Positions 1-59,019 of a stretch of 59,019 nt of DNA are shown here, in pieces; positions within the stretch are counted from its first letter, which is position 1, and every line of letters starts with the position of its first letter. Where the stretch lies: positions 1-59,019 of IMG/VR virus record IMGVR_UViG_3300042344_000344; one strand, written 5' to 3'. The position numbers were made by a program, and so were the translations under genes. The notes below the pieces were generated by a model. The model had not been told where the DNA came from. It did no database searches and saw only the letters and a list, made by a program, of their open reading frames with translations. This DNA is from a virus.

Positions 1-99
1 GTCTGTTGATGTAAATGTTTTCCACCGTTCATCCTGCGTCAGCTTAGGAAACGCTGGTCCACCATCTATTGGTGTCTTTGCATTTTTGCTTTCAGTCAT
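1..99 (-). CDS. Small phage protein, 5' part of a gene crossing the genome junction
   Basis: ATG at 97-99 follows a good Shine-Dalgarno (GGAGAAG). The frame runs to base 1 and continues on the circle at 58885, ending with TGA at 58757-58759. Joined, it gives about 75 residues: a 33-residue start with GGPAFP, then GMSLRDYFAGKAMQA and ATARQAYMIADAML. This is the layout of small tailed-phage accessory proteins of unknown function. In the right-hand copy of the repeat one base change turns the Ser31 codon into TAA. The gene overlaps the end of the next gene upstream by 8 nt. Confidence 0.7.
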   Translation of the reverse strand, partial: MTESKNAKTPIDGGPAFPKLTQDERWKTFTSTD

Positions 100-134
100 G
101 GTTCTTCTCCTTTAGCTTTTCCTCGGCCCACCAC
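1..134. repeat. Terminal direct repeat, left copy
   Basis: Bases 1-134 recur at 58886-59019 with a single difference (G at 8, T at 58893). The simplest reading is the overlap left when a circular or circularly permuted phage genome is linearised by an assembler. A true short terminal repeat is less likely but not excluded. Unique genome length would be about 58,885 bp. Confidence 0.93.
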
Positions 135-772
135 CAGCCTTCATTAAACATAACGTCGTATTTGTAGAGTTCTGGTACTTCACTCCCATGTAGCCCAACC
201 CATTCAGCAGCCTTTGGCGGTGCGGTGTATAGAGGTGTCCATCGCTCGGGATGACGGCCAATATCCGCTGGTATGTGCGTGATGACATTACCTTCAATAA
301 AGTTGTGCATCCACGCCACCGGCTCTTGCTTTTTTTCTAGTGCTTGACGTAGTGCTTCGATTGGCGGCGCTGGAAGTGGCATCCAGTGCGACGGCTCACC
401 TTCGTGAATTGCCACCTCTGTGTAGTCGTCCCAGTTGTCAATACACTCGTACCAGCCACCTTCTAAGCCCACGTCATCGCCATCTATTTCTGTAGCCTGC
501 TCGTCTGTTAGCCACCTTGCTATCACCGTTCTACCTACGTGAAGACGGTTCTTGTAAAACAAGATCACTTTGCGTCCCGTCTTTGGCACTGACTCAATCG
601 GATGCCACGCTACCCACTCACGCTCTGTCTCCAGTGCTTGGCGCAGTTCATCAATCTCCTCCTGCATCCTTTCCTGAATCATGCGTTCGCTAATTATTCT
701 TTCCTGATGATCGGGGTGTTCCTCGCACCGTTCATGCCAAGTCTTAATACGCTTCATAGCTTCTCTGTTCAT
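92..772 (-). CDS. DUF551-domain phage protein
   Basis: A 226-residue protein. An N-terminal helical, charged segment is followed by a DUF551-type domain (begins WHPIESVPKTGRK, ends HWMPLPAPP), then a repeat module (ALEKKQEPVAW ... PLYTAPP ... WVGL) and a charged C-terminus ending EKLKEKN. DUF551 proteins are small accessory proteins of phages and prophages with unknown function. I prefer ATG at 770-772, which has AGGTGG six bases upstream and overlaps the stop of the preceding gene (ATGA). A GTG nine bases earlier is possible. The same EPVAW/LYTAPP/WVGL module occurs in the gene at 58015-58395, suggesting shuffling of a shared cassette. Confidence 0.75.
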   Translation of the reverse strand: MNREAMKRIKTWHERCEEHPDHQERIISERMIQERMQEEIDELRQALETEREWVAWHPIESVPKTGRKVILFYKNRLHVGRTVIARWLTDEQATEIDGDDVGLEGGWYECIDNWDDYTEVAIHEGEPSHWMPLPAPPIEALRQALEKKQEPVAWMHNFIEGNVITHIPADIGRHPERWTPLYTAPPKAAEWVGLHGSEVPELYKYDVMFNEGWWWAEEKLKEKNHD

Positions 773-915
773 GGTAGCCACCTATACGGCTCAAGATAAA
801 TAGCCGCGCATATAGCAGCCATTGCAAACCACCCGCCCGCCGCCATTGCCATCGAAATGCCCAGACCGAGCAGGGCGAACACTCGGAACCACATGTCGAA
901 CTCAGCTAACTTCAT
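769..915 (-). CDS. Small membrane protein (48 aa)
   Basis: ATG at 913-915, TGA at 769-771; not previously obvious because of its length. The product is strongly hydrophobic from about residue 8 to 40 (WFRVFALLGLGISMAMAAGG then WFAMAAICAAIYL), giving one or two membrane helices, with a short N-terminus and a YRWLP end. It overlaps the upstream zinc-ribbon gene by 14 nt and couples to the downstream gene through ATGA. Function unknown; inner-membrane location is inferred. Confidence 0.65.
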   Translation of the reverse strand: MKLAEFDMWFRVFALLGLGISMAMAAGGWFAMAAICAAIYLEPYRWLP

Positions 916-1105
916 CCTTTCGCTCCCTGGGTTTCACCGTCGGTGATCGCTCGACGGTATGGAATACTGCGTCGCAGACCTTGCACACGCGGCGTCGCTC
1001 GGTGAAATAGCGCCGAGCATTTGCGTCCCAATAGTGCCGAGAATCCGCAACACGGGTGGAACCGGCGTGGCCTGTCCGGTCGTCATGGCAAAAAGGGCAA
1101 AGCAT
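902..1105 (-). CDS. NrdR-like zinc-ribbon protein (zinc ribbon only)
   Basis: A 67-residue protein whose whole length resembles the N-terminal zinc ribbon of NrdR: MLCPFC at the start, a VADSRH segment, then ERRRVCKVCDAVFHTVE. The two CxxC pairs would bind one zinc. In NrdR this ribbon binds paired NrdR boxes upstream of ribonucleotide reductase genes, while the ATP-cone domain senses dATP/ATP. The ATP-cone is absent here; only a short charged tail remains. A strong GGAGG lies upstream of the ATG. It may act on host or phage promoters independently of nucleotide state (inference). A second, shorter relative is at 4319-4519. Confidence 0.72.
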   Translation of the reverse strand: MLCPFCHDDRTGHAGSTRVADSRHYWDANARRYFTERRRVCKVCDAVFHTVERSPTVKPRERKDEVS

Positions 1106-1109
1106 CCGT

Positions 1110-1460
1110 TCACCCCTCCCACCACGTGCGCATCGATTCGTCGATCAGCTTCATTGAATCCCTGAGCATCCGGTCTCTCGCGCGGACCGAGATCCCCAGG
1201 TCCCCCATTCCTCGACGCTTCCGATCGAGCCAATCCTGGTGTCGCTCGACGTCGTGTTTAAGCACGTACCAGGGGCGATTGCGAAAGAATGCTAGCTCCA
1301 CGATATCGCCGTGATTCTTGAGCAACCGGATCACCCGCTCGGCTTCGCGCTTGGTGATTCCGATCTCGTTCTGCATATCGCCCGAGGGGCAGGGTCCAAA
1401 TCGTCGGAAATACTCAATGGCCTGCTGCAGCTGATCGGCTAGATTAGACTGCCTACCCAT
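1110..1460 (-). CDS. Putative winged-helix DNA-binding protein
   Basis: A 116-residue basic protein. Residues about 10-60 look like a helix-turn-helix or winged helix: AIEYFRRFGPC, then ITKREAERVIRLLKNHG, then a hairpin-like ELAFFRNRPWYVL. The C-terminus is a charged helix. The ATG at 1458-1460 is chosen because AAGGAGC lies nine bases upstream; a TTG 21 bases earlier is unlikely. It lies in a run of overlapping early genes, overlapping the upstream membrane-protein gene. A role as a regulator is inferred from fold appearance only. Confidence 0.6.
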   Translation of the reverse strand: MGRQSNLADQLQQAIEYFRRFGPCPSGDMQNEIGITKREAERVIRLLKNHGDIVELAFFRNRPWYVLKHDVERHQDWLDRKRRGMGDLGISVRARDRMLRDSMKLIDESMRTWWEG

Positions 1461-1675
1461 TCGTAAAGCTCCTTGGCCCAAAGAAGTGAGAGAAGTGCAG
1501 CCATCCCGATCGTGTAGGCGAGCAGATCTCTTGCTCCCGCCCAGGCACTTCCACGTCGGTGCAGCAGTGCGGTTTGCAGCCGGTCCATGTCGCCGCTTTG
1601 ATCGTAAACCGGACGGGGCACGTATGTGTACCCGATCCGGACCCCTTTACGCGTAGTCACGTATCGGGGCTTCAT
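1439..1675 (-). CDS. Small protein with C-terminal membrane helix (78 aa)
   Basis: ATG at 1673-1675 overlaps the TGA of the upstream gene (TGATGA), so the two are translationally coupled. The N-terminal half is basic and Tyr-rich (MKPRYVTTRKGVRIGYTY). The C-terminal segment (YTIGMAALLSLLWAKELYEW) is one hydrophobic helix. A longer frame reaching back to 2110 is open but has no start signal and runs across a promoter, so I reject it. Function unknown; probably an inner-membrane early protein. Confidence 0.6.
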   Translation of the reverse strand: MKPRYVTTRKGVRIGYTYVPRPVYDQSGDMDRLQTALLHRRGSAWAGARDLLAYTIGMAALLSLLWAKELYEWVGSLI

Positions 1676-1959
1676 CACACCAGGACCATCGATCGGATAT
1701 TCATCTGCTCCACCGCTTTCTGGTGCTCGGCAATCCACTTCGGCCCAAGGGCATCCTTCACCGCTTGCGAGTCTAATCGACTCTGGGATGAGAACGTAAT
1801 TTCGACCTGAAACTGCTGGCCCCTGTAGACGGCTGCACCCGCCTCGCGAAAGGTCTCCTTCAGCGCTTTCTCCCGCGCCACAAGCTCGGCAAGCTGCTGG
1901 CGGACTTGTGCTAACTCGTCGACCATCTGCTCGGTGATTACTGGTGCTTTCTTTGCCAT
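1675..1959 (-). CDS. Conserved phage early protein with N-terminal coiled coil (94 aa)
   Basis: The N-terminal 40 residues form a heptad-like helix (VDELAQVRQQLAELVAREKA), followed by a small beta-rich part (AAVYRGQQFQVEITFSS) and a helical end with VKDALGPKWIAEH. This arrangement is common in short phage proteins from early regions, with no settled function. The RBS is ATAGAGGA, as in most genes here. It is the first gene behind the promoter at 1995-2023. Confidence 0.72.
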   Translation of the reverse strand: MAKKAPVITEQMVDELAQVRQQLAELVAREKALKETFREAGAAVYRGQQFQVEITFSSQSRLDSQAVKDALGPKWIAEHQKAVEQMNIRSMVLV

Positions 1960-1994
1960 TTTTGTCCTCTATCGGTTTGTTTACTGGAGACTCT

Positions 1995-2023
1995 ATTATA
2001 ACACGGGTGCTACAATCTGTCAA
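1995..2023 (-). promoter_or_regulatory. Sigma70 promoter, consensus
   Basis: On the minus strand: TTGACA (2018-2023), 17-bp spacer, TATAAT (1995-2000), then AGAG. Both hexamers match consensus. The spacer ends in CCCGTGT, shared with the other promoters of this genome. It drives the genes at 1959 and below and sits just after the stop of the gene ending at 2031. Confidence 0.85.
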
Positions 2024-2030
2024 TACCCCT

Positions 2031-2303
2031 TCACTTTTGTAGTCGGTCTGCAACGAGTGTGGCATATCCGGCGATATCCGCCCATGAGTCAACGTTCCGA
2101 GAGTTTCCATTAACGATCCTCGAGATTTTGTGTAAAATCATAAAAAGCGCCTCCTTCTGGAACGTGTCCATCGTGACGTAACTGCGCCCCGCCTTCGCTA
2201 CTTCCTGCAAGGCCTGGGAGATCTTCGCTTGTTCCGTGAAATCCCCGTATTCCGACCCGCGTTGTTCAAGTATTGCCTTCAAATCAGTCGATGATTGCTG
2301 CAC
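2031..2303 (-). CDS. DUF6378-type (MazG-like) protein
   Basis: A 90-residue protein starting with GTG at 2301-2303, supported by AAGGAGGG seven bases upstream. Recognisable features are RGSEYGDFTEQA near the N-terminus, then EALFMILHKISRIVNGN and DSWADIAGYATLVADRL. This pattern is the DUF6378 family of phage proteins, which I believe is related to all-alpha MazG-like nucleotide pyrophosphohydrolases; no catalytic activity is established. The acidic and basic residues along the last two helices (E, K, D, D) fit a nucleotide or metal site. It overlaps the upstream gene by 20 nt and ends the nucleotide-metabolism operon. Confidence 0.72.
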   Translation of the reverse strand: MQQSSTDLKAILEQRGSEYGDFTEQAKISQALQEVAKAGRSYVTMDTFQKEALFMILHKISRIVNGNSRNVDSWADIAGYATLVADRLQK

Positions 2304-3471
2304 GTGCTAACCCTCCTTGTTTATAACGACCTTTGTACCCTTCCTCCAGGTTCATCCCGCGACGCTTGGACTGATTAAGAATCTCCTCCGCCGCTTCCTC
2401 GCCGGTACGACCCGCGAGGATCTTCTCGATCAACTGTTCCACCGTCGCTGCACGACCCAAAGTGTTGGGGCCAATGCCCCTTTGCATCCCATAAGCGTTG
2501 GGATCGGTGAGCGCCGGAATCGCGAGGTGACGAAGCAGTCCTGGATCCCCAGGCTCAAGCATCACGGGTTCGCGTACCGGTCCGGCGATTCGAGCGAGTT
2601 GTGATTCCTTAAAACCCAGCGTGCCGGTGATTTGGTCCGGGGTCATTTGCGTCATGTGCTGAGGCCGAAGCGCTACTGCTTGCTCGAAAAGTGGGTCACC
2701 CCGTCCCTGCTGCAGGACCTCCATCATCGGACGAGCCATCCAATCCGCATTCTCCGCACGATTGAAAAGCTGCGAGGACCGATTCATCATGCTTATAACC
2801 GGTGCAACGTTCTCGTAGTCACCATGTCGCAAACCGTAGGACATTACATTACCGAGTCTACGTAACTCATTAATGTCGGTGAGCGCATTAGGACCCGAAA
2901 AAGCACCTGCGGCACGGAGCTGGTCATAAAGCGCCGCGTATTGCATAGCGCCCAACCCTTCACCCGCATCAAGCGCACCAATATTGTACACACCGACTTC
3001 GTCCGGCACAGGCCTTCTGGCTTGTGCATCCTCGGCACGATTGTACATCCGGTGATAAAGCTCCTCGGGAGTCGCGCTGCTGAAGACCAAATCTTGATCC
3101 GGATACAAGCTGAATTCCGACAACGTCGTGTAAGGACTCGAAGGGTTTATAACCCTCTGTTTTACCCCGCGCTCGAGTGGGAGTTTCCCCTGCACCATCC
3201 GCGCCCGATCACTGACCGATAGCGAATTGAAGGGGTCCGGAAGCCTCGGAGTCTGCTGCAATTGCCTGACCTCACCCGTGGTCGGATCTTTCCCGAACAT
3301 CTGCGCCTTATTGTATTGCTCGATAACCTCGGCTGGAGTCATCCCTCTTTGCGCTTTGGCGAACGACTCCGGAATGCGCTTCGCCCCCGGGAGGTTTGCG
3401 ATCGCGCGGGTTCCCGCTCCGACTTGGCCCATCAGGTCCAAAAATGTGAGTGCTTTACCGGGTCCCGCCAT
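2284..3471 (-). CDS. Uncharacterised 395-aa phage protein with weak GNAT-like segment
   Basis: I do not recognise a firm family. The protein is soluble, Pro/Arg-rich, begins with a helical segment (KALTFLDLMGQVGAG), and has a central region with GALDAGEGLGAMQYAALYD followed by LTDINELRRLGNVMSYGLRHG. The glycine-rich loop before a helix is reminiscent of the acyl-CoA loop of GNAT acetyltransferases, but this is weak. The C-terminus ends GRYKQGGLARAAIID, a Y-x-x-G-G motif also seen in several virion proteins of this phage. It sits directly after, and overlaps, the HDAC-like gene, so a paired acyl-transfer/deacylation role is conceivable but speculative. It could instead be a packaged protein. 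Confidence 0.6.
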   Translation of the reverse strand: MAGPGKALTFLDLMGQVGAGTRAIANLPGAKRIPESFAKAQRGMTPAEVIEQYNKAQMFGKDPTTGEVRQLQQTPRLPDPFNSLSVSDRARMVQGKLPLERGVKQRVINPSSPYTTLSEFSLYPDQDLVFSSATPEELYHRMYNRAEDAQARRPVPDEVGVYNIGALDAGEGLGAMQYAALYDQLRAAGAFSGPNALTDINELRRLGNVMSYGLRHGDYENVAPVISMMNRSSQLFNRAENADWMARPMMEVLQQGRGDPLFEQAVALRPQHMTQMTPDQITGTLGFKESQLARIAGPVREPVMLEPGDPGLLRHLAIPALTDPNAYGMQRGIGPNTLGRAATVEQLIEKILAGRTGEEAAEEILNQSKRRGMNLEEGYKGRYKQGGLARAAIID

Positions 3472-4288
3472 AATACACCTCGTCGCTGGCTCTAAGTGTC
3501 TGAATATGCACGTCTACCGTGCGCTGAACATCCTTGCAGTATCCACCGGCGAGATTCCACACGAGGGGAATCTTGGACTTCTTGGCTGCGCGAAAGATTC
3601 CGAGGTCCCGATTCCGCATACCCTCGAGCGACAGGTATCCTGCACCGTAAGGGTCCTCGATCCATGCGTCAGCACCGGCTTGGTACATTATTATACTAGG
3701 CTTCGACGACGAAATCAAGCCGGAGGCCCACACCTCCCACTCATGAGCGTTTGGTTTATAACGCGAGACGAACGATTCCATATCCATGTTCGTCACATGC
3801 CGCACCCGGTCGTGCACGGCGAGCGCACCGATTATATCGTCCGTTCCGTCCCCGTAGTGACCGTCGCCGTCGAAGATTAGCGCGGGTTTTACGGCCCCGG
3901 AGCTTAACGCCGCGATCATCAACCCGTTGAATGTGCAGTACCCGCCTCCGGAATCGAACCCCGCGTGATGGAATCCCTGGGTCGCTGAGCATGCGACCTC
4001 CGCTTTCCTTTCGGTCACGTGTCGGGTCGCAGCCAGGAAGTTGGCGTTGGTGTAGCGCAACGTCTCATTGAGCACCGGATCGGTGTTCCCAAATCCGTTA
4101 GGGGTCTTGCCCGAGAATACGTTCGCTACATATTTCAGCGAATGTGCGGTGACGAGTTCGACGTCCTTCAACGGTTCGAAATCGGTGAGCAGCGGTCGCG
4201 CGGCCTGTCGCACGAACATCGGGATCTTGCGGTAGGACGGGAAGTCGAAGTCACAGGACTGGCGGAGATTGTAAAAGATCGGGGTCAT
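3455..4288 (-). CDS. Histone-deacetylase-fold amidohydrolase
   Basis: A 277-residue member of the arginase/deacetylase superfamily (HDAC, acetoin-utilisation and acetylpolyamine amidohydrolases). These Zn enzymes hydrolyse N-acyl-lysine or acetylpolyamines. Visible hallmarks: GFHHAGFDSGGGYCTFN with the tandem catalytic His (107, 108); FDGDGHYGDG giving zinc ligands D142 and H144; YQAGAD with zinc ligand D207; and LAGGY with the transition-state Tyr250. All key positions are therefore present, so it should be active. The protein is shorter than typical HDACs (about 300-375). The RBS is ATAGAGGA and it follows the promoter at 4318-4347. Its substrate is unknown: host nucleoid proteins, polyamines or a modified nucleotide are possibilities. 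It is encoded beside the Z-DNA cassette. Confidence 0.88.
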   Translation of the reverse strand: MTPIFYNLRQSCDFDFPSYRKIPMFVRQAARPLLTDFEPLKDVELVTAHSLKYVANVFSGKTPNGFGNTDPVLNETLRYTNANFLAATRHVTERKAEVACSATQGFHHAGFDSGGGYCTFNGLMIAALSSGAVKPALIFDGDGHYGDGTDDIIGALAVHDRVRHVTNMDMESFVSRYKPNAHEWEVWASGLISSSKPSIIMYQAGADAWIEDPYGAGYLSLEGMRNRDLGIFRAAKKSKIPLVWNLAGGYCKDVQRTVDVHIQTLRASDEVYYGGTR

Positions 4289-4317
4289 TGAGTTCCTCTA
4301 TGTGTGTTAAGATCCCG

Positions 4318-4347
4318 ATTATATCACGGGCGGGGTATCTGTGTCAA
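4318..4347 (-). promoter_or_regulatory. Sigma70 promoter, consensus
   Basis: Minus strand: TTGACA (4342-4347), 18-bp spacer ending CCCGTGA, TATAAT (4318-4323). It overlaps the 3' end of the zinc-ribbon gene and drives the HDAC-like gene and the two genes after it. Confidence 0.8.
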
Positions 4348-4519
4348 CGTCTGTCTCCAAGTAATACTCTTTGAGCTTCGGATCCGTGATCGACGGGTAC
4401 TCGCGCGTGGTGAATCGAAAATGGCAAACCGTACACTCCCTCCGACGACGCGTTCCACCGTCCGCGTTCTGGTACACGGTGGTCACTTGAGTGTTACCGC
4501 CACACTTTACACATTTCAT
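4319..4519 (-). CDS. Second NrdR-like zinc-ribbon protein
   Basis: A 66-residue protein: MKCVKCGG at the N-terminus, then GGTRRRRECTVCHFRFTTRE, followed by a short acidic, Thr-rich tail. The two CxxC pairs, the RRRR stretch before the second pair and the FTTRE end match the NrdR zinc ribbon closely; the ATP-cone is missing. ATG at 4517-4519 overlaps the DatZ stop (ATGA), with AGGAG eight bases upstream inside datZ, so it is translated coupled to DatZ. NrdR controls ribonucleotide reductase genes, so a link to dNTP supply during Z-DNA synthesis is plausible (inference). A longer start at 4537 is less well supported. Confidence 0.72.
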   Translation of the reverse strand: MKCVKCGGNTQVTTVYQNADGGTRRRRECTVCHFRFTTREYPSITDPKLKEYYLETDVDTDTPPVI

Positions 4520-5064
4520 ATTCCGATCTCCTCGCACACGCGGCGCACCGCGAAGTCAATATCCAATTCCTCGAAAGTCCCGTGCCACTTCTGCACACAG
4601 CGGTCGAGTGACGCCTCAAGACCCGATTGAACATCGAGTGCGTTCTGCCCGATCCCGTGGTCATGCAGGAACCAAATCGCCTCGATCAAGTCCGCGATCT
4701 CCACGTACATTTCGATCGGTGTTCCAGCTACCCGACGCTTATCGGCAATGTACCCTGGGTCCACGACCTCTTCGGACTGGTCGATAATGTCCTGCCCTCC
4801 CACCTGTCTCAACACCCGCTTGTAGGGCGTCGGGGTGTCCCCGGTGCGGACCTCGACCATGTCGTGCGAGAGCGACCAGTGCATCAGCCTCAACGCGTAT
4901 TGAGGGTCGAGCAACTGCTTGTCCCTGCAGTGTCGGGCCAGTTGGCCGACGATGAGGGTAACGTTAAAATGATGCTCCGCTAGATTCTGGGTGCGCGAGA
5001 CGTTGACGATCTGCCACCGCTTGACGTGCGAAGCGCGGAGCTGTTCGGCTAAAGAAAGACCCAT
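4516..5064 (-). CDS. datZ: DatZ: HD-domain dATP triphosphohydrolase
   Basis: A 182-residue HD-domain protein of the YfbR/DatZ type. Metal-binding and catalytic positions are visible: H31/H32 in AEHHFNV, H67-D68 with E71 in SHDMVEVRTGDTPTP, and D125 in EIADLIEAI. In cyanophage S-2L and relatives, DatZ removes dATP (and dADP/dAMP) so that adenine is kept out of phage DNA. Length matches S-2L DatZ (about 175). The assignment over generic YfbR rests mainly on its operon with PurZ, MazZ and the DpoZ-type polymerase. It overlaps the zinc-ribbon gene downstream (ATGA). SD AAGG immediately precedes the ATG. Confidence 0.88.
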   Translation of the reverse strand: MGLSLAEQLRASHVKRWQIVNVSRTQNLAEHHFNVTLIVGQLARHCRDKQLLDPQYALRLMHWSLSHDMVEVRTGDTPTPYKRVLRQVGGQDIIDQSEEVVDPGYIADKRRVAGTPIEMYVEIADLIEAIWFLHDHGIGQNALDVQSGLEASLDRCVQKWHGTFEELDIDFAVRRVCEEIGI

Positions 5065-5070
5065 CCTTAG

Positions 5071-5283
5071 TTACCTTATCGCTTTAAGACGCTCGAGCCT
5101 GTCTATGATCTGCCCACTCTCTAGGGGTTCGAAATTCTCGAACTCGAAGTGGTCCACGGCACGGCTCAGCGCCTGATTCCATATTTCTCGCACGAACTCC
5201 CTGGTGTGCGAGTCCTGTTCGCCTAGTAACTCACCAAATCGGCGAGAATACCAGATATCGAATACCTCATTACGGTTTTTCAT
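5071..5283 (-). CDS. Small protein between mazZ and datZ (70 aa)
   Basis: Begins within the last codons of mazZ (14-nt overlap) and ends six bases before the datZ start, so it is part of the same transcript and probably coupled. The product is charged and helical (WYSRRFGELLG, FVREIWNQALSRAV, IIDRLERLKAIR). No family recognised. Its fixed place inside the Z cassette makes an accessory role in Z metabolism worth considering, but nothing in the sequence shows it. Confidence 0.65.
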   Translation of the reverse strand: MKNRNEVFDIWYSRRFGELLGEQDSHTREFVREIWNQALSRAVDHFEFENFEPLESGQIIDRLERLKAIR

Positions 5284-5788
5284 CTCGGGTATGCCTCATA
5301 ATACGGGTTTGAGAGTCCACGGTCCAAGTGCGTCCAACGTTAATCGCCATCTTCTCGGTTACTGCCTTGTGAATATCAATGCCGTTCATCGTCGCCAAAT
5401 CGAGGAGAAGAATCATAATATCGGCGAATTCCGCCGCTGCCTTCGGGTCTCGGGCGTACTCACCCACCTCTTCATAGAGCTTTAGAAGAATATCGGGTGT
5501 TCGGCGATTCGGGAACACCTCATCGGCCCAAGTGGTCACCACCTGCTGCAGCCGACGAATGTCCGCGCCGCTGCGTCGAGCAAAAGCGTTAACCGAGCGC
5601 ACGGTGAGGTCCGCGTTCTTCTCGCAGTTCCCGAGCACGCCGTTGTACTGGTGTTTCACTTCGAAGTTCGCCACCGCTGCACCGTTAGCATCAATGACCA
5701 CCATATCGTTCCCCGGGTGTATGCTCCAGGGAAGGGGGTTCTGTTCGTGCGTGTGCAGCAGCGAGTTCATGATAAATTCATTAGACAT
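5270..5788 (-). CDS. mazZ: MazZ: MazG-like (d)GTP pyrophosphohydrolase
   Basis: A 172-residue protein. The C-terminal half is a MazG-like domain: KLYEEVGEY supplies E106, E107 and E110, and EFADIMILLLD supplies E120 and D123, followed by VTEKMAINVGRTW. MazZ of Z phages converts dGTP/GTP to dGMP/GMP plus pyrophosphate, feeding dGMP to PurZ. The first ~75 residues are an extra small domain (PLPWSIHPGNDMVVIDANG ... DLTVRSVNAFA) of a kind found in many phage proteins. The gene starts three bases after the purZ stop, with GGAG inside purZ as SD. Confidence as MazZ rests on motif plus operon context. Confidence 0.87.
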   Translation of the reverse strand: MSNEFIMNSLLHTHEQNPLPWSIHPGNDMVVIDANGAAVANFEVKHQYNGVLGNCEKNADLTVRSVNAFARRSGADIRRLQQVVTTWADEVFPNRRTPDILLKLYEEVGEYARDPKAAAEFADIMILLLDLATMNGIDIHKAVTEKMAINVGRTWTVDSQTRIMRHTRDEKP

Positions 5789-5791
5789 CTT

Positions 5792-6907
5792 TTAAGCTCC
5801 AGCCTTGTTGCGGAATTTGTAGCGCTGCCATTTGGATACGATCTCTTTACGTCTCGCCGTGTAGTTCTCACCCTCGGACAGCAGCACCACCGAGTGGATA
5901 TCGGGACCGAGACCCAGCCATTTTACCCTAGCGCCGGTCTCTTCAATAGAGTTCACGATATGGAGCAGGTATTGCTCATCCTGCACGTAATTCGCGAAGT
6001 TCAGAAACACCTCGCTCGCGCCCGACAGGTCGATCGCCTCGCGGATCTGGTCGCGGCTGAACGTGAAAATGCGCCTCGGGAGCTTGGTCACCGTGGTGAG
6101 TTCGATCGGCTGGCCGATTTCCTCGAATGAGATCTCCTTTTGGTCCAGGTGCGCCGGTCCGCTGTACCCCACCTGCCTACCCTCCGAATCGTACCGGTTC
6201 GCCACCCGGATCGGATACGTACGCGCTGTACCGATCACGCGGCACGAAGCCTCGTTGAAGAGTGTGGCCGGGATCCCACAGTCGGCCAGGATTTGGAAGG
6301 TGCTCACATCCCGCGAGGTGGTGTAGGGGTAGAAGCCGTGATACATGGAAAGGCCCACGCCCTGTGCACCTTCGATCAAGATATGCTCCGAATCTCGAAT
6401 CGCTCGTTGGTACTGCGCGGTGGTGCACACCATAGACGCAAGCTCCAGGAAGTCCTTCGCGACGGCGGGTTTGTTCGGCTGACGACGGATCCGGGAAATC
6501 ATCGCCGCACCCACACCCTTCTTGGTCGAGCCGATCGCCGTCATGCTTTGCGCCTCTTCCTCCAAGTGCTCCTCGGTCACCACCGCTGCATGCGGATGGA
6601 TAAGGATCTGGATATTTTTCGCGTCGATTATATCCTTGCACTGTTCGATCTCGGCCAGGAGCTGCGCCGGATTAATCACCGAGCCTGGGCCCAGCAACAC
6701 CCTACGCAGGTAGGGGGCGACGATTCCGTTCGCCAAATGTGTATGCACGAATTTACGCCCTTTGGCGTCAATGAACGTATGCCCCGCGTTGGGTGCCCAC
6801 GCGGTGATCACCGTGTCGTACCCCTCGTAGGTTGCCAGGGTGCCGACGATCAGCCCCTTGCCTGTGCTGCCAAATTGAAGGTCAATGACCAAATCGATTT
6901 TCTTCAT
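5792..6907 (-). CDS. purZ: PurZ: N6-succino-2-amino-2'-deoxyadenylate synthase
   Basis: A 371-residue PurA homologue that condenses dGMP with aspartate to give dSMP, precursor of dZMP. The P-loop-like segment reads LQFGSTGKGL, where PurA has GDEGKGK: Ser14 stands at the catalytic Asp (E. coli D13), the hallmark separating PurZ from PurA. Other family signatures remain: NAGHTF, THLANGI, IGSTKKGVGAAM, EGAQGVGLSMYHGFYPYTTS, and the late GLGPDI segment. It is shorter than bacterial PurA (about 430). The start codon overlaps the polymerase stop (ATGA) with AAAGG as SD. The product requires host PurB (lyase) and host kinases to become dZTP; neither is encoded in this window. Confidence 0.93.
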   Translation of the reverse strand: MKKIDLVIDLQFGSTGKGLIVGTLATYEGYDTVITAWAPNAGHTFIDAKGRKFVHTHLANGIVAPYLRRVLLGPGSVINPAQLLAEIEQCKDIIDAKNIQILIHPHAAVVTEEHLEEEAQSMTAIGSTKKGVGAAMISRIRRQPNKPAVAKDFLELASMVCTTAQYQRAIRDSEHILIEGAQGVGLSMYHGFYPYTTSRDVSTFQILADCGIPATLFNEASCRVIGTARTYPIRVANRYDSEGRQVGYSGPAHLDQKEISFEEIGQPIELTTVTKLPRRIFTFSRDQIREAIDLSGASEVFLNFANYVQDEQYLLHIVNSIEETGARVKWLGLGPDIHSVVLLSEGENYTARRKEIVSKWQRYKFRNKAGA

Positions 6908-8742
6908 CCTTTTGCCTCGTACCAGTCTTCACCCAAGCCCCAATCACAGGTAATCGGCACCCGGAGCTTGATCGGGCAATCGATTCCATCGAATGTAGTG
7001 TAGATCTGCGCGATCTTGTCCGCGTGATCCAGCGAGTCCTTATCGAGCGAGATCCCGACCTCGTCGTGCACGGACAGCAGCAGCCGTCCCACCCCGTGAC
7101 CGGTGAGATAACGGTGCAGCTCGATGAGCTTCATTTTCATGCAGTCGGCGGAAGTCGCTTGGTAAATCAGCCCCGACGCCTTGTGCACGAATTGCCCACC
7201 TGGGAACCGAATATGCCGCCCCATAATCGAGTGCACGTACCCGCGCTCTTTGGCGATCGAACTCGCCTTGTTCGCCATATTCCGCATCCCGGGGTTCGCC
7301 GCATGGTACCGCTCGAAGAGTTCCATCGCCTCGGGTCCCGCCTTCAGGTACAGATTCCCATTCGGCCCGGTCTCCTCCGTGTAGGGCAGTCCGCACTCTT
7401 GGGCCAGTCGCCCGGACCCCATGTTGAAAGCGAGTCCGAGATTAATGGCCTTCGAGGAGGGTCCCCCCGCGTATTGCGCGTTCCTCGGGATGCCGGTCAT
7501 GTCGGAGACCAATTGGTGAAAATCCAGGTTCGGATTCTCGCGGTAGGCCTCCAGAATGGACGGTACCTGCCCGTAATGGTTCGCGACCCGAAATTCGAAC
7601 TGCGACCAATCGAGACCTAGCCATTTCGCGCCGTGATCCGCCTTGAAGATCGGACGCACGAGCGATTTGATCGCCACATCCCGCGACGGGATTTGCTGCA
7701 GCGCAGGATTGGTGATCGAGAGTCGTCCGGTGCCGGTCCCCGCTTCCGAATCGTTCTTGGTCTGGTTATAATTGCAGTGAATCACCCCGTCCTGTTGGTG
7801 TCCGAGGATATGACCCTGAATGAAGGTGTCTCGGGTCTTGAGCATTTTGCGGAGGTCAAGAATCATCTTCGCCGCCGGATGCTTCATGCGACGTAGACAA
7901 TCGGCATCGATCGACGCCTTGCCGCCGTCGGTCTTCCCGGCCCGGGTGCCATCGATCAGGTACCACTCATTGTCCTCACCCAGGGTCGGCTTGAATAGCT
8001 GCGCGATCGATCCGGAAGGGTTCGGGTTGATCTCGAACCCGGCCTCCCTATTAAGATCCCGCTGCATATCGTTGATGCGCTTCGTGAGGTGACGAGAGGC
8101 CCTCTCGGCCATATCGACGTCGACCCGCACTCCCTCGGTCTCCATGTCGATAATAACGGGCATCAGATCCCGCTCGAGCCTGTGCACTCGATGAAGATTC
8201 TGCTTCTCGATCTCGCTCCGCTGCCACAGGTATAGCTGCCGGGTGACTACCGCATCCTGGATTGCATACCGCGCCACGACCTCCTGAGGAGCGCGTGAAA
8301 TGTTCGGCATCTGCGCGTTGCGTGTAGCACGACCCCCAAACAGCTTCGCCAGTTCATCGTAGATCTCCGTGTCTTTCTGCGCCCCGACGTACTTCCGTGC
8401 CAAAAAATCGAGTCCATAAGTCGGCTCATGCTCGTTGATTAGCGCCGCCCGAATCATCGTACAATCGATCCGATCGGTCGGGATTCCGACTCGGGCTTCG
8501 CGCAGGAAGTGCAGGTCGAACTTGAAATTATGTCCGACCCAGACGCCCACGCGATCCTCGGCGATCAGGTCGACCATCCAATCCAGGATCTTCGGAGTCG
8601 CCCGTACGTCCCAATACCCAGCGGTGCCATCGGGAAGTGCGATAGAGACCCCGAAAACATGGTCCTCCCACCACTTGAGCCCGGTGGTCTCGGTATCTAC
8701 CACCAAGTAGGGGATCTGGCCGTCAATGCGCGGGATATTCAT
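6904..8742 (-). CDS. dpoZ: DpoZ: family A DNA polymerase with 3'-5' exonuclease
   Basis: A 612-residue DNA polymerase. The DEDDy exonuclease is intact: VVDTETTG (ExoI), GHNFKFD (ExoII), YAIQDAV (ExoIII). Polymerase motifs: A, LDWSQFEFRV; B, SSKAINLGLAFNMGSG; C, LSVHDEVG. There is no 5' nuclease domain. DpoZ enzymes of Z phages are of this architecture, and their exonuclease discriminates against A opposite T. In motif B the Lys (E. coli K758) is kept, but the positions of R754/R755 read Gly-Pro, F762 is Leu and Y766 is Phe. Start taken as ATG 8740-8742, overlapping the upstream stop (TGATGA), in place of a TTG one codon earlier. First of the dpoZ-purZ-mazZ-datZ run. Confidence 0.92.
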   Translation of the reverse strand: MNIPRIDGQIPYLVVDTETTGLKWWEDHVFGVSIALPDGTAGYWDVRATPKILDWMVDLIAEDRVGVWVGHNFKFDLHFLREARVGIPTDRIDCTMIRAALINEHEPTYGLDFLARKYVGAQKDTEIYDELAKLFGGRATRNAQMPNISRAPQEVVARYAIQDAVVTRQLYLWQRSEIEKQNLHRVHRLERDLMPVIIDMETEGVRVDVDMAERASRHLTKRINDMQRDLNREAGFEINPNPSGSIAQLFKPTLGEDNEWYLIDGTRAGKTDGGKASIDADCLRRMKHPAAKMILDLRKMLKTRDTFIQGHILGHQQDGVIHCNYNQTKNDSEAGTGTGRLSITNPALQQIPSRDVAIKSLVRPIFKADHGAKWLGLDWSQFEFRVANHYGQVPSILEAYRENPNLDFHQLVSDMTGIPRNAQYAGGPSSKAINLGLAFNMGSGRLAQECGLPYTEETGPNGNLYLKAGPEAMELFERYHAANPGMRNMANKASSIAKERGYVHSIMGRHIRFPGGQFVHKASGLIYQATSADCMKMKLIELHRYLTGHGVGRLLLSVHDEVGISLDKDSLDHADKIAQIYTTFDGIDCPIKLRVPITCDWGLGEDWYEAKG

Positions 8743-9017
8743 CAAAATGGGATTTCGTCGTCTATATCGTCGAAATCCGTCGCCGCGTTCTTGCGACCCG
8801 TGTTCCCGCGATTCGGCGCATCCTTCGGGGAGAGCTTGATCGAGAAGTAACGCTTTCCCTCGATCTTGGACCCGGGCTTGCCGGTATTGACCCAGGCGGA
8901 TACCCAGAAGTCTCGGCCCTCGACGTTGAGCGATCCGGTGAACTCGGGGTGCGAGTCCGTGGTGCGATTCTCGTTCCGCATCAGCAGCCCGGAATTGGTG
9001 TTGTCGTACTGTTTCAT
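8742..9017 (-). CDS. Small protein with SSB-like acidic C-tail
   Basis: A 91-residue protein: beta-rich core (FTGSLNVEGRDFWVSAWVN ... KRYFSIKLSP) and a disordered Gly/Asn/Asp linker ending DDIDDEIPF. The last residues copy the conserved bacterial SSB tail (D-D-D-I-P-F), by which SSB recruits replication and repair proteins. It is too short for a full classical OB-fold SSB. It may be a minimal OB fold that binds ssDNA or a mimic that competes for SSB partners. It is co-transcribed with, and overlaps, the polymerase, and has its own promoter immediately upstream. RBS ATAGAGGA. Confidence 0.68.
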   Translation of the reverse strand: MKQYDNTNSGLLMRNENRTTDSHPEFTGSLNVEGRDFWVSAWVNTGKPGSKIEGKRYFSIKLSPKDAPNRGNTGRKNAATDFDDIDDEIPF

Positions 9018-9044
9018 GTAGTCCTCTATAGTGGTGAAGGGTCT

Positions 9045-9073
9045 ATTATATCACTCGTGGGATTATCTGTCAA
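9045..9073 (-). promoter_or_regulatory. Sigma70 promoter of the Z-DNA cassette
   Basis: Minus strand: TTGACA (9068-9073), 17-bp spacer ending GAGTGA, TATAAT (9045-9050), AGA. Overlaps the 3' end of the helicase gene. It reads into the SSB-tail gene, dpoZ, purZ, mazZ and datZ. Confidence 0.85.
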
Positions 9074-10491
9074 TTATCTAGGTTATAGCCATTGTAGCCC
9101 TCCACGATATCCAGTACGTCTTTGCTTCGCGTTAGCGCCACATACCACACCCGGATCTCGTCATCCGGCTTAGCATGAGCACTGTCCGCCACGCGATTCG
9201 TCATATCCGTAAGTACGATGACGCGATCCGCCTCATGGCCTTTAGCTGCGTGAATAGTGGAGAGTCGAATAGTAGGCTCCACATCGATGTCGACCTCCTG
9301 GTAGTAATCGATGACACGGTGCGGCATTTCGATCGCAATGTAGAAAGGGGACGCGACGATCGCCATGTAATCGTTTCTTTCAAGCGCTGCCTTTGTCTCT
9401 GCTGATCCCACTGCAAAGAGAGCCGATCGATCAGAGTCTGATAGACGTTTTCCGTCGCGAATTTTGTTGTATGATCGAAGGCCAATGGCATACCGATTCT
9501 GGAACATTCCCGGACGGCCCGACTCCCGAACGTAGGGGATGCGGCGGTCGATAAGCGCGTTTTCAGCTTCACGCAGGATTGAATGCGTCCGTGCCAAAAC
9601 CAGCGTATCCTCGCCGTGTTCAACATCAATCGACGCCATTGACCCATGGTTCCGTACTGTGCCTGGGCGTCCACAAGAATCGAACTCCTTATCCACGCGG
9701 AAAAGGACTCGACGAATGAGAGACTGGGACTTCTGGTGCACTGCAACAGGAAGTCGATGCGAGAGCGAGAGCACAACGCTATCACCCTTGTGCTTCGCGC
9801 AGAATTTTGCCATACCGTGTGGATCAGCGCCCGACCAAGCATATATTGCTTGGTCATCATCCCCCGCGACAAAGACTTGATGTGCGCGTTTTGCGAGCCG
9901 CTCAATAACACGCCACTGCAGAGGTGAAAGGTCTTGTGCCTCGTCGACGAATAGGACCTCAATTCCCTGTCGAACAGCTCCGGCGCTGGCCCTCTCGAGC
10001 ATGTCGGTGAAGTCGTAGTAGCCGTAGGTCTTCTTCCAGTTCGCGTACGCCGAGACGAACATTTCATATTCTGCACGAGTGCCCGGACGATCCGAAATCT
10101 CGTAGACTTCGGAAGGGTGACTGAAGGTGTTTCGCGCATAGTTCAACAGATCCAAGTAGGCGTCCCCATCGGTGCGCTCTTCATCGTCCTCGGGGGACTT
10201 GCCGACGATCGGAATACCGGTGACTTTCGAGAATTCACGCAGCTTAATATGGTCCACCACCTGGGCTTGCTTCAATCCCAAGGAGCGAAACGCCATCGCG
10301 TGAATCGTGGATACATTATCGGACCTCTTCAGACCGAGCCTGGATAACGCCTCACTCGCCGCCGCACGGGTGAACGACAGAAACGCTATCCGCTCGGCCT
10401 GGACACCGGTCTCGCGCGTGTGCTGCACTAATCGCAGCAACTCCGTGGTCTTACCGGTGCCAGGAGGACCGTAGATGGCCCGAACGTGCAT
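9070..10491 (-). CDS. UvrD/Rep-type SF1 DNA helicase
   Basis: A 473-residue superfamily 1A helicase, shorter than UvrD (about 720) and lacking most of the 1B/2B insertions. Motifs: I, YGPPGTGKTT (residues 7-16); Ia, FLSFTRAAASEAL; II, VLFVDEAQDL; III, VAGDDDQAIYAWSG; IV, LSLSHRLP; V, STIHAAKGHEADRVIVL; VI, WYVALTRSKDVL. This is the probable replicative or recombination helicase, unwinding 3'-5' for the polymerase encoded next. The start overlaps the previous stop (TAATG). ATPase residues are all present. Confidence 0.9.
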   Translation of the reverse strand: MHVRAIYGPPGTGKTTELLRLVQHTRETGVQAERIAFLSFTRAAASEALSRLGLKRSDNVSTIHAMAFRSLGLKQAQVVDHIKLREFSKVTGIPIVGKSPEDDEERTDGDAYLDLLNYARNTFSHPSEVYEISDRPGTRAEYEMFVSAYANWKKTYGYYDFTDMLERASAGAVRQGIEVLFVDEAQDLSPLQWRVIERLAKRAHQVFVAGDDDQAIYAWSGADPHGMAKFCAKHKGDSVVLSLSHRLPVAVHQKSQSLIRRVLFRVDKEFDSCGRPGTVRNHGSMASIDVEHGEDTLVLARTHSILREAENALIDRRIPYVRESGRPGMFQNRYAIGLRSYNKIRDGKRLSDSDRSALFAVGSAETKAALERNDYMAIVASPFYIAIEMPHRVIDYYQEVDIDVEPTIRLSTIHAAKGHEADRVIVLTDMTNRVADSAHAKPDDEIRVWYVALTRSKDVLDIVEGYNGYNLDN

Positions 10492-11240
10492 TAGTACTCG
10501 GTTTCGCCAACGTCAGCCGCATCGTAGTCATTGCTGACCTTCACGCCGCCGGACTTGATTGTGGTGAAGAGCTGCAGCGCCCGGTCGTAAAGCGGTTTAC
10601 TCACGAACCCTAACGGTGCAATGTTGAAGTTGTAGTAAGACTCGTTCCGTGCGTTAGTCTCTTCGACCGAAGACAGCGTGTAAGCACGAGCAAACGAATC
10701 CATGTTGGTCATGCGTACCAACGAATTCCAACGCTTGCTCACCTTCATCTTGGACTTGCTCATCGAGAGCACGGCCTCGGTGACCTGCCCCAGGTGGTGC
10801 ACGAGTACAAAATGCTGCGCGGTATCGATAGCCTCAAGTCCATCCTCGCCGAGCTTCGAGATTTCGGCCAACGCGTCCTCGCGGGTGTTGAATGCACCAC
10901 GGAACCCGTTACTGCCACCACCCCCGAGCTTGCGATCCTTCCAAATCAGGTACTGCTTGGTGTAGAACACCGGAATAACGGTGACCGACTCGCCGTAAAG
11001 CTCGCGGGTGACGTTATTGAACAGCATCCCCTCTTCGGCCCCCTCGATGTAGGAGGAGTCCTTTTTGTTACGCGCAGGAGAGAGCGCTTGAATCACCTCG
11101 ATTCGAGGAATGATCATATCGTCCGTCGTAATGTTCTCCGTCCCACGCGTGGTGCCGGTCGGGAGCCAATCGGGAGCGTCCGTAGTGATAATATCGAATT
11201 CGCTCTTCGCGGTAGTTACTAACTCTTTAGCTTTCGCCAT
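10491..11240 (-). CDS. Conserved replication-module protein, possible ssDNA-binding protein
   Basis: A 249-residue protein. After a disordered N-terminus comes MIIPRIEVIQALSPARN, then an EGMLFNNVTRELYGESVTVIPVFY segment, a Gly-rich loop, a helical middle, and an acidic C-terminus (DYDAADVGETEY). Proteins with this order are frequent in podophage replication modules and are often annotated as ssDNA-binding or recombination-associated. I cannot verify that from sequence alone. Acidic tail and location between helicase and primase genes fit an SSB-like role. ATG 11238-11240 has GGAG nine bases upstream. Confidence 0.62.
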   Translation of the reverse strand: MAKAKELVTTAKSEFDIITTDAPDWLPTGTTRGTENITTDDMIIPRIEVIQALSPARNKKDSSYIEGAEEGMLFNNVTRELYGESVTVIPVFYTKQYLIWKDRKLGGGGSNGFRGAFNTREDALAEISKLGEDGLEAIDTAQHFVLVHHLGQVTEAVLSMSKSKMKVSKRWNSLVRMTNMDSFARAYTLSSVEETNARNESYYNFNIAPLGFVSKPLYDRALQLFTTIKSGGVKVSNDYDAADVGETEY

Positions 11241-11261
11241 TTGCAATTACTCCATTACAAT

Positions 11262-11282
11262 TAACAGACGGGAAGCCCCGCC
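11262..11282 (-). terminator. Intergenic hairpin, weak terminator candidate
   Basis: Minus-strand RNA would pair GGCGGG with CCCGUC around a GCUU loop, followed by UGUUAAUU. A second small hairpin (CGGC-GCAA-GCCG) lies just before it. There is no clean U-tract, so partial termination or RNA stabilisation is as likely as termination. Confidence 0.35.
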
Positions 11283-11309
11283 AGTATCCGGCTTGCGCCG
11301 AATTCGGTG

Positions 11310-11753
11310 TTATGCCTTCGTAATCGAGGCACGGGTGAAGGGGGAGACGTTCAGAAGCTCATCCGGGTACGCCTCGCCGGTCTTGACCATATTCTTGACT
11401 GTAGCTTTTAGTGTCGACGGATTCACGGTCTCGGCGATTAGATCGGACCGTCCGTTGTCGCGCAGCCACTGGTAAAAGTCGCCCTTCTTTTCCGCCTTGA
11501 TCGACACGTGCATGTCTGCGGTGAGCGACACCCGGCCCACGCCGGTGACATTGATGCGATCGATCCCGTCCTCTTCCATCTGCGCCGGAATCTTGGTGAT
11601 GCGCAAGAAGTCGAAATGCTTATTAAGATCCTTCACCTGCGCCTCGAGCCGATCCTTCTTGCCCTGGATCTCGTGCATGCGGATGATTAGCTCCGTGAGC
11701 TTTAGCCCATCGTAGATCCGGAATTCAGCATTCAATGCGTCTTCAGATGACAT
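11310..11753 (-). CDS. Coiled-coil replication-module protein (147 aa)
   Basis: Residues about 15-55 are a helix with heptad character (LIIRMHEIQGKKDRLEAQVK, then DLNKHFDFLRI). The second half has a small beta segment (GVGRVSLTADMHVSI) and a helical C-terminus with YQWLRDNG and TLKATVKNMV. Such proteins with a coiled coil plus a beta segment recur near phage recombination genes, but I do not recognise a named family. It overlaps the upstream gene by 11 nt; SD AGGTGG. Confidence 0.65.
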   Translation of the reverse strand: MSSEDALNAEFRIYDGLKLTELIIRMHEIQGKKDRLEAQVKDLNKHFDFLRITKIPAQMEEDGIDRINVTGVGRVSLTADMHVSIKAEKKGDFYQWLRDNGRSDLIAETVNPSTLKATVKNMVKTGEAYPDELLNVSPFTRASITKA

Positions 11754-12090
11754 CTTCCACCTCCGATATATCGATTTCTACAAGCACCAGAGTATATATC
11801 CGGTCTCGGTTATTCCATTTAAGTACTGGGAATTTGCGGACGCCTTCAGCTGCCAGTACAGCGAATACAATCCCCGTGACAATTGGGGATCCAGACGGCG
11901 CGATATAGTCACGCTTTGGGTCAAAGGTCTCGAGCTTCGACCGGATGACTTGTACCAGTTTACGGTTATGGACCGAAGTTCGTACATTCGACACCTCAGA
12001 CGCGGTTAAGAATACTGACTCGCCCCACCGGTCCAGGTCGGTGTAGTTCGCAGTGGTGACCTCTTGGGTCACGAATACTCGGGATGACAT
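11743..12090 (-). CDS. Hypothetical protein (115 aa)
   Basis: Likely alpha/beta: an N-terminal strand (RVFVTQEVTTANYTDL), middle strands and a hydrophobic helix (GIVFAVLAAEGV), ending with an acidic strand (TLVLVEIDISEVEDVI). No family recognised. First gene behind the promoter at 12120; RBS AGAGGAATAG with the ATG at 12088-12090. It overlaps the next gene, so the two are coupled. Confidence 0.62.
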   Translation of the reverse strand: MSSRVFVTQEVTTANYTDLDRWGESVFLTASEVSNVRTSVHNRKLVQVIRSKLETFDPKRDYIAPSGSPIVTGIVFAVLAAEGVRKFPVLKWNNRDRIYTLVLVEIDISEVEDVI

Positions 12091-12119
12091 CGCTCTATTC
12101 CTCTATGTAGCAGACCCCT

Positions 12120-12148
12120 ATTATACCACTAGGAGAGTAATCGACGTA
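12120..12148 (-). promoter_or_regulatory. Putative sigma70 promoter, weak -35
   Basis: TATAAT (12120-12125, minus strand) preceded by CTAGTGG, matching the spacer end of the other promoters. No good TTGACA lies 16-18 bases upstream (TACGTC at 12143-12148). It may need an activator or rely on the extended -10 region. Confidence 0.55.
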
Positions 12149-13883
12149 AGATATCTTCGTTTGCATCGTTAATGCTCCGGCGCACGTACTCGGAGACGTC
12201 CTTTTTACCGCGTAACGCATCGAGCACGATCTCGTCTACCGACCCCTCGCACACCAGATCGATGTAGGTCACCGACTTCGTCTGCCCTATCCGGTGCGCC
12301 CGATCTTCGGACTGGTCGCGATCGGTGAAGGAGAACGAATTCGAGAAATAAATCACGGTCTCTGCCCGGGTCATATTGAGCCCCACCCCACCGGTCGCGG
12401 CGTTACCGACCAAAAATCGCGCCTCACCCCGCTGAAACGCCTGGACGTTATCGTCCCGCTGCTGCTCCCCGATCCCGCCGTGAATCTCAACCACCGATCG
12501 CCGCCCGTAAGTCTCGCGTAAGGCCTCGCTCACCATCGCGATTTCCTCCAGGAACCGGCACCAGACGATCACCGCGCCCTCGGTCTCCTCAATAATCGCC
12601 TTTAGCTCTTCGACCTTCGGATTCTTACCCGGGATACGACAATGCTCGTACTTGTCCGGGTTGTAAAGGTCAGGATTTCGCTCGTACGCAATGATCCCGC
12701 CACAGATCTCTTGTAGTCTGAGCATTCGCTCGAGCACGGACTTAACGGTGATACCCCGATCTCCAGATACTGCTTTGTCTTCTTTAGAAATCTGTCTATA
12801 TAGTCTTTTTTGCTCATCAGTCATCTGCACTTCGCGCACCGCGAACACCTTCGGTGGTAACTCGGTCAACACCTCGGACTTCCGCACCTGGAAGATGAAG
12901 GGCGAAATTAGCTCGATCAATTCATCGAGATTCTGGTACCCGACGATCTCCTTCCCCTCGTACCCGCCCATCACCGCGTAGCGATTCCGGAACGAATAGA
13001 AATCTCCGATCCCGATTATGTTCGGATCCAGGAATTCGAACTGCATGAACACGTCCATTGGGCCATTCGCCACCGGGGTGCCGGTCATGATGAACCGATA
13101 TTCAGCCTTACGCCCGAGCGAGACACAAGTTTTACTTCTCACCGCCGAGTGATTCTTAATCATATGCGCCTCGTCCACCACCATCGCGGCGCGAGTGGAG
13201 ACCATCAGAAACGCATCGGCATAATTCACCGCTGACCCTGCGGCGAGGGATTCGGTACCGACGATCAAGATCTTGAATTTATCGCCGGTCGTGTTCCAAT
13301 TCTGGAAGAGCTTCGGCTTCGTGGTATCCAGCACCAAGACATCGGCTTCAAAGGGTAGGTGAATGCCGATCTCGCGCTCCCAATTCTTGCGGGTCGTGAA
13401 CTTGGTGACTACGAGCAACCGGTCGACTTTCTGGTCAAGGAAGAGTGCGCCTAAGAGGTCCAGAGAGACCTTCGTTTTCCCTGTACCCATGTCCATATAA
13501 TATGCAAAGACATTCTTGTCGAATGCGCGATTAAGAGCTTCTCTCTGATATGGCCGAGGAGTCGTTCGGAAAGTGTAACCAGCCGGAAACATAGACCCCT
13601 GAACAGGACGGGATTTCTCGAGAGCCGCTTGAGCCGCAGCAGAAGCTCGGTCAGTAAAACAACGGCTTTGAAAAGCCCCGAGTATATATTCAGCATTAGC
13701 ACGGAGTGCAGGAGCAGTCCATACTCTTCGACGAGAATCCCAGCGACGATTAGGAATCTGTCGCACTTTTTCAAGAAGCCAAGGCGGAGAGGAGACGACG
13801 AAGCGTCCGGTTTTGGGATCATAATCAATACTCGTTTCATTAGAATTCGGTGGTAAATTCGGGCTCATCGACCTTGACCTCAT
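12129..13883 (-). CDS. SNF2-like SF2 helicase/ATPase with HARP-like N-terminus
   Basis: A 584-residue DEAH-box translocase. Motif I is MDMGTGKTK (around residues 130-138), motif II VVDEAH (235-240), motif III FIMTGTPVANGP, then the C-terminal RecA lobe with VIVWCRFLEE, ATGGVGLNMT and DRAHRIGQT, the SNF2-family motif VI. The first ~60 residues (DYDPKTGRFVV ... IPNRRWDSRRRVW) resemble the HARP-type domain of annealing helicases such as SMARCAL1. A role in fork remodelling or strand annealing is likely. It overlaps the primase gene by 44 nt; the exact start is uncertain because no SD is ideally placed. Confidence 0.88.
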   Translation of the reverse strand: MRSRSMSPNLPPNSNETSIDYDPKTGRFVVSSPPWLLEKVRQIPNRRWDSRRRVWTAPALRANAEYILGAFQSRCFTDRASAAAQAALEKSRPVQGSMFPAGYTFRTTPRPYQREALNRAFDKNVFAYYMDMGTGKTKVSLDLLGALFLDQKVDRLLVVTKFTTRKNWEREIGIHLPFEADVLVLDTTKPKLFQNWNTTGDKFKILIVGTESLAAGSAVNYADAFLMVSTRAAMVVDEAHMIKNHSAVRSKTCVSLGRKAEYRFIMTGTPVANGPMDVFMQFEFLDPNIIGIGDFYSFRNRYAVMGGYEGKEIVGYQNLDELIELISPFIFQVRKSEVLTELPPKVFAVREVQMTDEQKRLYRQISKEDKAVSGDRGITVKSVLERMLRLQEICGGIIAYERNPDLYNPDKYEHCRIPGKNPKVEELKAIIEETEGAVIVWCRFLEEIAMVSEALRETYGRRSVVEIHGGIGEQQRDDNVQAFQRGEARFLVGNAATGGVGLNMTRAETVIYFSNSFSFTDRDQSEDRAHRIGQTKSVTYIDLVCEGSVDEIVLDALRGKKDVSEYVRRSINDANEDILRRLLS

Positions 13884-15393
13884 ATTCCTCGGTGATTGGG
13901 GCGTACCAGACGTTCAGGGTCTTGCCACCCGGTACGCGAATTTTGTCGTGCGAAGCGTTGCAATCGCGCCGCAACGTCGTCCACAGATCCATGCCAGTCT
14001 GGACCTCGGCCTTGTTACGCTTCAGATACTCGGAGAATGCGGTCCCCCGGAACACCACGCATCGAACCCCGTCGATGACCTGCACGATCGGGATGTTGCG
14101 CAGCAGCGCTTTACGCTCGTTCGTATCCTTGCCGTCCTTGGAGAGATCCGCCTTCTGTACGAACTCGGCGAATTTCGCCTGAACGATCCCCGAGGCGGAC
14201 GCTTCTTTTGGCACCTCGATCGTTCGCAGATTCGGCACCAACGGATCCAGCACCCGAGAGCGCCAATTGTCGAGGGTAATCTTCGGGATGTTGATCTTGA
14301 GGCGCTCGAAAATCAGCGTCCCCATCAGGCTCGGGTCGCGAAGTACCACGGTCGGGATGTTTGAAATCAGCTGCCCATTCACGTGAATACCCCATCTGGG
14401 AGGATCGGACAGGTACTCGATTAACTCCGAGAACTGCGGGAGCGCATCGTGTGCGTCGAGTTCCTTTTTCTCGTCCATCGAGATCCCGAACTCCCGGGTA
14501 ACACAGACCTTCCGATCGCAAAGCGACTTGCAGGGTTCCTCCGCGCACCGATACAGATAGTCGCGACGGGAGGCGGAGCGAATGACCTTTTTCGCTTCGG
14601 CAGCACCCAAGGGCTTATCAAACATCGTCCCGTTGAGCGCTACCGCATCATCGAAGAAGTTATCGGGCCTCGCCCTCTTCAGGTACACGGTGACGTTGTA
14701 CAGCGCTTCATTCCGGGCACCCGACTCGACCCCCGAGTGAATCATCTTCTGGATACAGGGCGGAGCCTCGAGGTGCTCACGAAGCGTGAGTTCAGCCAGC
14801 TGCTCGACGGTGACGCGTTTGCTCTGCGCATACTGCAAGAAGAGATCGAACGAGAGCTTATTGCAGTCGTCATCGAACCCGTACCTGAGCGTATGTTCAG
14901 CGTCGAAATAACAAAGGTTTATCCAGTTCCCCAGCGCCTTCTCGCCACTTGACGTCACGAGCGAATCTTGCTTCGGGAAGATCTCGGTCTTGTGCTTGAT
15001 CCCTAACACGTCCCGCCACGACCCCAACACCCGCCGCACCTGCTTGGCCGGAAGGTATTCTTCGCCGAAGAGATACAAGTGCGCACCCCCGCGCTTGGTC
15101 CGGCACATTACCAGCGGGAGCCTGTACTCGTTGATCTTGGCCTGGAGCGCCTCGAAATCGATATCCTCTGGTGACTCGTGCTTATCGACGTCGATTGCCC
15201 CGAACTTGCAGGTACCACCATCAGTCACCGGTACTATACCTAACCCAATCCCACCTTCCAGGTGCTCGAGGTATTGATCGTTCGTTACCTCACCTTTTAC
15301 CGTCGACATGTTCCCGGACGTCGGATCCCAGCGCCCGTAAGAGCGGAGATTCCCCGAGAATAGATCGGCGAAGTCGTTTACTAACCCTTCCAT
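13840..15393 (-). CDS. Archaeo-eukaryotic-type primase (TOTE-like AEP / PrimPol)
   Basis: A 517-residue protein. The N-terminal domain has AEP signatures: CKFGAIDVDKH (metal-binding D68, D70), TKRGGAHLYLFGEE (catalytic-type H105) and HKTEIFPKQ ... GNWINLCYF, a pattern of the TOTE/REase-associated primase family. A Cys cluster near residue 280 (CAEEPCKSLCDRKVC) could bind zinc. The C-terminal ~200 residues resemble a primase C-terminal/helicase-loader region but carry no Walker motif. It would prime, and perhaps extend, phage DNA. Cyanophage S-2L also uses an AEP PrimPol; here it coexists with DpoZ. First gene of the replication operon, immediately downstream of the 15.4-15.9 kb control region. 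SD AAAGG. Confidence 0.83.
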   Translation of the reverse strand: MEGLVNDFADLFSGNLRSYGRWDPTSGNMSTVKGEVTNDQYLEHLEGGIGLGIVPVTDGGTCKFGAIDVDKHESPEDIDFEALQAKINEYRLPLVMCRTKRGGAHLYLFGEEYLPAKQVRRVLGSWRDVLGIKHKTEIFPKQDSLVTSSGEKALGNWINLCYFDAEHTLRYGFDDDCNKLSFDLFLQYAQSKRVTVEQLAELTLREHLEAPPCIQKMIHSGVESGARNEALYNVTVYLKRARPDNFFDDAVALNGTMFDKPLGAAEAKKVIRSASRRDYLYRCAEEPCKSLCDRKVCVTREFGISMDEKKELDAHDALPQFSELIEYLSDPPRWGIHVNGQLISNIPTVVLRDPSLMGTLIFERLKINIPKITLDNWRSRVLDPLVPNLRTIEVPKEASASGIVQAKFAEFVQKADLSKDGKDTNERKALLRNIPIVQVIDGVRCVVFRGTAFSEYLKRNKAEVQTGMDLWTTLRRDCNASHDKIRVPGGKTLNVWYAPITEEYEVKVDEPEFTTEF

Positions 15394-15419
15394 CCTTTAC
15401 GTTCCTCTATCTATTACTA

Positions 15420-15448
15420 TTGACACCACCTCGGTGGGCTGGTATAAT
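15420..15448 (+). promoter_or_regulatory. Rightward sigma70 promoter, perfect consensus
   Basis: Plus strand: TTGACA (15420-15425), 17-bp spacer, TATAAT (15443-15448). It is the only consensus promoter I see pointing opposite to all genes. It reads into the repeat array at 15496-15745 and then antisense to the last morphogenesis gene. No credible gene lies downstream on this strand. Confidence 0.6.
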
Positions 15449-15475
15449 TATAATACATCTCTCCCCGGAGCACAA
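15447..15475 (-). promoter_or_regulatory. Putative leftward promoter of the replication operon
   Basis: Minus strand: TATAAT (15447-15452) with TTGTGC (15470-15475) 17 bases upstream; -35 matches only three of six. Its -10 overlaps the -10 of the rightward consensus promoter, so the two should exclude each other. Confidence 0.5.
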
Positions 15476-15495
15476 GTCTCAGCATTGCTCCACCC

Positions 15496-15745
15496 GTTCC
15501 ACCGTTCCATCATAATGGAACACAGATGGAACAGTCAGAACCCCCGTCACGTAAGGCCTCCCGGCATCTGTTCCATTGTTCCATGCATATATACGTATAC
15601 CTTGCGTGTTCAGAAACCTGAATATGTATATATATCAGATGGAACGGTGGAACAGAGATACCACTACCTCAGAACGCCCGTCGTACGGGGCCTCGGAGCC
15701 AGTAGGCTGTTCCATCTCCGTTCCATCATAATGGAACAGTGGAAC
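15496..15745. repeat. GTTCCAY half-site array A (12 half-sites)
   Basis: Twelve 7-bp half-sites GTTCCAY or their complement. Module 1: forward at 15496 and 15504, reverse at 15515 and 15526. Module 2: forward at 15570 and 15578, AT-rich centre, reverse at 15639 and 15647. Module 3: forward at 15709 and 15720, reverse at 15731 and 15739. Modules 1 and 3 each span 37 bp and centre on CATAATG. The array lies between the end of the morphogenesis operon and the primase gene. An origin, operator or RNA element are the main options. A near-copy is array B at 52779-53030. Confidence 0.85.
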
Positions 15746-15892
15746 GGTCTCGAGGGGTTCCAGACGGCAACCCTGTCCCACGAGCCACATAGGTCGTTGC
15801 CAGGATAGGGTTCACACGGGTGTGCGAAATGAAGACTGAAAAGAGAGCCTCTCGGAGGCGCTCGAACCCCCGGTGGCTATTAATGTAGCTTA
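15746..15892. other. Rest of the 499-bp noncoding region
   Basis: No credible gene in 15394-15892. Beyond the promoters, array A and the terminator at 15837-15862, bases 15746-15836 show nothing I can interpret. A plus-strand frame through the array (15434-15808) is a translation of the repeats with no SD. Confidence 0.6.
15837..15862 (-). terminator. Rho-independent terminator after the morphogenesis operon
   Basis: Minus-strand hairpin GCCTC-CGA-GAGGC (15847-15859) with flanking pairs, followed by TCTCTTTTC. It lies about 30 bases past the stop of the last structural gene, so it would insulate the replication operon from late transcription. The U-tract is short. Confidence 0.6.
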
Positions 15893-17911
15893 CTACCTCT
15901 GCAAGCTCAACGGAGACCCCAAGGAGCCAGCCGGAGACCCATCCTCGCGCCCCTGGGTGTCCTCCGGATATTGAGGAGTGGGCTTCCTTGCTGCCGCTTG
16001 GCTTCCGGCGAGTGCTCCGCCGATATTTGCCAGGGTGGATTGGGATTTGAGCGCGGCTTCTTCGGCCTGAAGGTTACGCATGATCCCCTCAATCACCGGG
16101 TCGAGCTGCGTGGTCGGAGTAGTGAGTTTACCCGCCACGGATTGTGCCGTCTGTTCCGGCATCCCAGTCACTCGGGGGAACGTGGCACGAAGGGCTTCGA
16201 GCGTCGCCTGGACCGGGCTCCCTGACAGGAGCGCACGAGCTGCACCTACCCCGGAGGCCCCCTGAGTATCGAGGTCGGTGTCCAGCGCGGTCCGACGGAA
16301 TCCGGCTTTTTCGGTGCCAAGCATCTTCGATTCCTCGAGCAACCGGCGCTTGAATTCATCGAATGCTTGGTCGTCCCTGAATGCCTGCCGGATCCGGGCT
16401 TCTGAGTCTTTGCCGAATATCGTCCGCATCGGGTCCGCCGCCCCACCACCCGCACGGAGCTTTTCGAGCATCGTTTGCGCGATCCCTGCACGGTAGGCAT
16501 CGTAAACGGAGGGGTTCTTCGAGAAATCCGCGATCTCGCGCCGCACCATGAGTTCGGGGGTCTGGTAGATGCGTTTTCCCTTCTCCATCGCGTCGAGCAT
16601 TTCCGAGTCCCCGGCGTATTGGAGTCGAGCCTGCTGGTATTGGGGCGAGAGCTTCTCCATCTCGCGCACCAGCCGGTTCCGCATGTCCATGTAGGTGACT
16701 CCCTGGTGGGACACCTTGCGGGTGATCGAGTCCGTTTGCGCATCGATCAGATCGTCGAGTGCGAGCTTGGTCTCGTGCAGTCCGCGTAGAACGTTTTGCG
16801 GTTTCGAAATGTCGATCCCCTGGTCTTCCATCCGACGTTGACCGACCTTCATCGCCTCTTTGAAAGACGGTAGATTCGAGAGCCTCGCCAGATCCCGCGA
16901 ATTCTGTGGGGTGAAGGTGGGAGCGTTTGCCCACGCGTCCTGGTAAAGTGCGTTGGCCGATGCGCGGCGTGAGTCGAGCAGATTCTGGACGTCGGTGTAA
17001 AAGTCCTTGCTGCCCGACATCAAAGTGCGAAGATCGTCGGACACCCTAGGTACCCGTCCCACCTCGCGCTGCACGAGCGCGGTCTTAGTTGCTTCTCGGG
17101 CTTGTCCCGGTGCCTGGGAGGCACGCCTGAGGAGGTTTGCCGTGGCTTCCCCAACGTCGGCTAGGGTCATCTCACCGCGCTGCATGGCCTGCAATGCCGC
17201 CAGTGCTTGATCCGGAGTCTTGCCGTCTTGCTGCAGCGCCCGGGCGATAACGATGTCCGCCGCCTTGTTCTGGTCGTCGAATCCCATCGCGGATTTAAGC
17301 GCCCGAAAGGAGGGCATCACCACGTACTTGCCGAGTACGCCAAGTCCACCAGCGAATAGTGACCCTTGCGCTGCACCTCGGGTCATCTCGCCGGGAAGTT
17401 CGCTCAACGGCTTCTCGGTGGTTCCCGCTGCAGTGATAGCACCCTGTCCTGCACCATACCCCATGGCTCTCGGGATCGAGGGGGAGGAGCCGAAAAGAAA
17501 CTGCGCAAGCCTCGGTGCGATTCGAGCCGGGACCTGGGGTGCCAGTGATGCGCCGCCGGTAAAGACTGCAGGGACTGCGGCACCAGCCACTTCGGCCAGT
17601 GTGCTCTTTATTGGGTGTTCTTCCTGGTACTTGCGGAGTGATTCACGTTCGGCTTTCACAAGATCCGAGTAGTCACCACCACCAAGCGATCGGGCGCGGG
17701 CCATAGCTTCGTCCGCGAATCCCATCGTGAGTCCCTGAGCAAATGCAGCGGGCATGCCGGAGAGATTCGGCTCTTCGCGCTTGACCGGCGTCCTCGGGGT
17801 CCAGCCTTGGGCCGTTCCGGTCTTCCGGGCCACGAACCGCTCGATCGTCTCGTCCGACGCGTTGTCCGGGAATTCGTAAATGACGCCGTTGATCAGCCGC
17901 TCTTTTGCCAT
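15893..17911 (-). CDS. Putative internal virion / DNA-ejection protein (672 aa)
   Basis: Last gene of the morphogenesis operon. The N-terminus (ERLINGVIYEFPDNASDETI) is a small domain found at the start of several phage and prophage virion proteins. A Gly/Ala-rich segment follows (LAEVAGAAVPAVFTGGASL; GYGAGQGAITAAG; SLFAGGLGVLG) with membrane-interacting character, then a long helical region and a Pro/Gly-rich tail. This composition and the position after the tail genes match podophage ejection proteins, which leave the capsid and help form the channel through the envelope. No enzyme motif seen. Starts by overlapping the previous stop. Confidence 0.65.
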   Translation of the reverse strand: MAKERLINGVIYEFPDNASDETIERFVARKTGTAQGWTPRTPVKREEPNLSGMPAAFAQGLTMGFADEAMARARSLGGGDYSDLVKAERESLRKYQEEHPIKSTLAEVAGAAVPAVFTGGASLAPQVPARIAPRLAQFLFGSSPSIPRAMGYGAGQGAITAAGTTEKPLSELPGEMTRGAAQGSLFAGGLGVLGKYVVMPSFRALKSAMGFDDQNKAADIVIARALQQDGKTPDQALAALQAMQRGEMTLADVGEATANLLRRASQAPGQAREATKTALVQREVGRVPRVSDDLRTLMSGSKDFYTDVQNLLDSRRASANALYQDAWANAPTFTPQNSRDLARLSNLPSFKEAMKVGQRRMEDQGIDISKPQNVLRGLHETKLALDDLIDAQTDSITRKVSHQGVTYMDMRNRLVREMEKLSPQYQQARLQYAGDSEMLDAMEKGKRIYQTPELMVRREIADFSKNPSVYDAYRAGIAQTMLEKLRAGGGAADPMRTIFGKDSEARIRQAFRDDQAFDEFKRRLLEESKMLGTEKAGFRRTALDTDLDTQGASGVGAARALLSGSPVQATLEALRATFPRVTGMPEQTAQSVAGKLTTPTTQLDPVIEGIMRNLQAEEAALKSQSTLANIGGALAGSQAAARKPTPQYPEDTQGREDGSPAGSLGSPLSLQR

Positions 17912-19533
17912 TACTCTTTCTCCCTACCCTTTTCGTCTACTTTTACTCTCGGAGCCGAGAAGTAGGTGGTGTACGGCACCCAATTCGGATTCATGACTAA
18001 TTTACCGTTTTTGTCTCGAGCAGTGAGTGGATTAGCATCAAGGTATCTTCGCCACTCAGCAGTAGCACGAGGAGTAATAGCACCATTAACCGCCGCATAA
18101 TTGGACATATAGTTCTGGAAATCGCGGTCGCGTAGTCTTTGAGCCAACTGGTATTGAATAATCGTGTCATTGCTACTCGGCTCCTTGTCCGAGGAGAACG
18201 TCCCGAGGCGCATCATTTGCACGTCGACGTTCGACACATTGGAGTCACCCGGGATCTTGTTCTGCTTCGCCGAGAGTGCGGCCAGCGCATCGAACTCATT
18301 GAACTTCGCACGGTCACCGGAGAGATATTTGGCGGTCTCGCCAATCCCGTAACCCATTCCCTTCACCATCCCGGTGTTGATCTGCTTGTTTAGCTCTAGA
18401 GCGCGGCGCAGGTTCGTTACATCGTCGTCCAGCCCCGCGAGGAATGGATTAATCTTCTCGGCCACATACTTGTCCGCAGCCTCGCGATCCTTGGTTTGCT
18501 TTTCCGCTCTCTCCTTCGGCGTGAGCCCCGCGTACCGATCTGTGGTATCCAGCGGTACCCCGGCTGCTCGTGCTGTTTCGGCAACCGCAGGAGCATTCCC
18601 TGTGCGACGATTCTCCTCGATTTCCTGCCGAAGACGATCCGCCTGGAGTTTAGCCGTTGCGATGCTTTGCGACTTCGAGGATTCTTCAAGATTCCGGGCC
18701 CGTGTAACGATCTGCTCCGCGCGTTGACGATCGGCCATCTTGAGCGGGTCACCACCAAAGGAGGCCAATGCCTTCGCCACCTCGGGGTTTTCTTTGCGGA
18801 AGGCCTCGCGCTGCAATTCGGCTTGCGCTAACTGTCGACCCTCGGCGGTGCGGACATCGACTCCGAGCCTCGCCGCCACATCGGTCAGAGGCTTTGCAGC
18901 CTGCGCCGCCTTGAATGCTGCGGCGAACATCGGATCGGTGAGTTTAATGTTCGCGGACGCTGCGAACTCCCGCATCTCGGGTGTAGCCTTCTCGATCGCC
19001 TGCAGTTCTAGGATTCGTTCGATCCCTTTCGGGGACCGGGGGTCAATACCTTCGGACTGTACTTGCTGCTGGAAGGCGGTGAGCTTTGGAGTGAGCTTGG
19101 ATGCCACGTTGAGGCCCAATGCTGCTGCCTCCTTCTCTTCTCGGACTGCAGCGTTTGCCAGTTCAAGACGCATTTTCGCGAGTTCAGCAGCACGGGACTC
19201 CTCCCTAGCTTGGGCCTGTTGGTAGGAACCTACGGCGGTCCCCAGTGATTCGCCGAAAGAACCGGTTCTAGTGGGTGCCAAGAATCCCTGAGCGAGTGCG
19301 AGCATCGTCGGATCGACACGACCTTTGCGGTTCTCGAGCGCGGCCTTCATCGCCTCGCGTGCCGCCGTCACTTCGGCCATCGCAGCTTTGTAGGCCTCGG
19401 TCTCCGAACCCATCGCTTGCCGTCCGAGCGCGGACAGCGAAACATCCCCGAGTTTATTCGGGTCGATTTTCAGCATTTGCGCCAGGAGTGGGCTGTAGCC
19501 GTCCGCGCTTGAATCGTCAGCAGAAGTAGTCAT
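17911..19533 (-). CDS. Putative internal virion / DNA-ejection protein (540 aa)
   Basis: An almost wholly helical, Ala/Glu/Arg-rich protein with long coiled-coil stretches (AYKAAMAEVTAAREAMKAAL; AAELAKMRLELANAAVREEK; KLQADRLRQEIEENRR). The C-terminus is less helical (MSNYAAVNGAITPRATAEW). Podophages encode two or three such helical ejection proteins after the tail genes, and the neighbours here fit. No signal peptide or enzymatic motif. Function assigned by composition and order only. Confidence 0.62.
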   Translation of the reverse strand: MTTSADDSSADGYSPLLAQMLKIDPNKLGDVSLSALGRQAMGSETEAYKAAMAEVTAAREAMKAALENRKGRVDPTMLALAQGFLAPTRTGSFGESLGTAVGSYQQAQAREESRAAELAKMRLELANAAVREEKEAAALGLNVASKLTPKLTAFQQQVQSEGIDPRSPKGIERILELQAIEKATPEMREFAASANIKLTDPMFAAAFKAAQAAKPLTDVAARLGVDVRTAEGRQLAQAELQREAFRKENPEVAKALASFGGDPLKMADRQRAEQIVTRARNLEESSKSQSIATAKLQADRLRQEIEENRRTGNAPAVAETARAAGVPLDTTDRYAGLTPKERAEKQTKDREAADKYVAEKINPFLAGLDDDVTNLRRALELNKQINTGMVKGMGYGIGETAKYLSGDRAKFNEFDALAALSAKQNKIPGDSNVSNVDVQMMRLGTFSSDKEPSSNDTIIQYQLAQRLRDRDFQNYMSNYAAVNGAITPRATAEWRRYLDANPLTARDKNGKLVMNPNWVPYTTYFSAPRVKVDEKGREKE

Positions 19534-19547
19534 ATTTTACCCCGGTG

Positions 19548-20600
19548 TCAGCCATCCCAGTCTCCTAATCCCTGACCGAATGTATTATCAACGTTTTCTG
19601 CAGGCGACCAGTTAACGTTTGTTTTCAGCCAATCAGAAATCGCCCCGCCACCATCAGTCCCACTGCCGAACAGGTTCTTGAAGGTATCGGTAATTCCCTG
19701 GACCGCTGACGTGCCACCGGCACCTGCCGCGAAGAGCGACCCGAGTCCGGCGATTTGAGACAGGGGCGAGGAGGCGTACGCACCCGGCATCGGACCTTTA
19801 AAGTCCTCGGTGACTGTGGTCGGGACCTTAAGATTGGCGAAGATGTTCCCCGCGCCGGTAGCGGTGGCTATCGGAGCCAGAAGTTTTGCCTGTTCCTGCG
19901 CCTGACTCTTCGCGCCGAGGTCGAACTGCCCGGTGATTGATTTGATTGCGGCATCGAGATCTACCTGCCCTAGACCCTTGGTGGTCTCCGCTGCAGAGCG
20001 GTACAGTCCGGCTTGAGTTCCTGCTACATCCATAGCCTTGTTATAAGCATCCGCCAACGCCCGGGTTTGCGCACCGGTGAGGTTCGCCTGGACGTCCGCA
20101 CCCATCTGCCCCAATGCTCCGAGCATCCGTTGCGATCCAGTCCCGCCCGTGCCACCGAAGAACGATTTTAGCGCTGGCATCAGGTTTCGCTGCATGTTCT
20201 GCTGCGAGAGTCGCTCCATTTCGTCAACGACGCCCGGGACGCGCGTTCCCTCAGCAGTAGTGAATCCCCGCGTGTAGGGGTTCATGTACTGGGCGATTAA
20301 TTCTGGGGTGATCCCTTGTCCGGCCTTCTCAGCGAGGGCCGCAGCATCGGAAAAATAATCTTGGAACCCGGTCAGTTCACCTGATCTCTCGAGCGCTGCA
20401 GTCTGCAGCGGATCAAACCCGGCGACTAGTTCTGCACCGGTTTTGGGTTTAAAAGTACCGTCTGCTGCTGTCTCGCCTAGTGCTCCCATTCCGGCCTTGG
20501 CAAGATTCTCCAGGTACGTGTTGTACCAAGCGGGACCTGCGGTAGCTGTGGTCTTTTTGGTCGTTACATCGGGTAACGGGGATCCTTGAGTAAGGCTCAT
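19548..20600 (-). CDS. Putative internal virion / DNA-ejection protein (350 aa)
   Basis: Gly/Ala-rich helical protein. It has PAWYNTYLENLAKAGMGAL at the N-terminus, a middle with SFFGGTGGTGSQRMLGALGQ, and a hydrophobic stretch near the C-terminus (LSQIAGLGSLFAAGAGGTSA). The size and membrane-seeking segment resemble the smallest of the podophage ejection set (role of T7 gp14). It overlaps the preceding large gene by four bases. No sequence family firmly recognised. Confidence 0.6.
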   Translation of the reverse strand: MSLTQGSPLPDVTTKKTTATAGPAWYNTYLENLAKAGMGALGETAADGTFKPKTGAELVAGFDPLQTAALERSGELTGFQDYFSDAAALAEKAGQGITPELIAQYMNPYTRGFTTAEGTRVPGVVDEMERLSQQNMQRNLMPALKSFFGGTGGTGSQRMLGALGQMGADVQANLTGAQTRALADAYNKAMDVAGTQAGLYRSAAETTKGLGQVDLDAAIKSITGQFDLGAKSQAQEQAKLLAPIATATGAGNIFANLKVPTTVTEDFKGPMPGAYASSPLSQIAGLGSLFAAGAGGTSAVQGITDTFKNLFGSGTDGGGAISDWLKTNVNWSPAENVDNTFGQGLGDWDG

Positions 20601-23600
20601 TTGTTCGCTTCCTTAAAGTACGCGAGTGGATTCTTGGCGGGTGGTGGAATCTTCTTCAAGGACCCCGACCGCTTGTGCTTCCTGATCGCTTCTCGCATGG
20701 CATCCAATCTCCGTGCCCCTTCTTTGTTCGACCCGTCACCCAACGCCGCTACAATCTCTGCATCGAACACGTACTCACCATCCGCGAGTCTCGCCGGGAT
20801 TAAATCGTCCTGCCCGCCACCTGCACCCTGCACGTAATGCGAACCTTTGTGTGGTGTGCCACCGGCTGCGGCTTGCAGCGCCGAAGGCATTATTATACCA
20901 CCTTGTGCGTACTTTTGGACAGATCCCCCGTTCAGGTACGGTTCGAGTACGCTATCGATCGATGGCTCTTTGCCGTATGCGTAATAGTCCATGTCTTCCT
21001 TCTTGGGTACTTGGGGTTCAACGCCTGACGCGCGACGAAGCGCGGAGACCGCCGCAGTGTCCTGCTGCTCTTGGGAGGGGAAAAGAAAGGGGAATAACGC
21101 CGCGATCGAGGGCAGATCAGTCCTGAATCTACCGCCCAGCCATGCCTCTTCGGGCATCTCGATCTTGGATGTCGCTTGTGGACCTTGCCCGAGTAACATT
21201 CCTCCACCGGAGGGCGCCTTCGCTGCAGGTTGTTTGGTAGTCGGCTTCTTCTCGGTAGTCTTGGTCACCGGTTCGGGTTCGGTAACTACGAGCTTTTCTT
21301 TTTCCTCTGGAGTCAGTTCTGCGACGGTTTTTGTCTCCGTCGACACTATCTCACCAGTCGTTGGATCAGTCACTGTGATCACGACTTCGGATTCAGGTCT
21401 TTCGGGTAGACGACACACAGTCTCGGTGCTGAGTCCGGTGGTTGTATCCACAGTAACATTAGTTGTTACCTGCGAAGATGCGTCTACCGTGGTCGTGGAC
21501 GTGCCAGTCGTGGTCGTAGTCGTCTGGCTGGTGGTTCCGAGCGTAGGATCGCTGGTAACAGTTGTCGTCGCTCCGGTATTGTTATTAGTGGTGACTTGGG
21601 TCGTTACGTTAGTGGTAGCGTTCGTCGCGGTTTGAGTTGTGGTGTTAGTATTCGTATCCGTCGTGGTCTGGGTCGTAGTATTAGTATTCGTGTCCGTAGT
21701 CGTGTCAGTCGTAACTCCAGATTTAGTGTCAGTAGCTACCCCGGCTTCAGCGGTAGTGTCCGTCGCTGTTGAAACCCCAGCTTTTGTCGTCGTGTCGGTT
21801 CCTGCAGTTACTGTAGGTCCAGTACCCGCAGTTACCGTCGGCCCGGTCTTAGTATCTACTCCAGTACCCGCAGTTACCGATGTCCCACCACCTTTAATCA
21901 CGCCGGAAAGCTCACCTAATGTCAGACTTGATCCATCGGATTTGGTACCCACCACGGTGCTCGTATCTACACCAACGCCGTTCCCCGTGATCGCGGCACC
22001 CAACGCGTCGCCGAGCGTGATCGTCCCGCCCGTGTCGGTGTTCCCTACTACGGTGGAGAGGTTATTGACATTCAGGCCCTGGGTGGCCATCGTGTCTGCA
22101 GCGTTATTCACGGCGAAGTTAGACACCAACGTGTTTGCGGTCTTCACCGCCGCGTCGTCCCCCATAATACTGGACAGGTCCTTCGCGATCGACTGACCCG
22201 CTGCGTTGAGATCCGAGGCGGAAGTGAGCGTTTGGACGATGGTGGAAGCTTTATCGCTTCCGTACAGGCTCTGCAGGTTATTCACCGCGTTGCTCACACC
22301 CTGGGCGTCTACCGCAGCTTCGCGCAGCTCAGTTGCATCCTGGATGCCGGAGACGGGTGATGTCGCGGCGGTGGTGCTTTTGCCTACAGCGAGCCCAGCC
22401 ACGGCCTGGGTTAGTGCGTTATTAATGTTCGCATCGCGACCCAAAGCCACATCTACCGCCAGCGATGAACCACCTTCCTGTCCACCCTCGGTAACGCCCT
22501 CAGCACCTACCCTTCCTGCACCTTTGGACACTACGTTATCGAGCTTGCCAAGCGCCAGATCACCAAGCTTCCCAAGTGTTAATTGAACGGCAGCTTCTGC
22601 AGCACCTGCGGCGAGACCAGCTTTACGTGCGTCGGCGAGTGCGTCGTTGTGGTTCTTTCCGGTCTTGATGGCATCATCGTACGCGTCGATTGCCGCCCCA
22701 CCTGCGGTGTCTTTAGTGTCCACGAGCCCACTGGCCACAAGCACCCCTCGTGCCGTACCGCCACCAAGGAAAAGCGCGGGTAGCTCTTGGCGCAGTTCCA
22801 CTACCGTCTGCCTGCCGAGACCGCTGGTCCCATCTAACACTCGACCGGCCAGGACTCCAAGCTTCTCAAGCCCAGTCGCTTGGTCAATGAGCTGTAGCGT
22901 GTCGTTCCAGTTCTTCGTGTCCTGAGGCCCGGTGCCGATAGATTGGCCGAGTTTAATAAGTTCGTTCCCACCCTTGATGAATGCGTCGGCCACCGGCTTT
23001 TTGTCCAGCATCAACGCAGTACCGCCGATCACGTTCTTTTGCAGCTCTCCCGCAGCTTCGAGCGCGGTGCTTACCGACTGGGTGATCGGGGAATTCGGGT
23101 TATTTTGCAGATAGGCGTTCGCGGCGTCGCTACTCAGCTTCATCTGATTTGAGAGCGCATTCGACAGATTCTGGAAGAATCCGGTAGACTCCACAGGTTT
23201 CGCGCTCTGCGCTGCAGCCAGCGCGTTCGCAGTATTGATTAACGCGGTTTCTTGTTCGGCGGTCTTCCCGGAAGCAGTCCCCCGTCCGCTTCCCTCAACT
23301 GGCTTGAGTCCAAGTTTCGGATCCTCCTGGAAGGTCGCGGTGCTGTAGAGCTTACCCTGGTAGTTGAATGTTGCGTTGGGTCCAAATGCCTCTCTCGCTG
23401 CAACGTAAGCAGCACCAAAATTCGGCGCATTCGAGATCTTCTCGCTTACCGTCTGGGAAGCACCCGCTCCCGCGAATTCACCCGCTCCAGCCTTGATTTC
23501 TCCCGTTCCTACAGACTCCCCGGCCCCCATTCGAATCGCTTCTTGCGCGTTGGCGATCTTGGTGGCAAGTGCTTGCCCTGCGGTAGCATCGACTAGATCT

Positions 23601-25333
23601 GGATCGTATGTGGTGTCGCGAGAAATCGTAGCTGCTGGTGTAATGGTACCAACCGTCGCGGCTTTCGCGGTCTCGAAGGCAGTAGCGTCGTCCGCTCCTG
23701 CGGCTTTAGCAGCGGCGAAGGCTGCGGCCCCCAAGTCTTGCTTCGCGTCAAGGCTCTCGGATCCTGCCGTCGCCAGCGCAGCTACTTGTGAGTTCTCGGT
23801 TGCTTTATTAATCGTATTGGTCAATTGCCCTGCAGCAGTAATCGCCGCGTTGAAATTTCCGCTCTCGACCGCTTTAATCACTTTAAGCGCGGTCGCTGCC
23901 GTTTGCATGTCCGTGCTGCCAGTGAGCTTCGAGGCGGAATCCAATGCACCGACAATATCCCCGGTCTGAATCTTCGTGATCGTATTTGCAGCGTTGAGTG
24001 TGTCACCGAGTGTGATGTTCCCACCGAGACTCGTACCTGCAAGTTCGGCACCGATCGTGGTACCGGCCAGGGTGGAGAGTGCCCCCATAACGTTACCCTT
24101 TTGGGCAGCATCGGCAGCTCGAAGCACGGCGGACGCATCAGCGAATCCCCCGGCACCCAACAGGCTCGCCCCCGCGCCGAGTACATTACCTTGGCTCGCT
24201 GCGATCACTCCATTTAACACTTGCGCGAAGGGGGCAGTAGCAGGGATGAAAGAGAGGATCGTCAATGCCGGTCCGACCTTATCCAAATCGCTGGTGCTAA
24301 TCCCGGAGGTCGTGATCTTTGGCCCACCTTCACCCACCATCAAATTATACATCGTCCCACCGGGTCCGGTGTAGGTGGAACCAAACGTGCTGCTAAATTC
24401 TTTTCCGGTCGGATCAATTAGACCCGGCCTTTCAAACGTCATATCGCCACCCTCACCAGACGAGGTCTCGGTAAAGGTGTGTGCCTTCAAACCCCCGAGC
24501 TGGCTTACATCCTTTATCCCTGAGTCGATCAATTGTCTCGCCATGTCGATGACGACTTGCTCAGCGGAAGATGGAGCGCGTCCCAACACTGCTGCCGTTT
24601 GGTCGAAATCGAATCCTACCGACTGCCCCTGAGTACCGTAAACGCCACCCTTGGACTGCTTCAGATCTACAAGCGGTGCGATCTGGCTGGCGAGTCCTAA
24701 CACCTCTTGGGTATTGTACGTATTCCCGCGATAGTCGGTCATTTTTGTCGGGTCACCCACCGACAGCGGAATTCCTGAATCCTCTTGGTATGAGTCCTGC
24801 TCGGTGAACCCAGTCGAACGCTGCAATGCTCCACCACCCGCAGTGGCGGTCCCGCTCGCTAACGATCCGAGTGGGCCTACGCCAGGAATACCACCTGCGG
24901 GGGCACCCATGTTGTCACTGACCGTGGGAAAGTAATCACTCAGACTCCTGCCGGTTGCGCGTAAGATATCTTCGTCGCGCACTGCAAATTCGGCCATTGC
25001 CGCCCTAGTTGCTTCCTCCGTGGGGTTACCGGCGAAGAAGTCTCGAATGTTTTGGTTCATCGCCTCGAGACCAATGCCCCCTGGTGCGGTAGCGTAGTCA
25101 TACGCAGTCGTGGGTGGGGGTGGAGACGGCTCGAGGTACGACAATCCCGCGTTTCCGAAATAGCTCGTAACGTCTCCAGACGTGAGATTAGGATTTACCG
25201 TCTGTGCTGCTCTTAAAATATCGGCACTGGTAAGTCCTAACTCTTGCCCTCTACTTGCTATAATCTCGGGATTTGCGAGGTTAGCTAGGATGAATTCACC
25301 AGCTTGTCTGTATTGGTCTTCAGTAAATGCCAT
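20597..25333 (-). CDS. Giant virion protein with Thr-rich repeat tract (1578 aa)
   Basis: The largest protein of the phage. The N-terminal third contains a predicted membrane region (LTILSFIPATAPFAQVLNGV, then Gly/Ala-rich repeats). The centre is Ala/Gln/Asp-rich and helical. Residues about 1150-1300 form a very Thr-rich tract with a 13-residue tandem unit (TTTDTNTNTTTQT), followed by an acidic, Pro/Lys-rich linker and a C-terminal domain with QKYAQGGIIMPSAL and SHYVQGAGGGQDDLIPARL. A role in DNA ejection, as a tape-like or channel protein, is likely from its size and place. No transglycosylase motif was seen. Alternatives include a tail spike anchor. Confidence 0.62.
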   Translation of the reverse strand: MAFTEDQYRQAGEFILANLANPEIIASRGQELGLTSADILRAAQTVNPNLTSGDVTSYFGNAGLSYLEPSPPPPTTAYDYATAPGGIGLEAMNQNIRDFFAGNPTEEATRAAMAEFAVRDEDILRATGRSLSDYFPTVSDNMGAPAGGIPGVGPLGSLASGTATAGGGALQRSTGFTEQDSYQEDSGIPLSVGDPTKMTDYRGNTYNTQEVLGLASQIAPLVDLKQSKGGVYGTQGQSVGFDFDQTAAVLGRAPSSAEQVVIDMARQLIDSGIKDVSQLGGLKAHTFTETSSGEGGDMTFERPGLIDPTGKEFSSTFGSTYTGPGGTMYNLMVGEGGPKITTSGISTSDLDKVGPALTILSFIPATAPFAQVLNGVIAASQGNVLGAGASLLGAGGFADASAVLRAADAAQKGNVMGALSTLAGTTIGAELAGTSLGGNITLGDTLNAANTITKIQTGDIVGALDSASKLTGSTDMQTAATALKVIKAVESGNFNAAITAAGQLTNTINKATENSQVAALATAGSESLDAKQDLGAAAFAAAKAAGADDATAFETAKAATVGTITPAATISRDTTYDPDLVDATAGQALATKIANAQEAIRMGAGESVGTGEIKAGAGEFAGAGASQTVSEKISNAPNFGAAYVAAREAFGPNATFNYQGKLYSTATFQEDPKLGLKPVEGSGRGTASGKTAEQETALINTANALAAAQSAKPVESTGFFQNLSNALSNQMKLSSDAANAYLQNNPNSPITQSVSTALEAAGELQKNVIGGTALMLDKKPVADAFIKGGNELIKLGQSIGTGPQDTKNWNDTLQLIDQATGLEKLGVLAGRVLDGTSGLGRQTVVELRQELPALFLGGGTARGVLVASGLVDTKDTAGGAAIDAYDDAIKTGKNHNDALADARKAGLAAGAAEAAVQLTLGKLGDLALGKLDNVVSKGAGRVGAEGVTEGGQEGGSSLAVDVALGRDANINNALTQAVAGLAVGKSTTAATSPVSGIQDATELREAAVDAQGVSNAVNNLQSLYGSDKASTIVQTLTSASDLNAAGQSIAKDLSSIMGDDAAVKTANTLVSNFAVNNAADTMATQGLNVNNLSTVVGNTDTGGTITLGDALGAAITGNGVGVDTSTVVGTKSDGSSLTLGELSGVIKGGGTSVTAGTGVDTKTGPTVTAGTGPTVTAGTDTTTKAGVSTATDTTAEAGVATDTKSGVTTDTTTDTNTNTTTQTTTDTNTNTTTQTATNATTNVTTQVTTNNNTGATTTVTSDPTLGTTSQTTTTTTGTSTTTVDASSQVTTNVTVDTTTGLSTETVCRLPERPESEVVITVTDPTTGEIVSTETKTVAELTPEEKEKLVVTEPEPVTKTTEKKPTTKQPAAKAPSGGGMLLGQGPQATSKIEMPEEAWLGGRFRTDLPSIAALFPFLFPSQEQQDTAAVSALRRASGVEPQVPKKEDMDYYAYGKEPSIDSVLEPYLNGGSVQKYAQGGIIMPSALQAAAGGTPHKGSHYVQGAGGGQDDLIPARLADGEYVFDAEIVAALGDGSNKEGARRLDAMREAIRKHKRSGSLKKIPPPAKNPLAYFKEANK

Positions 25334-25576
25334 TTATTTCACCGATGTGCTTACGACGTTGACCAACTCCGCTGCCCATTCTTTCCAGTCGTCGAAAACG
25401 TAGGGACTGGGGACTGCATCCTTGACGAATACATCAATTCCTGCGAATCCCGCAGCCCAAGACTTCCAGTCATCCTCGCTTCCCGGAATCTCGAGCTGCT
25501 GTGCACCATACGCCTCGACCATGAGTGCCGCCCAAGAGTCCCAGGTGTGGTACCGGGGATCGTAAACGAGTGCCAT
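25334..25576 (-). CDS. Small virion protein with repeated WxxWAA motif (80 aa)
   Basis: Three copies of a short motif: TWDSWAALMVEA, DDWKSWAAGFAG and DDWKEWAAELVN, separated by proline-containing loops. Similar W-rich short proteins occur beside podophage tail genes. Likely a tail or neck component; exact role unknown. It is fused tightly between two virion genes with overlapping or abutting start and stop codons. Confidence 0.6.
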   Translation of the reverse strand: MALVYDPRYHTWDSWAALMVEAYGAQQLEIPGSEDDWKSWAAGFAGIDVFVKDAVPSPYVFDDWKEWAAELVNVVSTSVK

Positions 25577-27579
25577 TACGAATACCCTCGGACATCACCT
25601 AGATCGGCGCTGAGGAGCAGCTTACCCAATTGGTAATTACCACCCGCGACGTTTGAAACGAATTTTAGTCTTAGCTCGCGCCGTTGCTCCCGCAGATCAA
25701 TCTTCGTAGTGGTGGAATCGAATGTGTAAGGCCCGGTCACATCGTCCGACCCTTGCGCGTATGAACGACCCGCAACGTACATATTCATTTCACCGGACAG
25801 TACGAAATCAGGTTCGACGCGCTCCAGGTGTAACCAATTGTTCTGGCCGGTAGGTGCAGGTTCTGACGGCCCACCCGATACCCACCCGAGGTCGTTAGTT
25901 TCGAAATAAGATTCGATCGCCAGCACCGTGGTTCCATCTACTGCATCGGTTCCGTACTCGTGCTGCCACATAGTAACGTAGTTTCCGACCGTGGCCACTG
26001 TTAGCACGAGTCCCGCCCCTGCGGGAATTGCAGCGGAGAGAACGTCGCCGACCGTGTAGCCTTGTCCTGGATTGTAAATTACCGCCGAGGTGATTACGCC
26101 ACCGGCGACGATAATATTCGCAGTTGCGCCCGTTCCCGTGCCGCCCGTCAGCGCTTGGTTGTTGTAGGTACCATTCGTGTACCCAGCGCCGGGATTCGTA
26201 ATCGTCAGGCTTTCAATACCATTTGCTAAGGTAATTTCATTACCAGCTTCGATTGGTCTTGCGAACACTTGCGAGAAATACCCAGCGGATCTTCGTGCTC
26301 CAACTGCGGTGCCCACGTCGTACCAGCAATTTTCGCGAATGTTGTATATCACCGCGTCGTTACACTCGGTGGCCGAAGATCCATTTGGGAAGAACCACCA
26401 AACTTCGCCGAACCGTGGTACCTTGGTGACCCATACTTTCTCGCGATAAGTGTAGTTTAAGTTATCGAAGAAGTAGTTTTGGTTAAACGGATTTGGAATC
26501 TCTTTGACCACGCCGTTGTACAAAAGGAACCGGTCGACACCGCACCAGTAGTAGATACCGTCGTATTCAATAACGCACTGCGAAGACATAATCGAGGACT
26601 GAGTCGAAATAATGTCGTAGCGCCAGTACTGGGTAATGGTCGTTGCACCAGCGGTGATCGAGGTAGGAGCGTAGCTAACACGAACCAAAGAGTCCAGTGA
26701 CCAGAAAAGCCCAGAGGGCGAATTCGAGCCACCTCGGACCGGGAGTCCCTGCACGATTTTGCCGGTAGCGACGTTAACTTCGTTCGCGTCGGCGGTCACC
26801 CAGTCCTGAAAGTTACCGCTCGAGCAGTTGCGAATAAGACCATTATTCCCGTAAACAAAGACGTAGGGATGTAGAACCACCACGCCACCCGAGACACTGA
26901 CGTTGTTGTCGAATGTCAGCGTTGCGGATCCAGTGGTGAGCGCGTTAGTGGAGAACGTAATCGTTGTACCGACCACACTCACCACCGTGGTACCCGCCGC
27001 GAAGTTAGCAGTCGGTCCGACTGTCTGCCCTGCGCCGATCAATGGGTTCGCCGTGGCGACAGTACCTGTATTCAGACCAGTAGTTAGACTGACCGACTCT
27101 GTAAATGTTCCGATTTTACCAAGGGTTGATCCGGTGATGTCACCCGCGAGCACTGGGGTGTTGACTGAACTGTTCAAGTCCGCAAGATTTTGTCCTGGGT
27201 GCGCGAGCAGGTAAGTGAGACCGGAGCCGAGCGTATCGGTAAAGGAATCGAACTGCCACAAGTTGTTAGCATTAGCGGTAAAACTTGTTAACGTGATATC
27301 TGAGACACCTGACCCCACCCCACTGTTATCAACAGGGGTTTTCTGCAACCCGCCCGAATAGCCGGTAAAGACGTTGTTCAATGCACCTTGCGGATTTACG
27401 AACATTCCACGTACCGGACCTCGAATCGCGCCGGTGATTTTCGAGTACCCGCCGATCTTCCTAGGTCTACCGCGTTGAAATCTCACCCATCGACCGTCCG
27501 TGTAGTAAAGCTTGTCGAAGAGCGTCCCATCCCTTTGAATGCCGGGTTTAGTGTCAAGTGCAAAGACTTTAAGGGTCAT
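25576..27579 (-). CDS. Tail hub / stabilisation-type virion protein (667 aa)
   Basis: The N-terminus (DTKPGIQRDGTLFD ... DGRWVRFQRGRPRKIGGYSK) is a signature of podophage tail proteins that form a beta-propeller-like hub below the adaptor (role of P22 gp10 or T7 gp12). The middle is rich in short Gly/Thr/Asn beta repeats. Later segments (ITNPGAGYTNGTYNN; VIYNPGQGYTVGD) are repeats typical of phage beta-structures. The C-terminus is a beta domain ending LLSADLGDVRGYS. Location between adaptor/fibre genes and ejection genes supports a tail-tube role; exact homology unverified. Confidence 0.68.
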   Translation of the reverse strand: MTLKVFALDTKPGIQRDGTLFDKLYYTDGRWVRFQRGRPRKIGGYSKITGAIRGPVRGMFVNPQGALNNVFTGYSGGLQKTPVDNSGVGSGVSDITLTSFTANANNLWQFDSFTDTLGSGLTYLLAHPGQNLADLNSSVNTPVLAGDITGSTLGKIGTFTESVSLTTGLNTGTVATANPLIGAGQTVGPTANFAAGTTVVSVVGTTITFSTNALTTGSATLTFDNNVSVSGGVVVLHPYVFVYGNNGLIRNCSSGNFQDWVTADANEVNVATGKIVQGLPVRGGSNSPSGLFWSLDSLVRVSYAPTSITAGATTITQYWRYDIISTQSSIMSSQCVIEYDGIYYWCGVDRFLLYNGVVKEIPNPFNQNYFFDNLNYTYREKVWVTKVPRFGEVWWFFPNGSSATECNDAVIYNIRENCWYDVGTAVGARRSAGYFSQVFARPIEAGNEITLANGIESLTITNPGAGYTNGTYNNQALTGGTGTGATANIIVAGGVITSAVIYNPGQGYTVGDVLSAAIPAGAGLVLTVATVGNYVTMWQHEYGTDAVDGTTVLAIESYFETNDLGWVSGGPSEPAPTGQNNWLHLERVEPDFVLSGEMNMYVAGRSYAQGSDDVTGPYTFDSTTTKIDLREQRRELRLKFVSNVAGGNYQLGKLLLSADLGDVRGYS

Positions 27580-28775
27580 TAAAATGCGCCCCCAGCTAAG
27601 CCCTCGGAGGTAAGCAGGAATTTATTTACACCAGTCACGGCCAATGCGAGTTGCCCAGCGCCTGGACGCCAAAGGCCAGTGCCAGTCTCAGCGGCAAAAG
27701 ATAGCGAGGGAGCCGTCACAGTACCATCAACCAACGTCACGCTCGCGGAGGTTACCGATGCGGAACTCGCGGTGTAAAAGTTCGTACCGTCGCAGATTAC
27801 AGTGGAGCGAGTACCTTGGGTTACCGTAGTGGTCGCGCCGAGGCCGGTGCTCAAAGTGAGCGAAAAAGCACCAGAAGTCTGATTGTTTACTACATAAAGG
27901 TTTACGACCGGCGGGTAAATCACCGTAGCGTTACTGGTCAATGCACCGGTAAACGTTTGAATATTGTTAGATGCCTCATTCGAATTTAACGTCGTAGTAC
28001 CGCCCGGAGCCACGGATTTTACCAACGCAGTGAAAGCAAAAGAGGCGCTATTTCCGTATCCAACCGTTATGTAGGCAGTTCCTGTGCAGATGATAAATGC
28101 GGATTCGCCAGGATTAAATACCTTGGCAGATGCGCCATCGATTAGTTCAGCACCAGTGGTAGATACCGTGAAAGTCCCGGTGCCGTTGTTTTTAACTAAC
28201 GTGAACCAATTGTCGCCCAGTGTGACCGCAGCGGGTAATATATAAGTCCCCGCACCACCTGACCATAGCCGCGTCTGTGCCCGATCAGCTGTAGCGAAAG
28301 TACCACCTGAAGACGCAGCCAGGACCGGGTGACTTTGGTTCAAAGTGGTCGTGATCGCCAGGAGTCCCTTTCCGGCGAGTGCTGCCGCATCTGCTCCAGA
28401 GGAACCTATTCCGAAAGCGATCACCCCCCAAGTACCAGCGACAGTCGAGTTGGTCGTGACGTAAATGTATTGCGCCTCTCCTGCGGCGATTGTAACTATC
28501 GTGTTCCCGGCGGAGTCCGCCACCGTGAAAGAACTCGCTCCCAGGTTACGAATAAGCGAGTCCGTGCCGACCGACGTGGCGTTTGCGGCAGGCATCCGCA
28601 GCGTGAGCCCCGCAGTCGTCGGTAGCACCTCCATGATCCTGGAGGCGTAAGTCCCGGTATTACTGTTAGCCAGTGGCCATTCGAGCGTCGTGTTCGCAGA
28701 AAGCGTAAATGACCGGTAGCTTACATCGGTAGGCTGAACAATGTCGCCGGTAAAAGGTGAGACGTAAGTAGGCAT
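27579..28775 (-). CDS. Tail fibre-like protein (398 aa)
   Basis: Thr/Ser/Gly/Ala-rich beta-fibre protein. N-terminal domain: YVSPFTGDIVQPTDVSY. Repeated short strands follow, then a C-terminal trimerisation-like segment (AETGTGLWRPGAGQLALAV) found in many phage fibres, ending EGLAGGAF. The same -AGGAF end and the same junction sequence to the following gene occur in the 1084-residue fibre at 34526-37780. Probably a tail fibre or virion appendage; receptor specificity unknown. Confidence 0.68.
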   Translation of the reverse strand: MPTYVSPFTGDIVQPTDVSYRSFTLSANTTLEWPLANSNTGTYASRIMEVLPTTAGLTLRMPAANATSVGTDSLIRNLGASSFTVADSAGNTIVTIAAGEAQYIYVTTNSTVAGTWGVIAFGIGSSGADAAALAGKGLLAITTTLNQSHPVLAASSGGTFATADRAQTRLWSGGAGTYILPAAVTLGDNWFTLVKNNGTGTFTVSTTGAELIDGASAKVFNPGESAFIICTGTAYITVGYGNSASFAFTALVKSVAPGGTTTLNSNEASNNIQTFTGALTSNATVIYPPVVNLYVVNNQTSGAFSLTLSTGLGATTTVTQGTRSTVICDGTNFYTASSASVTSASVTLVDGTVTAPSLSFAAETGTGLWRPGAGQLALAVTGVNKFLLTSEGLAGGAF

Positions 28776-28776
28776 A

Positions 28777-29406
28777 TCATGTGTCCACGGCTACGGCTTG
28801 ACGATCGGCGATGCGGAGTTTGTCCTCGGTCTTGAGTTCGGCTACATATTTGTCGTACATCGACTGCCAAGTCGGAATCCGAGGATCATTCTTCAAGAAC
28901 GGCATTGCTTGCAAAAGCGAACCGTAGAGCATAGCCTGCGGTGCATACTCGGTGAACCAATTCGTCTGGTTCGTAGAATCTAAAGGTACCGGGCGCTCGT
29001 AGTACAACACTTCGAAAGAATAAGCCGCAGCCGGTGTGGGTCCGAGGAACCAATGCGTGTAATCGTAGTCCGCGTAGTAAAGCGGTACTCCGGTCTCGGT
29101 CGGGTCCGGCCAGTAATTACGAATGTATTCATAGCGGCGTTCAAGCACCGGTCGACGTTCCCCAGCGACGGTAATATTGATCGAGACCGTCTTGCGCCAG
29201 CGAGCGGGTTTAGCTACCACCGGATCGCTTGCGGTGAGAGTCGAGGTGTCAACTGTGAGATTACCGAGGAATTTTATCTCCGCCGCCAGGATCTGCTCGG
29301 CGAGCATAATAAATGTGGGGATCTTGTCGATCGTGGCCGTATCTGTGCGCTCCAGATAGGATTGAACGTCTGCAGCAAGGCTCGTGTAAGTCATCGTTAC
29401 TGCCAT
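28777..29406 (-). CDS. Head-tail adaptor / tail accessory protein (209 aa)
   Basis: Helical N-terminus (TYTSLAADVQSYLERTDTAT), then WRKTVSINITVAGERRPVLERRYEYIRNYWP split over two strands, PLYYADYDYTHWFLGPTP, and a helical end (APQAMLYGSLLQAMPFL). This pattern is the podophage/siphophage adaptor family (SU10-type adaptor; P22 gp4/T7 gp11 role), which joins portal to tail. A second adaptor-like protein is at 38123-39199. Confidence 0.75.
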   Translation of the reverse strand: MAVTMTYTSLAADVQSYLERTDTATIDKIPTFIMLAEQILAAEIKFLGNLTVDTSTLTASDPVVAKPARWRKTVSINITVAGERRPVLERRYEYIRNYWPDPTETGVPLYYADYDYTHWFLGPTPAAAYSFEVLYYERPVPLDSTNQTNWFTEYAPQAMLYGSLLQAMPFLKNDPRIPTWQSMYDKYVAELKTEDKLRIADRQAVAVDT

Positions 29407-29410
29407 GATT

Positions 29411-29872
29411 TCATCCTATTAGTGCACACTCGGCTTGCCTACGGATCACCAGACCTCGCAACACTTTACCACCCCCTCGAGTCCAGAGCATGAGCTGCTC
29501 TTTCGCGCCTTCCCAGTCCTGAGCGTTGATCTTGCGCTTGAGTGTCGATGTTTGCAATCGTCCGACACCCAAATTGTAACAGAAATCGACTATAGCGTTC
29601 AATTTACCCCAGTCGCGATCTTTTACGGCTACAGCGAGAAGCACCGGGCATTGTCTGACCGCCCCAGGTGCGTAAGTATGCAAGAGTTCGTGCATCAATA
29701 ACTGCTCGGCATATTCGCGAGTGACCGGAGGGTCATCCCTGGTAACACGATCGCCGCTCTGGTAATAGGTGGACCCGTACCCGATCGTCCACACGCCTGC
29801 GGGGCAGAGATAAGGCTTGGCCGAGAACCCTTCAAAGCGCTTGCAAAGCTCTTTAGCCAGATCGAGCTTCAC
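29411..29872 (-). CDS. Endolysin, GH24 lysozyme
   Basis: A 153-residue T4/P22-type lysozyme that cleaves peptidoglycan N-acetylmuramoyl-beta-1,4 linkages. Catalytic triad E14 (KRFEGFSAKPY), C23 and T29 (CPAGVWTIGYG) follows E-x8-(D/C)-x5-T, with Cys at the middle position. Later conserved parts are NAIVDFCYNLGVG and the C-terminal GLVIRRQAECALI. No N-terminal signal or SAR helix, so it depends on a holin, supplied by the genes just upstream. It overlaps the upstream gene by four bases. Confidence 0.92.
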   Translation of the reverse strand: MKLDLAKELCKRFEGFSAKPYLCPAGVWTIGYGSTYYQSGDRVTRDDPPVTREYAEQLLMHELLHTYAPGAVRQCPVLLAVAVKDRDWGKLNAIVDFCYNLGVGRLQTSTLKRKINAQDWEGAKEQLMLWTRGGGKVLRGLVIRRQAECALIG

Positions 29873-30366
29873 GCGAGGCCTCTAGCCTTCAAGGTACGAT
29901 CGAGGAACCAATAATTAAAGGTGCCTGCCACTAATGCGGCGAAGTCGGGCGACATTATCATTTTGAACACTTCCTGCACGGGAAGACCCTCGCGCGAGGC
30001 GATGATCGCGAACCAAATGTGCGAGGCGGACCAAATCGCGAGAATCCAATAAGTGACTACAGGCCGAACCGAGGCAGATAACGAAGCCACCCAACCACCG
30101 GCAGCTTTAGCCATTTCGGTCTGTGAATTGATCGCGGCCTCAAATGCGGACATGACACCAGTGTCGATCGCCTTGTCGCGCTCAGCCCCGATCTCGGCAA
30201 GCTTCTGTTGACCACGCAGCTGCTCAAGTTCGCATTGCCGGTTGAACATCGAGAGTTCGTGTTGGCGTTCGTTTTTACGATCCAGGAACTTCAAGACTTC
30301 TGGAGCCAGTCGAAACAGACCTCCGAAGATCGTGCCGAAAAGACCGCCGCCAATAATGTCCAGCAT
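29869..30366 (-). CDS. Lysis-module membrane protein, holin candidate (165 aa)
   Basis: Hydrophobic N-terminus (DIIGGGLFGTIFGGLFRL), a charged coiled coil (LDRKNERQHELSMFNRQCEL...), then a C-terminal hydrophobic pair (VVTYWILAIWSASHIWFAII; FAALVAGTFNYWF). This is a common podophage lysis-cassette protein, often annotated as holin or holin-associated. ATG 30364-30366 is preferred over the GTG at 30369 because AGGGG is six bases upstream of it. Confidence 0.7.
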   Translation of the reverse strand: MLDIIGGGLFGTIFGGLFRLAPEVLKFLDRKNERQHELSMFNRQCELEQLRGQQKLAEIGAERDKAIDTGVMSAFEAAINSQTEMAKAAGGWVASLSASVRPVVTYWILAIWSASHIWFAIIASREGLPVQEVFKMIMSPDFAALVAGTFNYWFLDRTLKARGLA

Positions 30367-30368
30367 CA

Positions 30369-30785
30369 CTATCCCCTAGCCGTTACAACGTCGGCGCCCT
30401 TCTTTACCGTCACTTTGCTGCCCTCGACATCCACTTGCATGGGGGGTTCAGCGCGATCCAACTTATCCAGGCGGGTGATTAGGTCTTTAATGACCTCAAA
30501 TTCAGGCTTCTCCTGCTTCGGCGCAGTACCTGCGATCCCATTCAGCATTTGAATAAGTGCAGTAAGTGAAGCGCCAAGAAGACCCATAACAGCCGCGATC
30601 TTCTCGCCGTCAAGGAAAAGAGAAGCGCCAACACCCACAAGTACGATCAGGAAGATATAAAGCAGCCCATCTTCGCCTATGGCTTTTCCTGCTACTTCTT
30701 TGGCCGAGTCTTGCGCTTTAAGTTCTTCAAGCCTGATCTTGGCTTGCGCTTTAAGAACTGCTAGTTCGTGAGTTTTATCGTCCAT
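30369..30785 (-). CDS. Lysis-module membrane protein (138 aa)
   Basis: N-terminal charged helix (THELAVLKAQAKIRLEELKA), two hydrophobic helices (LLYIFLIVLVGVGASLFL; IAAVMGLLGASLTALIQML), and a soluble C-terminal half (PPMQVDVEGSKVTV). ATG at 30783-30785 overlaps the stop of the gene before it (TGATG). The frame is open further upstream but has no start signal. Most likely holin/antiholin or a virion-membrane accessory; not distinguishable by sequence. Confidence 0.68.
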   Translation of the reverse strand: MDDKTHELAVLKAQAKIRLEELKAQDSAKEVAGKAIGEDGLLYIFLIVLVGVGASLFLDGEKIAAVMGLLGASLTALIQMLNGIAGTAPKQEKPEFEVIKDLITRLDKLDRAEPPMQVDVEGSKVTVKKGADVVTARG

Positions 30786-30982
30786 CAAATGCCCAACAGT
30801 CGTTTTACGAACGTTGCGGCGACACCTGGACCAAACAACACGGCAAGGATAGTGGCGTAAAGCAGCCACTCGATATGTTTCATCCGAGCCTTACCGTTAT
30901 CGAGTGACTCCTCAATATTTTTATAGCGCTGCTCGCAAATCGCTTCATGGACCGATAAGCGCTTGTCCAGGTCGTCGCTCAT
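30785..30982 (-). CDS. Small membrane protein, holin/antiholin candidate (65 aa)
   Basis: Charged N-terminal helix (DKRLSVHEAICEQRYKNIEE) and one C-terminal membrane helix (IEWLLYATILAVLFGPGVAA) with a short basic end. This shape, a soluble helix plus one membrane span, is common for phage lysis-cassette proteins. Coupled to the next gene by TGATG overlap. Confidence 0.65.
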   Translation of the reverse strand: MSDDLDKRLSVHEAICEQRYKNIEESLDNGKARMKHIEWLLYATILAVLFGPGVAATFVKRLLGI

Positions 30983-30983
30983 A

Positions 30984-31148
30984 TCAAGCTGCCTCTTGTT
31001 CCTCGGTAGGTACTTCTTGCAACGGGGTCATGGGCGGCTTTGCAGCCTCCTTCATGCCGTCGATTAGTTGGTAGACCTCTTGGTACGGGCGGGTACCCAG
31101 GTAGCCAATAATCTGGTTAGCTAGTTCCATCGGTAGGCGCAGAAACAT
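30984..31148 (-). CDS. Small podophage virion-region protein (54 aa)
   Basis: ATG at 31146-31148, TGA at 30984-30986. The product begins MFLRLPMELANQIIGYLGTR, followed by YQEVYQLIDGMKEAAK and an acidic end. Short proteins of the same pattern (hydrophobic start, Y-L-x-x-R-P-Y/F-x-E-V) are common next to podophage lysis genes; function unknown. Too short to stand out by length but fills an otherwise empty gap. Confidence 0.6.
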   Translation of the reverse strand: MFLRLPMELANQIIGYLGTRPYQEVYQLIDGMKEAAKPPMTPLQEVPTEEQEAA

Positions 31149-31149
31149 A

Positions 31150-31413
31150 TTAAGCCTCCGTTACCTGAGCTTGGGCTTGAGCATTCTCTTTATCTATGGC
31201 CATTTGCTCTTTAATTGCCATAGGACCGAAAGCCTTTACGAACTGCGAAAATCTTAAAGCAGTGTGCTTAGCGTCATAATCATCGATACTTTTAAGTATT
31301 TTTATCAAATGATTAGCCTCTTCAATGGTAATCATGAACCTGAATTGCACATGATGATACTCGGGATTCTCATCATAAGTATCAAAACTGTTCGCGGTAA
31401 ATTCGACTTGCAT
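31150..31413 (-). CDS. Hypothetical protein (87 aa)
   Basis: Beta strand start (QVEFTANSFDTY), a helix (IEEANHLIKILKSIDD) and a helical, Gln/Ala-rich C-terminus. No family recognised. Base use is visibly more A/T-rich than most of the genome, like the adjacent receptor-binding candidate, so the two may have arrived together. Confidence 0.55.
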   Translation of the reverse strand: MQVEFTANSFDTYDENPEYHHVQFRFMITIEEANHLIKILKSIDDYDAKHTALRFSQFVKAFGPMAIKEQMAIDKENAQAQAQVTEA

Positions 31414-31424
31414 AATAGTTCCTT

Positions 31425-33866
31425 TTAAGATTGTTCAACAACACCTAGAGTGACAGCGCCAGCGCCAAGAATATTAGACGTACTGGTAGGTATGCCGACT
31501 ACGGCATAACCAGAATTCAATGTCGAATCATTACTGTTATAATTGGCTAACAAAATACTTGAGCCATTAGTGGCTATCACAAACCCGGCAACACCACCTG
31601 CACCTAACTCAAGATATTTGAGTCCGTTAATTCCCGTAGCTGGGAATCCATAGGCTTGGGTAGCTACGCTGGCATCTGTTGCGTTTACCGCGAAAGAGCT
31701 AGAGGGGTTGCTTGAATAATTGCTATAAAGCGTAGTCCCGATATTTACGATTTGGTTTGCTTGACCACTCGAAGAATTCACACGCCATTTATTTGCGGAG
31801 GGCATTGAAGAATAAGAGACAGGGATTTGAGAGCCCGTAGCGCCGCTAATCGGTATTCTCATGGCTTTATCGGTCGAATTTCCACACAAATAGATAAAGT
31901 TAGCGGTTGAGGCAAGTTTATACCCGCCTCCTACAGTGGTAAACCAGCCTGTCCAGGTCGCGCCATTCGTGGATTGTTGGACATAAGCGCCTGTGTTTGC
32001 ACCTGTATTCGTGCAAATGTACCGGCTTCTTGTGGTGTCATAATTTAGCTTGCCCGAAAGATAAACCGAGATATTCCCATCAGCAACGGTATATTGCCCT
32101 CCTACAATGGTCCAAGTAACGCCGTCGTCGGTGGATCTGGCAACATAACCGCCATTATTAGCCGCAAAAATAGTGCTACCTTGCCTCCAAATACTCGTAA
32201 TCTCAGAACCCCCAGGCATGCTGTAGGTATAAACAACAGATAAACTGGTATCGCTGGTGCTTGTGTTAAGAACACCATTTAAACCATATATAAATCCTGA
32301 TCCACTACGAGTACAAAATCCTGTGATGGTATTACCGACACCGGTGGTTCCCATGAAATTCCAAGAGGTTGTTGGGGTATTGGAATACATTATGTATGAG
32401 GAGCCAGCACCATTATCCCACCCAGTCATATAGTAATAACCGGTAGATGCTTTATAAGCGATTTGGGGCACTCTATTCGCATACATCCAATAACGTCCGC
32501 CTGAGCCCCCCGAGGTGAAAACTTGAGTAAGACCTGTAGCGCCTATCGTATAAATAGCAAACGGCTCAATATTATTTCTTACAGCCAGAACATAATTTGA
32601 CCCTGGAAATACCGCTGTATACACGACACTACCATTTACCCATACGCCAGCATAAAAAGCCGCAGTGCTTCCAGCAGTCCAAGTGCTACCATTATCCGAG
32701 CTGTAAGCATAGTTAGCGCGACCGTTGGCCCCGTTTCCATTGTCTATAACTGTATGGTGTGCGTTATTAGCACCGCTTATCAAATAGGTCTGAGCAATTC
32801 CAGGGACAGAACCATAAGAATATCCACTTGAAGGGATACCACTTACCGCTGACCATGTCACGCCACCGTCAGTAGACCTAAGCGCACAAGGCGAACCTGC
32901 GGTTGCACCCTGCGTGACCGACGTTATTTTTACGAAGTAATTTCCCGTACTTTGGTCAATTGCTACTGGAAATTGCGAATAGTTACCGTCTATGTTGTAA
33001 GCGTATAAAGCACTTGTGTAAACACCAAACCCAGAAAAATTTACGAAATCAGAAGTCGCGCCGATTTGTGTACCGTTTGAACCCGTAAATACTGCTTTAC
33101 CTCCGATTTCTTTGCAGTCGTACCATGCGTAATATTGCCCCCACGGCAGTACGGAGAAAGACGTGGGGACGTTTGAAGGCGACACGTAAATACCATTGGC
33201 GGCAAGGATTATGAATCGACCTGCGGCATAAGCCAAGCCGTTAACACCAGCATTCGTGGCCGCCGTCACCGACACTGCCGTCCAAGGTCCAGCAATATTC
33301 GTCGCGTAATAAATATCGTCAAGACCAGCAGACGTCACTATATAGTAGCCGTTGCCGAAAGCCATAGTTCTAGGGTATTTGTTCCACCAACCCAATGCAG
33401 ATTCAGTCCAGGTAACGCCATCTGTACTGTAATTTATAACAGCTTGACCAGTTATATTGTTATTACCTGTAAGTATCCAATAAGAATTTAGATAAAACGC
33501 GTTAGTCGGAGTAAATTGAGTGCTTGTTAAAGTCGTTGACGTAAGTTCAATGACACTTGGCGTGGTATTGGCAGTGATGGTAATGGACTCGCCCGTTGCA
33601 AGCGTAATGGGTCCGGGTAGAAGATTTTTAGTTTCTTGCGCTGGCCAATTTGCACCGGCAGCATATCCCGACACAGCAGCTACAGATAATGGGTAAGTAA
33701 CACCACTTGAAACTTTATTTAGCGTAACCTGCGGATACGAGTTTGCCGTAAGCCCAGTCACCATAGCGGTCTTTACCACCGCAGTGGTAGACGCAGGAAC
33801 TGTGTAAATGGTGGAAGGCGTGGTCGAATTAACTGTAGCCGAAACTGACTTTGGGGTGCTAGGCAT
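31425..33866 (-). CDS. Receptor-binding / tail protein with Asp-box beta-propeller (813 aa)
   Basis: The first ~110 residues form a fibre-like beta domain with STTAVVKTAMVTGLTANSYP, a segment found in phage particle-surface proteins. The body carries repeated Asp-box motifs of the sialidase/BNR type: STDGVTWTE, STDGGVTWSA, SSDNGSTWTA, STDDGVTWTI and STNGATWTG, evenly spaced with Trp/Tyr-rich strands between, indicating a beta-propeller. Asp boxes are structural, not proof of glycosidase activity; no catalytic set is identified. Probably binds or processes a surface glycan of the host. Base composition and codon choice are more A/T-rich than flanking virion genes, suggesting recent exchange. 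Confidence 0.72.
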   Translation of the reverse strand: MPSTPKSVSATVNSTTPSTIYTVPASTTAVVKTAMVTGLTANSYPQVTLNKVSSGVTYPLSVAAVSGYAAGANWPAQETKNLLPGPITLATGESITITANTTPSVIELTSTTLTSTQFTPTNAFYLNSYWILTGNNNITGQAVINYSTDGVTWTESALGWWNKYPRTMAFGNGYYIVTSAGLDDIYYATNIAGPWTAVSVTAATNAGVNGLAYAAGRFIILAANGIYVSPSNVPTSFSVLPWGQYYAWYDCKEIGGKAVFTGSNGTQIGATSDFVNFSGFGVYTSALYAYNIDGNYSQFPVAIDQSTGNYFVKITSVTQGATAGSPCALRSTDGGVTWSAVSGIPSSGYSYGSVPGIAQTYLISGANNAHHTVIDNGNGANGRANYAYSSDNGSTWTAGSTAAFYAGVWVNGSVVYTAVFPGSNYVLAVRNNIEPFAIYTIGATGLTQVFTSGGSGGRYWMYANRVPQIAYKASTGYYYMTGWDNGAGSSYIMYSNTPTTSWNFMGTTGVGNTITGFCTRSGSGFIYGLNGVLNTSTSDTSLSVVYTYSMPGGSEITSIWRQGSTIFAANNGGYVARSTDDGVTWTIVGGQYTVADGNISVYLSGKLNYDTTRSRYICTNTGANTGAYVQQSTNGATWTGWFTTVGGGYKLASTANFIYLCGNSTDKAMRIPISGATGSQIPVSYSSMPSANKWRVNSSSGQANQIVNIGTTLYSNYSSNPSSSFAVNATDASVATQAYGFPATGINGLKYLELGAGGVAGFVIATNGSSILLANYNSNDSTLNSGYAVVGIPTSTSNILGAGAVTLGVVEQS

Positions 33867-33878
33867 GATCTTTTCCCA

Positions 33879-34526
33879 TTAGGTAAAGAAATAATACAGA
33901 AGAGAATTGTCGGTCACTGTGAGTGCCTGAAATGATGGCGCAGCAGCCCCGTTAGAAGTTAGGACCTGACCTGGGACACCTTGAGCAGTGAAAGCGTAAG
34001 CACTCCCTGTCCCGTAGCTCACGCCACCAGCGGTTGGCGTTGCTGAACCATTAGTTCCACCGTTGGCTATGGCGAGAGTTCCCGCCACAGTAACCGCCCC
34101 GCCTGTGGCGGTCGCCGGAGTAAGGCCAGTGGTACCAAATGAGATGGTAGTCACACCAGTCGAGGTGGCAGAAAGCGTACCTGAGACAAAGCTCAAGCCT
34201 GACCCTACTGTCACGGCCTGCATGGCGGTGCCATTGCCGTAAATGATGCCGTTCACCGAGGTGGTGAGTGTGATCGCAGGAGTGGATGTCGCGGTAGCTT
34301 GAGCGACGGTCCCGGCGAAGCCATTAGCCGAGGCCACGGAAACCGAGATTTTGTCGGCCAAAAGCCTGACAGTCCCGCCGTTATCCTTGTAATAAAGCTT
34401 GCCGTCCGTATAGTTGAGCGCGAGTTCCGCGCCGTTGGCCGAAGACGTTAAATTACCAGCCGTGGGTACAGCAGTAGCCGTGGCGCTTCCGTATATAAGT
34501 ATTGGGGTGTAACCTGATTGTGACAT
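33879..34526 (-). CDS. Tail fibre-like protein (215 aa)
   Basis: Short Ser/Thr/Gly/Ala beta-repeat protein. The N-terminus has ANGAELALNYTDGKLYYKDN, a motif of phage fibre caps, then repeats such as GIIYGNGTAMQAVTVGSG and a VAGTLAIANGGTNG segment shared in type with the large fibre that follows. It starts 12 bases before the propeller gene in transcription order and overlaps the large fibre by one base. Likely a co-assembling fibre subunit. Confidence 0.62.
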   Translation of the reverse strand: MSQSGYTPILIYGSATATAVPTAGNLTSSANGAELALNYTDGKLYYKDNGGTVRLLADKISVSVASANGFAGTVAQATATSTPAITLTTSVNGIIYGNGTAMQAVTVGSGLSFVSGTLSATSTGVTTISFGTTGLTPATATGGAVTVAGTLAIANGGTNGSATPTAGGVSYGTGSAYAFTAQGVPGQVLTSNGAAAPSFQALTVTDNSLLYYFFT

Positions 34527-37500
34527 TAAAATGCCCCTCCGGCGATGCCAGCCGTCATTTTGCCAGTTGATGGGTTCGCTGTCAAGCCGGACGACACCTG
34601 CGCGGCCTGATTACCACTGGTGGCTGCAACCAGCGTTAAATAGTAGTTAGCATTTGTGACGTTGGCGGTTGTACCAATATTCGTAGCATTTGTGGCGGTC
34701 GTGGCGGTCGTGGCGGTCGTAGCCGTAGCAGCGTTACCACCGATAGAAAGACTCGCAGCAGTTCCGGTCAATCCCGTTCCAGGTCCTGTGAATTGCGTGG
34801 AAGCGGTGATCGTAGTTCCAGTGACAGCTGCAGCAGTCGTCGCGCCAATCGTGGTACCATTGATCGAACCACCAGTGATTGCTACGCTATTTGCATTCTG
34901 AGTGGCCATCGTACCGAGGCCAGTAATGTCAGAACTGGGAATAGTAGCCGACGCAGTAAAAGCTGAAGTGCCATTGCCCTTAATGTACCCGGTTAAAGTC
35001 GTTGCTCCAGATCCACCATTTGCCACCGGCAGCGCGACCCCGGACAATGTAACCGCCAAGGTACCGCTAGTCGTAATGGGAGATCCCGTGACTGACAAAA
35101 AGGCTGGGACCGTCATCGCTACCGAAGTCACAGTACCACCTGCAGCCGGGGTAGCAGAAACCGTGATACCGCCTGCGGTATTTGAAATGGTAACGTTAGT
35201 CCCTGCGGTGAGTGTGCTCAGCGTATAACCGGTGCCATTACCAATTAAAAGCTGTCCGTTGGTGGGAGTCGCCGTGTTTCCGGTTCCGCCATAACCGACC
35301 CCGATCGTCGAACCATTCCAGGTACCCGCAGCGAGAGTGCCAACACCTGTAATACCAGTATAAGAACCAGACAGGCGGGCAGCAGGCAGAGTGCCAGAAG
35401 TGATATTAGCAGCGTTTGTAGTGTCCGTAGTAGCCGATGCGGCCAAGCCAGAGACTGCTGCGGCAGCGATTGCGATCGAAGTGTTCGTAACGGATGTAAC
35501 TCGCCCATAGGTGTCCACCGCGAAAACTGGCACTTGGGAGGCCGACCCGTAAGTCGCGGCTGTCACCCCGCTTGTGCCGAGCGAAATAGTTCTTGCCGCC
35601 GACCCATCATAGGTAGTTCCGGTGTTCAAAACCAAACCGGTACCCACTGTTAGCGCGTTTGGATTTGCAGCCGTAATCGTTGTCGATCCACCCAGGCTTA
35701 CCGAATTACCATTGATGGTGATCGAGCTATTGGCAAGCTGAGCGTTGGTAATCGATCCGGAGGTAATCTGATTCGCGTTAATGGCGATCGAAGCATTCGC
35801 AGCAACGGTTATTTGGCCCTGAGCATTAACCGTAAAGGTCGGAACCTGTGAGGCGGACCCATAAGCTGCGGCCGTCACACCGGTATTAGTGATCGAAAAC
35901 TGCGTACCGGAGAGGGTGAGTCCCGTGCCCGCGCTGTAAATCTGTGCCGAGGACACCTGAACGAACGTTATCGGCGTCGTTCCAAAGGTGATCGTGCCCG
36001 AGGTATTGCAGACGTAAGTCTCGCCAGCTCCGGTAAGGCCCGAAGTGACGAAAAATGCGTCGCCCTCACCTAGAGCTGTTGGGCTTTTCAAGCCGTAACT
36101 ATTCGCGTCGGTGGCTCGAGTCAGAACCCATGCGACCGACCCGCTGCCGACCGTAGTTACCGTGTAAACACCATTTTGAGCCGGTGCGGCTTGATTATAT
36201 ACTAAAATACGATCATTCAGCGAAGCTACCACTCCGTCGGGCGTGAAAGCCGTCAGAGCACCCGCGTTTGTTAAAGTGGCCCCGACACCTGCAGCCCCGT
36301 TGTTATAAGTCGCAGTTAGGGGGTTAGGCGCTTCGTATTTTACCGGTGTGTGGTAAGTGATGCCTTGTGCCGCGATCGTGTCGACGTAGGACTTGTTTGC
36401 AATATCAGTCGGGTTTGTAGGCGTTGTGCTAATCGTGCCTGATGTGGTCGTAACTGAAGTGAATGTACCAGCCGCAGCGGTGGACGCACCGATAGTCGTG
36501 CCATTGATCGACCCTCCGGTGATTGTAACGCTGCTGGCGTTTTGCGTAGACATTGTCCCCAGGCCGGACACCTGAGTATTCGTAATCGCGATATTTGTAT
36601 CGGCAAGTGCAGTTAACTGACCCTGCGCGTTAACCGTAGCGGTCAGGGTTTTGGAGGCCGCGCCATAGGAAGCAGCCGTTACGCCTGTGTTTGATATTGC
36701 GATCGTTACTGGTGTCGAGCCGTCGTAGCTTGTTCCACTCAATCCCGTGCCAATTGTTAATGCATTAGGGTTAGCTGCAGTGATAGTACCTGATGCACCC
36801 AGTGCGACCGTTATGCCGTTGTAAGTGACTGAACTATTGGCGAGTTGAGCGTTGGAGATTGTCCCGGATAGGTCTGAAGTCGGAATTGTCGCGGAGGCCG
36901 TAAAAGCGGAAGAACCGTTCCCGACCACATATCCAGTTAGTGACGATGCACCCGTACCGCCATTCCCGACGTTTAATATGCCGGACAGAACGATATTCCC
37001 GCCCGTAGGCGCAGCGGGTAGGAACCCGGTGGTTCCAGCACTGAATGTAACTACGCCGCCTGTGAGTGAAAACTGCTGCCAGGAGCTGGACGTGTAACCC
37101 TCAAAGGCATTAAGTGTCGAATTATATCGAAACTGCCCGTCGATACCGCCTGGACGCTGAGCCGAGGACCCTGATGGAACCAATACCGCACCAGTACCCG
37201 GCAGCGTCGGATTATCGGAGATCGCAATTGTCGGATTTCCGGCTACTGCGTTTCCATTCGTAACGTCGATCTGACCGGCGGTCCCCGCGATTAACCGCAA
37301 TCCGGTGGTAGTACCCGCATTGACGTAGGGGATCCCGGAGCCCCCGAGATTCGCGAAGGCTGCGGCCAGCCCGGAAAGCGAGAGCGTCGGATTCGCACCG
37401 GTACCGTCAGCGTTCGCTACCGAAAGACCGACGCCGGAAGTCGCGATCTGCCTTGCCACCACAGTACTGGCCGAATTTTTAACGATAATACCCGAACCTG

Positions 37501-37780
37501 CGGCCTCGAGCGAACCTGATGCGCCGTTAAGCGAAATCCGAAGGAAAGACGTGGCACCACCGTCCGTTAGTCCCAGACCAGTATTTACGGCCAAGTAACG
37601 GCTGTTCGATAACGAAAGCTCCTGATTCATAGTCAGGAACGTCTGCGTCTGACTTGGAGTCGCAGCAATCGCGCCCGTAGTCGTCTGAACGGTCTGCCCG
37701 TTCTGTACGACCGGTACCAGCTCCGAGCCTGTGATCGCACCCGCAGGTGGCAGCTGATTAATTGAAATTTGTGCGGCCAT
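34526..37780 (-). CDS. Large tail fibre protein with internal repeats (1084 aa)
   Basis: N-terminal anchor ISINQLPPAGAITGSELVPV, shared with the protein at 39617-40201. The body is low complexity (Thr, Ser, Ala, Gly, Asn) with recurring units: NTGVTAASYG...TVNAQGQ three times, GLGTM(S/A)TQNA...TGGSINGTTIG twice, and NPNALT(I/V)GTGL three times. These are the beta-strand repeats of long phage fibres. It ends AGIAGGAF. Repeats make it prone to recombination. A tail fibre attached near the adaptor is inferred from order. Confidence 0.75.
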   Translation of the reverse strand: MAAQISINQLPPAGAITGSELVPVVQNGQTVQTTTGAIAATPSQTQTFLTMNQELSLSNSRYLAVNTGLGLTDGGATSFLRISLNGASGSLEAAGSGIIVKNSASTVVARQIATSGVGLSVANADGTGANPTLSLSGLAAAFANLGGSGIPYVNAGTTTGLRLIAGTAGQIDVTNGNAVAGNPTIAISDNPTLPGTGAVLVPSGSSAQRPGGIDGQFRYNSTLNAFEGYTSSSWQQFSLTGGVVTFSAGTTGFLPAAPTGGNIVLSGILNVGNGGTGASSLTGYVVGNGSSAFTASATIPTSDLSGTISNAQLANSSVTYNGITVALGASGTITAANPNALTIGTGLSGTSYDGSTPVTIAISNTGVTAASYGAASKTLTATVNAQGQLTALADTNIAITNTQVSGLGTMSTQNASSVTITGGSINGTTIGASTAAAGTFTSVTTTSGTISTTPTNPTDIANKSYVDTIAAQGITYHTPVKYEAPNPLTATYNNGAAGVGATLTNAGALTAFTPDGVVASLNDRILVYNQAAPAQNGVYTVTTVGSGSVAWVLTRATDANSYGLKSPTALGEGDAFFVTSGLTGAGETYVCNTSGTITFGTTPITFVQVSSAQIYSAGTGLTLSGTQFSITNTGVTAAAYGSASQVPTFTVNAQGQITVAANASIAINANQITSGSITNAQLANSSITINGNSVSLGGSTTITAANPNALTVGTGLVLNTGTTYDGSAARTISLGTSGVTAATYGSASQVPVFAVDTYGRVTSVTNTSIAIAAAAVSGLAASATTDTTNAANITSGTLPAARLSGSYTGITGVGTLAAGTWNGSTIGVGYGGTGNTATPTNGQLLIGNGTGYTLSTLTAGTNVTISNTAGGITVSATPAAGGTVTSVAMTVPAFLSVTGSPITTSGTLAVTLSGVALPVANGGSGATTLTGYIKGNGTSAFTASATIPSSDITGLGTMATQNANSVAITGGSINGTTIGATTAAAVTGTTITASTQFTGPGTGLTGTAASLSIGGNAATATTATTATTATNATNIGTTANVTNANYYLTLVAATSGNQAAQVSSGLTANPSTGKMTAGIAGGAF

Positions 37781-37781
37781 A

Positions 37782-38123
37782 TCAGGTGCTCGGAGTCAAG
37801 GGGTTGATATTTCCGTTATTGCCCGGGGTGTTATTGTTCTGCGTTGAAGAAATCTGCAGATTATTTCCCGTGCTCGTGACCAAGTACTCGTTGTCGTCCG
37901 CCACCGAGACGTCCGGGCGAGGAAAGCGTAAGTTAATACGCTCGGTCTTTCTGGCCGGGAGTCTATACGGGTCGAATTGATCCGCGCACCCCTGGTCGCA
38001 GACACGCAGCCCGGGGAAGTTCGGATCCTTGCGCATCACCGAGTAATAACGCTTCATCTTACAGCGATCGCAGACTGCAATTGCAAGCGAAGAATTACCG
38101 GTGGTATCGAGAAAGATCGGCAT
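37782..38123 (-). CDS. Small virion protein with Cys4 zinc-knuckle-like motif (113 aa)
   Basis: CDRCKMKRYYSVMRKDPNFP then VCDQGCADQFDPYRLPAR: two Cys pairs that could bind one metal, followed by a basic segment and a disordered Asn/Thr-rich tail. A CDRC...CD.C....PYR pattern like this is common in small proteins next to phage adaptors. Probably a neck or tail component; function not known. It shares one base with the adaptor gene. Confidence 0.65.
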   Translation of the reverse strand: MPIFLDTTGNSSLAIAVCDRCKMKRYYSVMRKDPNFPGLRVCDQGCADQFDPYRLPARKTERINLRFPRPDVSVADDNEYLVTSTGNNLQISSTQNNNTPGNNGNINPLTPST

Positions 38124-39199
38124 TATCGGGTGTACACCGCAATGTTTGGGGCCCAGTAAATCGGGGACTTGTCGCGCTCTTCCTGCTCGGCTTCATTGAA
38201 ATATTGATCGGCGAGTTCTTTTAAGTACTTCGCACGATCTACTGCTACTGCGGGAAGCGAGAGCGCCATATGTTGCGCAAGCATGTACTGGATTGCCAGA
38301 CACCAGCGATCAGGGATTTCGAGGGTGTTCGAGAGCTTACCCACGTCTTGAACGAGTCGCGAGTACCAGACGGTCATTTGAATGAAAGCATCACTCGGCG
38401 TCGGCCACAAATAGAGCGTAGGCTGGGGGATCGTGCGATCGAACCAATACTGGTAGGGCTGGTTCGCCGTGAAGTTCTTGTTTGGCAAGTTGGTGTAGTC
38501 GTCGCGGTTCAGACGGGCCATCTGAATCTCTCGGCTATTATTACCCAGGTAGAACTCTCGGAGTGCAAGCGTGGTACCTCCGGAGGCCCGGACGCGGTAT
38601 CCGGTAACATCCTGCCCAGGATCTATATCGGTCCAGAGCCATTGGTTATCGGTGACGGTCACGGTCCCGAGGTTATGGAGCGTGTTCCAGGTCACCCCAA
38701 GATCGTTCGAGTATTCGAGAGTCAACGTCCAGACCGCGTCACCGCCACCGGAGACGTAAGGTAGAAGACCGATTGAGCCTATGTATTCGGGATTTCCCGA
38801 ACCGTATTGGATCGAAATATTACCATTTGGTGACGACTGCTGGCAATAAGTGCTGGTATCACTATCGAAAGCAAAAGCCACGGTACCACCGGCAGACGAA
38901 GCGTACGTACCCGAGGGGCGATTCATCGTGCGATAAAGCACATTTAGCGCGTCATTCGAACCCAGCGGTAACTCGTATTGGTACTGGTCGGGTTTAAGAC
39001 CAATTACCAGCTTGTCGATTGCCCAATACTGAATACCTTTGTTGATCAGCGCAGACAGCAGAAAAGTGAGATTCTGCTTTGCGGATCTGGTCTGTTCGTT
39101 GGTAAGCTCTTCCGCGAGTTTACCGCACTTGCGAGCACCCTCGTCTATGAACTCTTGAACCGTTACTATTGTGGTGCCGACTGTACCCGAAGTCGTCAT
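38123..39199 (-). CDS. Head-tail adaptor with inserted carbohydrate-binding-like domain (358 aa)
   Basis: The two ends resemble phage adaptor/neck proteins: helical start (QEFIDEGARKCGKLAEELTN, LTFLLSALINKGIQYWAID) and PTLYLWPTPSDAFIQMTVWY with IPDRWCLAIQYMLAQHMALS at the end. Between residues about 90 and 215 lies a separate beta domain (ISIQYGSGNPEYIGSIGLLP, WTLTLEYSNDLGVTWNTL, VTGYRVRASGGTTLALREFY) with the look of a discoidin/F5-8C galactose-binding fold. So this is an adaptor decorated with a surface beta-sandwich. It would sit at the portal-tail junction. Confidence 0.72.
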   Translation of the reverse strand: MTTSGTVGTTIVTVQEFIDEGARKCGKLAEELTNEQTRSAKQNLTFLLSALINKGIQYWAIDKLVIGLKPDQYQYELPLGSNDALNVLYRTMNRPSGTYASSAGGTVAFAFDSDTSTYCQQSSPNGNISIQYGSGNPEYIGSIGLLPYVSGGGDAVWTLTLEYSNDLGVTWNTLHNLGTVTVTDNQWLWTDIDPGQDVTGYRVRASGGTTLALREFYLGNNSREIQMARLNRDDYTNLPNKNFTANQPYQYWFDRTIPQPTLYLWPTPSDAFIQMTVWYSRLVQDVGKLSNTLEIPDRWCLAIQYMLAQHMALSLPAVAVDRAKYLKELADQYFNEAEQEERDKSPIYWAPNIAVYTR

Positions 39200-39208
39200 G
39201 AAAGTCCT

Positions 39209-39616
39209 TTACCATCCGGGGCATTTCCACCTGCGGAGACTTGCCTTGGCTCGTGGCGCATCGCCCGACGCGTTCTTCACGACACCCGACATTCTAGCAC
39301 AGAAACTATCCTTCCGTGAACCCCCCTGTGGCTGGGGAGCTTTCAGGTTCGATCCGGTTTCCCGGTTGTACTTGGCTCTTCCTTTGGCCGTGAGGCCTGC
39401 GCCCTCAGATGTCGCCAGCTTTTCACCACGTCCGACAGCAAGTGCAACACCGCCCTTAGCTTTTCTTTCAGGTAGCTTCGCATAAGACTTGCCCTTCACG
39501 TTACTAGAAGTATACTCGGAAGCTACCGAAGACGGAATCCCGACCTTCTTCGCGAATGCGGGGTTATGCTCCGCTGCTTTCATTAACCGAAATTGGGCCT
39601 TGGACTTGGCTGGCAT
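39209..39616 (-). CDS. DUF3008/DUF6321-type basic protein (135 aa)
   Basis: N-terminus SKAQFRLMKAAEHNPAFAKK with VPSSVASEY-like continuation resembles DUF3008. The C-terminus (LTAKGRAKYNRETGSNLKAP, QGGSRKDSFCARMSGVVKN, LRRWKCPGW) resembles DUF6321. Both are short basic domains found in phage virion regions; functions unknown. Very Lys/Arg-rich, so it may contact DNA or package with it. SD AGGTGG. Confidence 0.68.
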   Translation of the reverse strand: MPAKSKAQFRLMKAAEHNPAFAKKVGIPSSVASEYTSSNVKGKSYAKLPERKAKGGVALAVGRGEKLATSEGAGLTAKGRAKYNRETGSNLKAPQPQGGSRKDSFCARMSGVVKNASGDAPRAKASLRRWKCPGW

Positions 39617-40201
39617 TTAAGCCACCTGATTCATGGTAGCGATAACGGAAGGGATCGCGGGGTAAGTCGGTGATACGCTGGCAGGTAGGGCCTCCATCGT
39701 CAAGGTCGCGACCGTTGGAAGCCATACGATTTCGGCATACTGGGCTGCGGTAAGCGACAGAAAAATATTCCAGGCCGTGACTCCATACCCAAAAATACTG
39801 GCCGACTTCCTGGCTGGGATCGTTACCTGGGTCGCCGAGTTCGCGAGATCTGCACCATTTACTCGAAACCAAATGGTAACGTCCTCTTGCGTGTTTTCGA
39901 CGTTTTTGAATTGAGCACTAAACTGAAGATTATAAACTCCGGTCCTCGGCACAGTAATGCGGCTGTTGCTCACCACCGTAACACCGTCTGCAACGTCGAC
40001 CGAATTGAAAGTCATAACCGTCCCAGCACTAACGCTGCCAGTCTGGTCAAGGTTACTGCTAAAAGCGCCGTAAGAGGCGTCGTAGGCCCTGATGGAGTCA
40101 AGCGTAGCCTTTACGTTCGCACCGCTCTGAACAAGCGGCACAAGCTCCGCACCCGTTAGGGTGGCGGCGGCAGGCATCGCGGAGATTTTCTGATCAGCCA
40201 T
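39617..40201 (-). CDS. Virion protein with fibre anchor and C1q-like beta domain (194 aa)
   Basis: The first ~40 residues (KISAMPAAATLTGAELVPLV) match the N-terminal anchor of the large fibre at 34526-37780. The rest reads like a C1q/TNF-type jelly roll: SRITVPRTGVYNLQFSAQF, VTIWFRVNGADLANSATQV, then an alternating strand pattern. Likely a short fibre or decoration trimer using the same attachment point. Starts with TAATG overlap. Confidence 0.66.
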   Translation of the reverse strand: MADQKISAMPAAATLTGAELVPLVQSGANVKATLDSIRAYDASYGAFSSNLDQTGSVSAGTVMTFNSVDVADGVTVVSNSRITVPRTGVYNLQFSAQFKNVENTQEDVTIWFRVNGADLANSATQVTIPARKSASIFGYGVTAWNIFLSLTAAQYAEIVWLPTVATLTMEALPASVSPTYPAIPSVIATMNQVA

Positions 40202-40440
40202 TACGAGGCCTCCAATACGATTTTACTATTGTCTTCTTGAAGGACGTATCCTGGGGTCGCTTCGTCAAGAATGTAGGACGTCGTTACCGGAGCGTTCCCG
40301 TACATATCTACCACCCCATTATCACCAACATCCAAGCCCCAATCCGTACCGCCGATTACGTTTTGAGCCCCTACGCCGCGAGCGAACCCATCGGACGTAT
40401 TGGCCTGATTAGCTACGCCGGAATATCCGACGATTCCCAT
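40201..40440 (-). CDS. Small virion-region protein (79 aa)
   Basis: Gly/Asn/Asp-rich with GIVGYSGVANQANTSDGFAR at the N-terminus and VLQEDNSKIVLEAS at the end. No motif recognised. It abuts both neighbours (start and stop overlapping by one or so bases) within the head gene series, which supports expression. Likely a minor head or decoration protein. Confidence 0.55.
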   Translation of the reverse strand: MGIVGYSGVANQANTSDGFARGVGAQNVIGGTDWGLDVGDNGVVDMYGNAPVTTSYILDEATPGYVLQEDNSKIVLEAS

Positions 40441-40742
40441 TAAATGCCTGCCTGAACCAGCTTCAGGGTCGCGGTACCCGAACCGGAATTTACTAACACC
40501 TTAATACCAGTAACGGGGAAAGCATAATTGCCGTCGGCATTCGCCGCTTGCGAAGCTACCGTCGGATGTGAAAACCACGTTGAGAATCCCGTCGCAGGGT
40601 CATCGAAAGTATGCTGCACGGTGTAATTCACCGTCCCGGTAACTATAACCCCGAATCCTACGTTAAAGGGGCTGATGTTGGTGTTCATTACCAAAGAATC
40701 GCTCGATCCGACTCCGGTTTTCGATACTGTTTGAACCTTCAC
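40440..40742 (-). CDS. Small beta-rich virion protein (100 aa)
   Basis: Beta strands with SDSLVMNTNISPFNVGFGVI, TVNYTVQHTFDDP and TGIKVLVNSGSGTATLKLVQ. Short proteins with the VQHTFDD...W..H pattern are frequent beside podophage capsid genes and are probably virion decorations. Overlaps its neighbour by one base. Preceded upstream by a very stable UUCG hairpin. Confidence 0.62.
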   Translation of the reverse strand: MKVQTVSKTGVGSSDSLVMNTNISPFNVGFGVIVTGTVNYTVQHTFDDPATGFSTWFSHPTVASQAANADGNYAFPVTGIKVLVNSGSGTATLKLVQAGI

Positions 40743-40761
40743 GTTGTTCCCCGGTGTTAGC

Positions 40762-40777
40762 GGGGGCCGAAGCCCCC
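40762..40777 (-). terminator. Intercistronic UUCG hairpin
   Basis: Minus-strand GGGGGC-TTCG-GCCCCC, a six-pair stem closed by the extra-stable C(UUCG)G loop, just after the stop of the gene at 40783-41529. No U-tract follows, so mRNA stabilisation or partial termination is more likely than full termination. Confidence 0.6.
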
Positions 40778-40782
40778 TACTA

Positions 40783-41529
40783 TTAACAAGCTACCTGACC
40801 ACCCTTCTTGAATGTCCCGGAAAGCTGGGAAATCGCGACGGGTTTGGAAGGAGCCTTTTTCGGCATTGCTACGGGTCGGCCCGAATCAACTACGCCCCCC
40901 GTAGCAAAATGCTTTTTTGTGGCACCACCTTTCTTGTAGCCACCAGCATTCCCCATCTTGACGTCACCAGTAGGCGCAGAATTATGGTCGGGTTTTGCCT
41001 CAACCACCTTCGTCGTCTTCTTGGTCATCGTCTTGATGATGCCGCCATTCTTGAACCCACCTTGACCATCCACCACGCCGCCGGTCGCGTACTCACCCGG
41101 TTTCGTCGACTTAGCGACACCCCCCGTCCTCAATCCCTTATGCGCTTTCGAGGCAGGTTTACCGGCATGCTCTTTGAGCGCCTCCAATGCGCCACCTTTC
41201 TTGCGCATCATCGGACGACCCATTGGCATTGCAGGGGCGGGAGCAGGTCCAACACGAGGAACCGATGCCGCCGCTGGAGTCGGAGCTTTCGCCATTCGGC
41301 GAGTAGCCATCGCTCTTGCTGCAGCAGGGTTACCGATTGGGGTGGTCGGAGGGGGTGAACCCGCTAAAGCGCCCATCGCGCCACCGATCGCTTTTCCCAT
41401 GGGTTTATGGCCCATTTCGCCGCCCTCTTTCATGAGCCGCTTGTGAGAGGCAGATCCGCCGCTCTTGAGCTTTAACATTACCGAAGGCTCGGTAGTCATC
41501 ATTTTGACCATTGGTTTAAATTGGCCCAT
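40783..41529 (-). CDS. Basic low-complexity protein with repeated GG motifs (248 aa)
   Basis: Lys/Met/Ala/Pro/Gly-rich with no hydrophobic core. The second half repeats a GG-containing motif: MRKKGGALEALK, LRTGGVAKS, YATGGVVDGQGGFKNGGIIK, YKKGGATKKHFATGGVV and FKKGGQVAC. The first part has MVKMMTTEPSVMLKLKSGG. Disordered basic proteins like this lie near podophage capsid genes and are probably virion-associated. SD AGGGGG. Function unknown. Confidence 0.65.
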   Translation of the reverse strand: MGQFKPMVKMMTTEPSVMLKLKSGGSASHKRLMKEGGEMGHKPMGKAIGGAMGALAGSPPPTTPIGNPAAARAMATRRMAKAPTPAAASVPRVGPAPAPAMPMGRPMMRKKGGALEALKEHAGKPASKAHKGLRTGGVAKSTKPGEYATGGVVDGQGGFKNGGIIKTMTKKTTKVVEAKPDHNSAPTGDVKMGNAGGYKKGGATKKHFATGGVVDSGRPVAMPKKAPSKPVAISQLSGTFKKGGQVAC

Positions 41530-41538
41530 GATGCCCCC

Positions 41539-41931
41539 TTACGTTGGCGATTTGTAAACGATCGTTACACGAGCCGCGCCAGCAGATGCAGCGGTACCAG
41601 TTTGGCTGAAAGTCACAGTCGCGTAATCAACGTCGCTGTTTCCTACATCCGCCCAGGCACTGTACACCCCAGTCGTAGCCACCGATGCGCGACCAGCCGT
41701 GCCAACCGAAGTCGCAGCGACATAGGCCGCAGCGGATCCAGTCTTTCCGACCGTTACGGTGTTGGTCGTTCCTGCATTGAATGCCGTGGTCACATCAATA
41801 TTAACATTGACGATCTGAGCATTTTTGGGCAGGGTACCAATCGTCACCGCCGTAGTGTCGGTATAGGCAATGGTCGCCGTGATCGCGGAAAGCATACCCG
41901 CGATATTGGTTACTTCATTATCGTACGCCAT
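41539..41931 (-). CDS. Putative capsid decoration protein (130 aa)
   Basis: Beta-rich, Thr/Ala/Val-rich protein with AQIVNVNIDVTTAFNAGTTN and ATVTFSQTGTAASAGAARVT. Directly follows the major capsid gene. Short jelly-roll-like proteins at this place commonly decorate the capsid. No firm family recognised. RBS GGAGAG. Confidence 0.62.
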   Translation of the reverse strand: MAYDNEVTNIAGMLSAITATIAYTDTTAVTIGTLPKNAQIVNVNIDVTTAFNAGTTNTVTVGKTGSAAAYVAATSVGTAGRASVATTGVYSAWADVGNSDVDYATVTFSQTGTAASAGAARVTIVYKSPT

Positions 41932-41952
41932 TTGACTCTCCTAGTTGGAGCA

Positions 41953-41966
41953 GGGGCTCGCGCCCC
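41953..41966 (-). terminator. Intercistronic GNRA hairpin after the capsid gene
   Basis: Minus-strand GGGGC-GCGA-GCCCC with an added outer pair, immediately after the major capsid stop. A GNRA loop and no U-tract. Likely protects or tunes the capsid mRNA relative to downstream genes. Confidence 0.55.
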
Positions 41967-41972
41967 CGCAAT

Positions 41973-42887
41973 TTAGACGCCAGGAGTGCCGTACATTGCC
42001 CGAGGATCGGTGAAGCCGACGTCGTAACGCTCGGTCGCCTTGTAGCGCATCGAGTCAGTTTCGAAGTCACCTTCCATCGTCTTCTCAAGCGCACGACGCA
42101 TCATGAGCTTCATGCCTTCAGGAGCATCAGTCTGCACCCACCAAGCCGTTGCCGAGGTAAGACGCGAAAGAACTGCGGCACCCTCGTCGAGCAAGCCAAT
42201 CGACTTGACCGGGTTGATGTCGTTATTCGCGGTACCTGCGCGGAGCACGGACTTGAGCAACACTTCGGCCTGGAAGACGTTACCGGGTGCGACCACCAAC
42301 TGGCGGGGCACGAGGCGGATCTTCTTGCCGTTGTTGTCCACTGCCTGACGGACCTGAATGAGCATCTGCTCAAGCGAGGTCTGCGAAAGGTTCGCAGCGG
42401 TGGAGAGCTGGTTGCTAAAGGAGCCGTTAACGATGGGGTGTGCAGTGTTAATCAATGACACACCGTCGCCACCGGGGTAGGAACTGTTGAAGGCGCGGTT
42501 CAGCACGTTCGCCGACAGCGTCTCTTTGGTCTCGATGAGAGACTGTGCGAGGTGCTTGGCGTAAACCTGACCGATCCGGATGTGGTCGCCGTCTTCCACG
42601 AGCACTTTGGTCAACGCAAAGGCCAAGCCATAAACGTTGTACACGTAGCGCTTGAGGAAGAGCACACCACCCTGCTGATAGGTCACTGGAGTACCATCAG
42701 GCAGTTGAGGTGCTGCGCCAAATCCGTACAGGACTGGCTCTTCGTGGTAATTACGAGGAATGCCTTGCTCCTCGCGGAAGACTCTCGACCACTCGTCCTT
42801 GCGTTGCTCGTAAATACCGTCAAAGCATTCGTTAAGGATAGGCTCGACTATCGACCGAAAGTCGGTACTGCGCATCGGGGCTGCCAT
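41973..42887 (-). CDS. Major capsid protein
   Basis: A 304-residue protein likely to have the HK97 fold: an N-terminal long helix region (STDFRSIVEPILNECFDGIY), FLKRYVYNVYGLAFALTKVL, ETLSANVLNRAFN, the segment INTAHPIVNGSFSNQL, then VPRQLVVAPGNVFQAEVLLK and the C-terminal RYDVGFTDPRAMYG. The pattern resembles the Mu-type gpT/major-capsid group. Position after scaffold and before decoration genes is as expected, and the RBS (TAAGGAGGG) is the strongest in the operon. I did not find a protease gene, so a protease-free maturation is likely. Confidence 0.87.
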   Translation of the reverse strand: MAAPMRSTDFRSIVEPILNECFDGIYEQRKDEWSRVFREEQGIPRNYHEEPVLYGFGAAPQLPDGTPVTYQQGGVLFLKRYVYNVYGLAFALTKVLVEDGDHIRIGQVYAKHLAQSLIETKETLSANVLNRAFNSSYPGGDGVSLINTAHPIVNGSFSNQLSTAANLSQTSLEQMLIQVRQAVDNNGKKIRLVPRQLVVAPGNVFQAEVLLKSVLRAGTANNDINPVKSIGLLDEGAAVLSRLTSATAWWVQTDAPEGMKLMMRRALEKTMEGDFETDSMRYKATERYDVGFTDPRAMYGTPGV

Positions 42888-42900
42888 TTCTTAGCCCTCC

Positions 42901-43500
42901 TTAGATAGCGTTAGAAGCGGCAACGTACTGGCTCTTCGAAATCTGAGCGCGTACGATGACGAAATTGTCACCCCAGGCATTGTCCGGGTACGGGGCGATG
43001 TCGATAATGCGCATTTGAGCGTTATTACCGGAACCGGCCAGTGTGTTGGACAGGGTAGCCTGCGAGAGACCCGTGGTGGTGGAACCCGCCGTAGTATTGC
43101 TCAGGTTCGCCTCGTCGCCGATCGAAGTCTGGGCGAGGGTGCCGTCCGACTGGATCTCGTACACGATGTTGGGGTCCTGATAATAATAGGCGACTACCGA
43201 ACCTACTTGGAACGATTCACTGGCTGGCCAGTAATTCGAAACCCGGCGACGACCAGTAGCGTCGGTCCACTCGACACCGGCGAAAGCGCCCAGGAAGGCG
43301 TCACCAGCGGCAGCGACCACGATGTAACCACCAGTGTCCATCTTCACGGGCTGACCCTTGAGAATGGTGGTGGCATAACCTAAAGAAACGTTCCCAGAAG
43401 TGGAAACGGCTTGAATACCGTTGGCAAGCGCGGCAGCTCTGTCCAGACCCGAAGGGTGAAATGCTGGACGCAAGCCAAACGGAGCAGATGTAGCAGACAT
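42901..43500 (-). CDS. Capsid accessory / decoration protein (199 aa)
   Basis: Beta-rich protein: FGLRPAFHPSGLD start, GYIVVAAAGDAFLGAFAGVE, SFQVGSVVAYYYQDPNIVYE and a C-terminal QMRIIDIAPYPDNAWGDNF. This resembles the head-decoration or stabilisation proteins found one gene before podophage major capsid proteins. SD TAGGAGATAT. Confidence 0.72.
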   Translation of the reverse strand: MSATSAPFGLRPAFHPSGLDRAAALANGIQAVSTSGNVSLGYATTILKGQPVKMDTGGYIVVAAAGDAFLGAFAGVEWTDATGRRRVSNYWPASESFQVGSVVAYYYQDPNIVYEIQSDGTLAQTSIGDEANLSNTTAGSTTTGLSQATLSNTLAGSGNNAQMRIIDIAPYPDNAWGDNFVIVRAQISKSQYVAASNAI

Positions 43501-43525
43501 CGATATCTCCTAAGAATAGAATCCG

Positions 43526-44062
43526 TCAGTTAAAAACTGGCACGGGGCGTTCTTCATCCATAGAAGCGATACCATCACCTTCGAGCATACCGAGAGACCT
43601 ACCGCGCGAATCTCGACCCAACTGCTGCTCGGCCTGAACACGGATTTTGTCCGCTTCGTCCTGGGGAGCGTAGTGGTGAAATTCTTCCATGATCCCTTGG
43701 TAAATGTCTTCGGGGATCTTGTACAGTAGCATTTCGTTACAAGCGATAAACCCTTCATGCTCCCCTGCTTTTACTCGGTAATTCTCAAAGCCAGGAACTT
43801 CCTCGGGTTTTACCGGCGTGTAACCCATCCGCAATCGCTTGTGGATCGGATCGTAGCCGTTGGTGGAGGATAGCCAACACAGATGAAATCCCGGAATTCC
43901 GGGTGGTTTGGGGAGGGATTCTTGAATCCACTCGTCTCTGAACATCCTACGACGTTCGCGGCTGCTTGCCAAGCTCTCGTCAGCTGACTGTCTTCCGTCC
44001 TGCATTGCGCGGGACTCACGGCCACCTGCCGAAAGATTCTTTTTGAGTCGTTCGTCTCTCAT
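43526..44062 (-). CDS. Hypothetical head-region protein (178 aa)
   Basis: Charged N-terminus (MRDERLKKNLSAGGRESR) and a globular part with FHLCWLSSTNGYDPIHKRLR and GYTPVKPEEVPGFENYRV, LLYKIPEDIYQGIMEEFHHY. Similar proteins with the FHLCWLS and HKR..GY patterns are common between podophage scaffold and capsid genes; role unknown. Start placed at ATG 44060-44062, right after the scaffold stop, not at a start 33 bases earlier inside the scaffold gene. Confidence 0.65.
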   Translation of the reverse strand: MRDERLKKNLSAGGRESRAMQDGRQSADESLASSRERRRMFRDEWIQESLPKPPGIPGFHLCWLSSTNGYDPIHKRLRMGYTPVKPEEVPGFENYRVKAGEHEGFIACNEMLLYKIPEDIYQGIMEEFHHYAPQDEADKIRVQAEQQLGRDSRGRSLGMLEGDGIASMDEERPVPVFN

Positions 44063-44063
44063 T

Positions 44064-45068
44064 TCAGTTATTCCTTGTTCCGTGCATGCGGTCATATTCC
44101 ATGTATTTCTGGATCATTTTCTTGCGCTCGGCGAGACTATCCCACTTACCCGCTTCTTTGATCGCTATTACCCGCTCTGGCGACAAATGGAATCCTGCAT
44201 TGCTATCGTTGCGATTGCCGTGTGCTGATTCTCTACCTGAGCCAGTAACCACCGAACGAGGTCTCCGATTGGATGACGAACGGTCATCGTTGGACGAATT
44301 GTACCTGTGAGGCAGGTATTTTGTCAATCTATTATCCAACTCCTCCCAGTAATCGGGGGTCTTTGGATCCCAGCCTTCTTTCGTCAGCTGCTCGTCGATC
44401 TTGGTGGTGATCTGCGAGTCCATATCCCGCCCGTTGGGATCGTACCAGTCGTTGCGAGCCATCCAATTGGAGGCGTGCTTTTTCAGGGTAGGATCCGGAG
44501 CCTGGGGAACGTTCGAAGTAGGACCGGTCTCGACGGCTTTACGCTTGAGTGCCTCCAGTGCTTCCGCCTGACGCCTCGCTTCGTACCACGCTTCTTGGGC
44601 TTCGGCCAGACTTGCACCATCCGCCTGTTCGGTCGCCTCTTTGATCTTCATCTTGGCGTACGTCATCCGCACCTGCGAGTCCTCGATCGCCTTGTCGAGT
44701 CGTGCAAGATCGGACCCCGCCGTTTTGCGCTCCAAGATCGCCAGCCTTTCGGCCATCCGTTCATTCTCGCGGCGCAGCGAATTAATGACGTGGCTCGACT
44801 CCTCGATCTTCGCTTTGGTCAAGCGCTTCTTCAAGTGCCGCTCTTCACGCCTTGCCGCCCGGATTGCCTCGCGCTCGGGATCCACCTCTTCGCCGTCATC
44901 GTCGGCGTCGGTGTTCGAATTGGCGTTCGCCCGCTCGAACCCGTTCTGGACACCGATCTGCTCCATCTTCTGCTCGGTGTTTATCTCCTCGGGCGTCACC
45001 ATCTCGACGATGGCTGAACCGTCCGGGGCTTCGGAGACCTGCATCTCCGCCTTTTCGGTCGCATTCAT
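44064..45068 (-). CDS. Scaffolding protein candidate (334 aa)
   Basis: Highly charged, helical protein. Acidic N-terminus with DGSAIVEMVTPEE, a long coiled coil (AIRAARREERHLKKRLTKAK ... ERMAERLAILERK; AQEAWYEARRQAEALEALKR), then a C-terminal basic end (SLAERKKMIQKYMEYDRM). Composition and place between portal and capsid match podophage scaffolding proteins, which direct procapsid assembly. It overlaps the GroES-like gene by four bases (ATGA). Confidence 0.75.
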   Translation of the reverse strand: MNATEKAEMQVSEAPDGSAIVEMVTPEEINTEQKMEQIGVQNGFERANANSNTDADDDGEEVDPEREAIRAARREERHLKKRLTKAKIEESSHVINSLRRENERMAERLAILERKTAGSDLARLDKAIEDSQVRMTYAKMKIKEATEQADGASLAEAQEAWYEARRQAEALEALKRKAVETGPTSNVPQAPDPTLKKHASNWMARNDWYDPNGRDMDSQITTKIDEQLTKEGWDPKTPDYWEELDNRLTKYLPHRYNSSNDDRSSSNRRPRSVVTGSGRESAHGNRNDSNAGFHLSPERVIAIKEAGKWDSLAERKKMIQKYMEYDRMHGTRNN

Positions 45069-45496
45069 AGGAAGGCCTTCACTTTCAACGGATCACCCGT
45101 CACTTTAGAGATCACCTCGTGGTCATTGAAGATCGAGAACAGTGCGGTTTCACCCAGCTTCGGATCGCCGTACACGACCTCCCACCTGTCGCCGCCCCAC
45201 TTCGGCATGCGAACGTAATCGCCCACCTCCACCCAATTGCCCTCCGGCCAGGGTTCGAGTGTGTCTCGCTTTTTGAATGCCAGCGGTCCAATCGCTATCA
45301 CCTTCGCGACTTGATTGTTCCACTTTTCCGTTTCTTTCGTTTCTTCCACGATTAGTAGACCTGCAGCGGTCGCGGTTTTGCGGGTTTGACGCCACTGAAC
45401 CAAAATACGGCCACCTACGGGTACAGCACCGGGGTCGACAGCAGGAAATGCTTCCCGCAAAGCGGCTTCATTCGAAGCCTCCGGTTTATCAGTCAT
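45065..45496 (-). CDS. GroES-like co-chaperonin candidate
   Basis: A 143-residue protein. The core has GroES-like order: VPVGGRILVQW, a flexible loop (RKTATAAGLLIVEETKETEK), VAKVIAIGPLAF, then WVEVGDYVRMPKWGG and FSIFNDHEVISKV. T4 gp31 and related phage proteins replace GroES so that host GroEL folds the capsid protein. Lying just before scaffold and capsid genes fits this. Identity to GroES is weak by eye; an unrelated beta-barrel is possible. RBS GAGGA. Confidence 0.62.
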   Translation of the reverse strand: MTDKPEASNEAALREAFPAVDPGAVPVGGRILVQWRQTRKTATAAGLLIVEETKETEKWNNQVAKVIAIGPLAFKKRDTLEPWPEGNWVEVGDYVRMPKWGGDRWEVVYGDPKLGETALFSIFNDHEVISKVTGDPLKVKAFL

Positions 45497-45674
45497 CGGA
45501 ATCCTCTTCCATTAAAAGATTATTTAGAATATCCAGAGCTTTTTCAAGCCCTTGATTTTGGCCAACTAGGCGTTGGTAGGCCTCAAAGGTCGCAGGGGAT
45601 CCTGCGGCCATTGCATCGCGCAAGCGTTGTTGCTCGTACTTCAGAGCCTCGACGAAGTCCGAGACGTAACGCAT
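45489..45674 (-). CDS. Small helical protein (61 aa)
   Basis: Two helices: VSDFVEALKYEQQRLRDAMA and TFEAYQRLVGQNQGLEKALD, with an acidic C-terminus. Short helical proteins of this kind often sit between portal and scaffold genes. No clear SD; it overlaps the next gene by eight bases. Function unknown. Confidence 0.58.
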   Translation of the reverse strand: MRYVSDFVEALKYEQQRLRDAMAAGSPATFEAYQRLVGQNQGLEKALDILNNLLMEEDSDD

Positions 45675-45675
45675 G

Positions 45676-45843
45676 CTATTTCTTTTTCATCGAGGACAAT
45701 GCGCCGCCCGACTTCTTGACGGGCGCTTCGGTGCTCCCCTTCGACTGCAGGGACGAGCCGTCGAGCTTTTCGCCCATCGCGATCCTCTTGTGGTAAGGAA
45801 CATTTACCTTCGATGCGTTGATTTCGTACGTGGTGTTAGCCAT
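45676..45843 (-). CDS. Small basic protein after the portal gene (55 aa)
   Basis: ATG at 45841-45843 overlaps the portal stop; TAG at 45676-45678. SD AGGAGG lies upstream within the portal gene. The product starts MANTTYEINASKVNVPYHKR and is basic with a KKSGGALSSMKKK end. Function unknown; a minor head or neck component is possible. Short, but the gap, strong SD and overlap support it. Confidence 0.62.
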   Translation of the reverse strand: MANTTYEINASKVNVPYHKRIAMGEKLDGSSLQSKGSTEAPVKKSGGALSSMKKK

Positions 45844-48343
45844 TCATGCCTCCTAGTGCACGTTGTGCGCTGTCTTGCGCGGTGATTGCAGTTTCGAGCT
45901 GCTCGGATTGCAGCCTTTGCGCGTCGTGCGTAAGTTCTGCGGTCTTGATTCGCTCTTCGGTCAGATTATCGCTGGCGTTGAGCGCGATGTCGATTTGCTG
46001 TTGGCGATTCTTGGCCAGCGCCTCGAGCTTGATCTTCTCGGCGTCGAGCGCCAGTCGCGCCTTGTCGTTCTCGGCACGGCGTTGCGTTTCGGCCATTGAG
46101 GTCTCGAGGATCACTTGGTCGCCTCCGTCCATCGGGGGCTTGGGCTTGAGCTGCATTAGCACCTGCTGAATCTGCTGGATCACCGGCATGACCTTCGCGA
46201 AAGCGTCTTTCGAGTCCATCATCACGTGTTGCGAGGCGAGTGCGTACAGCTTGTCCACCTCTCCGGTGATTCCGGCGACGTCGTAGTCCTCGGGCTTCTT
46301 GCCGAGCGCTTTCTCGACATAACCGTTCATGTGGCCCAGGTACCAAAGGATCACGTGCTGCTTGATGTGCTCGACCAGCATCGGCATGAAAGTCGGGGCG
46401 ATCATCGGGTTCGCGCCCAGCATCGGGTTCATCGCGAAATCGAGGTGCGCTTGGATATGCGCGAGGTGGTTTTGGTGTGGGTAGGCGAATGCTGCGCGAC
46501 CGATCGACATCGCACCATTCTCCTCCGCAGCGTTAATCTCCATCGGTTCGGCCACAGCGGGCATGATTTCGGTGATGTTCGGCACCTTCATCTGCTTTAG
46601 CACCCGGTGTACAACCGCACGGCGGTCGAAAAGGTCCGGGTTCTTGTCCATCAGCGCCAGCACGGCTTGATTCTGTGCCATCCGCTGCGTTTCGGAGAAG
46701 ATATGCGGATCCGACACCGGGATCACGTCCGAGTTCCGGTTGAAGTCCTCGCGCTTCACTTCGAGTTCCGCCGGGACGTCGTGCATGATCATTTCGTCGA
46801 GGTACCAGCGGTTGATGCGCTGCAGCACCATCAGCACCCGCTTTTGCGACTCGTGCAACCGGGCGTGAATCGCGCTAAATACCGCCGCGCCCTGTTCGAT
46901 CAGCGCCTGGGTCGTACCAACAGGAGCGGTGGAGGCGATATCGGCGATCTTCTCCTCGCTCGTGGTCACCACGCCTTTCGCGGCTTCGGTCAACCACCCC
47001 ATAAGCTTGAACAGCACTTCGGACGGCGGGTTAAAGGGCATCGGCATCGCGATCTTGCGAATATCGTCCACCCCGGGCGCACCCTCGATCTCGGTGATCT
47101 GGGTGACGTCGACGTTCTGGCTTTGGCCCGAAATCTTCGCCCCTTTGAGCTTGAGCATCGTCGCCGCGTTATTGATGTGCGCCGTGTCCAGCAGCGCCCG
47201 GAGTGCCCCAGTAAGTGCAGCCGACATACCGCCGATCAAATGTGGGAACCCGATCGCCAGTGCACCACGCCAGGGGATGAATTTGAACTCGATGATCCAG
47301 TCGAGCTTCGTGCGCGTCTCGTCCCCTTCTTCCCAATTCCGGTACCAGCCGACCACGTCGGTCGTCTGCTCGTCGATCATCAAAATATAAGGGGCGATTT
47401 CGCCGTCGCACAACGTATCCCACTCGCAGGACATGTTCACCATCACGTGGTATACACGCCGCAGCCCGTCCTCATCGTCGGTCCAAGTCTTGCCCTCGAC
47501 CTTCTGGTTCGCCTTTTCGGGTTCGGTAAGCTCTGGCTCCTCGGCGACCCTGGTGACCGAAATGTCACGATAAAGCCCCGCCTCGATCCGCTCGTTGAAC
47601 ATCTGCTCGGTGATGTCCTGCATCTCGGCGCAACGGTTCGCGGTGTAGAAACTCCCCGCCGCGTAAGGGATGATCAGATTGTCGATCGGGACGAATTCGG
47701 CGCAGGGGCGTTTTTTCTGCGGATCGTACCACAGCTTCAGGAACTGCGAACCCCCAAGCGGGAGCTGAGTGAGCATTTGCTCCTGTTCATCCCGGAACTC
47801 GACGATCTGGTTCGTCAGCTGCCAGTTCATGAAATCGCGCTTGCGCTCGGCCCGATTCTTTTGCTCGTCGGTCACATCCCCCACCACATTCGTCCGTACG
47901 GGACCATCCGGCGGGAAAAGCTCTTTGATCGCCCTGGACTCGAAATCGACGCAGGCCTCGGCCATCACCGGGTGCACGACTTTAGATGCACCCTCGAAAT
48001 TCGCACCACCTGGGGCGTCTTTCCCTAGACCCGTGCGTCGGATCCCCTCCTCGTACTGCTTGTCGCGCTCTTTCCGCGCTTCTTTATCCGCTTTGATCAG
48101 CTGGATCATCTTCAGCGCGAGCTTCGACAACTCCCAGGAAGGGACTGTCTCGGCCAGATTCTCGTAGAAGTCCGGATCCTCTTGTGGACCCGCGAATTCA
48201 CGCATTCGGACGATCGCCGAGCCGTCGGGCTGCTCCTCGATCTCCGCGAACTCGTCGTCCAGGTCGACCATCAGACCTTCGGTATCCTCCGGCCCGGGGG
48301 TCATCGATGGCTGTTGCTGCTGCGGAAAAGTGCTAGTGGCCAT
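45836..48343 (-). CDS. Portal protein (835 aa)
   Basis: Large portal of the P22/epsilon15-like size class, forming the dodecameric vertex through which DNA enters and leaves. The N-terminus is Gln/acidic-rich. Recognisable parts: LGKDAPGGANFEGASKVVHP, WRGALAIGFPHLIGGMSAAL, the helical AALTGALRALLDTAHINNAA, and a long C-terminal coiled coil (RALAKNRQQ-type, LDAEKIKLEALAKNRQQQID). Follows terminase genes and precedes scaffold, as expected. SD AGGA. Confidence 0.88.
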   Translation of the reverse strand: MATSTFPQQQQPSMTPGPEDTEGLMVDLDDEFAEIEEQPDGSAIVRMREFAGPQEDPDFYENLAETVPSWELSKLALKMIQLIKADKEARKERDKQYEEGIRRTGLGKDAPGGANFEGASKVVHPVMAEACVDFESRAIKELFPPDGPVRTNVVGDVTDEQKNRAERKRDFMNWQLTNQIVEFRDEQEQMLTQLPLGGSQFLKLWYDPQKKRPCAEFVPIDNLIIPYAAGSFYTANRCAEMQDITEQMFNERIEAGLYRDISVTRVAEEPELTEPEKANQKVEGKTWTDDEDGLRRVYHVMVNMSCEWDTLCDGEIAPYILMIDEQTTDVVGWYRNWEEGDETRTKLDWIIEFKFIPWRGALAIGFPHLIGGMSAALTGALRALLDTAHINNAATMLKLKGAKISGQSQNVDVTQITEIEGAPGVDDIRKIAMPMPFNPPSEVLFKLMGWLTEAAKGVVTTSEEKIADIASTAPVGTTQALIEQGAAVFSAIHARLHESQKRVLMVLQRINRWYLDEMIMHDVPAELEVKREDFNRNSDVIPVSDPHIFSETQRMAQNQAVLALMDKNPDLFDRRAVVHRVLKQMKVPNITEIMPAVAEPMEINAAEENGAMSIGRAAFAYPHQNHLAHIQAHLDFAMNPMLGANPMIAPTFMPMLVEHIKQHVILWYLGHMNGYVEKALGKKPEDYDVAGITGEVDKLYALASQHVMMDSKDAFAKVMPVIQQIQQVLMQLKPKPPMDGGDQVILETSMAETQRRAENDKARLALDAEKIKLEALAKNRQQQIDIALNASDNLTEERIKTAELTHDAQRLQSEQLETAITAQDSAQRALGGMNG

Positions 48344-48411
48344 ATTGGGTCCTACTTGTGGACGGTTTCATAATTGAACATTCATCTGGAGCGAACCACC
48401 GGCTGAGTGCC

Positions 48412-50553
48412 TCAATCGTAATCATCATAGTCGAGGTCCTCCGCGTCGAGGTCTTCGGGATCCAGATCTTCATAGCCATACCGCTTTTTAAATTTCTCGA
48501 GGTCGAAAGGCTGTCCGCTTCTCAACGCTCTTTCTTGCGCCGCATTCAACCTATTTCGGTAGGTTAAGCTCGGCATCATTTCCGCGATAGTCATGTCCGT
48601 GTCCCTCGCCGCATCCTTGAGCGTCTTGTACAACTCCGGGTTCGCGGACCTGATTTCTCGCATCACTTGTTTAAGATTATCCTCACCGAAATTGTCGGTG
48701 TATGTCCTAAAGATCTCCAGTGGCCCAGGTGCGCCGAGTTCTTCACCCACCGAATAATACTCACCGGGATCCCTCATCGCGGGAATTTTAACATCCAACA
48801 GCTCTTCGGGATCGACCGCATCCCCGAATTGCTGGGTGACCGCCTTCAAGATCTGCTCGTCACTTTGTCCCAGCTTCAGCCCTTGGGCGATCGCACCCTG
48901 AATGGTCGAAGGCGAGAAGACGGTAGGCTTCATTACGGTCTTGGCCACCTCGGACGCCACGTCCTTCACGGGCTGCATAGCCACCGAGGGCAGTATCCGT
49001 TGCGCGGTTTGGGCAAGTGCGCCCTGCAGCACCTGACGTCTGGACATCGGCGTTTGCGCGACCTTCTCGACCACTTTCTCCACCGAACCCGAGAGGGGGT
49101 CGACCGTGGTCTTCTCGGTCTGGAAGCGCTCCATGTCTTTGGCCGGTACCGGGAGCTTCGACTCCTTGGGACCGCCCAGATCCGGCAACCGCATGAACCC
49201 TCGCCTCGACAGGTCCGGCGTCTTCACACCTTTGGTGAGCAATTCGTCCGCCATTTGCTGCACGGTCTTTTTCGCATCGCCACCCTTCGAGAATCCCTGG
49301 ACCGGCCCGCCGTCTTTGTAGCGACGTTGCCGCACCACGGTGTCCCGAATGATGTCTTTTATTAAGTCGGGGTTCTCGGCGTAGATTCGGTCGATCTGAT
49401 TTAGCAACACCGGTCGCGTGGTGGCGAAGCTACCCTCTTCGAAGGATTTCTGCCACGGAATATTCAGCCCCACATCTTCATCGGAAACCAAACGATTTCC
49501 TTGTCTCAACTGCGCTCGCAGAATCGGGATCTCTGCGGCGTAATCGGGGTCGTAGCCGACCATTTCTAACAACTCGTCACGCTTATTCAGTGCCAGCCGT
49601 GGGTCGGAATAAAAGTATGCCCCACCAACGTGCGCCGGTGGGTAACCCTGGATATTGTTCGCCCCTACATCTCGGTTAGTCATCGCCCCGGTTTTAAGGA
49701 TCCCCGGGAAATCAGAGGTAATGTGCCACCCTGGAACGTCAGCGTTCTGTGGAGCAGGGATCGCACCTACACTGGCCCCGGGTTTACCGAGTTCATCCAA
49801 ACGGCGCACCTTTCGCACTTCCCGATCAATCGACTCACCAAGTGACCTTAAATTACGGGCGGGTGACTCCTGCATTCTTTGCATTTCCTGCGCGGACATC
49901 GGGAGCTTTGGGGGCGATGCACTCGGTGAGGCCGTGACCATTTTCGAAGGTGCGGCACCAGTCTTGATCCCTTTAGTAATAAGCTCTTCCGCCATTTGCT
50001 GCACGGTCTTTCCCTTGACGCCACCACCTCCGGAGTAGGAGTCGAGCGAATCCGTGTAAATCATTCGCCCACCGTCGGACATGTCCGGCGTGGTGTGCTC
50101 GATCATGCCGCCCTCGGCGTACCTGCGAAATCGCCCTTCGGGGACGGTCGCCTCGTGCCGCGCGGCGGGAGGAGCAGGGGGCTTGGCACGTGGACCGGTC
50201 ATCCGGGCCTGTTGCGCTTCGTCCTGCAACCCTTGCTTGATTAACCCCTGCAGCATCAGGTCGGCGTGCTGCCCGTACTGCTTACGGAGATCACCCACGA
50301 ACTGCTCGTACCGGAGCCGATTCACGAAATCCCGCATTTCAGGAGTCTGTGCTGTTTCACGTGGAGCAGCGACCGGGGGACGCATGGCGCGTATCTTGTC
50401 CAACTCCTCGGCCTCGTTTTCGTTCAGGCTCGGTGCGTACATTGCAGCAGTAACCCCGGCTGTGGGCTTGAACGCCGCGAGCGGTCCGGCCAGGGTGAGC
50501 ACGTCCTCGGGGTTGAGATAGTCGCCGATCGTTTTCAGAAGATCATTGGGCAT
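48412..50553 (-). CDS. Large multi-domain protein with internal duplication, ART-like segment and GG motifs (713 aa)
   Basis: Between terminase and portal. Two near-identical units (GKTVQQMAEELITKGIKTG and KKTVQQMADELLTKGVKTP) each follow a Y-x-x-GG motif (RRYAEGGMIEH; RRYKDGGPVQGFSKGG). Between them, residues about 270-385 (GWHITSDFPGILKTGAMTNR, GGAYFYSDPRLALNKRDELL) have the order of ADP-ribosyltransferase-like folds (H, then Y/F strand), with no established catalytic triad. Two Tat-like strings, SRRGFM and SRRQVLQGAL, occur internally. The C-terminus is very acidic. It could be a virion-packaged protein or toxin. I do not recognise the family. Confidence 0.6.
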   Translation of the reverse strand: MPNDLLKTIGDYLNPEDVLTLAGPLAAFKPTAGVTAAMYAPSLNENEAEELDKIRAMRPPVAAPRETAQTPEMRDFVNRLRYEQFVGDLRKQYGQHADLMLQGLIKQGLQDEAQQARMTGPRAKPPAPPAARHEATVPEGRFRRYAEGGMIEHTTPDMSDGGRMIYTDSLDSYSGGGGVKGKTVQQMAEELITKGIKTGAAPSKMVTASPSASPPKLPMSAQEMQRMQESPARNLRSLGESIDREVRKVRRLDELGKPGASVGAIPAPQNADVPGWHITSDFPGILKTGAMTNRDVGANNIQGYPPAHVGGAYFYSDPRLALNKRDELLEMVGYDPDYAAEIPILRAQLRQGNRLVSDEDVGLNIPWQKSFEEGSFATTRPVLLNQIDRIYAENPDLIKDIIRDTVVRQRRYKDGGPVQGFSKGGDAKKTVQQMADELLTKGVKTPDLSRRGFMRLPDLGGPKESKLPVPAKDMERFQTEKTTVDPLSGSVEKVVEKVAQTPMSRRQVLQGALAQTAQRILPSVAMQPVKDVASEVAKTVMKPTVFSPSTIQGAIAQGLKLGQSDEQILKAVTQQFGDAVDPEELLDVKIPAMRDPGEYYSVGEELGAPGPLEIFRTYTDNFGEDNLKQVMREIRSANPELYKTLKDAARDTDMTIAEMMPSLTYRNRLNAAQERALRSGQPFDLEKFKKRYGYEDLDPEDLDAEDLDYDDYD

Positions 50554-51985
50554 AAGGATTCACCCTGCGTGGTCGTTCGTCGTCGTAGTAATCCGGCGCG
50601 ACTTCAGCCGGGTCGATGCGTAAAAAGTCCATGTCTTTGAGCAACCGCAACACCTGCGTGGCCGTGTCGGTCAGGTCGTCGCGCTCGGCCTCGGGGAAAG
50701 AGCAGATCTGGGACACGAGCTTTTCCGCCCAGTCACGCGGCTGGCCCCGGTGCACGACCGATTCGGGAATGTAGACTCGGCCGCAGGCGATGATGTTCGC
50801 CACGATGTGCAGCCGTTGGACCTTGTCGGCTCGCCCCGGATTGTAGCCACGACACGGCACCCCGGCGTAGCGCAAGTCCTGGAGGATCGAAATGCCCGAG
50901 GCTTTCTCCTCGACGAGCACCAAATCGGTCTTTTTACCCGGTTCGCCGTACACGGACTCTTTGTACTCGTTGATCACCCGTGGGCGTAACTCGGGGTAGG
51001 CGAGAAATTCCTCCCAGCAGTCGATCAGCATCACGCAAAGAGGTGAATCCTCACTCGGCCTGAACACTCCCCAGACGGAGCATGCGGTTGGGTCGTTGAT
51101 AGTCTTTTCGGTGTAAGCACAATCGTAGGACTGCACAATGTACATAAAATCGGGGAATGGCCGATCGGAGTCCCAAAGCTTGAACCACTCGCGTTTGACG
51201 ATTCCGTAATCTTCCGGGTCGATGACCTCGGCGTAAAGCTCTTGTCGTCCGAGTCGAGTACCCTCGTACTGGGCGATGATTTCATCACGGAATGTAGGTG
51301 CGAGGTTTCCGAAATTCTCATGCGTGGTCCCTGAGGTAACGAAGACGCGCGGGTTTTCGAGCAGCTCCCGCACGATGGGAATTGGCTTTGGCGTGGTGGT
51401 GACGACACCGCGTGGGCGTTGACCGAGACGAAGCCCGAACATGAGGTTCGACCACATCTCTTTGGCGTTGCGGAATTTCGCCAACTCGTCGACCCAGAAA
51501 AGATCGTGCTGCGGACCGCGCAGGGTCTCAGGGTCGTTGTCCGAGTAGATCGTTGCGATCGCCCCGTTAGGCCACTCGAGTCGGCGCTTGGACGGCACCC
51601 AGTTCGGGCGGTTCGAGGGGTGCGAAATGGCCAGGAGCCCGGATTCGCCCTCGATCATCACGTCCCGGGCGTCCCCCGCGTCTTCGGCGATCAGCGCGAC
51701 GCGTGAAGCAAGCTTTCGTTCCACGTGAAACCGCACGAATTCACCACCACACCGAGTCTTTCCCCACCCACGACCGGCAAGAATGAGCCAGATCGTCCAA
51801 TCCTCACCGGGTGGGACCATCTGGTTGGGTCGAGCCCAGGTCGGCCAGTCGTAGTAAAGCTCCACCACCTCCTGATCGCTCATCTCGGACACAAAATCCG
51901 AGAAATTGTGCGGATCAATCGGGGCTTTCTTCGCCTTGTATCTTCGACTTGGCGACCGCCTGTAATCGCTGGGCAAGTCGATCAC
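50543..51985 (-). CDS. terL: Terminase large subunit
   Basis: A 480-residue packaging motor. Walker A is LAGRGWGKT (residues 69-77), Walker B DLFWVDE (161-167), coupling motif VVTTTPKP. The nuclease domain has the RNase H-like acids: SYDCAYTE, VLVEEKAS and DDLTDTA. It cuts and translocates phage DNA into the procapsid. Start is GTG at 51983-51985, with GAGGGA five bases upstream. It overlaps terS by 71 bases and the next gene by 11. Confidence 0.95.
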   Translation of the reverse strand: MIDLPSDYRRSPSRRYKAKKAPIDPHNFSDFVSEMSDQEVVELYYDWPTWARPNQMVPPGEDWTIWLILAGRGWGKTRCGGEFVRFHVERKLASRVALIAEDAGDARDVMIEGESGLLAISHPSNRPNWVPSKRRLEWPNGAIATIYSDNDPETLRGPQHDLFWVDELAKFRNAKEMWSNLMFGLRLGQRPRGVVTTTPKPIPIVRELLENPRVFVTSGTTHENFGNLAPTFRDEIIAQYEGTRLGRQELYAEVIDPEDYGIVKREWFKLWDSDRPFPDFMYIVQSYDCAYTEKTINDPTACSVWGVFRPSEDSPLCVMLIDCWEEFLAYPELRPRVINEYKESVYGEPGKKTDLVLVEEKASGISILQDLRYAGVPCRGYNPGRADKVQRLHIVANIIACGRVYIPESVVHRGQPRDWAEKLVSQICSFPEAERDDLTDTATQVLRLLKDMDFLRIDPAEVAPDYYDDERPRRVNPYAQ

Positions 51986-52610
51986 GGAGTCCCTCGATGT
52001 TAACGTTCGTGTTAAGTTGACCCGACACCGCGACGTTCACGTCTTTGGCTCGGAATTTCGCGTCGTACCCCATCAGGGTAAACTGCAGCAGGGAATCAGA
52101 ATACTTTTTGATCGTTTCGCCCGTCTTCACACCCTGGTGTACCAAGGGCTCGTCGTGTCCGATTACCGAGCGTCGGTAGGCCTCGGCTTTCATGGTGTCG
52201 ACCATTTCGAGTTGGATGTCCTCCATCAGACTATCGAACATCGGATGATCACGACGCCAAACGGTCAACGCACCCCGACTGACTTCGGCGGACGTGTACG
52301 CGTGTCTTAAAGAAAATTTCGCGTTCTCGGGTCCGTCTCGGAATTCGGCCAGGATTTGCAGCATGCGGTAGGCTTTCGTGCGTTCAAAACGCCATAGGCG
52401 TCCGACACCCTCAACACCCGGGACACAATAAACTAACGACTCGGCGTCTTCTTCGACCCCTCGTTCCTTAAAACGAACACGGTCCTGCTTCACCATGTCA
52501 TAAAGCATCGCGTACGTGATACCCGCGCGGCGCTCGTACTCACGCAGTGTTTCTTCACCCACCGCGTCGACGTCCACCACCGGCAAAGGTTCGATTTTCA
52601 CTCCAGCCAT
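51915..52610 (-). CDS. terS: Terminase small subunit
   Basis: A 231-residue protein with an N-terminal DNA-binding part (LREYERRAGITYAMLYDMVK) and a C-terminal part of the phage TerS family (MKAEAYRRSVIGHDEPLVHQ, GETIKKYSDSLLQFTLMGYD). It recognises packaging sites and stimulates TerL. ATG at 52608-52610 is chosen; the open frame reaches 52823 but its first 71 residues are translation of the repeat region. There is no clear SD for this start. First gene of the late operon, behind the promoter at 53122-53150. Confidence 0.85.
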   Translation of the reverse strand: MAGVKIEPLPVVDVDAVGEETLREYERRAGITYAMLYDMVKQDRVRFKERGVEEDAESLVYCVPGVEGVGRLWRFERTKAYRMLQILAEFRDGPENAKFSLRHAYTSAEVSRGALTVWRRDHPMFDSLMEDIQLEMVDTMKAEAYRRSVIGHDEPLVHQGVKTGETIKKYSDSLLQFTLMGYDAKFRAKDVNVAVSGQLNTNVNIEGLRDRLAQRLQAVAKSKIQGEESPD

Positions 52611-52638
52611 GACGCGAAGTGTACCACAAGCGCAACGT

Positions 52639-53030
52639 GTTCCACAACTGTTCCACCAAGCATTTCGCGAATCTCTTTCATGCATCTGCGTACGAGGCCG
52701 AGGTGCAGCCCTGCGTGGTGAGTGACGATACCTTGTCGTCTGGAAGTCTGCAGGTGTAGTACGGGTGTGGTCATACCCGTTCCATCGTTCCACCAAGATG
52801 GAACAGCAATGGAACAACCCCACTTGCCCAAAGGCCCCGTCCCTCGGGGCTTCTCTTGATGTGCCCTCTTCTGTTCCACCGTTCCATCTATATCCCCCCC
52901 ATATTCAGGTTTTCGAACACGAGATATATACGGGTATATGCATGGAACAATGGAACAATTGCCGCTTTGGTCCGTCGTACGGGGCTTCTGACCGTTCCAT
53001 CTGTGTTCCATCATGATGGAACAATGGAAC
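52639..53030. repeat. GTTCCAY half-site array B (14 half-sites)
   Basis: Two forward half-sites (52639, 52650), then an array built like array A. Module 1: forward 52779, 52787, reverse 52798, 52809. Module 2: forward 52873, 52881, AT-rich centre, reverse 52942, 52950. Module 3: forward 52994, 53005, reverse 53016, 53024. The intervening CGTCGTACGGGGC segment also occurs in array A. The array lies in the leader of the terminase transcript. Span of the three modules is 252 bp, almost equal to array A (250 bp). Confidence 0.85.
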
Positions 53031-53121
53031 ACGCTCGGCTGCTGCCAAGCTCGGCGCGAGACGGGTCTCGGCCAGTGTAGCGAGGGTGCCACACACCGCC
53101 CAAGGGTGGACGGATCCGCGA
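53031..53121. other. Leader between array B and the late promoter
   Basis: No gene in 52611-53124. This part holds an inverted repeat CGAGAC-GG-GTCTCG (around 53056-53069) and a CACCGCCC-AAGGGTGG dyad nearer the promoter. I cannot assign a role beyond possible leader RNA structure. Confidence 0.4.
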
Positions 53122-53150
53122 ATCTTACCACGGCTGGTGCAGCGTGTCAA
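53122..53150 (-). promoter_or_regulatory. Promoter of the packaging/morphogenesis operon
   Basis: Minus strand: TTGACA (53145-53150), 17-bp spacer ending GCCGTGG, TAAGAT (53122-53127; five of six). It overlaps the end of the nuclease gene. Transcripts would carry a ~500-nt leader containing array B before terS. Confidence 0.75.
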
Positions 53151-53586
53151 CTAGTCGTCGCGTTTGTGTTTCACGTGAAGTCGTTTGGTCCACACACAAC
53201 CCCCGCATCCGCAACGTCTGGAGCGTCTCCTCGTGTGGCGCCTGCATTTCGACCAGCCGTACAGCTTCGTGCCCGGGGATCAGGTAGAACTCTTGGCGCT
53301 CCAGGACCTGCAGCCCCAGGAAGCACCAAGCCCCGTGCCGGTGTGCCGAAACCGCCCAATTGCGTTGCCCAGCGGTCCACTTCGGGAGGCGGAGCGGCGT
53401 GCCGGGGCGTTTGGGTAGATCGGTGAGGACCTTGAGTTCGATCCAGCCCGAGACCGCGCGAAGCTTGTAGAGCGCGAACCACACGTCCGGGGTGTCGCGT
53501 CCGACCTCGTTCTCGACGCGTTGCGCGAACCAATGGCCCCCGAGGCGAAGGTCCAGCCAGCCCCACAAGTTCTTTTCCGCGCTCAT
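53125..53586 (-). CDS. PD-(D/E)XK-type nuclease candidate
   Basis: A 153-residue protein: WFAQRVENEVGRDTPDVWFA followed by SGWIELKVLTDL, giving a D...E-x-K active-site pattern, then GQRNWAVSAHRHGAWCFLGL. The order matches small phage VRR-NUC/Holliday-junction-resolvase-like nucleases. A role in processing branched DNA before packaging is plausible given its place beside the terminase genes. ATG at 53584-53586 overlaps the upstream stop (ATGA); the 30-base-longer frame lacks a good start signal. Confidence 0.7.
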   Translation of the reverse strand: MSAEKNLWGWLDLRLGGHWFAQRVENEVGRDTPDVWFALYKLRAVSGWIELKVLTDLPKRPGTPLRLPKWTAGQRNWAVSAHRHGAWCFLGLQVLERQEFYLIPGHEAVRLVEMQAPHEETLQTLRMRGLCVDQTTSRETQTRRLVDTLHQPW

Positions 53587-53768
53587 CGCGACGCCTTCAA
53601 TCCGGCGAGCTTCCACAGCCTCTTGACCTGCGTTTCAGTCACGGCCCACCCGTCCAGTTTTAGCATCGCGGCGATTTTGCGGTACCCGCAGGTGGGGTAC
53701 AGCCGAGCTTTTTCTCTCATTTCCTGGTCGACCCAGGACTGGTCCATCGCCGAAAGTCTTTTTCTCAT
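53583..53768 (-). CDS. Short HTH protein resembling an IS3 transposase segment
   Basis: A 61-residue protein with WVDQEMREKARLYPTCGYRK and IAAMLKLDGWAVTETQVKRL. G-Y-R-K-I followed by W-x-V-x-x-x-x-V-x-R-L-x-x-x-x-G-L is the helix-turn-helix region of IS3-family OrfB transposases. No DDE catalytic part is present. It may be a domesticated DNA-binding fragment. ATG 53766-53768 has AAGGAG five bases upstream; a start 15 bases earlier would contain this SD and is rejected. Confidence 0.65.
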   Translation of the reverse strand: MRKRLSAMDQSWVDQEMREKARLYPTCGYRKIAAMLKLDGWAVTETQVKRLWKLAGLKASR

Positions 53769-53790
53769 GTAAACTCCTTGCATTTGGGGT

Positions 53791-53804
53791 GGGGCCGAAG
53801 CCCC
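53791..53804 (-). terminator. Intercistronic UUCG hairpin
   Basis: Minus-strand GGGGC-TTCG-GCCCC, stable C(UUCG)G loop, between the stop of the 53811-54101 gene and the next SD. No U-tract. Same element type as at 40762-40777. Confidence 0.55.
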
Positions 53805-53810
53805 AGGGGA

Positions 53811-54101
53811 TTAGTAGCGGAAGAATCCGGGAGCGACTCCGAGGAATCCGCCGGTCGATGTGCGGCGCATCATCACCTCGCTCTGGTCGATCACGCCGAC
53901 CCAGCGACCCCAGGAGGCGATAAACAGCACCATGTAGCGGGCAGTGCGACCTTCGCGATCGAATTCGCGTCCGACGCGGAGCGCAGCTTCGGCGGTGGCC
54001 TTCTCGGCTGCAGCTTCGGTGGCGTAATTCTTGCAGGGGGCGGTCTTGGTGCCTTGACGGGCTTCTTCGATCCGGGCGGTGACTGATTTGATGATGTTCA
54101 T
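53811..54101 (-). CDS. Conserved small phage protein (96 aa)
   Basis: The protein has IKSVTARIEEARQGTKTAPC, ATEAAAEKATAEAALRVG, ARYMVLFIASWGRWVGVID and TSTGGFLGVAPGFF. This combination is typical of early-region phage proteins of unknown function. The aromatic strand and preceding helix suggest a compact alpha/beta fold. First gene after the promoter at 54147-54175, with the usual ATAGAGGA RBS. Confidence 0.7.
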   Translation of the reverse strand: MNIIKSVTARIEEARQGTKTAPCKNYATEAAAEKATAEAALRVGREFDREGRTARYMVLFIASWGRWVGVIDQSEVMMRRTSTGGFLGVAPGFFRY

Positions 54102-54146
54102 TTCGCTGTCCTCTATTGGTTAATGTCTTGCTACTACCGAACCTCT

Positions 54147-54175
54147 ATTATAACACCGGTGAAACACCCTGTGAA
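54147..54175 (-). promoter_or_regulatory. Sigma70 promoter
   Basis: Minus strand: TTCACA (54170-54175), 17-bp spacer ending CCGGTGT, TATAAT (54147-54152), AGAGG. A TTGACG eight bases further up is too far. An inverted-repeat element lies immediately upstream at 54188-54204. Confidence 0.8.
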
Positions 54176-54187
54176 TCCGTCAACCCC

Positions 54188-54204
54188 CGTCGTCCGACGA
54201 ACGG
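54188..54204. promoter_or_regulatory. Operator-like palindrome
   Basis: Contains TCGTC-C-GACGA arms within CGTCGTCCGACGAACGG, between a stop codon and the -35 region. A second half (CGACGAACGG) recurs at 54214. The same element is upstream of the promoters at 55531 and 57297. Confidence 0.55.
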
Positions 54205-54663
54205 TTACTTTTTCGACGAACGGCGCAACGCATTCACGATCCGCATCGTGGCCACCCCGGCATTCGGCGCACCCGCGACCAGTGCCGCGTAATCGATGCC
54301 GTGCATGGCGCAGAGCTTCGCCCTAGCGTCTGGGCACTTCCCGGCCTCACGGAGCGCCTCGGAGGCCCAGTCCGGTATATTAGCCTTAACCGCAGGCTTC
54401 GAGCGCAACGGAAGTACCTCCGGAGGGCTCGGCGGGGGTGTCTCGCTCCGAACGACCTCCTGCGGCTGACGCATCGTGGCCTCGAACCCCCGGAAGGAGG
54501 ACCCACGGGTCACGATCTTTCCGCCCCGGATCTCGGTGCCGTCCCAGGCGCGGTAAGTCTTCGGTTCCCCGTCGAGCTTGGGCACTTTCGCCCACCAGGG
54601 GATGTAAAACGGGTCCCCGACCGTACGCGGGGCGTGTTCGTCGACTGCGAGTTCAAAGCTCAT
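54205..54663 (-). CDS. Hypothetical early protein (152 aa)
   Basis: Begins MSFELAVDEHAPRTVGDPFY; PRO/Glu-rich middle (ETPPPSPPEVLP) and a helical C-terminus (PDWASEALREAGKCPDARAK; APNAGVATMRIVNALRRSSK). No family recognised. ATG at 54661-54663 has GGAAG upstream. Longer TTG or GTG starts up to 54780 are possible but poorly supported; if the short start is right, 54664-54757 is untranslated. Confidence 0.55.
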   Translation of the reverse strand: MSFELAVDEHAPRTVGDPFYIPWWAKVPKLDGEPKTYRAWDGTEIRGGKIVTRGSSFRGFEATMRQPQEVVRSETPPPSPPEVLPLRSKPAVKANIPDWASEALREAGKCPDARAKLCAMHGIDYAALVAGAPNAGVATMRIVNALRRSSKK

Positions 54664-54757
54664 CGTGTCTTCCACAAGTGCAAGGGTGGGTGGGGCGACC
54701 GGTTCCCCGATCGCGCGGTGGGTGCCGTCGGGTCGGTCACCAAAGGGAAAAGGCCAA

Positions 54758-54970
54758 CTATCCACAGAGGTGCGCCTCAATCCAGGCCTCGAGGGCTTTA
54801 AACGCCTCCCACCGGTCGAAGGGCTCCTCGCCCACGGTCCGGAATTCGGCGTCGATGTCTTGGCCCGAGATCGAGCAATCGAACTTGTAGACTCGACCTT
54901 CGTGCAGCATTTCTCCGGCTAACCGCCCCTTCGAGAGGCGGACCCGGGTGTTGGTGGGGGTGGTGTCCAT
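54758..54970 (-). CDS. Small early protein (70 aa)
   Basis: ATG at 54968-54970 overlaps the upstream stop (TAATG) with AAAGGAG as SD. The product has a beta-rich core (RVRLSKGRLAGEMLHEGRVY, DAEFRTVGEEPFD) and a C-terminal helix (AFKALEAWIEAHL). Function unknown. A longer open frame to 55120 is the shadow of the upstream gene. Confidence 0.62.
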   Translation of the reverse strand: MDTTPTNTRVRLSKGRLAGEMLHEGRVYKFDCSISGQDIDAEFRTVGEEPFDRWEAFKALEAWIEAHLCG

Positions 54971-55479
54971 TACGCTCCTTTCAAGTAACGGCGAAGCATG
55001 TTGCCGAGGTTCATGCGCTGCATCCCGACGTTCAAGTGTGCGAAGCGCGAGACCAAATCGGCACGGGAGAGTCCCATTTGGGTGGAGACGAAGGCGTAAA
55101 CCTGCTCGAGCGTTTCGCATTTGCGAAGCTCTACGGCCACGAAATCGCCCTTGTCCATCGAACGGACGGTCTTGCCGTTCACGGTCTTGGCGTAGTTCTG
55201 GTAGAACTGCAGGTAAAGCGAATCCACCACTCCATTTTTGCGCTGCTCGAGGGGGAGCTTTTCGCGAGGAGCGGCAACCTTCGGTGCGCGGACTTCTTCG
55301 GCCAGGACCGGGGGCTTGACTGGGGTCTCGACAATCATGTGCAACGCGGAATTGCGGACCTTGTACTCGCGACCGTTACCGACGTCGGCGACTGTGGTCC
55401 ATCCGCCTTTGACGGCGAGGATCTTGACGAGGTCGTCGGTGGGGATTACACGAGCGGTGGTGACTGTGGCTTGGTTCAT
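54970..55479 (-). CDS. Hypothetical early protein (169 aa)
   Basis: N-terminal domain with IPTDDLVKILAVKGGWTTVA and EYKVRNSALHMIVE, a Pro/Val linker, and a helical C-terminal half (VVDSLYLQFYQNYAKTVNGK, LEQVYAFVSTQMGLSRADLV, GMQRMNLGNMLRRYLK). I do not recognise a family. It is the first gene behind the consensus promoter at 55531-55559; RBS ATAGAGGA, ATG 55477-55479. Confidence 0.65.
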   Translation of the reverse strand: MNQATVTTARVIPTDDLVKILAVKGGWTTVADVGNGREYKVRNSALHMIVETPVKPPVLAEEVRAPKVAAPREKLPLEQRKNGVVDSLYLQFYQNYAKTVNGKTVRSMDKGDFVAVELRKCETLEQVYAFVSTQMGLSRADLVSRFAHLNVGMQRMNLGNMLRRYLKGA

Positions 55480-55530
55480 TTCGTTTTCCTCTATCGGTTT
55501 GGGTGGAATGTTTGCTACTAACGAACCTCT

Positions 55531-55559
55531 ATTATAACACCCGTACAATACCTTGTCAA
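55531..55559 (-). promoter_or_regulatory. Sigma70 promoter, perfect consensus
   Basis: Minus strand: TTGACA (55554-55559), 17-bp spacer ending CGGGTGT, TATAAT (55531-55536), AGAGG. A dyad element is 25 bases upstream at 55584-55607. Confidence 0.85.
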
Positions 55560-55583
55560 GTCCAAATGGGTATTTTGAACCTA

Positions 55584-55607
55584 CCGCTCGTCGGATCGGA
55601 CGAACGG
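55584..55607. promoter_or_regulatory. Operator-like palindrome
   Basis: Arms TCGTC and GACGA separated by six bases within a larger dyad (CCG...CGG), upstream of the promoter at 55531. Same arms as at 54188 and 57338, but with a wider centre. Confidence 0.5.
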
Positions 55608-55609
55608 CA

Positions 55610-55798
55610 TCATTTGAGTAAATGGCTCTTCATTTCAGGCGTGATTTTGGGGAGTGGTGCCCAAGCGAGCGCCCAATCCGCCCAGGTCCCGATCACGCAC
55701 ACGCCGCTGGGGTTAAGCAGCAGCATTTTGACGCCGAGCGGTGGCGGGTGTTCGACGGGCGATCGCCAGAAGGCCTCACCGGCCAAGTAAGTCTTCAC
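55610..55798 (-). CDS. Small DUF551-like protein (62 aa)
   Basis: GTG at 55796-55798 overlaps the upstream TGA (GTGA), so translation is coupled. The product has PPPLGVKMLLLNPSGVCVIG and a following WALAWAPLPK segment, the core of DUF551-type proteins (strand-loop-strand ending W-x-P-L-P). It ends just before the dyad and promoter that serve the next operon. Function unknown. Confidence 0.55.
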   Translation of the reverse strand: MKTYLAGEAFWRSPVEHPPPLGVKMLLLNPSGVCVIGTWADWALAWAPLPKITPEMKSHLLK

Positions 55799-56169
55799 AC
55801 CCGAGACTCGGCGGAGACGTACCAGCGTTTCACACAATCGTTCGTCGAGTACACTTCCACCTGCTCCACCCCGAGCCAGTCGGCGAGGATTTTGGCCAGT
55901 ACCGCGTTGGTCTTAAAGGGCAGCGGCAATATCGCCCCGGTGAGCATTTCGTACACCTGCGAATGGGTCGAGGATTCGCACTCGTAGGAGGCAATCGTGT
56001 GAATCGCTTCGTCGCGCGTGTACCGGGTCTTTACGGGTTCGGACGGGAGTTCAGGCTCCGGGGTGGGCTCGGGCTCCTCGAACACCTTCTTCGGGTCGAG
56101 CGGGTGAAAGGTGAGCGCTTCATGCTCGTCGATCTCGGGGGTGGTGAGTTTACCTTTTTTGCGTACCAT
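55795..56169 (-). CDS. Hypothetical early protein (124 aa)
   Basis: Starts MVRKKGKLTTPEIDEHEAL; acidic, Pro/Glu-rich linker (EEPEPTPEPELPSEPV); helical C-terminal domain (RDEAIHTIASYECESSTHSQ, VLAKILADWLGVEQV). ATG 56167-56169 with ATAGAGGA RBS. The frame is open to 56244, but that stretch contains a strong terminator hairpin, so the shorter start is preferred. No family recognised. Confidence 0.65.
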   Translation of the reverse strand: MVRKKGKLTTPEIDEHEALTFHPLDPKKVFEEPEPTPEPELPSEPVKTRYTRDEAIHTIASYECESSTHSQVYEMLTGAILPLPFKTNAVLAKILADWLGVEQVEVYSTNDCVKRWYVSAESRV

Positions 56170-56196
56170 GGGTGAAAAGTCCTCTATTCGTGTGTG

Positions 56197-56226
56197 AAAA
56201 ATGGGGGGTCCATTGCGTGACCCCCC
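56197..56226 (-). terminator. Rho-independent terminator in leader (attenuator candidate)
   Basis: Minus-strand stem GGGGGGTC/GACCCCCC (eight pairs; 56203-56210 with 56219-56226), eight-base loop, then ATTTTT. It ends the DUF932 transcript but also lies between the promoter at 56287-56314 and the gene it would serve. Confidence 0.75.
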
Positions 56227-56286
56227 GAAACGTCGAAAACCCAATCAACAGGAGAAGCGGACCGGGGAAGGCGATCCGCACCGGTC

Positions 56287-56314
56287 ATTATAACAGAGCG
56301 AGTGCCGTTGTCAA
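56287..56314 (-). promoter_or_regulatory. Sigma70 promoter, 16-bp spacer
   Basis: Minus strand: TTGACA (56309-56314), 16-bp spacer, TATAAT (56287-56292). Both hexamers consensus, but the spacer lacks the GTG-N end of the other promoters. It lies inside the last codons of the DUF932 gene, upstream of the terminator at 56197-56226. Confidence 0.65.
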
Positions 56315-57262
56315 TGCATTCTTTTTCATCCGAGCACCCGCACCAAACCAAGCGGACTGTAGCCGGGTGTCGGTGCTGGTGGCTTTACGCTCGTGGTCCG
56401 TGAACCGGGTGATCGCGTTGACCAACCCCCAGGCTGTACCCTGCGCGGTCTTGGTGCTCTGGCCAATGCCGGTCAAGTAGATCGAAGTCACGAGTTCGAG
56501 CATCGGACGATGGGCGTCGAGGTCGACCTCTTCCTGGTCGGGGTAGAGCACATCGAGGAAATATTTGGTCGCCTCCGCTTTCGACACCGTCCGCTTCGAA
56601 AGATCGGTCGCGTCCTTCTTGAACCGTTCCCAGGTCCCGCCGATCAGCCCGAGGTCGGCTTTCACGCGTTCGGCGTTGAACTTCGTTGAATGCGGAATGC
56701 GGATCTGCCCTGCGGTGTCTTCCAACGCGGCGTTGAGCGTGTTCTGGCACACGGTCCGCACCGTAGTGAACTGGGCGACATTCGAAAGCGTTCCGTCGCA
56801 GGAGGTCGCGACCTGGACGTAGGGGCGGACTTCGTCCCCGCCGCCGACATCGAACGAATCGTCGATCCGAGCCAGCGCCCAGTAGGTGGCACCACCGCGC
56901 AGCATCCCAGCGGTCTCCATCTTGAACCCGCCGATTTCGATCAGGTTCCGGAAGAACTCCATCACGTCGCGTGGCTGGGTGATGTTATAGTTCGAGGACA
57001 TCACCGAGAGTGGCTTCCCTGTGTCCGACCGGTACAGCGCCCAGCGGTTGGGTACCGTGTTAACGCAAACGGGGTGGTTCTCCTCGTCGCGCACCTCATA
57101 CTGGATCGCACCCTTCTTGACTTCCCAGTTAAATCCCGCTTGTTCGATCCAGGTCTCGAGCGTCGCATTCGCGTCCAGTTCCTGCCCGAGTCCGTGCCAG
57201 GGGGTCTGACCGACGTAGGCCATGTTTGCGCGACCATTTGAAAAATCGAGTTCGTGTGCCAT
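56288..57262 (-). CDS. DUF932 phage/plasmid-like protein (324 aa)
   Basis: Recognised DUF932 pattern: AYVGQTPWHGLGQELD near the N-terminus, RWALYRSDTGKPLSVMSSNY, a FKMETAGMLRGGATYWALAR segment, then TVCQNTLNAALED and the C-terminal LQSAWFGAGARMKKNAL. DUF932 (TIGR03299-like) proteins are widespread in phages and plasmids and have no confirmed biochemical role, though an early function is likely because they follow strong promoters. First gene behind the promoter at 57297-57325; RBS ATAGAGGA. Confidence 0.85.
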   Translation of the reverse strand: MAHELDFSNGRANMAYVGQTPWHGLGQELDANATLETWIEQAGFNWEVKKGAIQYEVRDEENHPVCVNTVPNRWALYRSDTGKPLSVMSSNYNITQPRDVMEFFRNLIEIGGFKMETAGMLRGGATYWALARIDDSFDVGGGDEVRPYVQVATSCDGTLSNVAQFTTVRTVCQNTLNAALEDTAGQIRIPHSTKFNAERVKADLGLIGGTWERFKKDATDLSKRTVSKAEATKYFLDVLYPDQEEVDLDAHRPMLELVTSIYLTGIGQSTKTAQGTAWGLVNAITRFTDHERKATSTDTRLQSAWFGAGARMKKNALTTALALL

Positions 57263-57296
57263 TTGGAGTTGTCCTCTATGTGATTAATGAACCTCT

Positions 57297-57325
57297 ATTG
57301 TACCACTGGTGGGACAATTCGTCAA
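57297..57325 (-). promoter_or_regulatory. Sigma70 promoter of the DUF932 gene
   Basis: Minus strand: TTGACG (57320-57325), 17-bp spacer ending CCAGTGG, TACAAT (57297-57302). Near consensus. A palindromic element is upstream at 57338-57353. Confidence 0.75.
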
Positions 57326-57337
57326 TGGGTTCGGCCA

Positions 57338-57353
57338 GTCGTCCGACGAACGG
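57338..57353. promoter_or_regulatory. Operator-like palindrome
   Basis: GTCGTCCGACGAACGG, identical over its 16 bases to the core at 54189-54204, again placed between a stop codon and a promoter. Confidence 0.55.
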
Positions 57354-57356
57354 TAA

Positions 57357-57662
57357 TCAGCTGTTTTTCTCTTTAAGTACCGCTTCGATCTCCTCGGCAA
57401 ATGCCCAAACGTCGAAGTCCGGCTGTCGCGCCGCGAAGTAACACTCGTCGATGTCTCGGTCAGTAAGCCCCACCCACTCACGCGGTCGCTGAAATCCAGC
57501 ACGGTTCAATATCGCTTCAAGGTTAGGGCCGAAAACCTTGGTAGGCTCCTCCTTAATTACCCTGTTCACATGCAATTGCATTTGGCGCTGCATACCATCG
57601 ATGAACCCGCGCTCGTATTCTTGCCCGTCCGCAGGTGTCTTCGCATTCTTGTTTTCGCTCAT
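57357..57662 (-). CDS. Small early protein with WVGLTDRDI module (101 aa)
   Basis: N-terminus similar to the gene spanning the junction (MSENKNAKTPADGQEYERG against MTESKNAKTPIDGG), a middle with LHVNRVIKEEPTKV, and a C-terminal module REWVGLTDRDIDECYFAA ... AEEIEAVLKEKN that recurs in the 58015-58395 gene. Function unknown; these modular proteins appear to be built by shuffling short cassettes. Overlaps the upstream gene by four bases (ATGA). Confidence 0.66.
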   Translation of the reverse strand: MSENKNAKTPADGQEYERGFIDGMQRQMQLHVNRVIKEEPTKVFGPNLEAILNRAGFQRPREWVGLTDRDIDECYFAARQPDFDVWAFAEEIEAVLKEKNS

Positions 57663-58018
57663 GTGTTCTGCTCCATGTTTTTACCAATCTCAGCGGCGGC
57701 TCGGACAATCGCGCGGCGAGTGGCGGCTTTAGGGTCATCACCTTTCATTTCCCCGACCTCAGTCATCGACGGGACGTGTTGGGTGCACACATTTGCAAAC
57801 GGCACCCCTTCGTCTGCGAATGTCCAGCCGTGGTGAACGTCGATATCTAAATCGACCATCAAGCGAAAAGCGTCTTTGTCGTCGTGAAATGGACTCCAAG
57901 TAGATGCGCCGGACTCCTTCCCGACCCACAAAAGACAGTTCGTCTTCGGCCTGTACATCGTTGGTTCAACGTACCCCGCCGCTTTTGCGGCATACCTTAA
58001 TAATTCTTCGTCCGTCAT
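57659..58018 (-). CDS. Phage ABA-sandwich-type protein (119 aa)
   Basis: Begins TDEELLRYAAKAAGYV, then STWSPFHDDKDAFRLMVDLD and ends ATRRAIVRAAAEIGKNM. This order (helix, W-x-P-x-x-D-D-x-D-A-x-x-L, then ATRRAIVRAAAEIG) is characteristic of the 'phage ABA sandwich' domain found in early-region proteins of many tailed phages. Function unknown. Overlaps both neighbours by four bases. Confidence 0.72.
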   Translation of the reverse strand: MTDEELLRYAAKAAGYVEPTMYRPKTNCLLWVGKESGASTWSPFHDDKDAFRLMVDLDIDVHHGWTFADEGVPFANVCTQHVPSMTEVGEMKGDDPKAATRRAIVRAAAEIGKNMEQNT

Positions 58019-58395
58019 GCGTTCTTCTCCTTTAGCTTGGCTTCAATGTATCGGGCAAATCCCCATCGATCAAACCACTCTGAATTACTTGCATCAAACT
58101 TTTCGGACAGATAACCTAAATCTTGTATCTCCTCATCCGTCAGCCCAACCCATTGTTTCCTTGGTGGTGCGGTGTAGAGGGCTTGGCTTTTAATTGAATC
58201 GCTGCCGTTCACTCGCTCGCCGTTGCTGAATCGCCAGAACCCATCCGGGTATTTGTAGCGCCACGCCACTGGCTTTTGCTCTGTCTCCAGTGCTTGGTGC
58301 AGGGCTTTAACGGCATCGTCAAACATTTGAACGCTGCTCTTGCTTTGGTACAACTCCAGCGCCTCCAGCGCCATCTGCATAGCTTCTCTGCTCAT
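58015..58395 (-). CDS. Modular early protein with EPVAW-type cassette (126 aa)
   Basis: N-terminal helix (MSREAMQMALEALELYQSK; the gene at 92-772 begins similarly with MNREAMK), a cassette with ALETEQKPVAW and ALYTAPP, and a QWVGLTDEEIQDLGYL plus ARYIEAKLKEKN end. Same building blocks as in genes at 92-772 and 57357-57662. Unknown function. ATG at 58393-58395, with GGAGG five bases upstream; overlaps the HTH gene stop. Confidence 0.68.
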   Translation of the reverse strand: MSREAMQMALEALELYQSKSSVQMFDDAVKALHQALETEQKPVAWRYKYPDGFWRFSNGERVNGSDSIKSQALYTAPPRKQWVGLTDEEIQDLGYLSEKFDASNSEWFDRWGFARYIEAKLKEKNA

Positions 58396-58760
58396 TTTTT
58401 CCTCCGCTCTGTTTCCACTGTGCATTCGGCCTCGTAGTCGAGCACATCCTGCAATCTGTAGCGAATTGATCCGCCAATCTTCAGATACCGCATGCCCTGC
58501 TTAAGTGATCGGTCACGCTCAAGCGTCGCCCCACTAATTCCCCATCGTCGTTCAAGATCTTCCTGAGTTAAAAATTGCTGCTTAGCTAAATCGATTGCCG
58601 CGTTTTGCATCTCAAACAAACGCTGCTTCAACGACTCAATTTCTGCTTTTGCAGCTTGTAACGGCGTCGGCTCGGGTGGTTTAAGGTTTCCCTCCTCATC
58701 GAACCGATGAGGCATACATGTTGGGCACTGCTGCCAGTGTTCGCATTTGCATTGCTTCAT
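58392..58760 (-). CDS. Excisionase-like HTH protein with N-terminal Cys cluster (122 aa)
   Basis: N-terminus CKCEHWQQCPTC suggests a small metal site. After a Pro linker and a helix (AKAEIESLKQRLFEMQ) comes a MerR/excisionase-type winged helix: LTQEDLERRWGISGATLERD, then MRYLKIGGSIRYRLQDVLDY. Such domains bind DNA; with no integrase in this genome, a regulatory role is more likely than excision. ATG 58758-58760 overlaps the upstream TGA (ATGA). Confidence 0.72.
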   Translation of the reverse strand: MKQCKCEHWQQCPTCMPHRFDEEGNLKPPEPTPLQAAKAEIESLKQRLFEMQNAAIDLAKQQFLTQEDLERRWGISGATLERDRSLKQGMRYLKIGGSIRYRLQDVLDYEAECTVETERRKK

Positions 58761-58984
58761 GCTTCCCTCGCTTTCAGCATCGCGTCTGCAATCATGTAAG
58801 CCTGCCTCGCGGTTGCATCAAAATAATTCCCCTGCGCCAGTGCTTGCATCGCCTTCCCTGCAAAGTAATCACGCAGGGACATGCCGTCTGTTTATGTAAA
58901 TGTTTTCCACCGTTCATCCTGCGTCAGCTTAGGAAACGCTGGTCCACCATCTATTGGTGTCTTTGCATTTTTGCTTTCAGTCAT
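58757..58984 (-). pseudogene. Right-hand copy of the junction gene, interrupted by TAA
   Basis: ATG 58982-58984 starts the same MTESKNAKTPIDGG protein as at base 99, but the codon for Ser31 reads TAA (58892-58894). The remainder, from ATG 58880-58882 (MSLRDYFAGKAMQAL...) to TGA 58757-58759, stays in frame. On the other terminal copy the codon is TCA and the frame is open through. The stop is probably an assembly or sequencing error or a minor variant. Confidence 0.6.
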
Positions 58985-59019
58985 GGTTCTTCTCCTTTAG
59001 CTTTTCCTCGGCCCACCAC
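58886..59019. repeat. Terminal direct repeat, right copy
   Basis: Matches bases 1-134 except at 58893 (T instead of G). See the left copy. The 134 bases must be removed from one end when the genome is closed. Confidence 0.93.

Follow-up and report, generated by a model that had tools for sequence, protein, structure and literature searches.

The 59-kb phage record analysed here (the window, the whole stretch of 59,019 nucleotides; its main genes are minus-strand) contains two arrays of short half-sites, A and B, of which B is the reverse complement of A. With moderate confidence, we read them as two iteron control regions, probably replication origins, both bound by one protein of the replication module.

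Layout and orientation of the two arrays

Array A separates the end of the late operon from the primase gene, and array B lies between the last early gene and the gene of the terminase small subunit, terS (Table 1). The initial annotation had placed one array at the head of the replication operon and the other at the head of the packaging operon, which is right, and had described B as repeating the three-module plan of A at nearly the same length. The plan, with four sites in each module, and the lengths both stand. Each array exhibits 12 GTTCCA/TGGAAC half-sites, with start-to-start spacings of (8,12,11) - 43 - (8,62,8) - 61 - (11,12,8) in A (250 bp) and (8,12,11) - 63 - (8,62,8) - 43 - (11,12,8) in B (252 bp). 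The real maximum is 12 copies of one hexamer per 260 bp, while 60 shuffled windows reach at most 4-6. In both arrays, the (8,62,8) unit of module 2 encloses an AT-rich centre; module 2 of B is TATA-rich, with a conserved AAACCTGAATATG. Promoter-like sites (consensus matches only) adjoin both arrays, and divergent relatives exhibit TTGATG-17-TATAAT at the primase-directed one (by inspection). The interval first assigned to array B, 52639-53030, does contain the array, but it starts at an extra half-site pair 129 bp outside the core and about 30-45 bp upstream of the terS ATG. This pair is retained in close relatives only.

Table 1. Positions of the arrays, their parts and the associated genes in the window
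Feature	Position	Strand	Remarks
HD phosphohydrolase, DatZ kind	4516-5064		2-aminoadenine gene
dATP/dGTP pyrophosphohydrolase, MazZ kind	5270-5788		2-aminoadenine gene
purZ	5792-6907		2-aminoadenine gene
Family-A polymerase	6904-8745		2-aminoadenine gene set
AEP-type primase (phrog_21866)	13840..15393	-	first gene of replication module, beside array A
Promoter-like TTGACA-17-TATAAT (12/12)	15420..15448	+	reads into array A, away from primase; retained in most relatives
Promoter-like TTGTGC-17-TATAAT	15447..15475	-	reads to primase
Array A core	15496..15745		12 half-sites, three modules; partner of array B
13th GTTCCA	15757..15762	+	late side of array A
Terminator-like hairpin with T tail	15847..15859	-	end of leftward late operon, just before array A
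terS, terminase small subunit (phrog_4044)	51915..52610	-	ATG at 52610
Extra half-site pair	52639..52655		starts 52639, 52650 (offset 11); between array B and terS
Array B core	52779..53030		12 GTTCCA/TGGAAC half-sites, three modules; inverted copy of array A
B module 1	52779..52815		half-sites 52779, 52787 (GTTCCA); 52799, 52810 (TGGAAC)
GC hairpin GCCCCGTCCCTCGGGGC	52834..52850		B gap 1
B module 2	52873..52956		two direct pairs (52873, 52881; 52943, 52951) flanking 62-bp AT-rich centre
CGTCGTACGGGGC segment	52973..52985	+	hairpin element, B gap 2
B module 3	52994..53030		half-sites 52994, 53005 (GTTCCA); 53017, 53025 (TGGAAC)
Promoter-like TTGACA-17-TAAGAT	53122..53150	-	reads through array B to terS; retained in close relatives

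The orientation differs from that first described. Only reverse-complementing B brings the gap lengths of the two arrays into agreement (61/63 and 43/43), and an alignment with the half-sites masked scores z = 16.7 inverted against 5.2 direct; array B is thus the reverse complement of A, and the direct alignment was dropped. In the inverted alignment, conservation extends to the linkers, the 62-bp centre among them; they are therefore homologous, so that the earlier statement that the rest of the sequence has diverged is wrong. The initial annotation had noted that A and B share CGTCGTACGGGGC; each array has one copy of this 13-mer, and the window has no other. However, it belongs to a near-palindromic GC hairpin element (CCCCGTC..ACGGGG) found in several gaps of both arrays, and hence neither fixes the orientation nor gives evidence of a parallel layout.

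Of the 19 genomes tested, 16 fit the inverted orientation better (the window, G003, G004, G010, G012, G019, G020, G025, G026, G032, G034, G048, G049, G050, G051 and SH-Ab 15497), with a lowest z of 4.8 in G048. In the other three, VLCpiS6a, PMBT28 and Kokobel2, the scores are weak and the arrangement is direct or undecided, suggesting that inversion may not be essential.

Conservation and switching of the half-sites

Since a blastn search with array A against phage records gave no match, we turned to searches with short patterns and de novo hexamers. The pattern of one module retrieved 38 stretches in 31 IMG/VR contigs, and 80 of the 585 IMG/VR relatives found were taken in; the exact module pattern was found in none of the bacterial and archaeal genomes searched. 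In the relatives, arrays are always located upstream of the primase gene (site A) or terS (site B). Both are present in all 14 relatives holding both regions (primase at least 68% identical), site B of G049 being weak, and a single array, or an unrelated sequence at the second site, was looked for and is absent in every near-complete close relative. Among the more distant relatives (primase 40-46% identical), arrays were found in some and went unrecognised in most by our hexamer criterion, which requires exact hexamers and misses degenerate sites. By the same criterion JeffCo has no array. Phage 023Pt_psg01 (L075) exhibits a cluster of GTGCCA/TGGCAC half-sites in 9-bp steps at 13575-13784, possibly a distant array of the same kind. 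The 62-bp AT-rich centre bears a hairpin in many relatives; most outgroup arrays hold a TGTC..GACA hairpin in their centre, which is lost in the clade of the window.

The half-site columns are far more conserved across relatives than linkers or flanks, with column identities of 0.85 (A) and 0.91 (B) against 0.44 (A) and 0.61 (B) for the linkers. This supports the selection on half-sites proposed earlier, and is the pattern that a sequence read by a protein on DNA should exhibit. Compensating changes between opposed half-site bases, another point raised for checking, did not appear: across the relatives, 0 pairs are compensated and 64 are broken. This indicates that the half-sites are read as DNA and not as RNA stems.

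The half-site itself differs between phages. It is GTATCC in G032, L109 and L110, TATCAC in G034, GGTTGC in SH-Ab 15497 and GGTTCC in Kokobel2. L111 mixes GTTCCA with GTATCC, and G050 mixes GTTCCA with GTTACA in both A and B; these mixed arrays resemble intermediates of a switch in recognition sequence. Wherever a genome examined has two arrays, both exhibit the same half-site type or the same mixture. Full matching would arise by chance with p = 6.6e-5 (shuffling of nine collapsed lineages), a value for which the collapsing of lineages and the naming of types involved judgement. The common factor suggested by the initial annotation is thereby strongly supported, and one trans-acting factor per phage reading both arrays would be the simplest cause of the matching. 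Gene conversion between A and B could contribute, and would still require a factor that follows.

Association with the replication module and a candidate binder

SH-Ab 15497, VLCpiS6a and Kokobel2, distant phages with PurZ and 2-aminoadenine, possess two arrays each. The replication/Z module is all that they have in common with the window; the terminase and structural genes are not shared. MW202545 has the late module in common with it (capsid 91% identical); an array was looked for there and not found. The PurZ phages phiVC8 and S-2L, with other replication genes, exhibit no comparable array. These patterns indicate that the arrays belong to the replication module, and not to the terminase or to Z-DNA as such. 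In the window, their neighbours in this module are genes for the AEP primase, an SNF2-type (SNF2-like) helicase and a UvrD helicase. As judged from sequence, the association favours a role in starting replication over a switch of transcription only. A protein of the histone-deacetylase superfamily (PF00850; 3455-4288, minus strand) is encoded beside the 2-aminoadenine genes and is retained in relatives.

In the mechanism that we propose, a single sequence-specific protein, encoded in the replication module of the phage, would recognise A and B as double-stranded DNA. This initiator would most likely occupy the half-sites to either side of the 62-bp AT-rich centre and, once bound, would help to open the centre for the neighbouring AEP primase and the helicases. 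Since early and late promoters lie next to the arrays, the bound complex would probably also modulate both operons; control of the two by the same complex is plausible. We infer origin activity, the identity of the binder and any coupling of the two arrays. GC skew exhibits no turn or sign change at A or B, a change that would be supporting, not obligatory, for an origin.

The leading candidate for binding the arrays is the C-terminal domain of the primase, predicted to adopt a winged-helix-like fold (mean pLDDT 87.5). A fold comparison matched the model weakly to SCCmec Cch and SaPIbov1 Rep, with every E-value at or above 0.001. In the phages with GTATCC half-sites, a search for the binder by gene replacement found no core gene replaced; their primase has a one-residue insertion in the wing, which phylogeny alone could explain and which is only suggestive as a pointer to the primase. 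No Rep-type initiator (DUF927 or D5-type helicase) was found just upstream of an array, and searching PDB sequences with profiles of the three small replication proteins yielded no useful match. A 251-aa protein (10491-11246, minus strand) is similar to Pam3 gp34, and its predicted fold weakly resembles a chain of the phiC31 recombination directionality factor (RDF).

More speculatively, these lytic-type 2-aminoadenine phages might use a two-site origin, in which two full, usually mirror-oriented iteron arrays flanking the late genes are jointly engaged by one initiator, possibly the AEP primase through a C-terminal winged helix, and the pair couples early and late promoters to the start of replication. 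The recognition sequence would then switch in the initiator and the two arrays together, with G032, G050 and L111 as mixed intermediates. We offer this extended picture tentatively.

The literature searched includes no paper describing these arrays or an origin in these phages, and the papers searched do not describe how copying of Z-DNA starts in PurZ phages. The arrays provide a specific and testable candidate for this start, in phages amenable to laboratory culture. The natural series of recognition switches, with its mixed intermediates, could identify the binding protein, and could show the joint change of an initiator and of 20 or more sites at two loci.

Related systems and alternative explanations

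The closest known kinds of region are the PICI/SaPI origins (e.g. SaPIbov1 rep-ori) and ori with crr of phage P4. PICI origins are described as iterons flanking an AT-rich centre (PMC6092414), and SaPI initiators read their iterons with a C-terminal domain (PMC7581432). Like these origins, the window arrays, as candidate origins, have half-sites that flank an AT-rich centre (module 2), are element-specific and travel with the replication module. Unlike them, they occur twice in a genome, each array also having GC hairpins and additional four-site modules, and in place of a Rep-type initiator helicase, none of which was found, there are a separate AEP primase and SNF2-like and UvrD helicases.

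In the satellite phage P4, ori and crr are separated cis regions with the same short repeats, read by the alpha protein, a primase-helicase, and crr is not known to be a mirror copy of ori. The window similarly has two separated cis regions sharing short repeats, but it is a 59-kb PurZ phage, and each of its regions is a complete array built from the same modules. The met boxes of MetJ and the heptads of pSM19035 omega are tandem half-sites at 7-8 bp offsets, direct and inverted, which are bound cooperatively and act at several promoters. The window arrays resemble them in their tandem half-sites at similar offsets in direct and inverted order, and differ in their 11- and 12-bp steps and the 62-bp AT-rich centre. 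No ribbon-helix-helix regulator of the MetJ/omega kind was identified for them.

The foremost alternative is a pure transcription switch, with one phage repressor or activator acting on both arrays to time the early and late operons, and no role in replication. The position of the arrays beside promoters at both operon heads also fits plain transcription control. The extra pair upstream of terS sits where a terS promoter would be, and the second array of Kokobel2 and VLCpiS6a lies just before a TTGACA-17-TATAAT promoter (by inspection). However, twelve to fourteen sites around an AT-rich centre exceed the needs of an operator, and the distribution of the arrays tracks the replication module. 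Moreover, we found no dedicated small regulator whose conservation accompanies that of the arrays; many relatives lack the HTH gene at 53583-53783. We regard such a switch as possible but unlikely.

A protein might instead join both arrays into a loop (P4 ori/crr-like, centromere-like or recombination-like), with pairing as the main function. There are always two copies, in mirror orientation and facing each other in most genomes tested, which would suit such a structure; the three genomes with apparently direct or undecided arrays do not, their scores being weak. The late segment is inverted in none of nine relatives with both regions, which makes site-specific inversion unlikely. Pairing as the main function appears improbable to us.

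An RNA leader, with the inverted half-sites forming transcript stems of an attenuator or antiterminator, is very unlikely. Promoter-like sites read into both arrays and hairpins can be drawn, but the broken pairs described above, the one sequence common to all half-sites (not needed for stems) and the lack of any match in an Rfam search largely refute it. Least probable of all is that the terminase small subunit recognises the arrays as packaging (pac/cos) sites: array B is directly upstream of terS, but the same design occurs beside non-homologous terminases, is repeated at the primase and is missing from MW202545 with this late module, so that module swapping, in which the arrays do not follow terS across phages, largely refutes this explanation.

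Two minor observations concern the window as a whole. Positions 1-130 repeat its last ~130 bases except for a mismatch near position 8, implying that the record is circular or terminally redundant. Three near-matches to the bacterial parS sequence TGTTTCACGTGAAACA (2-3 mismatches; 50353-50368, 51717-51732 and 53167-53182) all lie within 3 kb around the terminase genes, against 0.23 expected by chance in the window.
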